Positions 1-44,984 of a DNA stretch of 44,984 bases are shown piece by piece. Source of the stretch: a virus. The DNA is taken from positions 1 to 44,984 of IMG/VR virus record IMGVR_UViG_3300021963_006641. One strand, written 5' to 3'. The position numbers were made by a program, and so were the translations under genes. Position 1 is the first letter of the stretch. The number at the start of each line of letters is the position of its first letter. The notes beneath the pieces were generated by a model, which saw only the letters and a list, made by a program, of their open reading frames with translations, did not search any database and was not told the DNA's origin.

Positions 1-193
1 TAAGGTACCATTTTATTTGTACACGATTCAGGCGTTTAGACCGATAGTTGATAGATTAGATTACGAAAAAAGAATCATAATACCAAATGAAGATTATTGG
101 TTGTACTTTAAAGACGCACCTATTCTAGACATTAGGTCTATTAATTCAGAAAATAAAATTGTATCAATTTATAACGAAATATTTTTTAAATGA
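1..193 (+). CDS. C-terminal end of an unidentified protein (partial)
   Basis: An open frame enters from the left edge (codons in phase with position 2) and stops with TGA at 191-193. It gives about 63 residues ending in NEIFFK. The stop overlaps the start of the next gene in an ATGA arrangement, which suggests translational coupling and a real gene. The visible part is hydrophilic with many Ile, Asp and Tyr residues and has no motif I recognise. Given the downstream glycosyltransferase it could belong to a sugar-modification operon, but that is inference from position only. Confidence 0.6.
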   Translation, partial: KVPFYLYTIQAFRPIVDRLDYEKRIIIPNEDYWLYFKDAPILDIRSINSENKIVSIYNEIFFK

Positions 194-2334
194 AAATCTG
201 TCAAGTAACACCTGGTTTGATACCTATACCACCAAATGGTTGGGGTGCAGTTGAAAAAATTATTTGGGAATATCATTGTAAAAGTAATGATATGGGTCAT
301 GATAGCCATATTAGATATTTAAATGATGTTGACCCAACTTTTGATATTGTTCACATACACGTAGCTAATCTGGCCATTGAAGCGCACGCTAGAGGGATTA
401 AATATATATTCTCACTACATGATCACCATGCTTATGTTTATGGTAAAGATTCTCACGTCTATAAGCAAAATTTAGAGGCTATAGAAAAATCCGAAATGAG
501 TTTTGTCCCAGCTAAGTTTTTAGTACAATACTTCGATAATCACCCAAAGCTACATTATTTTTCTCATGGTGTTAATACAAGTTTTTTTAAACCTAGTGTT
601 TTACCACAAATAGAAATTAATGAACATAAATTATTATGCGTTGCCAATAACGGTTTTGCTAATGATCAGGGTTTTGATAGAAAGGGTTTCTCATATGCTA
701 TACAAGCAGCTAAAATTCTTAATTTACCTATAACGGTTGTAGGGCCTTCAAATAATAAAAATTTCTTTAATCGCTATAAAAATACATACGATAAACTTAA
801 TTTAATTTTTGATGTAAACGAGGAGGAGTTGTTAAAAATATATCAAGAACATACCATATTTTTACACCCTTCAATATTAGAAGCTGGTCACCCTAATTTA
901 ACTTTACTTGAGGCCATGGCTTGTGGTTTACCAGTTATAGCGACTTATGAGGGTGGTAATAAGTTACCAGGTTTGGTAACAATTGAACGTGATGTTAAAC
1001 AAATTGTCCAAAGAATTGTCTTTGTTATCAATAACTATGATAATATAAGAAAAACTATATTAAATACAGCTGAAGCACATTCTTTTGAAAATATAACAAA
1101 AAATCTAATTGGGAAATATAACCAACTTTTAAATAATAAAAAAAATATGAAGAATCAATTAATGGATATTTACGAAAACACTAAAATTTCTTTACGTGGT
1201 AAATTGGAGCCGAAAAATAAGATAAATATTACTTTTATTCAAGGTGCTAAGGTTGAAGTACTGGGTAATAGGCAATCTGAGTATCGGGTTGAATTTATTA
1301 ACGCTGACACTAATAATACTGAACATATTGGTGTAATCAAAAATAATTGCTGGACTAAACCACTAAAAGAATATTTCATTAATTGGTTGGTTAATGTTTA
1401 TGAGGGTGATGAGCTGGTAGCTACACATAAGTTTGATCCCACTGGTAAACACGTTTATATCGCATTAGATTCATCGGCAATTGGTGATACTGTGGCTTGG
1501 TTCCCGTTATTGGAAGAATTTAGAAAAAAATGGAATTGTAAATTAACCGTATCAACATTTAAAAATAGTTGGTTTGAAAATGAATATCCAGAAATTAAAT
1601 TTATTAAACCAGGTGAAATGGTTTATGATTTATATGCGATGTATACAATTGGTTGGTATTATAACAACCAGGAAATCAATTATAATAAATGTCCAATTAA
1701 TTTTAGATTGGCGCCATTGCAAGATACAGCATCCGCTATTTTAGGATTAGATCCAATTGAGGTAAAACCAAAAATTACTGTCCCACCAAGAACCTCTAGT
1801 GTTGGTAGTAAATATGTGGTTATCGCACCACACGCATCAGCGCATGCCAAATATTGGAATAAACCAGGTGGTTGGCAATCGGTTATAAACCATATTAATA
1901 ATTTGGGTTATAAAGTTGTTATGATAACACAAGAAAAATTGGGTGATGCGTGGCATGATTCAAAATTGGGTGGTACATTAACTGGTGTAATTGACAAAAC
2001 AGGTGATTACTACATTGAGGATCGAATGATTGATATTAAAGGTGCCGATTTATTTATTGGTGTTGGTAGCGGTTTATCTTGGTTGTCTTGGGCTCTAGGT
2101 ACTAAAACAATTATGATATCAGGTTTTAGTTATCCATATACTGAGTTTAAAGACTGTATTAGGGTATTTAACGACAATAAAGATATTTGTACTGGTTGTT
2201 TTAATCGACATTGGTTAAATCCTGGTGATTGGGATTGGTGTCCAGATCATAAAGGTACTGAAAGAATGTTTGAATGTACTAATCGAATTGAATTACCACT
2301 GGTTATTTCAGCAGTTGACAGTGTATTGAAATAA
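190..2334 (+). CDS. Two-domain glycosyltransferase: GT4-like N-half fused to TibC/BAHT-type O-heptosyltransferase
   Basis: The 714-residue protein appears to join two GT-B enzymes. Residues 1-310 look like a GT4 glycosyltransferase: a Gly-rich N-terminal loop (PPNGWGAVEK) and a C-terminal donor-site region (SILEAGHPNLTLLEAMACG, from residue 228). Residues about 345-714 match the bacterial autotransporter heptosyltransferase (BAHT/TibC) family: a small beta domain (FIQGAKVEV, then EYRVEFI), then ALDSSAIGDTVAWFPLLEEF, GVGSGLSWLSWALGT, and a four-cysteine cluster C667, C670, C684, C696 like the iron-binding cysteines of TibC. Known members move heptose from ADP-heptose onto Ser residues of autotransporter adhesins. 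Here the acceptor is unknown and could be a phage or host surface protein. The start overlaps the previous stop (ATGA). The family call for the C-half is strong; the exact sugar is inferred. Confidence 0.85.
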   Translation: MKICQVTPGLIPIPPNGWGAVEKIIWEYHCKSNDMGHDSHIRYLNDVDPTFDIVHIHVANLAIEAHARGIKYIFSLHDHHAYVYGKDSHVYKQNLEAIEKSEMSFVPAKFLVQYFDNHPKLHYFSHGVNTSFFKPSVLPQIEINEHKLLCVANNGFANDQGFDRKGFSYAIQAAKILNLPITVVGPSNNKNFFNRYKNTYDKLNLIFDVNEEELLKIYQEHTIFLHPSILEAGHPNLTLLEAMACGLPVIATYEGGNKLPGLVTIERDVKQIVQRIVFVINNYDNIRKTILNTAEAHSFENITKNLIGKYNQLLNNKKNMKNQLMDIYENTKISLRGKLEPKNKINITFIQGAKVEVLGNRQSEYRVEFINADTNNTEHIGVIKNNCWTKPLKEYFINWLVNVYEGDELVATHKFDPTGKHVYIALDSSAIGDTVAWFPLLEEFRKKWNCKLTVSTFKNSWFENEYPEIKFIKPGEMVYDLYAMYTIGWYYNNQEINYNKCPINFRLAPLQDTASAILGLDPIEVKPKITVPPRTSSVGSKYVVIAPHASAHAKYWNKPGGWQSVINHINNLGYKVVMITQEKLGDAWHDSKLGGTLTGVIDKTGDYYIEDRMIDIKGADLFIGVGSGLSWLSWALGTKTIMISGFSYPYTEFKDCIRVFNDNKDICTGCFNRHWLNPGDWDWCPDHKGTERMFECTNRIELPLVISAVDSVLK

Positions 2335-2348
2335 AAAAACGACATAAA

Positions 2349-2380
2349 TTTGGATATTAAAAATCCATTTCTTATCTTTG
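2349..2380 (+). promoter_or_regulatory. Host-type (Bacteroidota) promoter
   Basis: TTTG at 2349-2352 is followed after exactly 20 nt by TATCTTTG at 2373-2380, matching the Bacteroidota -33/-7 consensus (TTTG ... TAnnTTTG). It lies in the gap before the small membrane protein and lysis-type genes. Three further copies in this window have the same 20-nt spacer. Confidence 0.8.
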
Positions 2381-2414
2381 CGCCAGAGAGTCAAATCTCT
2401 GGCGTTCTTTTTGT
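2381..2414 (+). terminator. Perfect 9-bp hairpin with T-rich tail abutting the promoter
   Basis: CGCCAGAGA (2381-2389) pairs perfectly with TCTCTGGCG (2396-2404) around a 6-nt loop, and a T-rich stretch follows. It looks like an intrinsic terminator for the glycosyltransferase gene ending at 2334. However, its first arm begins on the base right after the promoter -7 box, so it could also shape or attenuate the new transcript. The same arrangement recurs at 15480-15504. Confidence 0.7.
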
Positions 2415-2435
2415 ATTAATTAAAAACATAAAAAA

Positions 2436-2774
2436 ATGGAAGTAAAAACAAAATTTAATCAGATTATGGGGCATGTTAATAATGCTCTTAAGAAAATTGG
2501 TGCCGTATCATTGATCGTTATGGCCTTAGGTTCTGGATTTGTTATTGGGTACTATTACAAAGTAGTATTCGGTAAAATTAACGAATCAAATGAATTTAAA
2601 CATGTTAACACTTTAACAGAAACCAGTGTAGCTGTTAATGAGAAAAACCAAATTATTTTAATGAATAAAAATAATGGTACATATAAAATTTATGAGGACT
2701 CAATTGGGGTTGTTATATTTAATATGTACGCAAATAAACTTTTCATAAAAGAAAAGTCACCAACAACAGAATAG
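2436..2774 (+). CDS. Small single-pass membrane protein, function unknown
   Basis: The 112-residue protein has a basic N-terminus (residues 1-20), one hydrophobic segment at about 22-42 (IGAVSLIVMALGSGFVIGYYY), and a hydrophilic C-terminal part of about 70 residues. The charge pattern predicts an N-in, C-out topology. It is the first gene after the host-type promoter and hairpin leader at 2349-2414, and only 1 nt separates its stop from the next gene, a lytic transglycosylase. A role in lysis or cell-envelope interaction (for example spanin-like) is possible from position, but no lipobox or known family signature is visible. Confidence 0.75.
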   Translation: MEVKTKFNQIMGHVNNALKKIGAVSLIVMALGSGFVIGYYYKVVFGKINESNEFKHVNTLTETSVAVNEKNQIILMNKNNGTYKIYEDSIGVVIFNMYANKLFIKEKSPTTE

Positions 2775-2775
2775 T

Positions 2776-3306
2776 ATGAAAATATTTAGTAAATTAATAG
2801 TTTTAGCTATCTGTGTTTTCGGATTCACTTTATTTTTGGGGTGGTACGCTGAAACATCAAGAATAGAGAAAAGTATTGAAAATATGGGTAAAATATCAAA
2901 AGATATGCCCCCATCAATGCAATTATATTATCACATCGTAAAATATTCTAAAGAATATAATGTACCAATTAATATTGCATTTGGTGTGGCTCACCATGAA
3001 AGTGGTTATGATGGGCCTTTTGATTGGAATTATAACCCAAGATTAACATCAATAGCTAATGCTTACGGTGCAATGCAAATACAAGTACCAACAGCTAATT
3101 CATTTTCAGATAATAAAGTAACTAGAATTGATTTATTAAACAACTTAGAGTTGAATGTTGATTTGAGTATGAGAATATTATCATATCTAAAGAAAAAGCA
3201 TGGTGATTGGAAATTGGCTCTTGGCGCATATAATACGGGTAGACCCATTATTAACCAATATGCTTTAAGTATAGCCAATTTTAATACAGAAACACTTTTA
3301 AAATGA
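2776..3306 (+). CDS. Membrane-anchored lytic transglycosylase (SLT fold)
   Basis: The 176-residue protein begins with a hydrophobic segment (residues 5-24), either a membrane anchor or a signal-arrest-release helix. A lysozyme-like SLT domain follows. Catalytic Glu is E75 in AHHESGYD; the GLMQI-type motif is AYGAMQIQ (96-103) and the AYN motif is LGAYNTG (149-155). Such enzymes cleave peptidoglycan between MurNAc and GlcNAc. With a hydrophobic N-terminus and no other endolysin in view, it is a candidate endolysin working at the periplasmic face. A virion-associated role is less likely because of the anchor. The gene is 1 nt downstream of the small membrane protein, and its stop overlaps the next start (ATGA). 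Confidence 0.85.
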   Translation: MKIFSKLIVLAICVFGFTLFLGWYAETSRIEKSIENMGKISKDMPPSMQLYYHIVKYSKEYNVPINIAFGVAHHESGYDGPFDWNYNPRLTSIANAYGAMQIQVPTANSFSDNKVTRIDLLNNLELNVDLSMRILSYLKKKHGDWKLALGAYNTGRPIINQYALSIANFNTETLLK

Positions 3307-4151
3307 TAAATATACAAAGATTAACCAATGTGTTATCAATACCTTCCGTATCTGGTGATGAGGATAGGATGAGAGATTATTTAATTAATCAACTCAATGA
3401 ACGTAATATCAGTAATTATACGGATAAATATGGTAATATTTACGCTGTAAAGGGTAATACGGATCATTTTCCGTGCGTTATTGCTCATATTGACACTGTA
3501 CACCCAATAACAGATTTCACGGTCGTAGAGGATAACTATATGCTTTCTGCGATTAAATCAGATGGCTCGCCTACTGGTATCGGTGGTGATAATAAGGCTG
3601 GTGTCTTTGTTTGTTTGGAACTATTAGATCATTTTGATAACATAAAAGCAGCTTTTTTTGTATCAGAAGAAGTTGGTTGTCTTGGTTCTTATTTATCAGA
3701 TCCAGAATTTTTTGAAAATGTTGGTTACGCCATGCAATTTGACGCTCCGTTTAATAATTGGGTTAGTCATTATTCTGATGGTGTGAAATTATTTTCAACT
3801 GGAAGTGAATTTTTTAAGAAAATCAACCCAATTTTTGAGGAGTGTTTACCTGGTTATGGTCAGAAAAGTCTTGGTAATCATCCATATACAGATGTATCAG
3901 CTTTAAAATCATTGTATGATTTTTCCTGTGTAAATTTTTCAGTTGGTTATTATAATATGCATTCTATTCATGAATATGTTTCAATATTTGATGTTGAGCT
4001 TTGTTTGGATACAGCAAAAAAATTGATTAAGTCCCTGGGAGAAGAATTGTATTTTTTTGTGAGAGCAAATAAAAGAGTTTTAAATGAAACCACAAAAACT
4101 AATCTGGAAAAAAGATTAAACTACTACAAACAAAAAAAGGGACTCAATTGA
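3303..4151 (+). CDS. Compact M20-family (peptidase T-like) metallopeptidase
   Basis: The 282-residue protein carries the zinc-ligand pattern of M20 peptidases: H62 and D64 in AHIDTV, bridging D96 in GGDNKAG, general base E122 and ligand E123 in SEEVGC, D147 in FDAP, and a final His, probably H220, in NMHSIHEYV (compare NFHGKYEFV in peptidase T). The usual lid/dimerisation domain of about 110 residues between D147 and the last His is absent, so this is a minimal catalytic unit. The substrate is probably a small peptide or an amide-linked cell-wall fragment. Its place behind the transglycosylase, with an overlapping ATGA start, would suit a peptidoglycan-related job, but this is inference. The last codons run into the terminator palindrome. 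Confidence 0.8.
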   Translation: MINIQRLTNVLSIPSVSGDEDRMRDYLINQLNERNISNYTDKYGNIYAVKGNTDHFPCVIAHIDTVHPITDFTVVEDNYMLSAIKSDGSPTGIGGDNKAGVFVCLELLDHFDNIKAAFFVSEEVGCLGSYLSDPEFFENVGYAMQFDAPFNNWVSHYSDGVKLFSTGSEFFKKINPIFEECLPGYGQKSLGNHPYTDVSALKSLYDFSCVNFSVGYYNMHSIHEYVSIFDVELCLDTAKKLIKSLGEELYFFVRANKRVLNETTKTNLEKRLNYYKQKKGLN

Positions 4152-4160
4152 GTCCCTTTT
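4135..4160. terminator. Bidirectional terminator, perfect 26-bp palindrome
   Basis: AAAAGGGACTCAA and its exact reverse complement lie back to back, with T-runs on both strands. It sits at the convergence of the rightward peptidase gene, overlapping its last codons and stop, and the leftward MCP gene that ends at 4192. It can serve both operons. Confidence 0.85.
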
Positions 4161-4191
4161 CTATTTTAAGGTTTTATCCTATCAGTGTTGA

Positions 4192-5784
4192 TTATCTGAA
4201 ACCATCGATACCGAAGCTAACGATATTCTTAACTTTGATTACACCGTAGAATTTGTTGTTAACCATTTTCTTAGCGTAACGAGTCATGATACCTTTAACT
4301 GGTGCGAAGGTAAACGGATTGTACATTGTAGGGGTTAATTGCATTGGCACGTATGGTGCGTAAATGTAACCAGTATCCAACAATGAAGTACCTTTGTGTC
4401 CCATCAAGATAGTGTCAGCTGGGAAGTAAGGATCACGGTAAACCTGGTAACGACCAGCTAATGAACCTACTCTTTCAATACCCATGTTGTATTTGTCTTG
4501 ATCAGGGGCAGCGTTTGATACGTGGAAATACTCTAAATCATCGAAGATAGCTGAAACCTCAGCAGAACATACGATAAAGTTAGCACCACCTCTCAAAGTA
4601 GCTTTATGAATTTGTGCAGAAACCTGATTGATCGCAGTGATCAAAGTTTGATTCCATTCTTTTTGAGTATAGAAACCGTTTGCAGCAGTTAAACCACCTG
4701 TGTTTCTTGTACCTGAGTAATCCCAAGTCATTCTCCAAGCAGCACCTCTACGTAAGTCTCTTAAGATCTCACGGTCAATCTCAGCAGCAACTTGCTCAGA
4801 CAATAAAGCTGTTAATTCAGCTTCTGCATCAATGTTATGGAACGCTGATACGTCTTGAGCTAATTCTGGAGACCATTGTGCTCTTAATTTTCTTTCGATA
4901 ACCGAAACAGTTACAGATTTAAGTTCGAAACTAACTTCACCCATAGCATCAGATAATTCCAATGACTCATAAGTTTTGTAAGTTACATCGATGTCACCCA
5001 AAGCAACGGTATCGTTATCTGGAGCAACGACAGCGATATAAGTCACACCGTTTTCATCCATTAATTGTTTTCCGTATTTTTGAGATGGGAAATAGTAGTC
5101 CAAAGTACCACCAGTGTAGCTAACTTCGATTGTGCTTAAGAATTCTTCAGCATTTTCGTAGTTACCAGCGCCAGTTAAAGTAATTTTAACGATTTCAGTA
5201 GCACCAGATGCGATAGTAGTACCAACTTTGTTAGCAAATCCAGAAGCGCTAGTCTTGCTGAAGCTATATAAGTTAGCTGTAGTTACTGTAGCGTTGCTAG
5301 TTGTTGACTCACCTTTAGATTTGTCATACATACCATCTTCACCATAGAAAGCATCGTAAGTGTTTACGTTATTGTTGAAAGCATCCGTCATTCCCATTTG
5401 GTTTCTAGGATCATTACTTTCAGCACCACCAGTTTTACCGAAGGCTGAAGCACCGATCTTAGGTACGAAGTAGAACAATTTACCAATAGGTAAGTTCAAC
5501 GCTTGTACAGAAACGATTTCGTTTGCTAATAATTTAGAGAATACTCTTCTCACGATTGGGAAAACAACGGTTTCGAATGAACCTTCAACGCCCAATGCAG
5601 TTGATTCGTTCAACATATAAGACGCTTGGTTCTCATATAATTGAGCGATGTTTTCTTTACGATGTCCAGATAAACCTTCCAAAAGGCCTAAGCTGTCCCA
5701 TCTGTTAATTACGTCAGTACGTACAGCTTTTAAGTGATTTAAGCTAACGTTACCAACTTTTCCTGATTCTAATAATGCACCCAT
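4192..5784 (-). CDS. 23: Major capsid protein (T4 gp23-like)
   Basis: The 530-residue protein forms the icosahedral head shell. It has the T4 gp23 layout: a helical N-terminal propeptide, then FETVVFPIVRRVFSKLLANEIVSVQ (from residue 70), and a C-terminal HK97-type core. A likely prohead-protease site is LNE (58-60), which fits the T4 rule of Leu/Ile-x-Glu and would leave a mature protein starting STALG. It is last in the head operon, 33 nt after the scaffold gene, and ends near the bidirectional terminator. By eye its DNA is clearly less AT-rich and uses more C-ending codons (GTAACG-, ACCAGT-type patterns on the plus strand) than its neighbours, as expected for the most highly expressed gene. 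Identification is secure. Confidence 0.95.
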   Translation of the reverse strand: MGALLESGKVGNVSLNHLKAVRTDVINRWDSLGLLEGLSGHRKENIAQLYENQASYMLNESTALGVEGSFETVVFPIVRRVFSKLLANEIVSVQALNLPIGKLFYFVPKIGASAFGKTGGAESNDPRNQMGMTDAFNNNVNTYDAFYGEDGMYDKSKGESTTSNATVTTANLYSFSKTSASGFANKVGTTIASGATEIVKITLTGAGNYENAEEFLSTIEVSYTGGTLDYYFPSQKYGKQLMDENGVTYIAVVAPDNDTVALGDIDVTYKTYESLELSDAMGEVSFELKSVTVSVIERKLRAQWSPELAQDVSAFHNIDAEAELTALLSEQVAAEIDREILRDLRRGAAWRMTWDYSGTRNTGGLTAANGFYTQKEWNQTLITAINQVSAQIHKATLRGGANFIVCSAEVSAIFDDLEYFHVSNAAPDQDKYNMGIERVGSLAGRYQVYRDPYFPADTILMGHKGTSLLDTGYIYAPYVPMQLTPTMYNPFTFAPVKGIMTRYAKKMVNNKFYGVIKVKNIVSFGIDGFR

Positions 5785-5817
5785 TTTTAAAATTTTTTAG
5801 TTTTGTTTTTATTTTTA

Positions 5818-7014
5818 TTATTTAATTTTTCCAATTATATCCAACATTCTTGAAACTTGTGGATTTTGGTAAGCTGTGGTTTCATTTAAATTTGACGCAC
5901 CGCTTGTTTTACTACCTTTAAGAACAGTTTCTTCAATTGTCTTCTCAACATTTTTCTTACTTGTGTTAAACAAATTTTCTAAACTGTTGAAAATTTCTCT
6001 TGACTCTGTTAAAGTTTTAGCTGAATCAAATCTTTTAAGGATATCTAATTTTTCATCCTTAGTAGTTGAGTTTTCAGTCATCAATTTAACAGCGTATGTC
6101 AAATTTGAAGTGAATAAAGCAACCTCTTGTAATTGCCCTCTAAGATTTTTAATTGCTGTTTTGTATTCGTTTTCAGCACCCTTAAATTCCTCAACTAATT
6201 GGTTAACTTTTTCAAGTTCATTGGTTTTATTTTTGTTTTCAGCCACTAAAGTTTGTAGTTTTTTTCTTGTAGCTACTAAACTTTCATGTAACTCTTCTTC
6301 CCTATGCTTCATGTGCTCGATATCACGCATGTGTGTATCCTCATCAACATTCTTCTCATGCTTTTCAGCTTTGTTGTGTGTTGCGGACTCATCTTCAACC
6401 TTGGTTTCCTCAATAGGTTTTTCCTCCTCGGTTTCGGTAATTTCGATCTCATAAACAGGTTCCATGGTTTCGTCAAGTTCATCAGACTTTAATGTTTCAT
6501 CATCTGAAACATTATCCTCATCGCCATTTACTGGTGTTTCATCACCAACTGGTTCATCGTTTGTAGCTGGCAACTCTTCAGTTCCACCGACATTTTCAGT
6601 ATCAGCTGGGTTAATGTTAATTTGGACACCACCTTCTGGTGTTTGAACGACTTCGATTTCGTCAGCTGGATCCATAAGGTTAAAGTGTTGTATAACCTCA
6701 TCATTTGGTTTATCAGTTAAATCAATAAGTTCTGGTTCACCAGGTTCTTCGACACCAGCAGTTGGGTCGATACCTAAATCATCAGACATTTCCATTGAGT
6801 CAACATTACCACCTTCTAAATCAGACGGATTTCCATTCCCGTCTACGTCATTTGGCTGATCTTCATCAGCTTCGTTTAAGCCTTTTCTAACGATAGCTTC
6901 CAAGTCTTCTTTTAATGTACTTTTCAAAACGTGATTAGCGTTTTTAGAAATACCTTCTTTAATTTCCTGGATCTCCGCTAGAGTCTCAGCTAAAATGCTT
7001 TTAGTATTACTCAT
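5818..7014 (-). CDS. Prohead core scaffolding protein (gp22-like by position)
   Basis: The 398-residue protein has a short helical N-terminus, a long acidic low-complexity region rich in Asp, Glu, Asn, Pro and Thr (residues about 45-215), and then coiled-coil segments (about 225-300 and 310-360). It lies directly upstream of the MCP gene and downstream of the prohead protease, the position of T4 gene 22, the internal core that is cut up by the protease during maturation. Several possible Leu/Ile-x-Glu cleavage sites occur. Primary sequence similarity to gp22 is not obvious to me; the call rests on order, acidity and coiled coils. Confidence 0.75.
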   Translation of the reverse strand: MSNTKSILAETLAEIQEIKEGISKNANHVLKSTLKEDLEAIVRKGLNEADEDQPNDVDGNGNPSDLEGGNVDSMEMSDDLGIDPTAGVEEPGEPELIDLTDKPNDEVIQHFNLMDPADEIEVVQTPEGGVQININPADTENVGGTEELPATNDEPVGDETPVNGDEDNVSDDETLKSDELDETMEPVYEIEITETEEEKPIEETKVEDESATHNKAEKHEKNVDEDTHMRDIEHMKHREEELHESLVATRKKLQTLVAENKNKTNELEKVNQLVEEFKGAENEYKTAIKNLRGQLQEVALFTSNLTYAVKLMTENSTTKDEKLDILKRFDSAKTLTESREIFNSLENLFNTSKKNVEKTIEETVLKGSKTSGASNLNETTAYQNPQVSRMLDIIGKIK

Positions 7015-7109
7015 TTTTTAATTTTTGACAAAAAATTATTTTTTAGCCTATATTGCTAACAATAAATATCTATGATTTTAAGAAAGTTCAAAATATTTAG
7101 TAAAAACAT

Positions 7110-7138
7110 AAAAAAAAGCCCCCAAAAATGGAGGCTTT
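7110..7138 (-). terminator. Rho-independent terminator
   Basis: On the minus strand AAAGCCTCC pairs with GGGGGCTTT (one G-U pair) around a 6-nt loop, followed by eight Ts. It lies 28 nt after the stop of the 80-residue gene at 7167 and would separate it from the scaffold/MCP operon. Confidence 0.85.
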
Positions 7139-7166
7139 CGTTAATTTTTTTTTAAAAAAGTTTTAA

Positions 7167-7409
7167 TTAAGCGTTTAGCTCAGTGTTTTCTGGCTTAATA
7201 ACTCTAACGATTTTAGATTCTGTTGCCGTCAAAATTCTATAATCAGACATTGCACCATCTAAATCTTTAGCTACTTGTGTCTCAGCGTCTGTAATAGAAA
7301 CAGCTTTAACCAAATAATTTTCTTTTACTTTTTTAATTTTACCAGTTTGTTCATCTTCAACAACAAACTGAACTGTAACAGTGTACCAGTAGAAATTTTT
7401 TGAATCCAT
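7167..7409 (-). CDS. Conserved small protein of the head cluster, function unknown
   Basis: The 80-residue protein reads like a small alpha/beta domain: a Tyr-rich N-terminus (FYWYTVTVQFVVEDEQTG), a Lys-rich turn, then YLVKAVSITDAETQVAKDL. This resembles small phage DUF-type proteins with a beta-beta-alpha pattern. It has its own host-type promoter (7433-7464) and its own terminator (7110-7138), so it forms a single-gene unit between the prohead protease and the scaffold gene. That suggests expression at a time or level different from the head genes. Function is not known. Confidence 0.75.
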   Translation of the reverse strand: MDSKNFYWYTVTVQFVVEDEQTGKIKKVKENYLVKAVSITDAETQVAKDLDGAMSDYRILTATESKIVRVIKPENTELNA

Positions 7410-7432
7410 ATATAATTGTTTTTACTTATACA

Positions 7433-7464
7433 CAAAAGTAATAAAAAAAAATAAAAAGTCCAAA
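7433..7464 (-). promoter_or_regulatory. Host-type (Bacteroidota) promoter for the 80-residue gene
   Basis: Minus strand: TTTG (7464-7461), exactly 20 nt, then TACTTTTG (7440-7433). The -33 box abuts the stop codon of the prohead protease gene at 7465. The leader to the ATG at 7409 is short and has no strong hairpin, unlike the other three promoters of this type here. Confidence 0.75.
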
Positions 7465-8187
7465 TTATTTACCCAAAAAAGAACTTAATTTAGCTAAAAA
7501 CTCATCTTGTTTACCCTTTTGAGTATCAATTTGTATCTGTGGCTCATTGTCTGGAGCCAATTTTTCATCGTATTTAGAAAAATCTTCTGGGTTTTTATAT
7601 AAATAAGATCCTGGAGTTGATGGTGATGATACAATATCCCAACAAATTAATTCGAAATCGCTTTGAACTACGTTCTTACCATTTATTTTTTTAAGACTGC
7701 CGACACCTCTAGATGATATACCCAATGTTTGGCCGTATGACAAGTACATGGCAACTAAATCACCATGACATGAAATAATACCGCTTTTTCTATAACCTTC
7801 AGAAACTAATATCTCCAATTTACCAATTAACGCATTACCTTCCCAGAACATATCTAATATTCTGTGTGGTGAACCACCCTTTAATGAAATAACTGATTCT
7901 TGTGGGTGATCTAATTCATGGAAACTAGCGTTTCTATTAATAACATCACGATATCTCTCAACTTCACGTTTTAAGATATCTTCTGGATATATTCTACCAT
8001 TTCTATTTTCAACACCATATTTTTGTAGTGTTGCGTAATATATTATTGGTTTAGTTAGATCCAATGAACCGTTTATTGTTGATTCATTTAATCTAGTATT
8101 AATCTCTTTGGTTATTGATCCAGCGTCTTTATCTATGATAATACCAAAACCTTCTTCATTTTCTTTTAAAATTCTAATAGATGACAT
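7465..8187 (-). CDS. 21: Prohead core protease (T4 gp21-like)
   Basis: The 240-residue serine protease of the herpesvirus-assemblin/T4 gp21 fold digests the scaffold and trims the capsid protein before packaging. Visible marks are NGRIYPEDIL (63-72), the catalytic His region HELDHP (H90 and H94, the latter being the usual DHP histidine), and the nucleophile region LGISSRGVGS (S158/S159). The C-terminal 45 residues are Gln, Lys and Asp rich and probably flexible. The gene lies upstream of the scaffold and MCP genes as in T4. A TATTTATA box is 16 nt upstream of its ATG. Confidence 0.92.
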   Translation of the reverse strand: MSSIRILKENEEGFGIIIDKDAGSITKEINTRLNESTINGSLDLTKPIIYYATLQKYGVENRNGRIYPEDILKREVERYRDVINRNASFHELDHPQESVISLKGGSPHRILDMFWEGNALIGKLEILVSEGYRKSGIISCHGDLVAMYLSYGQTLGISSRGVGSLKKINGKNVVQSDFELICWDIVSSPSTPGSYLYKNPEDFSKYDEKLAPDNEPQIQIDTQKGKQDEFLAKLSSFLGK

Positions 8188-8203
8188 CTTAAATTACGTT
8201 TTA

Positions 8204-8211
8204 TATAAATA
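8204..8211 (-). promoter_or_regulatory. TATTTATA box, candidate late promoter
   Basis: The minus strand reads TATTTATA followed by TAAAAC, 16 nt before the ATG of the prohead protease. It is one of five exact copies at 14-16 nt from a start codon. Confidence 0.55.
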
Positions 8212-8235
8212 TACCAATAGAAGGTAAAATTATCA

Positions 8236-9159
8236 TCAATCGTCATTACCATCTAAATCAAACCCAATAGAATTGTCGGTTATCTTACTACCCTTTAATC
8301 TTTTAATGACCTCATCATATGGGTTATTTAGGATATATAAGGAAATAAATACTTCTTTTAAATGTGCCATGGTAAAATTCTTTGTATCTTTTACCAATTT
8401 ATTTAGATCATATTTTTTTATATCAGATTCAATTAACTTTGTTTGGAAATACAATAACCTATCAGCGTCATTTGGTTTCTTAATGACATATTGTTTATCA
8501 AATCTAGATGGTCTATCTTTAATTCTATCTGGTATTCTCTCTAGGTTATTAGTTGTTGCAACGTAAACAACATTTGTTATAGAATTTAATCCATCCAAGA
8601 AATTTAAAAATGGTTCTTCACCATGTTTTGCAATAACCAAATCAATATCCTCGATTATACATAAGATCGGTCTGTCCTTTTCTACCTTCCTAACTAATTT
8701 AGCTATTTCAATCCAATTTTGTGGGATGTCAAAATAAATTGATATACCATCACGTTTTTTTATTTCTTCAACAACCAAGTAAATTAATGATGTTTTACCA
8801 CAACCAGGGTCACCATGTAGGATAATACCACGTTTTGGATTTAAATTATAATCAATAAATTTTTGTTTGTTATCCCAAAAAGCCTGTAGATCAGCAACAA
8901 TTTGTTTGTGGGGTAACGATGGTAAATGAAAAAATTCCTCACTTTTGTACTCCATTTTAGATAAACCAAATCCGTTGTTATCTGTATAGGTCATGGAATA
9001 TAACCCAGATGGTATTGTATCTATTGATTTAAAACTAAAGAAAAAATCTTTATTATTAGTGGTTACCCAAGATTCAACTTTAGGTAGTAATTGTTCTAAT
9101 TGTTCTTTATCTGATTCATCTTGTAATCTATCAAATAAGTCTTCTGCTGTTATATCCAT
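8236..9159 (-). CDS. AAA+ ATPase (BCS1-like) in the head gene cluster
   Basis: The 307-residue protein has an N-terminal domain of about 100 residues and an AAA+ module: Walker A GDPGCGKT (116-123), Walker B CIIEDID (167-173), sensor-1 ATTNN (201-205), and a likely arginine finger in KDRPSRFD (R216 or R219). The layout resembles BCS1-type AAA proteins, which remodel or move folded proteins. T4 has no such gene among its head genes. Placed between a small gene and the prohead protease, it might assist head assembly, protease control or packaging, but this is inferred from location only. There is a 1-nt gap to the upstream gene. Confidence 0.85.
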   Translation of the reverse strand: MDITAEDLFDRLQDESDKEQLEQLLPKVESWVTTNNKDFFFSFKSIDTIPSGLYSMTYTDNNGFGLSKMEYKSEEFFHLPSLPHKQIVADLQAFWDNKQKFIDYNLNPKRGIILHGDPGCGKTSLIYLVVEEIKKRDGISIYFDIPQNWIEIAKLVRKVEKDRPILCIIEDIDLVIAKHGEEPFLNFLDGLNSITNVVYVATTNNLERIPDRIKDRPSRFDKQYVIKKPNDADRLLYFQTKLIESDIKKYDLNKLVKDTKNFTMAHLKEVFISLYILNNPYDEVIKRLKGSKITDNSIGFDLDGNDD

Positions 9160-9160
9160 G

Positions 9161-9583
9161 TTACTTTTTTGCGTAAAATTTAAAGTTATTTTTTTGTATC
9201 ACTGATATAGCCGTAATCGCAATATCTTTTGTTTTTTTTATTAAAATTTCAGAATTAAACTTCAAATATTTTTTAGGGAAAACAGTTATTTCAATAAACA
9301 TAAAACTTTTTTTATTAAGATGCATACCAGATGATCTCAAATCCAAATCAACTATGAAGTTTTCGGAGAAAAAATCGTAATCCAGGGTTTCTTTTAGTTT
9401 TAATAGTATATTTTTTCTTGTTATTCTAATGTTTGAATCAAAATTCAATAATTCCTGAGGTTCAACCCAGGATTCAATATCGATGTAAATTGCGTTTAAT
9501 TTAGTGGCATCGATAGTACCATACTTTACTCTGAATGAGTCTGTCTTAAAGAGCTTTTTTTCTTTACCGAATTTGGTTTGCAT
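9161..9583 (-). CDS. Hypothetical protein in the head cluster
   Basis: The 140-residue protein is basic and rich in Lys, Ile and Phe, with alternating beta-like segments (AIYIDIESWV, FIVDLDLRSSGMHLN, SFMFIEITVFPKKYL) and a C-terminal helix. I recognise no family. It is immediately upstream of the AAA+ ATPase (1-nt gap), so the two are probably co-translated and might act together. Confidence 0.7.
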   Translation of the reverse strand: MQTKFGKEKKLFKTDSFRVKYGTIDATKLNAIYIDIESWVEPQELLNFDSNIRITRKNILLKLKETLDYDFFSENFIVDLDLRSSGMHLNKKSFMFIEITVFPKKYLKFNSEILIKKTKDIAITAISVIQKNNFKFYAKK

Positions 9584-9660
9584 TTAATTTCCATATTTTT
9601 TGTTTTTATTATTAGTTAAACTGATATAATAATAAGCAAAAAACATGAAAAAACCAAATT

Positions 9661-10386
9661 TTAACTAAAAGAATCTTTCAATGAAATGATCTTCTCAACT
9701 TCATCAATATTAGGTTTTTGTGTTTTTAAGGTATTCAATTTCTTTTTAACCTCAACTAGTCTTTTAATAACCTCACCATTATCAGTTGCAACTATATTAT
9801 TCTCAACGATATCGGTAACTTCATTAATTAAATTGGTGTAATAGTCGTTTATTTTTTGACTATCATTTTCTATAAATAAATTTAATAACTCGATTTGATT
9901 TTCATTTAATTTTGACACGTTTTCGTTTATCTTATCGTGTAAAGTATTAAATGCTTCTTGATGATTTACCTTTTCAGTATTTCTATTTGTGATTTGTTTG
10001 ATTAATTTTACTTTAAAAATCGCCTTATCTTTTAAATCTAAGTTTTCGTTGAAAACTAATTGATCTAATTTATACTCAATTGACTCTTCATGTAATGAAT
10101 TTAATTTGTCCTCCGATGCCAACATACTTTCAAGTAATTTAACAGTATCTAAATTAAATTGCTTTAGGTAGTTAATTGACTCGTCAACGAATTCCTTAGC
10201 GATCGACTCATCATCAAAATTAACTTGATTAAATAAATCATAAACCTCATAAAATTCTTTAAGGTCTTTGTTTTCTTTAATTGTTTTGATATACTGGTTA
10301 AATTCTTTCTTGAATACGGTCTCTCCGTTATCATTATAAGTCTTTTCTAACTTATTTAAGACGTTCTCTTTTAAAATTCCAAACAT
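9661..10386 (-). CDS. Helical/coiled-coil protein of the head cluster, function unknown
   Basis: The 241-residue protein is almost entirely predicted helix, rich in Asn, Glu, Lys and Leu, with heptad-like stretches (IKTIKENKDLKEFYEVYDLF, from about residue 33, and the last 60 residues). It contains no Cys or Trp. It follows the portal gene and lies where T4 has the small core proteins gp67 and gp68, so a prohead-core role is possible. It has an exact TATTTATA box 15 nt before its ATG. There is no direct sequence evidence for function. Confidence 0.75.
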   Translation of the reverse strand: MFGILKENVLNKLEKTYNDNGETVFKKEFNQYIKTIKENKDLKEFYEVYDLFNQVNFDDESIAKEFVDESINYLKQFNLDTVKLLESMLASEDKLNSLHEESIEYKLDQLVFNENLDLKDKAIFKVKLIKQITNRNTEKVNHQEAFNTLHDKINENVSKLNENQIELLNLFIENDSQKINDYYTNLINEVTDIVENNIVATDNGEVIKRLVEVKKKLNTLKTQKPNIDEVEKIISLKDSFS

Positions 10387-10401
10387 AATTAATAGCTTTA
10401 G

Positions 10402-10409
10402 TATAAATA
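10402..10409 (-). promoter_or_regulatory. TATTTATA box, candidate late promoter
   Basis: The minus strand reads TATTTATA then CTAAAG, 15 nt before the ATG of the 241-residue helical protein. Confidence 0.55.
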
Positions 10410-10428
10410 TTAACGGTTTTTAAAAAAA

Positions 10429-12261
10429 TTACTCGTTAATCAAATTATCGATCTCACCAATAGTTTTTTTGATACTTTCGGTTATTCTATTACGTCTATT
10501 ATCCATTTTTTTTCTGGTTAATTCAGCTAAATCTTCCGTACCTGGTGCTGTCTCTTCTGGAGCTGGGGTTTCCTCAGCACCAGGTTCAGCTCCTGGAGTT
10601 TCTAATGGGGTTGTAAAGTCGGTACCCAATCCACCTTCAGCACCACCTTCAGCACCACCAGTCATACCACCCATACTAGCACCACCAGCACCACCTTCAG
10701 CACCAGCGCCACCTTCGACTGAACCCATATTATCTGGATTAATCTTATACGCCCTATAGATCTCTCTAAAAATACCTGTTTGTTTTATGGTTTCACCTAA
10801 AACTTTAACCTCCTCAGAACCCGCTTTTTCAACGGCTTGTCTTTGGATATCTAATTTGATTTCATCTTCAGACATACCTAAGATTTCTTTTTTAGCGTAG
10901 GTCATAGACATCGCAGCAAAACCATTACCAGCGTCAGAAACAGCGTCACGATAAAGTTGTACTCTTTCTTTCCAGTTTTGAACTTTAAGTATATCAGCTT
11001 GTGTTGATGGTGATACTAATGATAAAGTAAAATTAGTTAAATCATCTTCATAACCCTTTAAATAAAGATGAATAATAGCCATTTTATTTAATTCCTGAAT
11101 TAGAGCTTTTTGAACTCTGTGCACGGCTCTAGCAAATCTAATATCCAATATAGCTAAATTCTTTCCATCACCAGTCGCCTCATCAAAACCTAAAAACGCT
11201 TTAGGTACCCTTAGAGCCGCTAACATTTTCTTTTGGATGTATTCGATGTCCGCAATCTCAGAAAGGTTTGTAGCCCCTGGTAGAGTGTCAATCGGGTTGG
11301 CTAAACCTGGATCCCTTACTGGAATAAAATAATCTTGGTCAACAGCAAGTGGGTTATATCTAGTGTCTTGTTGTCCATTTGATGAATTAACCATATTAAC
11401 TCTTTTAAAGTTATTGGCTATTTTATCAACATACGCATCAACATCTTTATCGTCCATATTACCAACGTATATTTTATATACACGTCTTTCTGGGGCTCTA
11501 GTTGTACGATAAACTAACATCGCATCTTCAGCTAATAATAGTTGTTTCCATATCCTCCTAACTTTTTCAAGTAATGAGGTACCATATGGTAATTTTCTAT
11601 CATCACCTAATAATCTAAAGTGGGAAATCTCAAACGAATTGAATTCGATATTTTTATCTTTCCAAAAAAACTTGGTTGCTTTTTCTTTTTGATAATCATC
11701 GTAATTTGTTATTTGTGTAAAACCTGGTTCGGTTCTAGTAATCTCAACGTTGGGTAATTGACTAACACCAACAATACCCCTTTTAGGTACTATTTTATTG
11801 TAAACAAAGTTATCACCATATTTACACAAATTTCTAGCCCAGCTAGTTAAGTTGGTATTGATATCAACAGTATTTTCAAAAAATTCAGTTAATTCATTTT
11901 TAATTCTAGTGCTTTCAGAGTATATTCTTAATATTCTACCATTTTCATCAGCAGTTGTAGCTTCATCAGCAAATATATCTAAAGCCGCTGATATCTCAGG
12001 TGTGTACTCCATCGCCTCGTAATCATAATATGATGCAATTCTGGTTGGTTCGTAATAAATTGCTTTTTGATACAATTCATTATCAATCTTCTTCCATTGA
12101 TTTTGTAAATAAAGCGTTTGTTGAGCCTCTAATTTTTTTTGCTCAAATTCACTTTTCTCCAAACCATCGAATGATTTAGGATCTATTATATAAGTTGGGG
12201 TTTCCGATTCACCACCAAGAACCCTACCTAATTTTTGAAATACTGTTAATTTATCTGCCAT
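10429..12261 (-). CDS. 20: Portal protein (T4 gp20-like) with Gly/Ala/Glu/Pro-rich C-terminal tail
   Basis: The 610-residue protein would form the dodecameric portal at the special vertex for DNA entry and exit. It resembles T4 gp20: YYDYEAMEYTPEISAALDIFADEAT (about 79-103), WARNLCKYGDNFVYNKIV (wing), and the conserved segment PGATNLSEIADIEYIQKKMLAALRVPKAFLG (about 330-360), which leads into the long crown/stem helices. After about residue 510 there is a low-complexity tail rich in Gly, Ala, Glu, Pro and Met, then a short charged helix. The tail comes from imperfect short DNA repeats (10640-10720) and is not in T4 gp20. The gene sits between the packaging genes and the core genes, as in T4. 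Confidence 0.93.
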   Translation of the reverse strand: MADKLTVFQKLGRVLGGESETPTYIIDPKSFDGLEKSEFEQKKLEAQQTLYLQNQWKKIDNELYQKAIYYEPTRIASYYDYEAMEYTPEISAALDIFADEATTADENGRILRIYSESTRIKNELTEFFENTVDINTNLTSWARNLCKYGDNFVYNKIVPKRGIVGVSQLPNVEITRTEPGFTQITNYDDYQKEKATKFFWKDKNIEFNSFEISHFRLLGDDRKLPYGTSLLEKVRRIWKQLLLAEDAMLVYRTTRAPERRVYKIYVGNMDDKDVDAYVDKIANNFKRVNMVNSSNGQQDTRYNPLAVDQDYFIPVRDPGLANPIDTLPGATNLSEIADIEYIQKKMLAALRVPKAFLGFDEATGDGKNLAILDIRFARAVHRVQKALIQELNKMAIIHLYLKGYEDDLTNFTLSLVSPSTQADILKVQNWKERVQLYRDAVSDAGNGFAAMSMTYAKKEILGMSEDEIKLDIQRQAVEKAGSEEVKVLGETIKQTGIFREIYRAYKINPDNMGSVEGGAGAEGGAGGASMGGMTGGAEGGAEGGLGTDFTTPLETPGAEPGAEETPAPEETAPGTEDLAELTRKKMDNRRNRITESIKKTIGEIDNLINE

Positions 12262-12271
12262 AATATTTTTT

Positions 12272-12508
12272 TTACATTACATACTCACACTCAACATAGG
12301 GTGGGTATAAATATTCACTTAAATTAGCAATCCATTCTTTTTTCTGGACGTATGTTGTTATACTATCATTATCTATAGAACAGTACGCTTTTTTTAGTGC
12401 TTTATCGCTAATTTGATCGAATAAGCCTTTGCTTTTTCCACCCTGCGAAAATTGCCTCATCGCACCAGTGGCGTTAATTTTGGATGCTATTATTTTTTTG
12501 TTTGCCAT
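12272..12508 (-). CDS. Small hypothetical protein between terminase and portal genes
   Basis: The 78-residue basic protein starts MANKKIIASKINATGAMR and has an aromatic C-terminus (LSEYLYPPYVECEYVM). It lies 8 nt after the terminase gene and 10 nt before the portal gene in one operon. No family was recognised. Its position and size would allow a packaging accessory or head-completion role, but nothing in the sequence shows it. Confidence 0.65.
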   Translation of the reverse strand: MANKKIIASKINATGAMRQFSQGGKSKGLFDQISDKALKKAYCSIDNDSITTYVQKKEWIANLSEYLYPPYVECEYVM

Positions 12509-12516
12509 TGCGATGA

Positions 12517-14316
12517 TTATCTTTTGTTAATATTACCAAAAAGCCAAGAAAAGTCACGTGTATTTTGCAAATTATTGTTATTACTTAGCAATTCTTTTGG
12601 ATTATTATAGGTTTTATTGGGTGTTACGCTTGAACTTATTGTGTCATTATCTAATAAATATTGCGTTTTATTTTCTGGTACATGATTATTTACTTTCCAA
12701 CTATCTAACATGGCTTTTGTCATGTTATCAGATTCTTGTAATTTTTTAAATGATGTGTTGGCAACAAATAAACACATACCTAACGCCATAATTAAATCAT
12801 CATGTGACCCTTTCATGTGATCTGGTCTACCATTTTTATATATGAATTTTTTTAATTCAGCAACCAAACGCTCACTCCTGATTTTAAACCCACCTCTAGC
12901 CACAGCTTCTTCTAGTGCGGCTATAATTTGACCACGTCTATTTTTTGAAGCAAAGTTTATACCTGGTATCGCATCTGGTGGTGGCATCCAAAAAATATTA
13001 CTCTCACCAACATTATCATAGTGGAGTAAGTTTTTGGGGTAGCCAATTTCTTTTAGTTTTGATGTTGCCGCAATACCCATACCACCAGTAATATCAAATG
13101 TGGATAAAGCGTTATACATTCTACCGTATTGATCAACTAGTTGTGCTGCGATATCTGGTTGTACTTTACCATGATATTCTAAAACTTGTTCAAATGTATC
13201 ATAATCTATGATACACATACCTGTAGCGTCTTCAGAGTCACCACGTGAAACATCCAGTGCTAGGATATATCTATGACCTTTTTGTGGTAATTGCCAGACC
13301 CAAACATTGTTGTCCCATTCGGTGGCTTTAAATGCGGGTTGTTGTACATTATCAGTTTCTTGTTTTCTAAGAACCTCACCCTCTATCACGTTATCACCAG
13401 AACCAATAAACGCACACTCCAACTCTTGGTTGATCATCCTTCTGTTTAGGTTCATATCCCTACACATATTTTCATACCAGGTTGAATGTGGCCTGTAGCC
13501 CTCATCAATTAATTTCATTATCGCATCAAAATGCAATGTATTAGCACCCTCAATAATAGATTCTATTTTTTCATTTTCTGGTTTCTCAATCCACGTGATC
13601 ATGTCATTTGTTTTGATCATACGTAAATCTTTATTAAAACGTGGATCTTGCCACCATCTTAAATGTGTAATTTTAAACTTGTTGGTGTTACTAATTGCAC
13701 CCTCATATGCTTCATAATAAATCTCATCAAGACCGTTTGGTGTTGAGATTAAGAATGCTTTACCACCCGTACCAATCGCAGCCAAACATGCAGACCATAG
13801 CGCTTGACCACCCTCGATAAACGCAGCCTCATCCAAGATCATGATTGTTGGTGTATAACCACGCAAAGCATCCGTGGATGTTGCAACGGCTTTTAACTCC
13901 GAACCATTAGATAGCCTAACGTGTTTTTGGGATGATTTATCAAATGAAATTCCAGCCCAATCTGGTAATTGCTTAATAAACCCAGTGATTTTATTTAAAA
14001 ATTCCACTGCGGTTTCTTGTTTATTTGCTAAGATTAGAACTCTTTCTGGGTTATCTGATAGAGCAAAAGCTGTTTTAACTGCGGCATATGCTGCTGTAAC
14101 TGTTGATATACCAGCCTGTCTATACTTTAAAACTAGATTAAATCTATTTTCTTCGTAATTGCTTATTAATAACTTTTGTTTATCAAATAGTTTAAATGGA
14201 ACAAACCCCTCTTGCGTTTTATCGAATGTTTCAAAATAACTTTCGATTGTATAAGATGGGTTTGATGCGCATTTAGCGTATTCTATTAAAAGTTGTCTCT
14301 TATCTGTAATACTCAC
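12517..14316 (-). CDS. 17: Terminase large subunit (T4 gp17-like)
   Basis: The 599-residue DNA-packaging motor has an N-terminal ATPase and a C-terminal RNase H-like nuclease. Seen are a Walker A-type loop KYRQAGIST (64-72), Walker B IMILDE (D162, E163), motif III LISTPNG (189-195), and nuclease aspartates D355 and D360 in LALDVSRGDSEDATG, with a further acidic motif GRPDHMKGSHDDLIMALGM near the C-terminal end. The last 70 residues are Asn-rich and probably flexible. It starts with GTG at 14316, since an upstream ATG is followed at once by a stop. A TATTTATA box lies 14 nt before the start. Identification is secure. Confidence 0.95.
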   Translation of the reverse strand: MSITDKRQLLIEYAKCASNPSYTIESYFETFDKTQEGFVPFKLFDKQKLLISNYEENRFNLVLKYRQAGISTVTAAYAAVKTAFALSDNPERVLILANKQETAVEFLNKITGFIKQLPDWAGISFDKSSQKHVRLSNGSELKAVATSTDALRGYTPTIMILDEAAFIEGGQALWSACLAAIGTGGKAFLISTPNGLDEIYYEAYEGAISNTNKFKITHLRWWQDPRFNKDLRMIKTNDMITWIEKPENEKIESIIEGANTLHFDAIMKLIDEGYRPHSTWYENMCRDMNLNRRMINQELECAFIGSGDNVIEGEVLRKQETDNVQQPAFKATEWDNNVWVWQLPQKGHRYILALDVSRGDSEDATGMCIIDYDTFEQVLEYHGKVQPDIAAQLVDQYGRMYNALSTFDITGGMGIAATSKLKEIGYPKNLLHYDNVGESNIFWMPPPDAIPGINFASKNRRGQIIAALEEAVARGGFKIRSERLVAELKKFIYKNGRPDHMKGSHDDLIMALGMCLFVANTSFKKLQESDNMTKAMLDSWKVNNHVPENKTQYLLDNDTISSSVTPNKTYNNPKELLSNNNNLQNTRDFSWLFGNINKR

Positions 14317-14330
14317 TAATTATCTTTTCA

Positions 14331-14338
14331 TATAAATA
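14331..14338 (-). promoter_or_regulatory. TATTTATA box, candidate late promoter
   Basis: The minus strand reads TATTTATA then TGAAAA, 14 nt before the GTG start of the terminase gene. Confidence 0.55.
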
Positions 14339-14350
14339 GTTTTTATTTTA

Positions 14351-15472
14351 CTATAAACCTAATTCGCTTAAATCAATGTCTGGTAAATCCTGATCAAATT
14401 GGTAATTGACGATTTTATTGCGTATATCCTTAACGATATATTTGATCTCTTTTTTGGCTTTTTCTTTGTCTTTGAGAACATACCCCATAAAATCAATAAA
14501 GTCGCTAGAATCGAGCTTAAATAGCTCCATAATGACTAGTTTCTTAACGTCATAATCATCAAAATCAATACAACTATGGAAGTCAGCCCAAATTGAGGGC
14601 CCAAATCTAATATCCCAAAGCTCAGCCATAACAAAATCAGTCTCATCGATTGTTTCTTGATCCATGTTTTGAATACCTGGGATTGATAAAAACGATATGA
14701 TGGCTTTTGATACCTCATGAATTAATATTGGTGCGCTAATGGCCTTAGCTTCAATAACTGGGATATCCCCATCAAAGTTTAATTTACAATAACCAGCATT
14801 GGCTGAATCATCCCCATCGGCTAATTGACCGTTTAAATCATCATCATCCAACATAAAATAAATTAAGTCGTTTGCAATTAAGGCTTTTTGGTATATTTCT
14901 GTGATACCAGGACATAATTCCTCAAATTCATCGTGATACAAGTGAAATATGTAGTGTGATTTCAACGCTGCACCTTGTGATAAAGCGTTAATCGTTCTTT
15001 TTTTAAGGATATCTAAATCATTCGTCTGTTCAAAATCATCAGTAACCTCTTTTTCAATATCCATTTCTTCTGGAAGTGAACAACCGCCAACATCAACAAT
15101 TTCCAAATCGAATAAAACCTCATCTTTATCAAGGTTATATTGCTCTCTAGCTATTTTTTCAACTAAACGACATAACTGAAGTCTTTTGGGTTTCTCAATA
15201 CCCATAATCTTCATACCGTTACCACCAGCATTCATCATAACCGCCATTGGGTTGATTTTGTCTTTATCGGTCTCAAAAGTATTTGAATACGAATCAGATA
15301 GTTCCTTAAAACGACCCTCAATCAAATCCTCCTCATATAATTTAGTTGGTTCGTTTGTTTTTGGGTAATATGGCATTTTAGCCATTGTGTGGTTGCGATT
15401 AGCGACACGTTTTAGGATATTCGGATTAATGATCGGTGAATAACCTTCTAGGTTTATGTTAATTTTTCTCAT
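14351..15472 (-). CDS. Phage protein of unknown function upstream of terminase
   Basis: The 373-residue acidic protein has a short basic N-terminus, then DIYQK/ALIANDLIYF-type helices and an Asp-rich loop (MLDDDDLNGQLADGDDSANAG, starting at about residue 207). A segment APILIHEVSKAI resembles the start of a zinc-protease helix but lacks the second His (HEVSK instead of HExxH), so I do not call a protease. The gene has its own host-type promoter (15504-15535). Its transcript would begin with a hairpin and seven Us directly abutting the ATG. That points to early or separately controlled expression even though it borders the terminase gene. Family unknown. Confidence 0.75.
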   Translation of the reverse strand: MRKININLEGYSPIINPNILKRVANRNHTMAKMPYYPKTNEPTKLYEEDLIEGRFKELSDSYSNTFETDKDKINPMAVMMNAGGNGMKIMGIEKPKRLQLCRLVEKIAREQYNLDKDEVLFDLEIVDVGGCSLPEEMDIEKEVTDDFEQTNDLDILKKRTINALSQGAALKSHYIFHLYHDEFEELCPGITEIYQKALIANDLIYFMLDDDDLNGQLADGDDSANAGYCKLNFDGDIPVIEAKAISAPILIHEVSKAIISFLSIPGIQNMDQETIDETDFVMAELWDIRFGPSIWADFHSCIDFDDYDVKKLVIMELFKLDSSDFIDFMGYVLKDKEKAKKEIKYIVKDIRNKIVNYQFDQDLPDIDLSELGL

Positions 15473-15504
15473 AAAAAAAGCCCTGTAATTTTAGTTTACA
15501 GGGC
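15473..15504 (-). promoter_or_regulatory. Hairpin plus T7 tract abutting a start codon
   Basis: Minus strand: GCCCTGTAA (15504-15496) pairs perfectly with TTACAGGGC (15488-15480) around a 7-nt loop. Seven Ts follow, and then the ATG at 15472 at once. The first base of the stem is the final G of the -7 box. It has the shape of an intrinsic terminator, but its only place is between a promoter and a start codon. Confidence 0.7.
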
Positions 15505-15535
15505 AAAGATAAGTAAAAGTTTTTTAATAACCAAA
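15504..15535 (-). promoter_or_regulatory. Host-type (Bacteroidota) promoter
   Basis: Minus strand: TTTG (15535-15532), exactly 20 nt, then TATCTTTG (15511-15504). The -7 box is identical to the one at 2373-2380. Confidence 0.8.
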
Positions 15536-15537
15536 TT

Positions 15538-15657
15538 TTAAGCCTGAGGTTTTGGTTTTACCGCAGGTTTTGGGAATTTGATTTTCGATGGATCCTGTGT
15601 TGGATTTATCGTTGGGGTGATAACTGGTGTTTCAGTTTCGTTTGGTTTTGTATTCAT
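15538..15657 (-). CDS. Very small Pro/Thr/Lys-rich protein
   Basis: A 39-residue reading frame starts with ATG at 15657, 1 nt after the stop of the upstream gene, and ends at TAA just before the host-type promoter at 15535. The product is rich in Pro, Thr and Lys (NETETPVITPTINPTQDPSK) and likely disordered. Tight packing against the upstream gene and A-rich translation context support a real gene; size and low complexity argue for caution. Confidence 0.5.
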   Translation of the reverse strand: MNTKPNETETPVITPTINPTQDPSKIKFPKPAVKPKPQA

Positions 15658-15658
15658 A

Positions 15659-16366
15659 TTATTTGTCTTTTAAAAATTCAAGTATCTCTTGCTTTGAGAT
15701 TTTCGGTGTTTCCGACTCTGCAATAATACTAAACATTTTTGAATTGGCAAAATTTTCATTAATATTTTTTACTTCTTCCATCACTCTTTTGGTGTCTTGT
15801 AAAGCTAAATATGGGATTCTCAATGGATTAGATACACCATTTTCATCAGGCAAACCATTTTTTAATTTTTCCTCAGCGTCTTTAACTCTGTTAATGATAT
15901 AGAATAAATTGTTGTGACCGTACATAGCTCTTTGACGAACAAACTCATTATATTCACTATCAGACATTTGTGATATAGGTTTGATTGGTTCCTCTTTGGG
16001 TTCTTCGACTTTTTTCTCTTTGGGGAAGAGGCTAAGTTGTTGACTATCTTCTGGTTTTTCGGGTTCAGATGGTTTCGTTGGTTTTTCATCAACTGCTGGA
16101 TTATAATATGTAACACCGTAATAACGATGCATCAAATTATCAATCATATCCCTAAAAAATTCAGTTTGGTCGTTATAATCTTTACCCATATTAAGAGCTT
16201 CAGCGATGTCTTCTTCCATCATACCCATAGCTTGTAATTTTTTCTGAATACTATCTAAATTTGTGTTTATTAGTTTCATTTGGTTTGGGTCGGTAATGGC
16301 TCCTAGTACACCACCTGGTTTATTAATATTTTCTTTTATTTTTTCAATAAAATCAACTTTTTTCAT
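15659..16366 (-). CDS. Hypothetical protein with a QLSLF clamp-binding-like motif
   Basis: The 235-residue protein has two helical regions (1-85 and 125-235) joined by a Pro/Glu/Lys-rich linker (about 92-125). In the linker is QLSLF (110-114), identical to the bacterial sliding-clamp binding pentapeptide. No domain was recognised. It lies 1 nt downstream of the 128-residue gene at 16368, in an operon with baseplate or tail genes. A structural role fits the location; a link to a sliding clamp is only suggested by the short motif, which may be chance. Confidence 0.7.
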   Translation of the reverse strand: MKKVDFIEKIKENINKPGGVLGAITDPNQMKLINTNLDSIQKKLQAMGMMEEDIAEALNMGKDYNDQTEFFRDMIDNLMHRYYGVTYYNPAVDEKPTKPSEPEKPEDSQQLSLFPKEKKVEEPKEEPIKPISQMSDSEYNEFVRQRAMYGHNNLFYIINRVKDAEEKLKNGLPDENGVSNPLRIPYLALQDTKRVMEEVKNINENFANSKMFSIIAESETPKISKQEILEFLKDK

Positions 16367-16367
16367 A

Positions 16368-16754
16368 TTATTGTTCTTTTATAATGTCAATTATTTTATC
16401 CCTGCTATAGAATTTTTCCTTGATACTTTCAAGTGATTCACCAAAATGAAACACCAATCTTTCTTCATTGGCTGGTGATTCTTTTTCCCAACCCATCGCT
16501 ATAATTCTTTCAACGCAGTCGTACATAGAAAAATGATCGGATTCAAGCGCCAATTCCAATTCAATATCCTCACTTTTAATAATACCAACACAACTAATTT
16601 CATCTATTGGTGGTGGCGTTAAGCTACCGCTTGCAGCTGGAGTTACATCCCAATCCTCACCAAAATTTATTTCCATTGTCTTTGAGAATAAAAACTCATA
16701 GGTGAACTCACCTTTATAATTTTTATTGAGTGGGTTTATATAAGTTAATACCAT
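16368..16754 (-). CDS. Hypothetical virion-cluster protein
   Basis: The 128-residue acidic protein has a beta-rich N-terminal half (YINPLNKNYKGEFTYEFLF) and a helical C-terminal half (ESLESIKEKFYSRDKIIDII). It starts at the last base of the upstream structural gene (1-nt overlap), showing tight coupling. T4-like phages have small tail-completion and baseplate proteins in such places, but I cannot assign it to one. Confidence 0.7.
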   Translation of the reverse strand: MVLTYINPLNKNYKGEFTYEFLFSKTMEINFGEDWDVTPAASGSLTPPPIDEISCVGIIKSEDIELELALESDHFSMYDCVERIIAMGWEKESPANEERLVFHFGESLESIKEKFYSRDKIIDIIKEQ

Positions 16755-18271
16755 TATCCTTTCATTTTACTTGGGACAATGAATTTCAATTCTTCATTGT
16801 ATATGTTTATTTCACCATTAATTTCGACCTTAATATCAATAAAATATATTTGAGGTACTAACCATGTGGTATCAATATTAAAACTATTTGAATTATAAGT
16901 TTTATTAACTGGTTGCCAATCTAAAATATCAATTTTATTAGGGCCTTGTTTAATGTATAATTTATAAAACACATTTGTTACCACATCTTTTTGTGCTACA
17001 GTATATGGTTTTCTTAAATGGACATAAACTTTTCTGTTTTCACCTTGGTAAACCTTTTCCTCTTTCATTATACCACTTAACGAAACACCATATTTTATTG
17101 GTTCCATTATATCTGATCCAATTTGGTAGTAATCATTTTCTTCTTTCGTGATAAATTTAAGTTTAATATTGGGTCTATTAACACCGTTAACAAATATGTT
17201 TGACCAAATATCGCTATATTCGACATATGAGTCATATGTATTACCGTCAGCAAAAACCTCAACGTAGTAAACACCTCTTGTTTTTTGTTTAACCTCATAT
17301 TCCGAGCCACCTATTGTACATGTTGGTAATGAATCCAAATTAGTCATCTTACCATCAATATTAACGTATAGGTATAGCTTGTTTAATTTATTTAAATAAA
17401 AATCGACACGGTTATCGTCAATATAATCATCGTAAACTGTTTCAATAAAAGGTTCAAAAAATGTCTGGGTATGATTTGTAAATAAACCTAGGACATATGA
17501 TCGCTTATCGTCAAACACTATTGATTCATACTGATCTGTGTATTTTAAACAAAAACCATAATGATTTCCTGTAATACCAGTCGTTATTCCTGTGGTAATA
17601 CCCGTTGTAATTCCAGTTGTAATTCCAGTTGTGATACCCGTGGTAATACCCGTTGTAATTCCAGTTGTAATTCCAGTTGTGATACCCGTGGTTATTCCCG
17701 TTGTAATACCTGTTGTTATACCGTTAATTAATATATCATTTACAAAATCAGTAATATCCATTAAGATATCCTCATTACCCTTATCAAAGTGTTGGTTATC
17801 TAAAACATCACCGAGTGTACCACCAGGAGTTAAAAATAAATCAGCGGTTGTACCATAGAACCAATTTGATGCTTCCTCACTGAAATTTCGATCTTGTGGT
17901 CTAGAAAGTGGGCTTTGTTCAAAGTCATATCCCATACCCTCATCCCAAAATTCTTTAATTGGTCTTAATTCCAAGTTAAAGGAAGATGATCGATATTTAT
18001 CACTAAAAACTAAATTATTACTATCCGATAAAAAGGTAGTAACGTCAAAATTAGAAGTGTTTTTTATCTTAACATAATGTTTTACATTACTGTTAATAAT
18101 GATATCTTTATTAGCTACTTTGGTTTTTAACTCGTCAAACGAACAAAAAAACAAAAAACGACTAACTTTATCACCATAAAATAGTTCGGAGATCTGGTTT
18201 CGACCAGTATTAACCAACGAATCTCTAATTATAGTGTTATTTTTGTCAAAATATGTGCGATAAATACCCAT
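16754..18271 (-). CDS. Virion structural protein with a 12-copy GITT repeat
   Basis: The 505-residue protein has a mixed beta N-terminal part (1-185), twelve perfect Gly-Ile-Thr-Thr units plus a partial one (about 186-236), and a beta-rich C-terminal part with immunoglobulin-like features (YVHLRKPYTV, QIYFIDIKVEINGEINIYNEELKF). It lies among baseplate/tail genes and is probably a neck, baseplate or fibre component; I recognise no named family. The repeat has Gly every fourth residue, so it is not collagen-like. A related Thr/Gly stretch occurs in the structural protein at 42750-44285. A TATTTATA box sits only 3 nt before the ATG, closer than in other genes. Confidence 0.8.
   Translation of the reverse strand: MGIYRTYFDKNNTIIRDSLVNTGRNQISELFYGDKVSRFLFFCSFDELKTKVANKDIIINSNVKHYVKIKNTSNFDVTTFLSDSNNLVFSDKYRSSSFNLELRPIKEFWDEGMGYDFEQSPLSRPQDRNFSEEASNWFYGTTADLFLTPGGTLGDVLDNQHFDKGNEDILMDITDFVNDILINGITTGITTGITTGITTGITTGITTGITTGITTGITTGITTGITTGITTGITGNHYGFCLKYTDQYESIVFDDKRSYVLGLFTNHTQTFFEPFIETVYDDYIDDNRVDFYLNKLNKLYLYVNIDGKMTNLDSLPTCTIGGSEYEVKQKTRGVYYVEVFADGNTYDSYVEYSDIWSNIFVNGVNRPNIKLKFITKEENDYYQIGSDIMEPIKYGVSLSGIMKEEKVYQGENRKVYVHLRKPYTVAQKDVVTNVFYKLYIKQGPNKIDILDWQPVNKTYNSNSFNIDTTWLVPQIYFIDIKVEINGEINIYNEELKFIVPSKMKG
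17579..17722 (-). repeat. 12 x 12-bp tandem repeat with 48-bp higher-order period
   Basis: Twelve contiguous 12-bp units each encode GITT. Units 2-5 (from 17591) and 6-9 (from 17639) form two copies of a 48-bp super-unit, identical except for the first base; a third partial copy follows. The amino-acid unit is perfectly kept while the third codon positions differ in a phased way. This points to expansion by slippage or unequal recombination of the longer block under protein-level selection. Confidence 0.95.
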
Positions 18272-18274
18272 GTA

Positions 18275-18282
18275 TATAAATA
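18275..18282 (-). promoter_or_regulatory. TATTTATA box close to a start codon
   Basis: Exact TATTTATA on the minus strand, but only 3 nt before the ATG at 18271. If active it would make a leaderless or nearly leaderless mRNA, or start transcription inside the gene. Weaker candidate than the others. Confidence 0.3.
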
Positions 18283-18284
18283 CT

Positions 18285-19946
18285 TTAATTAAACCTTAAA
18301 TTATGGTTTAGTATGACATTATTTTGATTTGGTGTCAATTCATCCTTTATCTTTTTCTTAATTTTATCCAAATCTTCTATTGTGGTTTGTGTTATTGACG
18401 CTCTAGGATCTTTACCAGCCTCGTGACCATGTCTTGAAAACATCTCCATCATCTCATTTAGTAACTCCATTATCTTTTCACCCCTAACCCAACCGTATGT
18501 TTTTACATTTAAATTTGTGTTATTAAAGTATTCGGCTATCTTATGTGATGGTATACCATCATTTGTTGTGTCATCAATAATACTTGGCGAATTTAAACTA
18601 CTTAAAAACAAAAATTTGTCACAATAAACCATATTAACCGATAACGGTGATCCGCTGGCTTTAGGTATATTTTTTTCGTATGTTGATGTTTTAGTTGAGT
18701 TATTTAATTGATTCCCAAAACGTCTTTCTTCTTTATTAGCGTTAATAAAGGTTTCCAATGTTTTATAATTATTATAATTTACCATGTTAATATTATCAGG
18801 TGGTAAATTTGGTGGATTGGATAAATCCAAACCACTTCGATAATTACTAATGGTTGTACCTGGTGTTAATCTATAAATCCAATTTTTTAACCCAGTTACA
18901 ATATTGTGATTTTCTGTATCCGAAGCACCGCCAGCATTAGGTTCGTTTGGTGTGTTATTGAATACATTAATTATGTGTTTATCGGTCACTATTTTTTGCG
19001 TGGTTGGCGCATTGGTACCGTCTGGATTCTTTGTTGCGTAATAGGATATCACACCATTAGTGCTTAAACTATTAATTATGGTATCAATGATTGATCTCAA
19101 ATCACTTAATGTTGTTGTGGTTATAACGTATTTAACTAAAAAATTACTATCATTTTTAGCAACATATGTTTTAGTGTTTGAGTACGTCTTCGATGTTAAC
19201 CCAATTTGGTTCTTTTCATTTTTTATTTTCTGTGCGTTAAATAAAATTAAAGTACCTGTAAAATTTTTATCAGCAATATCTTTTTTAGGTGTATAATCAA
19301 TATATAACTGACAAATACCATCTAAAGGAATATCAATTTCTTCAATAACAGTAACGGTTTCTTTTTTTAAGTCGTAACTTTGATTGAATTGGGATAGTTG
19401 TATAAAAGGATATGCTTGTTTTCTGGTTAAATCTTGATTAATGTGTGCTAATCTAAATATGATTTCATCATTACCCAAAATAACCTGTTCATTTTTATAA
19501 CCAGATAAAAACATTTTACCGTATTGAGGTAAAACTTCTTTTAGATTATTTGTTTTTTGTAAATTTAATACAACATTCCTAAACTCTTCGGTTAAGGTCA
19601 CCTGATCAATTGTGTAAGGGCCTATAAATTCATTGCAGGCCTGATTGTCGTCATATGTTAATATTTTGACTAGCTGGCCAGGATATGGTGGTACAGTGAT
19701 ATTTTTTGGTAAAAATGGTTCACATAAAAATCTGTCCTTTTCAATGTAGGGGCTTGTTTTTGTTTTATACCATGGTTTATATATCTTACCATTTTCTGAT
19801 TTAATATCTTGATTTGCTAAATAAGTTTTTAATTGACCTAATGTTGAATAAACACCCAATTCAGTTAAAGGTAACGCACGAATCCTACCAGAATTTTGTG
19901 GATCCTCATTATCAACGCAAATACCTAAAATGTAATCAGCCTTCAT
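18285..19946 (-). CDS. Putative baseplate hub/spike protein with N-terminal OB fold (gp5-like)
   Basis: The N-terminus of this 553-residue protein (YILGICVDNEDPQNSGRIRA, from residue 4, then VPPYPGQLVKIL at about 85-96) has the look of the OB-fold domain in T4 gp5 and other phage spike proteins: a strand, a DPxxxGRxR turn, and a later PxxGxxV strand. The long middle and C-terminal regions are Asn/Thr-rich without a recognisable lysozyme domain or octapeptide spike repeats. It overlaps the upstream 73-residue gene by 11 nt. A baseplate or spike function is the best guess from the OB motif and location; other virion roles remain possible. Confidence 0.65.
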   Translation of the reverse strand: MKADYILGICVDNEDPQNSGRIRALPLTELGVYSTLGQLKTYLANQDIKSENGKIYKPWYKTKTSPYIEKDRFLCEPFLPKNITVPPYPGQLVKILTYDDNQACNEFIGPYTIDQVTLTEEFRNVVLNLQKTNNLKEVLPQYGKMFLSGYKNEQVILGNDEIIFRLAHINQDLTRKQAYPFIQLSQFNQSYDLKKETVTVIEEIDIPLDGICQLYIDYTPKKDIADKNFTGTLILFNAQKIKNEKNQIGLTSKTYSNTKTYVAKNDSNFLVKYVITTTTLSDLRSIIDTIINSLSTNGVISYYATKNPDGTNAPTTQKIVTDKHIINVFNNTPNEPNAGGASDTENHNIVTGLKNWIYRLTPGTTISNYRSGLDLSNPPNLPPDNINMVNYNNYKTLETFINANKEERRFGNQLNNSTKTSTYEKNIPKASGSPLSVNMVYCDKFLFLSSLNSPSIIDDTTNDGIPSHKIAEYFNNTNLNVKTYGWVRGEKIMELLNEMMEMFSRHGHEAGKDPRASITQTTIEDLDKIKKKIKDELTPNQNNVILNHNLRFN

Positions 19947-20157
19947 TTTCGTTATCTTTAAATTTTAATCTAGATTGTAATTCCTCATAGACTGAATCAT
20001 ATGTGATTTCAATTTCTTTTAGGATATTAGTAATTTCTAAAATTGTTTTTTTAGTTGTGTCGAAATCAACTTTAAGTGTTAGTAATATATTAGCCAATTC
20101 TTTATTTGACTTATTACTCTTATTAACAATTATTTCCTCTAATTTTTTATTGTCCAT
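19936..20157 (-). CDS. Small coiled-coil protein of the tail/baseplate cluster
   Basis: The 73-residue protein is predicted nearly all helix with heptads (LANILLTLKVDFDTTKKTILEITNILKEIE). It is packed between two structural genes: 2 nt after the upstream gene and an 11-nt overlap with the downstream one. Could be a small structural or chaperone subunit. No family recognised. Confidence 0.7.
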   Translation of the reverse strand: MDNKKLEEIIVNKSNKSNKELANILLTLKVDFDTTKKTILEITNILKEIEITYDSVYEELQSRLKFKDNENEG

Positions 20158-20159
20158 AA

Positions 20160-22115
20160 TTATTGAATTTGACCGTATCCTTGAACTGGGCCTGTAGGGC
20201 CTACACCAAAAGTTTGTATTGTTGAGTTAGTTTTAATATGTGATGTCATAACTTTAACTGTTTCTTCAATTGCTATCATCATATTATTTGGTGTACCATC
20301 TGGTAATGTTGGCGCAGTTTCAATACCTTTTTGTGTTAAGTTTGATTTTATATCATTAATCATTGCAACACTATTCATACCAGGTTTTAGCGCACCACCA
20401 ACAAAAACTAAAGGTGGTGGTAACATTGGCATAGGGCCAAAATTAGCTAATTTTAGTAATTTTAATAGTTTATCTAAGACACCACCACAACCATTACTTT
20501 TACCAGCAAACATACCCAATAATTTAAGTAGGGATGTTAATGTTGATATATAATCAAGTCCACGTTGTTTTAGAAATTGAACAGCCAACTCTTTAGCTAG
20601 TCTGGTCAAATCCGCTTTAATGGCATCAAATATGTTTTTAATTAACATTGTTGTTATCTTAACACCAATTTCTTTTATGACATTACGCATTAATTTAACA
20701 AAATCATTTGTTGATTTGGTGCTTTCATCACCATTTAAAACACTGAATGTTTTTGGTATTAACATTATTTTTGGTGTTAACACCATTTGCATTATGGCGT
20801 ATGGTATTGCTTTTAATATATTTAACTGCAATTCAGCATTCATATTAGGTAAATTAATATTTATGCTATCCTCACCAGCATTTAAGGCTGATTTTGCACC
20901 ATTTTTTAATGCGTTATCAAAAAAATCAGCAGCTTTATCTGCATTTGGGCTTATCTCAGAATTGTCATATGATTTTGACTGTGTATCACCTTTAGTATTT
21001 GGTAATTGATTGTCGTTATTTTCCCCATAACTGTAAACATCATTAACATTAGAGTTAGCAAATAATAAATCTAAGCCTGATATTATATCATCTGGATTAA
21101 TATCCAAATCCAAATCACCACAAGTTGAGAATCTAATTCTACCAGCAGATCTTAATTGTGCATCCCTATCAATTTCATCTAAATCGTTAAAATCAAAGTT
21201 AAACGGATCTTCATCTTCTTTACCACTTGCCGTATTATTTAAATTACCCAATGTGTTACCAAAACCACCCTGCGTTGCTGTTTGACCATCACCGTTACTA
21301 TTTGGATTGTTTAACTGTTTTTTTAATAAGTCATTTGCGGAACTATTTACATCGCTATCAGTATCAACTTCAGAACAAAACCCAAATATTTTTTGTAATG
21401 CTTTGATAACACCACTTTGTTTTGATATTTCAATTTTATTTTTATTAGCTTTTATTGATATGGCTCCAGTAATTAAATCTGTTAATATTGTTGTAAAATT
21501 AACCGTATTAAATATTGGATCGATTAATTTTAAATAATCATCCAACCAAAGATTATACGCTTTGTTCTCATAGAATTCACCGAATTTAAAGATAAATGTA
21601 TTTGGGTCGTGTGAATAGATCGTAAATAAAACATGATCACCATGTTTAACTGTTAATGGGTTATTTTGTGTAACCCCCTGAGCTTTATATACCACATAAT
21701 TAACATGCTTTGCGGGGTTATTACCTTCATACATGTAATTACCAGGTTTTTTATCTGGATCCACACCCAACAAACCAAACGTGTCAATTTCGTTTTTGGT
21801 CATTCTAATACCAGTACTTGATTTGGTTGTGTATTTTGTTGGTATAATTAATTTGGTATCACATTGAAATTTTGCGGCAATAGCTTTTTTTATCGCTTTA
21901 TTTATCTCATCATTTTTTTTCATTTGAGATAAACTACCCTTTAATATAACATTTTTAAATTCTTTTTGACCTTTTGTTGCTCTAACCAATTCAAATAAAA
22001 AATCAACAAAGTCCATATTTGCCAACTTTTTTGAATATTCATTTTCAGTTGGTTTTACGGATTTTGAATTAAATAGGGAACGATATCTCGCAAATATTTC
22101 ACTTTGTTGGCTCAT
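20160..22115 (-). CDS. Large virion structural protein, probably baseplate/tail
   Basis: The 651-residue protein begins with a helical part (FARYRSLFNSKSVKPTENEYSKKLANMDFVDFLFELVRATKGQKEF). A beta domain follows, then an Asn/Asp/Gly-rich linker (about 265-395). The C-terminal half has long amphipathic helices (LKAIPYAIMQMVLTPKIM; LLKLLGMFAG) and Pro/Gly-rich ends (FGPMPMLPPPLVFVGGALKP; FGVGPTGPVQGYG). The hydrophobic C-terminal helices and Gly-rich tail could contact membrane or DNA, but this is speculation. Size and neighbours suggest a baseplate component. No family recognised. Confidence 0.75.
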   Translation of the reverse strand: MSQQSEIFARYRSLFNSKSVKPTENEYSKKLANMDFVDFLFELVRATKGQKEFKNVILKGSLSQMKKNDEINKAIKKAIAAKFQCDTKLIIPTKYTTKSSTGIRMTKNEIDTFGLLGVDPDKKPGNYMYEGNNPAKHVNYVVYKAQGVTQNNPLTVKHGDHVLFTIYSHDPNTFIFKFGEFYENKAYNLWLDDYLKLIDPIFNTVNFTTILTDLITGAISIKANKNKIEISKQSGVIKALQKIFGFCSEVDTDSDVNSSANDLLKKQLNNPNSNGDGQTATQGGFGNTLGNLNNTASGKEDEDPFNFDFNDLDEIDRDAQLRSAGRIRFSTCGDLDLDINPDDIISGLDLLFANSNVNDVYSYGENNDNQLPNTKGDTQSKSYDNSEISPNADKAADFFDNALKNGAKSALNAGEDSININLPNMNAELQLNILKAIPYAIMQMVLTPKIMLIPKTFSVLNGDESTKSTNDFVKLMRNVIKEIGVKITTMLIKNIFDAIKADLTRLAKELAVQFLKQRGLDYISTLTSLLKLLGMFAGKSNGCGGVLDKLLKLLKLANFGPMPMLPPPLVFVGGALKPGMNSVAMINDIKSNLTQKGIETAPTLPDGTPNNMMIAIEETVKVMTSHIKTNSTIQTFGVGPTGPVQGYGQIQ

Positions 22116-22117
22116 TA

Positions 22118-22504
22118 TTACTCGTATTCTTTTTCGTTATCGTCAGATGATACGGCTTGTCTTTTTATAAACTCTTCAGCCCATTTTCTATCTTCTTCAG
22201 TGATTGTAACAGGGGCGCTAGCATCTCCACCAGCTTTACCGTTTTTGTATAGGATATCACCCTGTATTTTAATTAACCTTAGTTTTTTTTCTATCGTACC
22301 GTCAATAATTTTTAACAGGTCGTTTGTTATTTTACCGACTAAGGCTATGTCTGAATTTTCGTTAATATCTTTACTGAATTTCTTATATGCTGTTATAGCT
22401 TTATTTCTTTCATCTACAATCTCATTATAAGTTTCTTGCATAAGATCTTTCATGCTTTCAACACTAACGTCAATTTTTTTCTTCTTTTGATTAGGTACGT
22501 TCAT
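22118..22504 (-). CDS. Small helical protein after the sigma factor gene
   Basis: The 128-residue protein starts with a basic patch (NQKKKKIDVSV), then long helices (LMQETYNEIVDERNKAITAYKKFSKDI), and ends acidic (SSDDNEKEYE). It lies 23 nt after the gp55-like sigma gene and 2 nt before the large structural protein. An exact TATTTATA box is 15 nt upstream of its ATG. It may be a structural subunit; a transcription co-factor role (like T4 gp33) is conceivable from the position but unsupported by motif. Confidence 0.7.
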   Translation of the reverse strand: MNVPNQKKKKIDVSVESMKDLMQETYNEIVDERNKAITAYKKFSKDINENSDIALVGKITNDLLKIIDGTIEKKLRLIKIQGDILYKNGKAGGDASAPVTITEEDRKWAEEFIKRQAVSSDDNEKEYE

Positions 22505-22519
22505 AATAATAACATTTTA

Positions 22520-22527
22520 TATAAATA
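22520..22527 (-). promoter_or_regulatory. TATTTATA box, candidate late promoter
   Basis: The minus strand reads TATTTATA then TAAAAT, 15 nt before the ATG at 22504, lying right after the stop of the sigma-factor gene. Confidence 0.55.
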
Positions 22528-23241
22528 TCATTCTTCCAGATATTTGTTTTTAAATAAAGCGTACAGAGATTTAAATCTCTTCATACTATTCCTTATTTCT
22601 TTAGTATTTAACCCAGTCATATTCCTAATATAGAGTAATATTAGGTTTTTATTGAATTTTGTTGAATTTTTTGAGTGGTCGTTTTGGTTAAATAACTCAC
22701 GCCATTCTTCAAGTATCTTAACCAGAGAATGACCGACTTTAAATTCATTGTCGGTCAAATTCTCGGTTCTTAATTCTTCTTTTATTGATAAAGCTAGTTG
22801 ATCTATAAAATTAGTTAAATCACTATCTGGTTCATCAATTCTATATAATAAATCTTCTCTTCTTAAAAAATCCTGTTCCGTATCATCAATATTAACAAAC
22901 GAAGTATTTTTTTTATACTCCTTCATCATTTCATTGTAAAGATAGTTTTTACAAACAGTACCAAAATACGAGAACGATTTATTACCCTTCTCTGGTTTAA
23001 ATTTATCAAATTTTGTCATTAAAAATGACAAAGTGTCGGCATGTAAATCGTTAAATTCGTATGATTGTCTATATAATTTATACGTTCTTATAATACTTTC
23101 GATCATTTTATTGATCGGTTCTTGTAAAAACTCTCGATAAATCTTCTCTTTCTCAGCTACATTTTTAGCATTCAAAAAAGATACAACCGCTGCTTCTTGA
23201 TCCACGCCATAATAATTGCGGTTCGTTTTCTTTTTTGGCAT
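22528..23241 (-). CDS. 55: Late sigma factor (T4 gp55-like)
   Basis: The 237-residue protein resembles sigma-70 family region 2: LHADTLSFLMTKFDKFKPEKG followed by FSYFGTVCKNYLYNEMMKEYKKN (about 70-120). This matches the core-binding and -10 recognition helices also kept in T4 gp55. The C-terminal part has a helix-rich region ending LNTKEIRNSMKRFKSLYALFKNKY, possibly a reduced region 4. T4 gp55 directs host RNA polymerase to late promoters. Here the likely target is the repeated TATTTATA box upstream of structural genes. The gene follows the glycosyltransferase genes by 2 nt and leads into structural genes. Confidence 0.85.
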   Translation of the reverse strand: MPKKKTNRNYYGVDQEAAVVSFLNAKNVAEKEKIYREFLQEPINKMIESIIRTYKLYRQSYEFNDLHADTLSFLMTKFDKFKPEKGNKSFSYFGTVCKNYLYNEMMKEYKKNTSFVNIDDTEQDFLRREDLLYRIDEPDSDLTNFIDQLALSIKEELRTENLTDNEFKVGHSLVKILEEWRELFNQNDHSKNSTKFNKNLILLYIRNMTGLNTKEIRNSMKRFKSLYALFKNKYLEE

Positions 23242-23243
23242 GT

Positions 23244-24068
23244 TTAAACTTGTTCTTGCTTCTCATAAATTATATTTCTATCATCGTTGTAAAAGAATTC
23301 TTTTTTAGCAGTCTCCATCCAAAATCTAGCCTCATCTGGTGTTATCTGCATTGTTTGGTCTTGGCTATTTTTGTATTCCCAGAATAACGATGATGGTCGC
23401 ATATTCATATGCTTGTAACCCATCTTAGGGATTACCATAATATTTCTACCACTGTTTGTGAAACGCAATAAAAACTCATAGTTAAATGTTAACCTCATTG
23501 ATGATTTATAACCACCAATTGATTTATAAACATCTGTTTTAATAACCATACCATCTGGGTTGATATTTGGATATTCTAATAGAACCTCGTGATCAATTTC
23601 ACCTAATTTTTCTGAGAAGTTAAATGCCCAAGCAGCTTCATTGGTTAACCCTAAGAATTTGTTTTCGGTTGTTACATCGGTAATGATAGGTATGAACATA
23701 TCCATATCAGGATAAGCCTCTGTATATGTTTTTACATTGTTTAACCAAGTTACCGAAAACTCATCATCAAACTCTAAAAAGCTAAAGTATTTGGTGTTTA
23801 CCAATGATGCGGCAAAGTTAATTTGGTTTTGGAATTGTTTACCAGTTGTATTTTCAACAACCTCAAGATTAAATGTATATTTTGAGGTATCCATATTGTT
23901 GATCACTTCTTTTACATCACCACAACCGCATCTAACGATCATAACTTTCTCTGGGTGGATATCGTTATTTTCGATACTCATTAACGCAGCATTCATTAGC
24001 TCATTAAAATTTGGGTCAGCAACTGAATGTACTGGGATAACTACTGTTAAGTCTATATTAGTTTTCAT
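23244..24068 (-). CDS. Glycosyltransferase family 2 (GT-A fold)
   Basis: The 274-residue protein starts with the typical GT2 pattern LTVVIPVHSV, then MIVRCGCGDVKEV, and has the metal-binding acidic motif FLEFDDEFS (about 96-104). This fits transfer of a nucleotide-activated sugar. The second half (NPDGMVIKTDVYKSIGGYK) is also characteristic of GT2 acceptor-side segments. Its start overlaps the upstream GT-B gene by 11 nt and it is followed 2 nt later by the sigma factor gene. Donor and acceptor are unknown; it probably works with the neighbouring glycosylation enzymes. Confidence 0.85.
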   Translation of the reverse strand: MKTNIDLTVVIPVHSVADPNFNELMNAALMSIENNDIHPEKVMIVRCGCGDVKEVINNMDTSKYTFNLEVVENTTGKQFQNQINFAASLVNTKYFSFLEFDDEFSVTWLNNVKTYTEAYPDMDMFIPIITDVTTENKFLGLTNEAAWAFNFSEKLGEIDHEVLLEYPNINPDGMVIKTDVYKSIGGYKSSMRLTFNYEFLLRFTNSGRNIMVIPKMGYKHMNMRPSSLFWEYKNSQDQTMQITPDEARFWMETAKKEFFYNDDRNIIYEKQEQV

Positions 24069-25134
24069 TTTGTTCTACTGTTGTTTTTTCTAAATTTTCT
24101 TTTATTGTAATAAGTTTAGCAACTTTTCTTTCTAATAAAGTGTTGTAAACTTCTAACGTTGATTTTTCAAAAATCTCCATTGTATATTTGTCTTTAATAC
24201 TATCAGAGACGTTTAATAAATTTTCTGGTAAAGCATCTTCCATCCAGTTCTTCATGTAATTAAAAATTAAATCTGGAATTTGATTTTCATCATAAACCCA
24301 AATACCATTATCATCCGTCATCCATTCTGGGATGATATTTGGAACTTTACCGATAACTGGTACGTTAGATTTTATTGATTCCAATGGGAATGTACCGAAT
24401 GTGCTATCGTCATCAACCCAAACAGATAAAGCTGATTCTCTTAAATTTGTCGCAAAATCTTTTTCTGTCATACTATGCATATCCTTAAAAGAAATAAATC
24501 GATATAGTGGATATTTCAAATAAAAAGTTTTAATGATTTTTGCGGCCTTTCTTTGATCACGACAATGAATGGATACAATTGGTTTTTGTGGCATATCCGA
24601 TTTTTTAAACATATCTGGAATAGCTGGATTAACAAATTGTATTCTTGTATCAGCTAATTCATCTAACATATCAGCAACGGCCTTAGAAGTTGTAATACAT
24701 TCATTAACATCAAAATTAACCCAAGAGCTACCAGGTGAAAAACTATCCAACAAATAATCGTAGGCTTGAACCAAAATAACTTTGTCGATAGGTAATTGCT
24801 GAATTTGTTCAAAGACATTACCATAAATTTCTGGTACCACAATAAAATCTTGGGGCCCTACTTTAAGGTCATTATTTTCGATAGATGTGTGCTCTAGTGT
24901 GTCAAATTCTTCACCTAACCAACCACCTGGCTTAATGTAATCATTTTTTTCATGCAAAATACTAACATTATACCCGTTGTTTTTTAAGGTCATCGCTTGT
25001 CTATAAATGTAAGCAACACTAGCCCTAGCAGTACCTTTTGTGTCGGGTGATAAAAATACGATTTTACACCCCTTATTTTTGATTTTATCGATAGCTTCAC
25101 CGATATTCTTTAGAGTTTCATTTATTTTTTCCAT
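24058..25134 (-). CDS. GT-B glycosyltransferase-like protein
   Basis: The 358-residue protein has a helical N-terminal extension (1-22), then a Rossmann-like half (CKIVFLSPDTKGTARASVAYIYRQAMTLKNNGYNV) and a second half with STFGTFPLESIKSNVPVIG (about 262-280). The latter matches the GT4-type donor site, where an EX7E-like motif is reduced to a single Glu. It likely transfers a sugar from a nucleotide donor. It shares an 11-nt overlap with the GT2 gene, suggesting that the two are coupled and may extend one glycan. Specificity cannot be read. Confidence 0.8.
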   Translation of the reverse strand: MEKINETLKNIGEAIDKIKNKGCKIVFLSPDTKGTARASVAYIYRQAMTLKNNGYNVSILHEKNDYIKPGGWLGEEFDTLEHTSIENNDLKVGPQDFIVVPEIYGNVFEQIQQLPIDKVILVQAYDYLLDSFSPGSSWVNFDVNECITTSKAVADMLDELADTRIQFVNPAIPDMFKKSDMPQKPIVSIHCRDQRKAAKIIKTFYLKYPLYRFISFKDMHSMTEKDFATNLRESALSVWVDDDSTFGTFPLESIKSNVPVIGKVPNIIPEWMTDDNGIWVYDENQIPDLIFNYMKNWMEDALPENLLNVSDSIKDKYTMEIFEKSTLEVYNTLLERKVAKLITIKENLEKTTVEQNEN

Positions 25135-25137
25135 TTT

Positions 25138-25791
25138 TTATTGTTTAGAATTATTTTTTATTGTTTTTATTGTATTTTTTAATTCCTTCAAATTATCGTT
25201 TAATCCAATTATAGTGAAATCAGATTTAATGTCAACATTAAAATCATTCTGAATTTTAATTGACGTTTTATTTTTTGGTTTTGATTTTAATATTTTTGGT
25301 GTATCCGTAATTAAAACGTCAACATATGACCAAAATTCCTTTTCTTTGTTAGGAAAATAGATTTTTTTAAAATTAAAATTGTTTTTAGATAGGAAAAATA
25401 GTGTCGCACACTTGGATCTGGGCGACTCTTTATTTAAAAGCACAAATTCCACTTTTAATTTTTTCTCAAGACTTTTTAATTTATTCAATAAACCATCAAT
25501 GGCTTCGTCTGAACGGCCAAAAACCTCAAATGAGGCTTCTTCATACATAAACTCAAATACATTAAAATTATCGTCTTGCTCGTTTGCAACCATATCTAAC
25601 ACCATTTCAGTGTCATTATTTGGTTTAAACTCTTGTGATGCAATTTCAGACTCAACTGTTGGAAATGAGGTCTCAAGATCAAATGGATTGATCGGTTCGA
25701 TCGGTTCTTTTTCTGTTAATAAACTGTACGCTTTTCTTAATTGGGTTATATGATCCCTAAGAATGTTGTTGATAGTTATACCAATAATCAT
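25138..25791 (-). CDS. Degenerate HAD-like (5'-nucleotidase-type) protein
   Basis: The 217-residue protein opens with MIIGITINNILRDH, where active HAD phosphatases have a DxD motif, and later has ATLFFLSKNNFNFKKIYFP and WSYVDVLITDTPKILKSKPKNKTSIKI. This is the order seen in phage 5'(3')-deoxynucleotidase-like HAD proteins, but the nucleophile Asp residues are replaced. Probably inactive as a phosphatase or altered in function. Resemblance is moderate, and the middle (35-100) is acidic and variable. The start codon is inside a perfect 16-bp hairpin and overlaps the stop of a tiny upstream frame, so translation is probably controlled. Confidence 0.55.
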   Translation of the reverse strand: MIIGITINNILRDHITQLRKAYSLLTEKEPIEPINPFDLETSFPTVESEIASQEFKPNNDTEMVLDMVANEQDDNFNVFEFMYEEASFEVFGRSDEAIDGLLNKLKSLEKKLKVEFVLLNKESPRSKCATLFFLSKNNFNFKKIYFPNKEKEFWSYVDVLITDTPKILKSKPKNKTSIKIQNDFNVDIKSDFTIIGLNDNLKELKNTIKTIKNNSKQ

Positions 25792-25826
25792 ATTATCATC
25801 ATTTTTAACAATAATATGATTATTGG
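25781..25826 (-). promoter_or_regulatory. Perfect 16-bp inverted repeat sequestering a start codon
   Basis: On the minus strand CCAATAATCATATTAT (25826-25811) and its exact reverse complement (25796-25781) flank a 14-nt loop. The ATG of the HAD-like gene (25791-25789) lies in the second arm. The loop starts a tiny frame (ATG ATG ATA ATA TGA) whose stop overlaps that start as ATGA. No T-run follows, so it is not a typical terminator for phoH. Confidence 0.75.
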
Positions 25827-25838
25827 CGTAAAAGTAAA

Positions 25839-26585
25839 TTATTGATTCTTACTTTCCCTAAAAATTTGCTCTATTTTTTTGATTAATGGGTTTCTGACAA
25901 CATCATCCTCACCAAGAACAACTGTGCCAACCTCATCAAAATCTTTAAATTTATCAATAATGAAGTTAAGTGAACTCTCATTCTTTTTCTTCATATCAAT
26001 TTGATTTTCATCACCAAGGAAAATCATTTTTGAATTTTCACCTAGTCTGGTCATAATTGTTCTAATGTTGTCAATCGATATATTTTGAGCTTCATCGATA
26101 ATTGTAATTGAGTTGTCAATATTAATACCCCTCATATATGCAATAGGCATTTCCTCAATCATGTTGTTTGCCCTTAATAACTCAACATTGTATTTACCAA
26201 TAACTTTTTCAAAATTATGCATAAAAGAATACATAAAAGGTTCCATTTTTTCTTTCATAGTCCCTTTTAAAAATCCGATTTCCTCATCTTTTAATGTGGT
26301 AACGGATTTAACTATAACTATTTTTCTATACCTTGGGTCTTTCTTTAGTAGTTCTAAAGCAACAGCACAAGATAAAAACGTTTTGCCCGTACCTGGTAAA
26401 CCAGAACAAATTACAATCTCTTTGTTTTTGATCTCGGTAACTAGATGTTTTTGGTTTTGGGTTTTATATTTGATGTCAACCTTTATTTTATCTAAGATGT
26501 TACCGCCATGTGATGCGTTTATTGCATTAAATACCTCTTGTTCTTCTTCAGCGGTTAATTTTTTTCTTCTTCTTTGGTTAGCCAT
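25839..26585 (-). CDS. phoH: PhoH-like ATPase
   Basis: The 248-residue protein is a PhoH-type P-loop ATPase: Walker A GLPGTGKT (62-69), Walker B SITIIDEAQN (about 152-161), sensor segment TRLGENSKMIFLGDENQID, and the family's conserved VKSVTTLKDEEIGFLKG (about 94-110), IAYMRG and VVRNPLI parts. PhoH proteins are ATPases common in phages and linked to phosphate stress and RNA metabolism, though their exact job is not settled. An N-terminal helical extension (1-45) precedes the ATPase core. The start lies 31 nt inside the upstream HAD gene, so the two are translationally linked. Confidence 0.93.
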   Translation of the reverse strand: MANQRRRKKLTAEEEQEVFNAINASHGGNILDKIKVDIKYKTQNQKHLVTEIKNKEIVICSGLPGTGKTFLSCAVALELLKKDPRYRKIVIVKSVTTLKDEEIGFLKGTMKEKMEPFMYSFMHNFEKVIGKYNVELLRANNMIEEMPIAYMRGINIDNSITIIDEAQNISIDNIRTIMTRLGENSKMIFLGDENQIDMKKKNESSLNFIIDKFKDFDEVGTVVLGEDDVVRNPLIKKIEQIFRESKNQ

Positions 26586-26881
26586 TCGGTAAGGTTTTCT
26601 GTTATTTCGTTTATTGTTTTATCATCTATAAATATGTCGTAAGGTGGCTTACCGACCATAAAATTATGATATTTCACACCCCATTCATCTAATTGTTTTT
26701 TTGTTAGATCGTAGTAATTGATACCAGATACTGAACCTCTTGCTGTCCAATAAGTTATGGTGTGGCCTTTATCGTATAAACCATTAATTATAGAGATTTT
26801 TTTAAACACTGGTTCGGCATTTTCATAATCCATACCAACTGTTTTTGTTATTGTGTTGTCAACATCAACGTATATATTCAT
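26555..26881 (-). CDS. Small HAD-family phosphatase
   Basis: The 108-residue protein has HAD motif I (YVDVDNTIT, D6 and D8), motif II (YWTARGS) and motif III/IV (KPPYDIFIDDK). It is a single minimal HAD domain without a cap, as in capsule-biosynthesis phosphatases of the polynucleotide-kinase-phosphatase-like group. It would dephosphorylate a small substrate, possibly a sugar phosphate made for this island. Its last 31 nt overlap phoH in another frame. It is 4 nt downstream of the methyltransferase gene. Confidence 0.85.
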   Translation of the reverse strand: MNIYVDVDNTITKTVGMDYENAEPVFKKISIINGLYDKGHTITYWTARGSVSGINYYDLTKKQLDEWGVKYHNFMVGKPPYDIFIDDKTINEITENLTEWLTKEEEKN

Positions 26882-26885
26882 ATAA

Positions 26886-27503
26886 CTATATTTTATTGAG
26901 AAATAGGAATTCGTAGTTTGATTTATTTGTAATCTTTTTTGATTTAACTAATTCATAATTTGTTAAGTAAGTTAAAATATATTCAGAATTAGTTTGACAC
27001 GCTAATCTAACATCTTCAGTTGTTTCGTATGACCCACTGAATATTGTTTTTTCGTTATAGCGTATTTGTAACATCACTTCATTTATATTTGATTGATTTA
27101 AATTATCTAAAAAATCAATTAAATACTCCTCATTTGGAAAATGCTGTATTACAGCTTGGCAAATAAACATATCCGCATTATGTTTACCAAAATTAGTTGT
27201 GTTGCTTACAGTATATAATTCAACTGGCAAACCAGTCAAATTATTTTTTGCTGCGTTTATTTGTCTTTTAGATATATCAAAACCAATATATTTTTTTATG
27301 TTTTTGTTTTTTATAAGATATAAACCCAAATAACCGCCACCGATACCATAATCAATTACAGTTTTATCTTTAAATTCATAGTGATTTATAAAATGCTTTT
27401 CCCAACTATCAGTTAAAGATTTAATATCCTTTAAGTAATCAGAAATTTCGATGTGAGAAAATACTGGTTCGCAGTTATCCCAAAAATTAGTTAAATTATC
27501 CAT
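26886..27503 (-). CDS. SAM-dependent methyltransferase (class I)
   Basis: The 205-residue protein has the SAM-binding motif I VIDYGIGGGYLGLYL (about 49-63), motif II YIGFDISKRQI, and ADMFICQAVIQHFPNEEYLIDFL, which is typical of class I small-molecule methyltransferases. It may methylate a sugar or lipid-linked intermediate in the glycosylation island. Separated by 1 nt from the FkbM-type gene. A TATTTATA octamer lies 10 nt before the start, but it is inside the end of the upstream coding sequence and may be chance. Confidence 0.85.
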   Translation of the reverse strand: MDNLTNFWDNCEPVFSHIEISDYLKDIKSLTDSWEKHFINHYEFKDKTVIDYGIGGGYLGLYLIKNKNIKKYIGFDISKRQINAAKNNLTGLPVELYTVSNTTNFGKHNADMFICQAVIQHFPNEEYLIDFLDNLNQSNINEVMLQIRYNEKTIFSGSYETTEDVRLACQTNSEYILTYLTNYELVKSKKITNKSNYEFLFLNKI

Positions 27504-27504
27504 A

Positions 27505-28149
27505 TTATTTTCTTATAAATAGTGTGTCCATATAATCAGTACCATACCGCCCACTCCATTTTTTTGCGGAATGTAACCTATAACCCAAGTTTTTTAATTT
27601 ATTCACGTATAGCCTCGACTTATTCTTTAATTCTGGGTCTATAAAATCATGAAACTCAACTGAGATTTGAGTTATCTTATTACAAATATCATTATTTAAA
27701 GAATCAATCAAATCATATTCAGCCCCCTCAATATCAATCTTAAGATAATCAATTTGATCTAAGTTATAATTTTTAATTAAATCCTCGATTGTGATTGTTT
27801 TAACTAAATAACTATTTGGATTTTCCAACCCCCATTTAAAATATTGATTTTCATGTCCAAGTATATTTCCAGCTTCATGGTTATCAACCTCAGTAAATAC
27901 TATATCTTGGTCACTATTCTTATATACGGCTTTATTAACCCAAATTAAATTAGTGTCATTATATTTTATTTTTAAATCATCATATAAAATTTTATTTGGT
28001 TCAACACCAATGTAAGATTTAATTGATGTGGCGCCAAAATGATCTAAACATTCAGCATAGAATCTACCATCGTTAGCACCTAGGTCAACAATGACAACAT
28101 CATTAATCTTATCAATATAAAAAGTATGATCTAATAAAGTTTTTATCAT
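27505..28149 (-). CDS. FkbM-family methyltransferase
   Basis: The 214-residue protein has motif I VVIVDLGANDGRFYAECL (18-35), the FkbM-type EPNKILYDDL, the long hydrophilic loop with NHEAGNIL, then TITIEDLIKNYNLDQIDYLKIDIEGAEYDLIDSL (from about 135), which is diagnostic of FkbM enzymes. These methylate sugar or polyketide hydroxyls and are frequent in glycan-decoration clusters. Its start overlaps the NeuB gene stop (ATGA), tying it to the sialic-acid-like genes. Confidence 0.88.
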   Translation of the reverse strand: MIKTLLDHTFYIDKINDVVIVDLGANDGRFYAECLDHFGATSIKSYIGVEPNKILYDDLKIKYNDTNLIWVNKAVYKNSDQDIVFTEVDNHEAGNILGHENQYFKWGLENPNSYLVKTITIEDLIKNYNLDQIDYLKIDIEGAEYDLIDSLNNDICNKITQISVEFHDFIDPELKNKSRLYVNKLKNLGYRLHSAKKWSGRYGTDYMDTLFIRK

Positions 28150-28982
28150 TTTCTAAGTGATTTTTGTTTGGTTAATTCACCACCAAAAACTTCTCTAGCT
28201 TTAGTTGGGATACTTAGAGATGCTTCTATATCACGGATACCTTTAACCAATTTAAATAACCCAGATGGCTCAATTGAAGCTGAATGATCCGAACCCCACA
28301 TATTTCTATCCAAAGTAATATGTCGCTCAATCCAAGTTACACCCATTGGAATTGTTGCAAATGTAGTGACCAAACCATATTCGTGACCACTATAACCAAT
28401 TTCTTTTTCTGGATACCAATTTTTAAGCCAATGGATATAATTTAAATTTAACTCCTCAACGGGACATGGATATGTTGAGTTGGTATGCATAATGACATTT
28501 GGGTCGCAACTTGAGGTGCAGAGTCTAACTTCACCCTCAGTGCTCATGCCAGTCGATATCATTAAATAATCTGATTTATCTTTTGCATACTGACATAATT
28601 CTAGATCTGTGATTAAAGCTGACGGTATTTTCATAACAACACCCAGATCAGTTTTATATTTTGTCATAAAATCAACAGACGATTTATCCCAAACTGATGC
28701 AAACCAATTAATACCGATTTCCTTACAGAATCTATCAATTTCATCATATTCTTTTTCACCAAACTCAGTTCTCCATTTATATTCTAAATAGGTCATTTCA
28801 CCCCATGGTGTTTGTCTAATTTTATTTTTTTGATCCTCTGGTACGCAAATATCTGGATTTCTTTTTTGAAATTTAACATAATCACAACCAGCGGCTTTTG
28901 CAACAAGAATCAAATCTTTTGCAATTTTTAAATCACCGTTGTGGTTAATACCAATTTCAGCGATAATTTTTACATTATTCAT
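28146..28982 (-). CDS. neuB: Nonulosonic (sialic-type) acid synthase, NeuB family, lacking the SAF domain
   Basis: The 278-residue protein condenses phosphoenolpyruvate with an amino-hexose such as ManNAc, as NeuB, LegI and PseI do. Signature residues are IAEIGINHNGD (7-17), YVKFQKR (35-41), MKIPSALITDLEL, MISTGMST, HTNSTYPCPVEELNL, IGYSGHE, and WIERHITLDRNMWGSDHSASIEP near the end. Typical NeuB proteins are about 340-350 residues with a C-terminal antifreeze-like (SAF) domain; this one stops at the linker, so only the TIM barrel is present. The start overlaps the GT8 fusion gene's stop. Which nonulosonic acid is made cannot be determined. Confidence 0.9.
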   Translation of the reverse strand: MNNVKIIAEIGINHNGDLKIAKDLILVAKAAGCDYVKFQKRNPDICVPEDQKNKIRQTPWGEMTYLEYKWRTEFGEKEYDEIDRFCKEIGINWFASVWDKSSVDFMTKYKTDLGVVMKIPSALITDLELCQYAKDKSDYLMISTGMSTEGEVRLCTSSCDPNVIMHTNSTYPCPVEELNLNYIHWLKNWYPEKEIGYSGHEYGLVTTFATIPMGVTWIERHITLDRNMWGSDHSASIEPSGLFKLVKGIRDIEASLSIPTKAREVFGGELTKQKSLRK

Positions 28983-30810
28983 AATATTTAGATTTTATTT
29001 TTGTTATTATTTTACCTGTGCTATTTTTATCTTTAATTAAATCAAATATATCTTGAATAATATCAGATTCATATATATTGATTTTAACACCGTTAATTAT
29101 CATTTTATTTAAAGCAAATATAATTAAATTTAAATCAAATTCAATCGTATGTGGTTTTAATTCATCAGTATATGGGTTTATTAATTTAGATGACCCGTGT
29201 TGTTTATATGAACCATCTGAATTTTTTTTCGTATATAAGTTATAACCTATAATATTTATCGAATTAATATCTTGTAAACTAAAAAATAATAACATACTAA
29301 CACCAGAAGTTGGTAGTGGTAGCTTTTTATTTTTTTTTCGTCTTTCATTTATTGACTTATATTGTGCTGACCTAAACATCATAATGTTAAAAGGATCAAC
29401 ATTTTTTATTTTCTTTTTGATTAGACCGTTGAATTTATTTTCCACATTTGTGGTCATTAGCCATTGTTTTTTCGGTTCAAAATTAGAATCTATTATAGAT
29501 TCCAGTAAGGTATTTTCTGGGGTTGAGCAATAATAATAGTCAATTTTAACAATATTATCGTATTTAAACCCCCAATTTGTTGTTACAATATTTGTATCAT
29601 TTATACGATCAGCTAATCTACTTAAATTATTATTATCAATACCCGAAGATATCAATGTTACGTCACTAATTTTATTAGAAAAGTTTTCATATCTTTCTCT
29701 ATAAGATGACCAGATCCCCTCAATAAATTTATAGTTTTTTTCGAATTCCTTTGTTTTTTCATCCCACGGTTTTTGACCAACATAATGTATAACTTTAATG
29801 TCTTTAATCGCTTTATTGAGATCATCAATATGGTCATCATCAAAACATCTTTTTAATAGATTATAGTCGGATGATAAAAATAAAACATCAAAATTTTTAA
29901 AATATGTATTCATTAATGTCTGATCCAAAAATTTCGGTTCAGATATTTTAGGGAATAGTTCTATCATATTTTTTACGTGATCATCTGATCTCATAAATTT
30001 ACCACTTAAAGATAAAAAACCTCCGTTTAATAAAATTGAGTCGTCATTTTTTGCCTTTATGGTTGTATCGGTAATATAATTTGAGGTATCTCTGGTTGCT
30101 ACAATATCATTTTCAATCCTAAAAAGGTCAAATAAATCACCAATAACTAAAGTATCGGAATCCAAATAAACAACCCTATCATAATCAATTAAATTAAATG
30201 TTTCTATCGTTAAAACAGATGGGATGAACCTGTGAAATGTTTTACTGACTTTTGATTTAAATAATTCAATAAGGTTAAAATAACCCTCTGTTTTTATTTT
30301 TTTGAATACAATCTTCCTGTATAACAACTTCAACTTTTCAATATTCTCATCAGATAAGTGTGATAAATCGTCATTGTGAAGGATAATTAGATCACCATCA
30401 AACCATTTATTGTTTTCTAAAAAAGAATTTAAAAAAACATAAAAATATTCCGAAAACCTATCGTCCAGTATCGAAACTAAAGCGTACTTATTTGGTAATT
30501 TTTTATTTATTTTTATGATGCTATTACTGACAACATCGTTTTGGTTTTTTTCAAAAAGTAACTCTTTAACTGTGTTTTGAATGGTTTCTTTATGGGTATT
30601 ATTTTTTGAGATTAAAACTGGGTTTTCTTTTTTAAAAGATTCTATCTTTTTACTTTTTTTATCATTTAAACCAACTTTAATAGATCTTTTACTTGGAATA
30701 AATTTTTCATCTCCAATTAATAACTCATCAACTTTTTTGTTAACCAGTACTGGAGCCTCCACAATTTTTTTTTGTATCGCCTTACTTTTATTTTTTATAA
30801 AAACACCCAT
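28975..30810 (-). CDS. Fusion of GT8 glycosyltransferase and a sialyltransferase-like domain
   Basis: The 611-residue protein has a Lys-rich N-terminal linker (1-105). Its GT8 domain (about 107-375) has the metal-binding LDSDT (216-220), LLNGGFLSLSG and IHYVGQKPW (341-349). The C-terminal domain (about 382-595) opens with a VTLISSG strand and holds PTSGVSMLLFFSLQDINSIN (from 500), then IIGYNLY. This is close to the TSGVYMxxxAIALGYKEIYLSGID pattern of GT42-type sialyltransferases such as Cst-II. GT8 enzymes usually add glucose or galactose, so one protein may add a hexose and cap it with a nonulosonic acid. Flanked by NeuA and NeuB genes with overlapping ends, which strongly supports a joint pathway. 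Confidence 0.78.
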   Translation of the reverse strand: MGVFIKNKSKAIQKKIVEAPVLVNKKVDELLIGDEKFIPSKRSIKVGLNDKKSKKIESFKKENPVLISKNNTHKETIQNTVKELLFEKNQNDVVSNSIIKINKKLPNKYALVSILDDRFSEYFYVFLNSFLENNKWFDGDLIILHNDDLSHLSDENIEKLKLLYRKIVFKKIKTEGYFNLIELFKSKVSKTFHRFIPSVLTIETFNLIDYDRVVYLDSDTLVIGDLFDLFRIENDIVATRDTSNYITDTTIKAKNDDSILLNGGFLSLSGKFMRSDDHVKNMIELFPKISEPKFLDQTLMNTYFKNFDVLFLSSDYNLLKRCFDDDHIDDLNKAIKDIKVIHYVGQKPWDEKTKEFEKNYKFIEGIWSSYRERYENFSNKISDVTLISSGIDNNNLSRLADRINDTNIVTTNWGFKYDNIVKIDYYYCSTPENTLLESIIDSNFEPKKQWLMTTNVENKFNGLIKKKIKNVDPFNIMMFRSAQYKSINERRKKNKKLPLPTSGVSMLLFFSLQDINSINIIGYNLYTKKNSDGSYKQHGSSKLINPYTDELKPHTIEFDLNLIIFALNKMIINGVKINIYESDIIQDIFDLIKDKNSTGKIITKIKSKYYE

Positions 30811-31442
30811 TAGTCATTCAACTTATTTAAATCATCGATTGTGTCAACATCAATTACATCCTCAATATTATAAAATATCGTATTATCATTATAGAGATTA
30901 TTATTTAAATCTTCGAGTTCGTTAACGTTAAATATACATATAAAATGCGACAACTCAAATACTTTTGGATAATCTTGTCTTCTGTATAAATTATGCGGTG
31001 TTAATTGTTTACCCCGAATATTATCCACATCCAACAAATATAAATATGGGTGAGTACCTTTAATTTCTTTTTTACATAAAAGACTTTTAGCTAAATTATC
31101 ATTGTAAAAATTAAGCGCTTTATTAATATCCAACCAGGTTCTTTCTGGGTAAGTTAAATATAGCATTATAACCACATCAGGGTCGGTGATTAATTCTCGT
31201 TTCTTAAGATCTAACATTACATCTTTTGTGGATGTATCATCTAGAGCTAATTCTGGATCCCTATTAACACAATTAACACCATATTCTTTACCGATTTCTA
31301 ATAAAATCTCATCGTCTGTTGTTAAGATGGTATCTTTTAATATGTTTTTAGGGAGAATATCTAAGGTTCTAGATATTAATTTTCTATTTTTAAATGGTAA
31401 CCCCTTTGAATTTCGCCTAGCTGGGATGACGTATTTAATCAT
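30810..31442 (-). CDS. neuA: CMP-nonulosonate (sialic acid) cytidylyltransferase, NeuA-like
   Basis: The 210-residue protein begins YVIPARRNSKGLPFKN (3-19), the CMP-sialate synthetase signature of a Rossmann-type nucleotidyltransferase. Then come TILTTDDEILLEIGKEYGVNCVNRDPELALDDTSTKDV, YLTYPERTWLDINKAL and NLYRRQDYPKVFEL, as in NeuA and PseF enzymes. It would activate the NeuB product with CTP to CMP-nonulosonate for a transferase. Shorter than many NeuAs (about 220-230). The stop overlaps the fusion gene by 1 nt (TAATG) and the start overlaps the upstream Maf-like gene. Confidence 0.9.
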   Translation of the reverse strand: MIKYVIPARRNSKGLPFKNRKLISRTLDILPKNILKDTILTTDDEILLEIGKEYGVNCVNRDPELALDDTSTKDVMLDLKKRELITDPDVVIMLYLTYPERTWLDINKALNFYNDNLAKSLLCKKEIKGTHPYLYLLDVDNIRGKQLTPHNLYRRQDYPKVFELSHFICIFNVNELEDLNNNLYNDNTIFYNIEDVIDVDTIDDLNKLND

Positions 31443-32101
31443 TGGTAAATATGGTTTTCTAAATTTAACGAAACAAATGGGTTTAATGATAATACATTCG
31501 ATCCATAATGTTTTTTAATCCCATTTTTAACAATAATGGTTTGTGATTCAATAACCTTTAACCAATTTTTATACTGCTTCCAATCTTGCCACGGAGTGTC
31601 CTTGATACTGTTATAATAACCCTTAAAAGTCATTTCACCGTCAATGGTACCACAATCATGACCAACAAGAATAATATTTTTGGCTCCCATATATGCTGCT
31701 ATATGTATTGCTGATGTTATTGTTGAAAAACTGACGACAATTTTATCCGTACCGAATATCGATGTATCAATATTAGTATGTCCGTTATCCAAATGTTCAA
31801 AATAATATAAATTATCGTGCTCTATTTTATTGGTGTTTAATTTATTTTCACCAGAATTTAAATTACCACTATCGTATTCAGAAACAAATACAATTGATTC
31901 GCTATCTAGGCTATCTTTAATAAATTTAGTTTCTTTCCTAACAAGGTAATCACACCAAATTTTTTTATACGCTTGATTTACACCGATTAAAATTTTATCA
32001 TCGAAAAAAGTCTCATCTATGAAATCCAACGATTTACCAGAAGCTATAATGTATATATCCTCACCCTTATGGATATCCTTAAATTTTTTAATTGTTTCCA
32101 T
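31439..32101 (-). CDS. DUF115/Maf-like putative nonulosonate glycosyltransferase
   Basis: The 220-residue protein has a Rossmann-like start IYIIASGKSLDFID (15-28) and TITSAIHIAAYMGAKNIILVGHDCG. This arrangement is typical of the DUF115 family, which includes flagellin Maf proteins that attach pseudaminic or legionaminic acid and the 6-hydroxymethylpterin pyrophosphokinase MptE. Next to neuA and neuB a sugar-transfer role is favoured. It covers only the core domain of Maf. Stop overlaps neuA (ATGA) and start overlaps the upstream GT2-like gene. Confidence 0.65.
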   Translation of the reverse strand: METIKKFKDIHKGEDIYIIASGKSLDFIDETFFDDKILIGVNQAYKKIWCDYLVRKETKFIKDSLDSESIVFVSEYDSGNLNSGENKLNTNKIEHDNLYYFEHLDNGHTNIDTSIFGTDKIVVSFSTITSAIHIAAYMGAKNIILVGHDCGTIDGEMTFKGYYNSIKDTPWQDWKQYKNWLKVIESQTIIVKNGIKKHYGSNVLSLNPFVSLNLENHIYQ

Positions 32102-32771
32102 CTATCTTAATAGGTAACTCGTCTTTATATTTTTTTTCAAATAAAATTTTATTCTCTTCCCACATATCGTTTGTTTCCCCCACTGACATATGGGTTACCC
32201 TGATGTCTGTTATAACACCAATATCAACACCATCTAAATAATTTGGAAAGCAAAATGATAAATCATAAAAATGAAAACCTTTAAAATCCTCATCAAAATG
32301 ATGCTCTAATTTTTTTCTGTTAACAACAAAAAAAAGACCATCAAGTACAATCATATCTTTAACTTTATCACCCTGATCAGTGGAAAAATTACTAGTCCAT
32401 TTTTTAATGCCGTCAGTATGGTTTACAATACCGTGCATAGATTCTCTAATAGACCACCAAGTACCATTAATTAAATTATCTGTCCCAGCTAAACCAATAA
32501 CACCGTATCTTGGGTTTTTCTTAAAATGGTTTAATATTTTTTTACCCCAATCATTTGTTTCAAATATTAAATCGTCATGACAAAAAACAATTATATCATT
32601 TTTTGCGTCTTCTAAAACTTGATTGTAAAGTTCGGTCAATGATTGCTGACCTTGATTTTGGTAAGTTAATACCTCAATTTTATCCAAGCCACAGGTAGTT
32701 TTAACATGCGTCATGTAATTTGGGTCAATTTCCCTGGTTGAATATGCTATTGTTATGCTATTGTACATCAT
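32088..32771 (-). CDS. StrF-type GT2 glycosyltransferase
   Basis: The protein of about 227 residues starts at MYNSITIAYSTREIDPNY; an alternative start 7 codons upstream (32792) would overlap the next gene further. It has VLEDAKNDIIVFCHDDLIF (the DD donor site), VIGLAGTDNLINGTWWS, DGLFFVVNRKKLEHHFDEDF and HFYDLSFCF, the features of the GT2 subfamily with a StrF domain (Glyco_tranf_2_5). These transfer sugars in antibiotic or surface glycan pathways. It overlaps both neighbours, so it is part of the same tightly coupled operon. Specificity unknown. Confidence 0.82.
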   Translation of the reverse strand: MMYNSITIAYSTREIDPNYMTHVKTTCGLDKIEVLTYQNQGQQSLTELYNQVLEDAKNDIIVFCHDDLIFETNDWGKKILNHFKKNPRYGVIGLAGTDNLINGTWWSIRESMHGIVNHTDGIKKWTSNFSTDQGDKVKDMIVLDGLFFVVNRKKLEHHFDEDFKGFHFYDLSFCFPNYLDGVDIGVITDIRVTHMSVGETNDMWEENKILFEKKYKDELPIKIDGNN

Positions 32772-33051
32772 TTCTTTGTTTTCTATCTTCAATGAAAGCT
32801 AGAACTGGTAAATGTTCATTTTCAAAACGTATAAATCTAAATCTAGAGCCTATTTCATCTAGCTCACGCTCTAAAAATGTGATTGCTTTTAAATCATCTG
32901 TATTTGGCACATAAACTAAAGCATACACAACTTTATCACCAACCCCCATTCTTTTACCAGACCATACTGTTTTAAATTCAATACGATCTAAAACATCTTG
33001 AGTTATGTTAGGGTAATAATCACATTGGAATTTAAAATATTGTCTCATCAT
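32758..33051 (-). CDS. Hypothetical protein between dUTPase and glycosyltransferase genes
   Basis: The 97-residue basic protein begins MMRQYFKFQCDYYP and has YALVYVPNTDDLKAITFLERELDEIGSRFRFIRF. The pattern is alternating strand and helix, consistent with a small alpha/beta fold. Overlaps dUTPase by 4 nt (ATGA) and the downstream gene by about 14 nt. Not recognised; possibly an auxiliary nucleotide-metabolism protein by position. Confidence 0.65.
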   Translation of the reverse strand: MMRQYFKFQCDYYPNITQDVLDRIEFKTVWSGKRMGVGDKVVYALVYVPNTDDLKAITFLERELDEIGSRFRFIRFENEHLPVLAFIEDRKQRNDVQ

Positions 33052-33635
33052 ACTCCAGTAGAACCAAACCCACCAGCACCCCTATCAGACGTATCTAATG
33101 TATTGACTCTAGCGAACTTGGTTGTTTTTCTAGTTTGAACTGGTGATATAACGCCTTGCGCAATCCTATCACCGTTTTTTATTGTAAAAGGTTCTTCACC
33201 TGTGTTAAATAAAATAACCATAACCTCACCACGATAACCAGAATCTACCGTACCTGGTGTGTTTAAAACAGTTATCCCATTTTTTAAAGCCAATCCGCTT
33301 CTGGGTCTAACTTGTAATTCAAATCCAATTGGTATTTGGAAATGTAGTCCAGTTGGTACTAACACACGTTTAAGTGGCTCAACAACAATAGTCGCATCTT
33401 GTGGTAAATTAGCCATGAAATCAAAACCACTATCACCTTCTTTTTGGTAGGATGGGTCTGGATTATTTGAATTGTTTATGATTTTAATTTTTAATCTCAT
33501 GCTATTATCGGATGGATCGTATTCCCAATCCTCCATACCAACATGGTTAAAAATTTCGCTCATTTGGTTTTTTTCTTCATCAGATAAAAAATCACCAACG
33601 TTCATCTCATTTAATTTATTAAAATCAAAATTCAT
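33048..33635 (-). CDS. dut: dUTPase (trimeric) with N-terminal extension
   Basis: The 195-residue enzyme hydrolyses dUTP to dUMP and keeps uracil out of phage DNA. All five trimeric-dUTPase motifs are present: SGFDFMA (69-75), VRPRSGLALKNG (109-120), LNTPGTVDSGYRGEV (124-138), DRIAQGVI (156-163) and DRGAGGFGSTG (184-194), including D131 and Y134. About 45-55 extra residues at the N-terminus have a helical stretch (EEKNQMSEIFNHVGMEDW) with no known function. Standard dUTPases are about 145-150 residues. Confidence 0.95.
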   Translation of the reverse strand: MNFDFNKLNEMNVGDFLSDEEKNQMSEIFNHVGMEDWEYDPSDNSMRLKIKIINNSNNPDPSYQKEGDSGFDFMANLPQDATIVVEPLKRVLVPTGLHFQIPIGFELQVRPRSGLALKNGITVLNTPGTVDSGYRGEVMVILFNTGEEPFTIKNGDRIAQGVISPVQTRKTTKFARVNTLDTSDRGAGGFGSTGV

Positions 33636-33636
33636 A

Positions 33637-34212
33637 TTATGCTTTTGTTTTTTCTTCCATAATAGCCAATTTAATAGCCATTTTTAATATTTCACCCAAA
33701 GATGATGTATGCCATTCGGCCATTTTATCACCCTGGCCTTTATCATAATTCAATATAGCTTGATATTCGATATCTGTTAACCAACCATCGCATTGGTTAT
33801 TGCTTATCATATAATAAACGCTACGCTCGCCAATTGTCATAGATGTCAAATCCTCATTAAATTCATACATCTTACCCTGATTTTTGATATGCCACTCACT
33901 TTTACAAGGTGTATATAAACCAGTTTTACCTATACCATGTAATAGGCTAACACGAATTACACTTTCTTTAGTTTGTTTTAACGCCTCGGGTAACATTTCA
34001 TTTAATTTTACAGCATAACCAGCAACCCTTATTAAATGATCAACCAAGCCACCTGGGAATGCGTTATGTAAATTTAACATTGTTGATGCGGGTGCCTCAA
34101 ATAAACCCATATCGGCTAACTTATCAACTAGGTCAATATGGCAAACGTTGTATGCCTTTATTGATGCGTAATACGCTTTTTTGTTTTTTTCAATTTGTGT
34201 TGCGTCTATCAT
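33637..34212 (-). CDS. HD-like phosphohydrolase with an altered HD motif
   Basis: The 191-residue protein resembles YhaM/YfbR-type HD hydrolases: NLHNAFPGGLVDHLIRVAGYA (about 47-67), the region LLHGIGKTGLY (93-103), and a downstream helix MAEWHTSSLGEILKMAIKLAIM. In active members the second metal site is HDxGK; here it reads HGIGK, so the metal-ligand Asp is Gly. It may be inactive or use another ligand. Near dUTPase, a nucleotide-pool or RNA role is possible. 1-nt gap to dUTPase, and its start overlaps the GT4 gene stop. Confidence 0.7.
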   Translation of the reverse strand: MIDATQIEKNKKAYYASIKAYNVCHIDLVDKLADMGLFEAPASTMLNLHNAFPGGLVDHLIRVAGYAVKLNEMLPEALKQTKESVIRVSLLHGIGKTGLYTPCKSEWHIKNQGKMYEFNEDLTSMTIGERSVYYMISNNQCDGWLTDIEYQAILNYDKGQGDKMAEWHTSSLGEILKMAIKLAIMEEKTKA

Positions 34213-35435
34213 TTCATTAAATTTTTATAAATTTCATATCTATTTTTGGTGACGTTATTTAAATCGTACTTATCTTTAACAGTTTCGTATAATTTTTCAC
34301 CAAGATCCTTAATCATTTCTGGATTATCAACTAATTTTTTAGCAAATTTAGACCATTGTTTATGATTTTTTGATGGGTCGACCAATAAACAATTACCATT
34401 CGGGTTAATTGCACCGCCTCGGTCAATTGCACTAATTAAATCAATTTGATAAGGCCCGTAATTTTGAGCTATTAACGCTTTTTTGTGGAAACCAGCCTCA
34501 ATAACTTTAAGTTGCGATTTATATTTGTTAAAGGTACTTTCATTTAATGGTGCCATAGCCACATCAAAATGGTTATAACCATTAGCATATTGATTAATAG
34601 CCTTAGTCCAAATACGTCTGTATGGTTTTGATTTTGTATCGAAATTTGGATCGTCAATAAAACTCATCAAATAAGTTAAATATTCTCTATCAGTTTCTAA
34701 GTTTTTATAGTTATTAGTTAAGAAACATTCGTACATAAACCAAGTTGTTTCTTGTGGGCGCATTGGTCTGGTTTCAACTTGTTTTGTGTCTGGGTTAACA
34801 AATTGGACATTACCTCTGGTATCAAAACCACATAAAACAATCTGAGTTGGCTTACCCAAACCATTTTGTTTTGTACCTAAATCACGCAAATGTTCCATAT
34901 CTTTAATATGCGATGACCCACCAAGCCAACCAAATCTAATCATATCCGATTCAGTTTCTTTTGGTTTGAATTGATCTTCATTGGGATCAACAGCATTTGG
35001 CAAAACTACAACATTTTTATTAAATTTCCTAACTTCAGCTGCTAATATTTCAGTTGGAACTGTAACTAGGTCAGCCATTCTAATACAATCTAAAATTGTT
35101 TCGGGTATTTTATTAATCTTAGCTATATGATATAAACCATGTGATGGATCCAAATTCCAATGGTCATCAGTATCAATAATAACTTTTAACCCCAATCTTT
35201 TAATTGTGTTAATTATTGCGACAGCATCTTTATGGTTATGTTGTGGTAGTCTGTGAATAAACACAGCATCAAACCCCTTTAGATAATTAATGTCATTAAA
35301 ATCAATTTGGTGATTGATTTCAACAAAAAAATCTTCTGGGAAATTATTTTGTAAATTTACATGTGGATCAACACATCTAAATTTGCCTGAACCAGCTCTA
35401 TCTCCTGGTGCTACTAAAATCTTAATCTTTGACAT
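34209..35435 (-). CDS. GT4-type glycosyltransferase
   Basis: The 408-residue GT-B protein has a Gly-rich N-terminal loop (LVAPGDRAGSGKFRCVDPH), VFIHRLPQHN, ADLVTVPTEILAAEVRKFNKNVVVLPNAVDP (about 125-155), MIRFGWLGGSSHIKDMEHL and FNKYKSQLKVIEAGFHKKALIAQNYGP (donor site, E in KVIEAG). The C-terminal helices (WSKFAKKLVDNPEMIKDLGEKL) are usual for the family. Donor and acceptor unknown. The 5' leader contains two mutually exclusive hairpins (35440-35480). Confidence 0.88.
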   Translation of the reverse strand: MSKIKILVAPGDRAGSGKFRCVDPHVNLQNNFPEDFFVEINHQIDFNDINYLKGFDAVFIHRLPQHNHKDAVAIINTIKRLGLKVIIDTDDHWNLDPSHGLYHIAKINKIPETILDCIRMADLVTVPTEILAAEVRKFNKNVVVLPNAVDPNEDQFKPKETESDMIRFGWLGGSSHIKDMEHLRDLGTKQNGLGKPTQIVLCGFDTRGNVQFVNPDTKQVETRPMRPQETTWFMYECFLTNNYKNLETDREYLTYLMSFIDDPNFDTKSKPYRRIWTKAINQYANGYNHFDVAMAPLNESTFNKYKSQLKVIEAGFHKKALIAQNYGPYQIDLISAIDRGGAINPNGNCLLVDPSKNHKQWSKFAKKLVDNPEMIKDLGEKLYETVKDKYDLNNVTKNRYEIYKNLMK

Positions 35436-35439
35436 CTAT

Positions 35440-35480
35440 AAATTGTTTGTTTCCCCAATAATAAACAATTTTTGGGGAAA
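35440..35480 (-). promoter_or_regulatory. Two mutually exclusive 9-bp hairpins in a leader
   Basis: In the minus-strand RNA, TTTCCCCAA (35480-35472) pairs with TTGGGGAAA (35458-35450). Alternatively AAATTGTTT (35471-35463), inside that loop, pairs with AAACAATTT (35448-35440), which ends 4 nt before the ATG of the GT4 gene. The arms interlock (a-b-a'-b') with linkers of 0, 4 and 1 nt, too short for both stems at full length, so the RNA should choose between two folds. Confidence 0.65.
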
Positions 35481-35503
35481 AAACAAGTTAAGAATAAAAA
35501 TAA

Positions 35504-35896
35504 TTACTGACTATCACCTCTTATAACACGATAAGAATCATCATCAAAATGTTCTGTTGAAACTTCAAATACAATACCATCGGTGATGGCAATTAACTGG
35601 TGTGGTTGGCCTGGAAACTGTCTAACTGAGTCACCTTCACGTAATTCAATTTCATGTGTTTCAGCTGTATTTGTGTCTATGTAGCGATATAAAAACACAC
35701 CTTCTTTTACATACCAAGTCTCATCTTTGATAAGGTGATAATGCATTGAAAATCTAGCGCCTTCTTTAAAGCAAAGTAATTTGCCGCAATATAATTCGTT
35801 ATTTTCGAATATAACCTCATGTCCCCATCCTTTGGGTACGTTACATTCTTTACACTCTAGGGCGTTTATTACTTTTGGTTGTTGTTTGTGTCCCAT
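35504..35896 (-). CDS. Cupin-domain protein (phosphomannose-isomerase-like)
   Basis: The 130-residue single cupin has motif 1 FSMHYHLIKDETWYVKEG (His residues and Glu as metal ligands) and motif 2 FPGQPHQLIAITDG. It resembles the cupin domain of bifunctional mannose-1-phosphate guanylyltransferase/isomerases and sugar-nucleotide epimerase-like cupins. In front are two Cys pairs (ECKECNVPKGWG) that may bind zinc. The neighbour is an HldE-C-like nucleotidyltransferase whose gene overlaps it by 28 nt; a sugar-isomerisation role is plausible. Substrate unknown. Confidence 0.82.
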   Translation of the reverse strand: MGHKQQPKVINALECKECNVPKGWGHEVIFENNELYCGKLLCFKEGARFSMHYHLIKDETWYVKEGVFLYRYIDTNTAETHEIELREGDSVRQFPGQPHQLIAITDGIVFEVSTEHFDDDSYRVIRGDSQ

Positions 35897-36276
35897 GTTT
35901 CCATGATTTTTGTTGTTGAGTGGTCTATACGATCAAAATATATTATTTCATTTGCGTATTCACCACCAATTATTTTTTTACCTCGATAATCCGATCCGAT
36001 TACCAAATAATCTGGTTTGTTTTTTTTAAGTAATTCTTTTAATTCATCATCAGAATCAAAAACAATTACATTATAAACACCCCTTATGGACATTAAATTG
36101 TAAGCACGTTCAAATTGATTGTGGTACGGTCTGCTGTCTCCCTTTAGTTCACGAACCCTTCTATCACTATCAATACCAACTATTAATCTACCATGTGTTG
36201 CGGCTAGATTTAGTAATTGAAAGTGTCCGTTGTGTAACACATCAAATGTTCCGTTAACCCAAACTTTATTTTCCAT
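35869..36276 (-). CDS. HldE-C-like sugar-phosphate nucleotidyltransferase
   Basis: The 135-residue protein has the nucleotidyltransferase signature VNGTFDVLHNGHFQLL with the HNGH variant of HxGH, then DYLVIGSDYRGKKIIGGEYANEIIYFDRIDHSTTKIME. The order matches the C-terminal domain of HldE (RfaE), which adenylylates heptose-1-phosphate to ADP-heptose, and related glycerol-3-phosphate cytidylyltransferases. I start at the ATG at 36276, since an in-frame TTG at 36282 would add only two residues. With the TibC-like enzyme at 190-2334 it could provide ADP-heptose. The kinase half of HldE is not in this window. The promoter region carries the terminator of the next gene and an AT-rich TATTTATT. Confidence 0.82.
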   Translation of the reverse strand: MENKVWVNGTFDVLHNGHFQLLNLAATHGRLIVGIDSDRRVRELKGDSRPYHNQFERAYNLMSIRGVYNVIVFDSDDELKELLKKNKPDYLVIGSDYRGKKIIGGEYANEIIYFDRIDHSTTKIMETWDTNNNQK

Positions 36277-36290
36277 ACACAATAATAAAT

Positions 36291-36320
36291 AAAAAAAGGG
36301 GCTAAATCAAGCCCCCTTTT
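36291..36320 (-). terminator. Rho-independent terminator
   Basis: Minus strand: AAAAGGGGGCT pairs with AGCCCCTTTT around a 6-nt loop (one G bulged) followed by more Ts. It follows the DUF397-like gene (stop at 36343) and separates it from the glycosylation island. Confidence 0.85.
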
Positions 36321-36342
36321 ACTGTTTTATCGATGATACGCA

Positions 36343-36534
36343 TTAATTTTCTTCCCCATTAACGATTCCATCAAATTTGCCATCTTTTGCGGCTTCAATA
36401 AAATCTTTAAATTGGTTTTTAGTCCAAGTTGTAATACCTTCAGGGCCATTAGCGTCACCTAAAACAATATTATTTTCTTGAACTTCGATAACTGGACAGC
36501 ATTTTTGTTTGCAAAAAGTGATAATGTTACTCAT
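36343..36534 (-). CDS. Small DUF397-like protein
   Basis: The 63-residue protein reads CCPVIEVQENNIVLGDANGP, then EGITTWTKNQFKDFIEAAKDGKFD. This follows the order of DUF397 proteins: a Cys/Val-rich strand, a V-x-DSKDP-like strand, then FTxxEWxAFxxGxxxGEFD. DUF397 is mainly known from actinobacteria, where some members act with XRE-type regulators. An FCKQKCC cluster (7-13) could bind metal. Function in phage unknown. 1 nt after the holin-like gene; ends at a clear terminator. Confidence 0.65.
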   Translation of the reverse strand: MSNIITFCKQKCCPVIEVQENNIVLGDANGPEGITTWTKNQFKDFIEAAKDGKFDGIVNGEEN

Positions 36535-36535
36535 T

Positions 36536-36706
36536 TTATTTTGTTTTGTTTTTTTCGATTATTGACCAGATACCACCTACTAATGTCATGGTGGCACCAA
36601 TTAATTCTTGAGATAATGATTCTGTAGCCAAACCTTTAGCCACTAAAATACCACCAACGAATGTTAATACGTGGCGTACTATTCCTAATAATTGTTCTTT
36701 TTTCAT
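36536..36706 (-). CDS. Putative holin (Pam3-gp28-like), 56 residues
   Basis: The small protein starts MKKEQLLGIVRHVLTFVGG and has two hydrophobic segments (about 8-24 and 36-50) joined by a short loop with KGLATESLSQE, ending in WSIIEKNKTK. This matches the pattern of Pam3-gp28-type phage holin-like proteins (xxVRxxLTxxGGxLVxKG ... ELxGAxxTLVGxIWS). It may form membrane pores to release the lytic enzyme, although the enzyme gene at 2776 is far away in another unit. Starts at ATG 36706 and stops 1 nt before the next start. Confidence 0.78.
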   Translation of the reverse strand: MKKEQLLGIVRHVLTFVGGILVAKGLATESLSQELIGATMTLVGGIWSIIEKNKTK

Positions 36707-36717
36707 AGTTTTAGTTT

Positions 36718-37293
36718 TTATTTTTTAACGTTATTTTCTTTTAGAACTGTTAATTTACCACCAAATACTTTGTCACCAATTTTTATTTGAATGGTTTCAT
36801 CGATTGTGGTTCGCTTACTAACTTGCTCTAGCGTTTCTTCAACGGTTTTTTTAATTATATATTCAATTAATTGCGTATCTAATTGAACAGGTGATTGTTT
36901 AGTTTGAGTTGACTCGGTGAAAACTTTCTGTGTCACCTCTTGTACTGGTGCAGCTTTTTTTGTTATCTCTTGCATCATTGACTCCATACCCATTGGCATT
37001 GTTGGGTCAATAATTGGGTTCTCAGCAAATGACTGCAATATAGCTGCTGGCATTTTTGATTTGCTTAAATTTTTCATGTAGTTACCTGGATTTGGTTGTT
37101 GGGTGGTTCTGTTAATTGGTGCTTCAGCTAAATAATTTGTATCAGAATCTAGCATCTTATCAACATCAGCCTCACTCATACCTCTACGAGTGTTTTGATT
37201 TGTTGATACTTTACCATCCTCAACCTTTTCCATTACTTTTCTAGCCCCTTTGATTGAATTAGCTAGAAACTCTAATTTTTCTTGATGATCCAT
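36718..37293 (-). CDS. Hypothetical, probably virion-associated, helical protein
   Basis: The 191-residue protein has a helical N-terminus, a Pro/Met-rich flexible middle (NPIIDPTMPMGMESMMQEITKK), and a C-terminal helix-strand block (LIEYIIKKTVEETLEQVSKR; IQIKIGDKVFGGKLTVLKEN) that may mediate oligomerisation. Packed 1 nt after the WYL-like gene and 11 nt before the holin gene. No family recognised; the flexible layout is common in head-interior or scaffold-type proteins. Confidence 0.7.
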   Translation of the reverse strand: MDHQEKLEFLANSIKGARKVMEKVEDGKVSTNQNTRRGMSEADVDKMLDSDTNYLAEAPINRTTQQPNPGNYMKNLSKSKMPAAILQSFAENPIIDPTMPMGMESMMQEITKKAAPVQEVTQKVFTESTQTKQSPVQLDTQLIEYIIKKTVEETLEQVSKRTTIDETIQIKIGDKVFGGKLTVLKENNVKK

Positions 37294-37294
37294 A

Positions 37295-37825
37295 TTATAA
37301 TGTTAAGACCCATTTTAAAAACCCAGAACTTTCTTGTATCGGCTCTTTTTCCAATTCTGGTTCTAGATTTGGGTTTTCTTCTGGTTTATTATTTTGTTGT
37401 GACATGTCCTGTCCTGGTGGTTTACTAAAATCAGCTTTATAGTCAGTAACACCGCCTTTAAATTTTTTATCACCAGATGTGTTATAACCACTTAAACCTG
37501 GTTGATCAAAAACTTGGTATTTGGAGTCTTTACCATTCCAAACAGAAATATTACTCATCTCATCCACCAAAAAAGTTTTCCAAGCAACTTTATTGCTATT
37601 GCTTGTACCCATATATTGTTCAGCTCTCATCATTAGCTTATCAGTTTTAGGACTTTTACCTAAAGCCACTGGTTTTACATATCTCCAGCCCTGTTTAACG
37701 TAATCCTTTTCTTTTGGATCACGGAAACCAACTCCCTTATACCAAAAAGCCAAGATGTATTTACCATCTATCGCTTTTTTGATAAGTTCGACTTTATCAG
37801 TACCTTGTTCTTCAACTATAAGCAT
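37295..37825 (-). CDS. WYL-like small protein with Pro/Glu-rich tail
   Basis: Residues 10-95 of 176 (LIKKAIDGKYILAFWYKGVG, GWRYVKPVALGKSPKT, LMMRAEQYMG, WKTFLVDEMSNISVW) follow the pattern of WYL domains: helix, I-x-FxY strand, R-x-V-x-P strand, then a DxxxxI element. The tail (about 125-160) is Pro/Glu/Asn-rich and the last residues are hydrophobic. WYL domains bind nucleic acids or small ligands in regulators; here it sits in a virion-type operon, so it may be structural. Moderate resemblance only. Confidence 0.6.
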   Translation of the reverse strand: MLIVEEQGTDKVELIKKAIDGKYILAFWYKGVGFRDPKEKDYVKQGWRYVKPVALGKSPKTDKLMMRAEQYMGTSNSNKVAWKTFLVDEMSNISVWNGKDSKYQVFDQPGLSGYNTSGDKKFKGGVTDYKADFSKPPGQDMSQQNNKPEENPNLEPELEKEPIQESSGFLKWVLTL

Positions 37826-37843
37826 AAAAAAATAATTGTAAAG

Positions 37844-38110
37844 TTATTCTGGTGATGTATATGGTGCTGAGTCTGTATATTGATTAACACCCTTTAAAGC
37901 TGTTCTAGTATTGATATCTGTTTTGTTACCAATTGTAGTTGTCTCACCTTTACCTTTTTCATCACCATCACTAAGAGCATTTGGGTTTGTTGCACTATAC
38001 TCATATGAAGTTGGTTTATATTCGTTGATGGGTATCAACACACCCTCTCTTTGATCAACAGCCACTTTTCTAAGTTGTGTTGATGCTGGAATTCTTACTG
38101 AATCTGCCAT
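37844..38110 (-). CDS. Small hypothetical protein, probably structural
   Basis: The 88-residue protein is Thr/Asn/Lys-rich with no hydrophobic core visible after the first 30 residues (MADSVRIPASTQLRKVAVDQ), ending in a flexible tail. Follows a 155-residue gene by 1 nt. No family assigned. Confidence 0.65.
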   Translation of the reverse strand: MADSVRIPASTQLRKVAVDQREGVLIPINEYKPTSYEYSATNPNALSDGDEKGKGETTTIGNKTDINTRTALKGVNQYTDSAPYTSPE

Positions 38111-38111
38111 G

Positions 38112-38579
38112 TTAATTTAATTTTTTGTTTATTTCGTTTATTTTATTTATTTCTTCCATCAAATCTGAAGTTGACATGAATTCTGGTGCTTTTTTAAGCA
38201 CTGGTGTTGATGGTGTTAAATTATCCTCGGAATCAGATCTGAATTGGTTTTCCATACCAGCATTTTTTCTAGCTGATTTTGTTCCATGGACACTTTTTCT
38301 GGCTTCATCTAATGTGTAATTAACCCATTTTTTCATCACATCACCTCCATTTAATAAATATTCAACCTCATCAAAATTATCATCAGTAACCGAATCAAAA
38401 TAATTTTTAATTCTTTTTAGTTGTTCATATGTGCAGGCTTTTCTTTCAAGTATAAAAATAGCTCGGTTAAAACCCTTAGATTCTCTTTTATCAGAAAACT
38501 TTTTAAGGTTTTTACCAAGTTCGATTAATACCTTTTCTGGAACTGGAAATACTTTACCAACTAATTTAGAATTAGACAT
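38112..38579 (-). CDS. Hypothetical protein of the small virion gene block
   Basis: The 155-residue basic protein has a helical N-terminal half (VLIELGKNLKKFSDKRESKGFNRAIFILERKACTYEQLKRIKNYFD) and a flexible Ser/Asn-rich C-terminal half ending in a helix (MEEINKINEINKKLN). The helical part could bind nucleic acid because of its Lys/Arg content. It overlaps the upstream gene's stop by 1 nt. Not recognised. Confidence 0.7.
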   Translation of the reverse strand: MSNSKLVGKVFPVPEKVLIELGKNLKKFSDKRESKGFNRAIFILERKACTYEQLKRIKNYFDSVTDDNFDEVEYLLNGGDVMKKWVNYTLDEARKSVHGTKSARKNAGMENQFRSDSEDNLTPSTPVLKKAPEFMSTSDLMEEINKINEINKKLN

Positions 38580-39109
38580 TATTTAATTTGTTTAGCAAAA
38601 TACGATAATAATACTTTTTTCTCCTCTTCACTCATAACGCTTTTAATAGCTTCAGCTAACTTAGTCAATTTATCAACTAATAGGATTTCTTTGTTTTTAA
38701 TCTCTTCGATTGTCGGCAACTCTCTATTGACAATATCTTTATTGTCATTTTTTGTGGCCAATAAAGCCTCCATCATCTCGTAAGCCTTAATCTTACTAAT
38801 TTCTTTTAATTTAGACTTAGGTGAGTCATCTTTTTGGAAATAACTTTCGAATTGTTCACCTTCACCAATTGATTCCAAATATTCGTGAAAACCTTTTGGG
38901 TTATCTTTCATTTCATCAGCCTTTTCTGTATGGGGTAATTCGCTTTCACTAAAAAAACGTCTATAAACCGTATACATAAATGGTTGTGCTCTCATCCTGA
39001 CACTTTTATCAGTGGTTGTTTTTGCTGATGTTTTTGGGTCGATGTTAGGTATTTTACTACCAATCGGTTCACCACCAGGGTTCACAAATTCATTTACTTC
39101 ATTTTCCAT
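38579..39109 (-). CDS. Hypothetical protein, first in a late-type operon
   Basis: The 176-residue protein has a disordered N-terminus with PGGEPIGSKIPN, then FMYTVYRRFFSESELP and helical segments ending in EEEKKVLLSYFAKQIK. It is the first gene after the DNA polymerase and has an exact TATTTATA box 16 nt before its ATG, which fits late expression of this operon of small genes. Function unknown. Confidence 0.72.
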   Translation of the reverse strand: MENEVNEFVNPGGEPIGSKIPNIDPKTSAKTTTDKSVRMRAQPFMYTVYRRFFSESELPHTEKADEMKDNPKGFHEYLESIGEGEQFESYFQKDDSPKSKLKEISKIKAYEMMEALLATKNDNKDIVNRELPTIEEIKNKEILLVDKLTKLAEAIKSVMSEEEKKVLLSYFAKQIK

Positions 39110-39125
39110 GCTATATTTTATTTAC

Positions 39126-39133
39126 TATAAATA
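39126..39133 (-). promoter_or_regulatory. TATTTATA box, candidate late promoter
   Basis: The minus strand reads TATTTATA then GTAAAT, 16 nt before the ATG at 39109, in the non-coding gap after the DNA polymerase gene. Confidence 0.6.
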
Positions 39134-39152
39134 TCACAGAAAACATCTTTGT

Positions 39153-42100
39153 TTAAACTGGGACTTCTTTTCCTAATCCAGGGATGGTAAAATGTATATC
39201 ACCCTCAAACCAAAAGTCTGGTTTATATGTATGTTTATCCCAAAATACTAGCTCATTGTCTGATGGTGTAAACAATTCGTCAATCGTATCCTGATCCTTT
39301 TCGTTATTCGGTTGATTATTAACTAAAGACAATTCAGAACGTAACCAAGATTGTTTTTGGTCTGGATTTGTGATTATTATATTATTTCTAACCGTTTTGT
39401 CAAAAACAACTAATAAACCTTTAATCCTTGAATTAAACATATCTAAATATTTGTCTACATTATACTCACCCAAAGTATTTAAACCCTTATCAATAATCTC
39501 AGAATCAACTAATTTAGCATAAATTTCACCATTTTTATCTTCTTTGACATCACCATGTGATTTTTTATTGCCATTGTTAACATAATATAACGTATCACCT
39601 AAATTAACGTTTAAATTATTTTTTATCGCCAATTCCATGTGGGCTTGTTTTGGTAGTGGTTTACCATTTTTATTTGTACCTCTATTAATGTATTGTTGGA
39701 TTGTTTTTTTAACTCTAGCTTTTGTTGCAATTTTAGCCAACGGTATCTGTTTGTTGTATATCTTATCAACATAACTGTAATACATCATAACAAAATCATA
39801 ACCTTTATCATTTAACAATAAGACAATTGATTTATCCAAAAATTCTTCAATATAGGTTGGTAATTTTTTTGATTTAATGGTATTACCAGTTAAACTAACA
39901 CTTCCATCATCTTCAAGTAAAGCGTAATTTTTACGGGCTAGATTAATCGTTGATGGCCACATTCCATCTAAACCTAGCGCCATTTCACCTTTCATGTATA
40001 AATCATTAAATTCGGCTACAACAGCACTAACACCACGGTATTCCTTTCCAGCTACAACCTCATCGTTATAACCCTTACCAACGTAATAAAAATGATCCTC
40101 ACCAATTTCTGGCGCCATAAAGTTTACACCGTCCGTATCTAAAACCGTTGGTGTATACCCCTTTTTAACGAAAAATTTAACCATCAATCTTAGATATTGT
40201 CTAGCACGGCATGTAATACCCTCAGCAACATCCATTTCAGCCCATGGGAAAGCATTTGGTGCTCCTAACGCACCGAACATTGAGTTGATAAATATTTTTA
40301 ACGGTAATTGTTTACGTTTATATAAAGACTCGAGTTGGTAATTACCTTGTTTTTTGTATTGTTTAGCCAAATCTTTAGCTTTAAAGCGTTCAGAGTGAAA
40401 ATACTTTAACATTGATTTTAAAACCCCAGTAATGTCAACGCCAGGAAATACATCATGAGCCAACTGAATTGCTGGATATAGTGAGTTAAAGTCCATTTTG
40501 CGAAGATTGGTTGAAAAACCAACTTTTAATAACCTAGATAAACCACCAGTAAAATCTCTTTTGGTGTCGGATTCAGGTACAGCTAAACCATTTTCATATG
40601 ACCATGTTAACATAAGCATCTTCCACAAACCAGCTGTTCCCATTGTTGATACACGTTGGTATGTTGTTGGTATTAATTTAGCCAACATGAACGATGATTG
40701 GTTGTAGATATTGTCTACTTCCATTGTTTCCCATAAATCATCCATTAGATATCGTTTAACAATGAATTGACCGTCAACTTCTTGATATTGGTTTATAAAA
40801 TTTTGTAGAGCCGATATGCTTGCTTTTAAGAATGCATATGTCTTAGGTGCCTTAATGTCCAACATGGCATAACCAGTACCAATACCTCTGCTTGGTATGA
40901 CAATTGTCTTACCCTCTTTAATTTCTTTAATAATACGATTAATAGCTAAATTAATCTTGTTTTTATTCAAATCGAATTCACTGTCGGTATAGTAGGAATC
41001 TTGCGTATTATCTGGTTTTTTCTTAGTTGGGATACCAATAGCATTTTTTTCACCACGCATTTCTTTTGCTTGCCCAGCATACCCATCTTTTTCATCGTTA
41101 TCACCAAATATGAATACTTTATCGGGATTATTTTTAACATAATGTCTAGTAATAACATCCATATATTCTATAGCTGGTTTAGTCTCGCAATACGAACCAG
41201 TTATATCCTCAAAATAGTATTTTTTATTATCTTTCCAAATGGGGCCTATCTTATCACCTTTAATATAAACACGATTTTTCTTATTAACCTTATTGTACTT
41301 ACAAACATACTTCAAAGAAGCAGATTTCATGCTAGAGTCAATAGCTTGAGCTTTTCTAGCCGAGTGTATAATATCAATATTTGAATAACCAAACATATTA
41401 ACTTGGGTATAATCTTCGACTTCATTACCCAATTTAAGTATGGTTTCTCTTGTGTTTATTTTTTCATCACTTTTTAATGTTTTAGCTATTTGTGTAATAT
41501 CAATACCCAATTTTTCACATCTTTTAAATATGAAAGGCCAGTCAAAGTTAGCACTATTATACCCACCAATAATCGGTGGTTTTAAATAATCAATTGCCGC
41601 AAAGAATTTAGCTATTGCCGCAACTTCTGTAGCATCAGCGTTATCGCCCTCAATCTCGCAATCAAATAATTCTTCAAACCCTTTATTAGTTTTGCAACCA
41701 ACTAAGAATATCCTAGAAGTTTCTGGATCTAGACCTGTTGTTTCCAAGTCAAATACAAATTTCTCTAAATCGTTATAATCCTCATAACCCTTAAATAAGC
41801 GTTTGCCTGTTGATATTAGATATTGCTCAACGGGGGATAAAATTAAGAAATGACCTCTAATATTATTTCTTTCATCGTAAATACCACGATAAAAACCACC
41901 GTTTCTAAAAAAATCTAACATCCGCTCATACCCCTGGTCGCAGGTTAATAAGTATCTATAACCATTTAGAAGTCTTGGGTGTTCATCATGTTTTAGGGTT
42001 GTGATACTAATACCGTATTCTTTTCTGGCGTTTTGTATAGCCAATTCGTTATTACCGTAAAAATTTAAAGTTTTCTTTAACTCATTTAAGTTTTTCATCC

Positions 42101-42275
42101 AAAGAAATGCCTTAAGTGGTTCAGTCTCAACGGTTTTTGAACCATCGGGCATTTGCTTAAATTTGTAAATTAGATTAGTACTTTTATCGTATTCGATATT
42201 AACGATGTATTTTTCATCATCGTGACCTTGTAAAAATTTCTCAACTATATCCAATGATATTTTATAATCGCTCAT
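39153..42275 (-). CDS. 43: Family B DNA polymerase with a macro-like insert in the exonuclease domain
   Basis: The 1040-residue replicative polymerase has Exo I FDLETTG (D176, E178), Exo II GGYNSANFD (N240, D245), Exo III in RYLMDDLWE (Y509, D513), motif A DFNSLYP (D595), motif B KIFINSMFG (K660 to N664) and motif C DTDG (D713, D715). Between Exo II and Exo III, about residues 371-495 match no polymerase: YVKNNPDKVFIFGDNDEKD, GYAGQAKEMRGEKNAIGIPTKKKP and VIPSRGIGTGYAMLDIKAP. This follows the pattern of stand-alone macro-like (ADP-ribose-binding type) phage proteins. Polymerase identification is secure; the macro-like reading is strong by motif and its ligand unknown. A host-type promoter lies upstream, and its start codon falls in a hairpin arm. 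Confidence 0.95.
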   Translation of the reverse strand: MSDYKISLDIVEKFLQGHDDEKYIVNIEYDKSTNLIYKFKQMPDGSKTVETEPLKAFLWMKNLNELKKTLNFYGNNELAIQNARKEYGISITTLKHDEHPRLLNGYRYLLTCDQGYERMLDFFRNGGFYRGIYDERNNIRGHFLILSPVEQYLISTGKRLFKGYEDYNDLEKFVFDLETTGLDPETSRIFLVGCKTNKGFEELFDCEIEGDNADATEVAAIAKFFAAIDYLKPPIIGGYNSANFDWPFIFKRCEKLGIDITQIAKTLKSDEKINTRETILKLGNEVEDYTQVNMFGYSNIDIIHSARKAQAIDSSMKSASLKYVCKYNKVNKKNRVYIKGDKIGPIWKDNKKYYFEDITGSYCETKPAIEYMDVITRHYVKNNPDKVFIFGDNDEKDGYAGQAKEMRGEKNAIGIPTKKKPDNTQDSYYTDSEFDLNKNKINLAINRIIKEIKEGKTIVIPSRGIGTGYAMLDIKAPKTYAFLKASISALQNFINQYQEVDGQFIVKRYLMDDLWETMEVDNIYNQSSFMLAKLIPTTYQRVSTMGTAGLWKMLMLTWSYENGLAVPESDTKRDFTGGLSRLLKVGFSTNLRKMDFNSLYPAIQLAHDVFPGVDITGVLKSMLKYFHSERFKAKDLAKQYKKQGNYQLESLYKRKQLPLKIFINSMFGALGAPNAFPWAEMDVAEGITCRARQYLRLMVKFFVKKGYTPTVLDTDGVNFMAPEIGEDHFYYVGKGYNDEVVAGKEYRGVSAVVAEFNDLYMKGEMALGLDGMWPSTINLARKNYALLEDDGSVSLTGNTIKSKKLPTYIEEFLDKSIVLLLNDKGYDFVMMYYSYVDKIYNKQIPLAKIATKARVKKTIQQYINRGTNKNGKPLPKQAHMELAIKNNLNVNLGDTLYYVNNGNKKSHGDVKEDKNGEIYAKLVDSEIIDKGLNTLGEYNVDKYLDMFNSRIKGLLVVFDKTVRNNIIITNPDQKQSWLRSELSLVNNQPNNEKDQDTIDELFTPSDNELVFWDKHTYKPDFWFEGDIHFTIPGLGKEVPV

Positions 42276-42297
42276 ACTAATAAAAGTTATTTGAGCG
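42269..42297 (-). promoter_or_regulatory. Leader hairpin covering the polymerase start codon
   Basis: Minus strand: CGCTCA (42297-42292), immediately after the -7 box, pairs with TGAGCG (42274-42269), which contains the last two bases of the ATG. An inner AATAA/TTATT stem with a 3-nt loop supports it. It may limit translation of the polymerase. Confidence 0.6.
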
Positions 42298-42329
42298 CAA
42301 ATATAGTAAACTTTTAGTTAAAAACCAAA
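42298..42329 (-). promoter_or_regulatory. Host-type (Bacteroidota) promoter for DNA polymerase
   Basis: Minus strand: TTTG (42329-42326), exactly 20 nt, then TATATTTG (42305-42298), located in the gap between the upstream structural gene (stop at 42340) and the polymerase ATG. Confidence 0.8.
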
Positions 42330-42339
42330 CCTTTGTTCG

Positions 42340-42750
42340 TTAATTGATAAAATTAATATCACTTTTAACGAAACTATCCAAAACATGGATGTATAATTCC
42401 TCAGATATTGGTACGATTAGACTGCCGTTTGGTTGTAATTGCGAATTTAAGAAAATAATTTTAAATTCACCAATATATATTCCTGGTTTTTCGGTATCTT
42501 CTGATGTGAAATCGTAAACAATGTAATATTCCTTATCACTACCACCGTTTATATCACAAGGATCTTTTAAGACAATCCTAGCTTCTTTGTTAGCTATCTT
42601 ATAAATTCCAGTGACTTGGTCTTTCATTGAAAAGGTTATAACTGAATTTTCAAGCATTTCATCAAAATGCTTATAATCATTTCTACCATCATGGTATAAT
42701 CTCATTTTTAAAACGGGTAATTCTGAATATTGTCTAATTGAAAAAACCAT
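42340..42750 (-). CDS. Virion structural protein, small beta-rich (baseplate/fibre type)
   Basis: The 136-residue protein resembles the N-terminal domains of phage baseplate upper proteins: LKMRLYHDGRNDYKHFDEMLENSVITFSMKD, then GIYKIANKEARIVLKD, YYIVYDFTSEDTEKPGIYIGEFKIIF and a final ISEELYIHVLDSF. This is a beta-sandwich with a typical GxYxGEFxI strand. It begins at the last base of the upstream gene (1-nt overlap). The upstream promoter-like TATTTATT lies 14 nt before the next gene start, not this one. Confidence 0.7.
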   Translation of the reverse strand: MVFSIRQYSELPVLKMRLYHDGRNDYKHFDEMLENSVITFSMKDQVTGIYKIANKEARIVLKDPCDINGGSDKEYYIVYDFTSEDTEKPGIYIGEFKIIFLNSQLQPNGSLIVPISEELYIHVLDSFVKSDINFIN

Positions 42751-44285
42751 TACATCATATTTTTAATAAATACTCTCCTACCACCCTTTGGGTAATAAAG
42801 ATTGTAATTTTGTAGCTTATTTTTTATAATATCTCTAATCTCAACAATATACAGTGGTATTGAGTACATCTCAATAAATCTAACACCACCTTCAAATGTA
42901 CCAGCAAAGAATTTTTCTATAATACCGTTAACACGTTTAGTTGGATCTAAATAAACAGCATCAAATAGCCCCTGGGTACCACCACCAAAAGAAATATTAA
43001 ATGGTACACTTTCCTGATATTTAACCTCAGTGTCCAATTCATGCGGTATAAATTCTCTAAATCTAGGGTTCCTGTAAACCGTAAAACCATTTAAACTCAT
43101 TGATAATGTACCATTTCGATAGGCACCGTATTTTAACAAGCATTTTGTTTCGTAACTAAAATCCCTTTCAAATGTTACACTAAAAAATAAAAATTTAGTT
43201 TCATTTTGGTTGATAACGGGGTATCTAGTGTATGATTCTTCAATAGTAAAATATTTTGTAATAATCTTGGCGACAGTAAAATCATCGCAATCGTTACTAA
43301 AATCAATAAATGAGTTATTGGTTATAGTTGTAACTTCTTGTGTTGCACCCGTATAACAAGAATCTGTTGCATATATTGTTCTGTAACCAATTCTACCGTC
43401 TGGTAATATTCTAACGCCAAAACAATTGTCAATAATGTCTTTATACCCACTAAAATAAGTTAATTTTGTGGATCCAGTTACATTTGATGTCGTGAGATTT
43501 AAAATACCATCATTACCATAACCGTTAACAATATTTGTATCAGTTGCATTTCTACCTGCATATGATATTCCATCTTTAGTGTAAAAATACCCAGCGTAGG
43601 GTGAGCCATTTAAAAGGTACACACCACTATTAGTGTATAAATTATTGGTATCTAGAAATGTAAATTGATACTCATCTTTAAATCTAGTTATTTCAACGTC
43701 AGTAAATTCAGAATATTTGTTTTCAGCTCTGGTTCCAATGTAATAAATAAAACCATCATTATTGAAAATATCATTTAATGTTGTACCACTAGTTACGCCA
43801 GTTGTAGCCCCAGTGGTGTCACCAGTTAATGGAAAATGTAACATTAAATTTGTTGTCCAACCTTTTCTCATTCTAGTTGGCATAAATTCAACTGGATAAC
43901 CATGCAATTTAAAAAACCCTTGGTAAAACCCGCCAAAAAGTTGATTATAACCTAGTTTTGGCGAAATATCGTATATTAAATTAGATGTATATCCAGATAC
44001 CGCATGTAGACATAATGTATCGCCACTATTAACAACATATTCAACTTGTGAATCTGGAACTATGTCACCAGCACCAGGTGGTATAAAAAAATTGTCATAA
44101 CCAGTTAATGATATGTTAGGTAATAAAACATCACTAGATTGTCTAATACCCACAATACTACAAAGATCTAATGTTACGTCAATATAAAATAATTTGAACG
44201 CATCATAATCTCTATTGAATGGCCTACAATCTTTGGTTAAAACAAAATCGTAATATTCCCCTTTTTCTAACTCGGTACTATACAT
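42750..44285 (-). CDS. Virion structural protein with a Thr/Gly repeat and lectin-like part
   Basis: The 511-residue protein starts MYSTELEKGEYYDFVLTKDC and has TGDTTGATTGVTSGTT (about 155-170), a short degenerate relative of the GITT repeat in the 16754-18271 protein. The flanking regions are beta-rich with aromatic and Gly residues (GGFYQGFFKLHGYPVEFMPTR; FISG-type strands; GGGTQGLFDAVYL). A LamG/concanavalin-like sandwich or adhesin part is plausible. Probably a neck, baseplate or fibre protein that may touch the cell. Preceded by a TATTTATT box 14 nt upstream, inside the previous coding sequence... see that entry. Named family not recognised. Confidence 0.72.
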   Translation of the reverse strand: MYSTELEKGEYYDFVLTKDCRPFNRDYDAFKLFYIDVTLDLCSIVGIRQSSDVLLPNISLTGYDNFFIPPGAGDIVPDSQVEYVVNSGDTLCLHAVSGYTSNLIYDISPKLGYNQLFGGFYQGFFKLHGYPVEFMPTRMRKGWTTNLMLHFPLTGDTTGATTGVTSGTTLNDIFNNDGFIYYIGTRAENKYSEFTDVEITRFKDEYQFTFLDTNNLYTNSGVYLLNGSPYAGYFYTKDGISYAGRNATDTNIVNGYGNDGILNLTTSNVTGSTKLTYFSGYKDIIDNCFGVRILPDGRIGYRTIYATDSCYTGATQEVTTITNNSFIDFSNDCDDFTVAKIITKYFTIEESYTRYPVINQNETKFLFFSVTFERDFSYETKCLLKYGAYRNGTLSMSLNGFTVYRNPRFREFIPHELDTEVKYQESVPFNISFGGGTQGLFDAVYLDPTKRVNGIIEKFFAGTFEGGVRFIEMYSIPLYIVEIRDIIKNKLQNYNLYYPKGGRRVFIKNMM

Positions 44286-44984
44286 TATATAACTCTAATT
44301 GGTTTTTGGAATGCTCTGAATTTTAATGATGTGTTTACATATGTCGCCTCTTCCGATACACGTTTAAGAATCTCAAGTGGACTTAATCTAGATAATCTAT
44401 CCTCTAATTCTTTTTTAAGTGTAACCATTTCATCTTTACCCTCGCTTAATAATGACTGATATTCTAACGTCATTTCAGCATTTGGGATTGGGACTTTACC
44501 ACCAAAAGTACCTCTAACCCTACCTAGAGTTTCTTTAGCTAGAGCGATAAAGTAACGTCTAACCCAAACTTTAGATGGTTCATTTAAATCGTCAAATGAC
44601 ATACTTTCAAATTTAACGTCAGCTGGTGATTTAATAATATCTTTATTTTTTTCTAGACAATCTTCTTTGTTTCCATTGATGTCGTAATACCAATACCAAA
44701 CTTTAGCTTGATTATATATCGAATTTCTTTTATCCATATTACCACCAGGGGTATTCATTAAATGAAGATATTTTTTCCCGTCTGGGGCATTTGTAATTTT
44801 ATATATAAGTTCAGAACTAATAATCCTATTTTTTAAATTTCTATCTTGGGCTCTCATTAAAATATCAAAAGCTGGTAAAATATAGTAACTACCCAATCCA
44901 ATATATTCACCACCAAAGTTGTTACTCCAAACACCAATAAACGGATCAATAACTGATTGGTCTATTGTTGATGGGGTAAACCAT
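44285..44984 (-). CDS. Virion structural protein, 5' end outside the window (partial)
   Basis: The frame is open from the stop at 44285 to the right edge. The codons beyond the possible TTG start at 44896 give sensible protein (WFTPSTIDQSVIDPFIGVW, then NNFGGEYIG), so the real start lies outside. The visible part has a mixed domain (YYILPAFDILMRAQDRNLKN) and a C-terminal helical block (VWVRRYFIALAKETLGRVRG; LKKELEDRLSRLSPLEILKRVSEEA). Location next to two structural genes, with a 1-nt overlap, suggests a neck, tail or baseplate protein. No family assigned. Confidence 0.75.
   Translation of the reverse strand, partial: WFTPSTIDQSVIDPFIGVWSNNFGGEYIGLGSYYILPAFDILMRAQDRNLKNRIISSELIYKITNAPDGKKYLHLMNTPGGNMDKRNSIYNQAKVWYWYYDINGNKEDCLEKNKDIIKSPADVKFESMSFDDLNEPSKVWVRRYFIALAKETLGRVRGTFGGKVPIPNAEMTLEYQSLLSEGKDEMVTLKKELEDRLSRLSPLEILKRVSEEATYVNTSLKFRAFQKPIRVI

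Follow-up and report, generated by a model that had tools for sequence, protein, structure and literature searches.

A DUF7831 domain nested in the proofreading exonuclease of a phage family-B DNA polymerase

The locus described here raises the question of what an additional domain is doing inside the exonuclease of a replicative DNA polymerase. The window, by which we mean the whole stretch of 44,984 nucleotides of viral DNA that was analysed, encodes on its minus strand a polymerase in which the original prediction, made from the sequence alone, placed a macro-like domain between Exo II and Exo III. The identity of this domain, its origin and its possible role are considered in turn.

The polymerase and its extra domain

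The 1040-aa protein is matched by Pfam to the exonuclease and polymerase domains of family-B DNA polymerases (PolB), with DUF7831 between them. The gene and its core motifs, the latter placed by alignment of homologues, are:

39153..42275, minus strand: family-B DNA polymerase with nested DUF7831, 1040 aa, ATG start (Pfam, fold)
41736..41756, minus strand: Exo I, D176 and E178
41538..41567, minus strand: Exo II, N240 and D245
40737..40751, minus strand: Exo III (YLMDD), Y509 and D513, directly after the insert
40473..40499, minus strand: polymerase motif A, D595
40260..40310, minus strand: polymerase motif B, K660 and N664
40125..40145, minus strand: polymerase motif C, D713 and D715

The protein carries the catalytic residues of Exo I-III and of motifs A-C on a PolB fold, and these residues are identical in all of the 18 aligned homologues. 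Judged from them, the exonuclease and polymerase centres of the insert-bearing polymerase look intact, as had been predicted. Among PHROGs the polymerase belongs to phrog_262 (DNA polymerase) and the insert to phrog_2072 (function unknown). When the whole polymerase was compared with PDB by sequence and by fold the best matches were archaeal-type PolBs, e.g., KOD and 9N. The full-length model has a mean pLDDT of 88, with blocks of about 89-95 in the insert.

The features of the insert are:

40773..41180, minus strand: structured insert, residues ~366-501, its limits estimated from the gap in the alignment and from the model
40821..41168, minus strand: Pfam DUF7831 (PF25176), residues 370-485, Pfam match
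41097..41108, minus strand: FGDN, residues 390-393, with conserved N; first of the candidate ligand loops (motif alignment)
41067..41084, minus strand: GYAGQA, residues 398-403, glycine loop, GxGGQ in the family (motif alignment)
41022..41036, minus strand: GIPTK, residues 414-418; K418 corresponds by motif only to the catalytic DarG K80/TARG1 K84
40872..40895, minus strand: PSRGIGTG, residues 461-468, second glycine loop (motif alignment)

The extra domain between Exo II and Exo III was thus correctly seen, and it is DUF7831: the Pfam match to residues 370-485 (E=1.4e-42, 145 bits against a curated cut-off of 27) runs across the full profile, from position 2 to 117 of 118. The domain modelled in isolation gave a confident fold (pLDDT 92), and in the full-length model short linkers join it to the polymerase. 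The insert is a discrete, independently folding domain, placed before Exo III. Nine residues (N393, G398, Q402, R407, N411, T417, K418, G466 and P477) are near-invariant whether the domain occurs as a stand-alone protein, within a giant protein or in PolB. DUF7831 is a phage-borne domain, alpha/beta as modelled, with a conserved candidate pocket of the form N-GxGGQ-TK-PxxGxGxG.

Some other features of the window should be mentioned. A 12-bp tandem repeat of ~13 copies at 17570-17722 encodes (GITT)n within a 505-aa ORF (16754-18271, minus strand), and the ORF at 42750-44285 has a shorter GATTGVTSGTT run. The region 27505-36282 contains, by eye, genes of sugar or cell-surface type (NeuB-like, CMP-sugar synthetase-like, glycosyltransferases, cytidylyltransferase, cupin).

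Distribution, origin and selection of the insert

An intein is recognised by a Hint fold, an N-terminal Cys or Ser and a C-terminal Asn with a nucleophile. The window insert has neither a Hint fold nor splice residues, no endonuclease or splicing motif was found in it, and the real inteins of relatives lie elsewhere; the intein explanation is rejected, in line with the prediction. Two of the relatives (L019 6001-10158 and L020 6001-10062) have intein-like inserts of ~350 aa with an endonuclease-like part, located at motif C (DTD).

The prediction named an alignment with related polymerases as a check and an ordinary loop of the family as the outcome that would speak against it. Among polymerases of viral contigs the insert carriers have at least 64% identity, whereas the insertless ones, of which more than 100 were examined, have at most 55%. 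In the latter the sequence runs from '..NPETGKY' through a short loop to '..DGQFIIKKYL'; the insert is missing in L005-L020 and in every further insertless relative compared. A general loop of the polymerase family is rejected, the insert being absent outside one clade. A tree was computed for 88 non-redundant polymerases after the insert had been cut out, and in it a branch with support 100 separates all carriers from the rest. This single clade indicates that the domain was gained once, and the insertion of DUF7831 into PolB is best placed in the common ancestor of these large phages. In the tree of DUF7831 itself L028, L029, L034, L090, L097 and L098 are PolB inserts. One carrier (L003 5929-9273) has its polymerase split across two frames (797 + 339 aa), possibly by a frameshift or an assembly error.

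In each of the ten long insert-bearing contigs the polymerase insert is the sole copy of DUF7831, and no DUF7831 gene was found in the contigs of 19 insertless relatives. Relocation of an earlier stand-alone gene is rejected on these 19 contigs, which may be incomplete, and acquisition from outside is therefore likelier than relocation.

Within the clade the insert evolves under purifying selection. Its median dN/dS is about 0.24 compared with 0.086 for the core, and the mean identity is 55% for the insert and 71% for the core. A neutral or selfish insertion of no benefit to the phage would agree with the sporadic distribution of DUF7831: of 190 genomes sampled from the class one carried it, namely G030, around which the sample had been centred. 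The neutral reading is hardly probable at all in view of the purifying selection, the retention of the domain throughout a divergent clade and the lack of endonuclease and splicing motifs.

All 15 signature residues of the stand-alone members are kept in 16 of 23 insert-bearing sequences, the window included. The other seven (L224-L227, L236, L238, L239) have one or both glycine loops altered and retain the domain. K418 is a lysine in all insert-bearing polymerases but one, which has K418R. These observations bear on a structural or interaction role, which postulates that DUF7831 is a rigid spacer, a wall guiding the DNA or a docking surface for clamp, helicase or SSB, and that the ligand chemistry is vestigial. 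The loss of glycine loops from a domain that is kept, the faster evolution relative to the core and the short linkers are all in its favour. The complete signature in the majority of carriers would be needless for a mere spacer, however, and the constancy of K418 also speaks against it. The structural role is somewhat unlikely, and due to the changed glycine loops of the subclade it stays the main rival.

Resemblance to macrodomains and the contexts of DUF7831

The term "macro-like" could be upheld in part. Pfam Macro (PF01661) matches none of 69 family members, even at E<=1. A Foldseek search of the domain model against PDB gave no significant match, the highest TM-score among the PDB matches listed being that of the macrodomain TARG1 (0.46, E=0.86, probability 0.25). 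In BFVD, Tk.4 of Acinetobacter phage 133 reached a TM-score of 0.50, which is not significant, and the significant Foldseek matches are limited to DUF7831 members and unnamed proteins. The fold search proposed in the prediction yielded a confident model and no significant PDB match. A search of PDB with the DUF7831 sequence profile gave chance TIM matches only. Profile-profile alignment by hhalign was run against MacroD-type and DarG/TARG1-type profiles with 200 shuffles of the columns and, as a control, a reversed alignment; the DarG/TARG1-type profiles gave P=0.0095, and the reversed alignment scored equally. Assignment to the macrodomains by sequence profile is rejected since the signal is no higher than the reversed control, and together with the PF01661 and Foldseek results this means that macro homology is not established.

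What stands is the order of the motifs. In DUF7831 Asn, GxG, Gln, TK and PxxGxGxG follow each other as they do in the DarG/TARG1 pocket, the catalytic Lys included; DarG contacts ADP-ribose by N22, Q34, T79 and G117-G121 and has K80 as catalytic residue (PMC5179494; PMC9411070). The resemblance of DUF7831 to macrodomains, as suggested by motif order and NAD-related gene context, is partly supported.

The insert was predicted to read like a stand-alone phage protein, and DUF7831 does occur as such: the family comprises small proteins encoded on their own by phages, chiefly those of Alphaproteobacteria and cyanobacteria, together with rare bacterial copies, giant-virus proteins and parts of phage proteins of very large size. 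We sampled 78 stand-alone loci, many of them redundant, chosen by DUF7831 only and irrespective of neighbours. A family-A DNA polymerase (PolA) gene adjoins DUF7831 in 20 of the 78, often with an ATGA-type overlap, and the DUF7831 tree divides these into three independent lineages or gains. A NAMPT and NadM-Nudix pair is found beside DUF7831 in five of the 78 (L061, L062, L063, L069 and L070, an NAD-salvage pair), in two lineages and sometimes on the opposite strand. Other neighbours are SNF2 or UvrD helicases, gp32, gp59, RNA ligase and rIIA/rIIB, and in L125 (2271-3140) the CBASS inhibitor Acb3 lies just downstream of the DUF7831 gene. That such neighbours are enriched is our judgement rather than a statistical result.

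Around the window polymerase itself no NAD or ADP-ribose genes flank the gene within the window. A search of the ten insert-bearing contigs gave no further Macro gene, and NADAR and NAMPT in a single contig each.

Several individual loci deserve a comment. In L086 (3681-6140) a PolA fused to a uracil-DNA glycosylase (UDG) domain adjoins DUF7831 and a ParB-N/DNA-methylase gene. An intein-like segment seems to interrupt the PolA upstream of the stand-alone DUF7831 in L131 (536-2989), and ORF lengths suggest a similar interruption in L130, L133 and L111. In L074, L081, L105, L076, L104, L109, L129, L136 and L067 DUF7831 is part of a very large, open-ended ORF, with lengths from 1200 to more than 2100 aa; one such ORF matches the virion structural family phrog_16227. 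Acidobacteriota bins (L047, L048, L050, L052, L053) have long proteins (>850 to >1490 aa, open-ended) with DUF7831 near the N-terminus, at residues 226-348 in L050, and the one in L047 has a DUF488 match too. Two apparent fusions were rejected: in the huge phage LR745206 the supposed polymerase fusion is really DUF7831 starting an unrelated 405-aa protein, and the 'helicase' matches of Caulobacter phages are adjoining genes.

The gene contexts bear on two further explanations. The first hypothesizes that DUF7831 is a processor or sponge whose targets are free immune signals derived from NAD, or toxic derivatives of ADP-ribose, and that fusion to a polymerase merely secures early and abundant expression. 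It accommodates the stand-alone genes beside NAMPT/NadM-Nudix pairs and Acb3 as well as the very large phage proteins, including the match to a virion structural family. The repeated link to DNA polymerases, seen with PolA in three lineages and again in the PolB insert, is unexpected for a purely soluble target, and we find this explanation unlikely. The second is the sensor of the original prediction, in which the host NAD or ADP-ribose level regulates the polymerase or its proofreading via the insert. The location inside the exonuclease, directly before Exo III, speaks for such a switch, but the DUF7831s next to PolA are separate proteins and an intramolecular switch is therefore not the common denominator. 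We regard regulation by host NAD metabolism as possible but very unlikely; the gene contexts agree better with counter-defence at the fork.

A proposed counter-defence at the fork and comparison with known systems

The DarTG system attaches ADP-ribose to ssDNA and blocks replication of the phage genome; some E. coli phages escape it by mutations in their DNA polymerase (PMC11481870). We propose tentatively, as something possible rather than probable, that the DUF7831 insert is a counter-defence module, gained once, which binds or hydrolyses an ADP-ribose or NAD group at the replication fork. The proposal postulates that the pocket would bind or hydrolyse an ADP-ribose- or NAD-derived group in a DarG/TARG1-like manner, which does not imply macro membership. 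The covalent tether to the polymerase would let the domain act at the fork, where it could remove or tolerate ADP-ribose adducts put on ssDNA by DarT-like host defences, and replication and proofreading would then carry on. What we infer for the insert is its ligand, its chemistry, its action on DNA and where its pocket lies with respect to the DNA.

The PolA adjacency, the NAMPT/NadM-Nudix pairs, Acb3 and the rIIA/rIIB neighbours of stand-alone DUF7831 favour counter-defence. Weighing against the ADP-ribose reading are the lack of a significant macro match, the altered glycine loops of one subclade and a window polymerase without NAD or ADP-ribose neighbours. A stronger version, in which the polymerase itself contains a domain for DNA de-ADP-ribosylation or ADP-ribose tolerance and this domain represents a new, minimal family of macro-like enzymes, is doubtful; if it were true, the replisome would repair defence-inflicted ADP-ribose adducts while copying.

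In literature searches, which were not exhaustive, no paper naming DUF7831 was found, and no DNA polymerase containing an ADP-ribose-type or macro-type domain came up. Such domains in phages are described as typically stand-alone (PMC9503650). The DUF7831-in-polymerase architecture appears to be new, the component families being already known.

Compared with known systems, the window polymerase shares Exo I-III and motifs A-C with archaeal-type and phage PolBs (KOD, 9N, Pfu; insertless L005-L020, L140-L219, L245-L296) and matches the fold of the archaeal PolBs in PDB with E about 1e-30, whereas the extra domain before Exo III is absent from all compared PolB homologues outside the insert clade. 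DNA polymerase inteins are, like the window insert, extra sequence inside a polymerase gene. Members of PF25176 DUF7831/PHROG 2072 match the insert over the full length and have the same pocket motifs, but those described are stand-alone or within giant proteins, of unknown function, and the one in the window is nested in a DNA polymerase. The DarG/TARG1 (ALC1-like) macrodomains share the motif order and include the PDB entry of highest TM-score among those listed, but are without significant sequence, profile or fold similarity to DUF7831. Phages are known to escape DarTG by polymerase mutations or by DarT inhibitors (PMC11481870); a polymerase with its own NAD- or ADP-ribose-linked domain would, if true, provide the uncharacterised DUF7831 family of phages and giant viruses with a function and be a third strategy against defences of this type.
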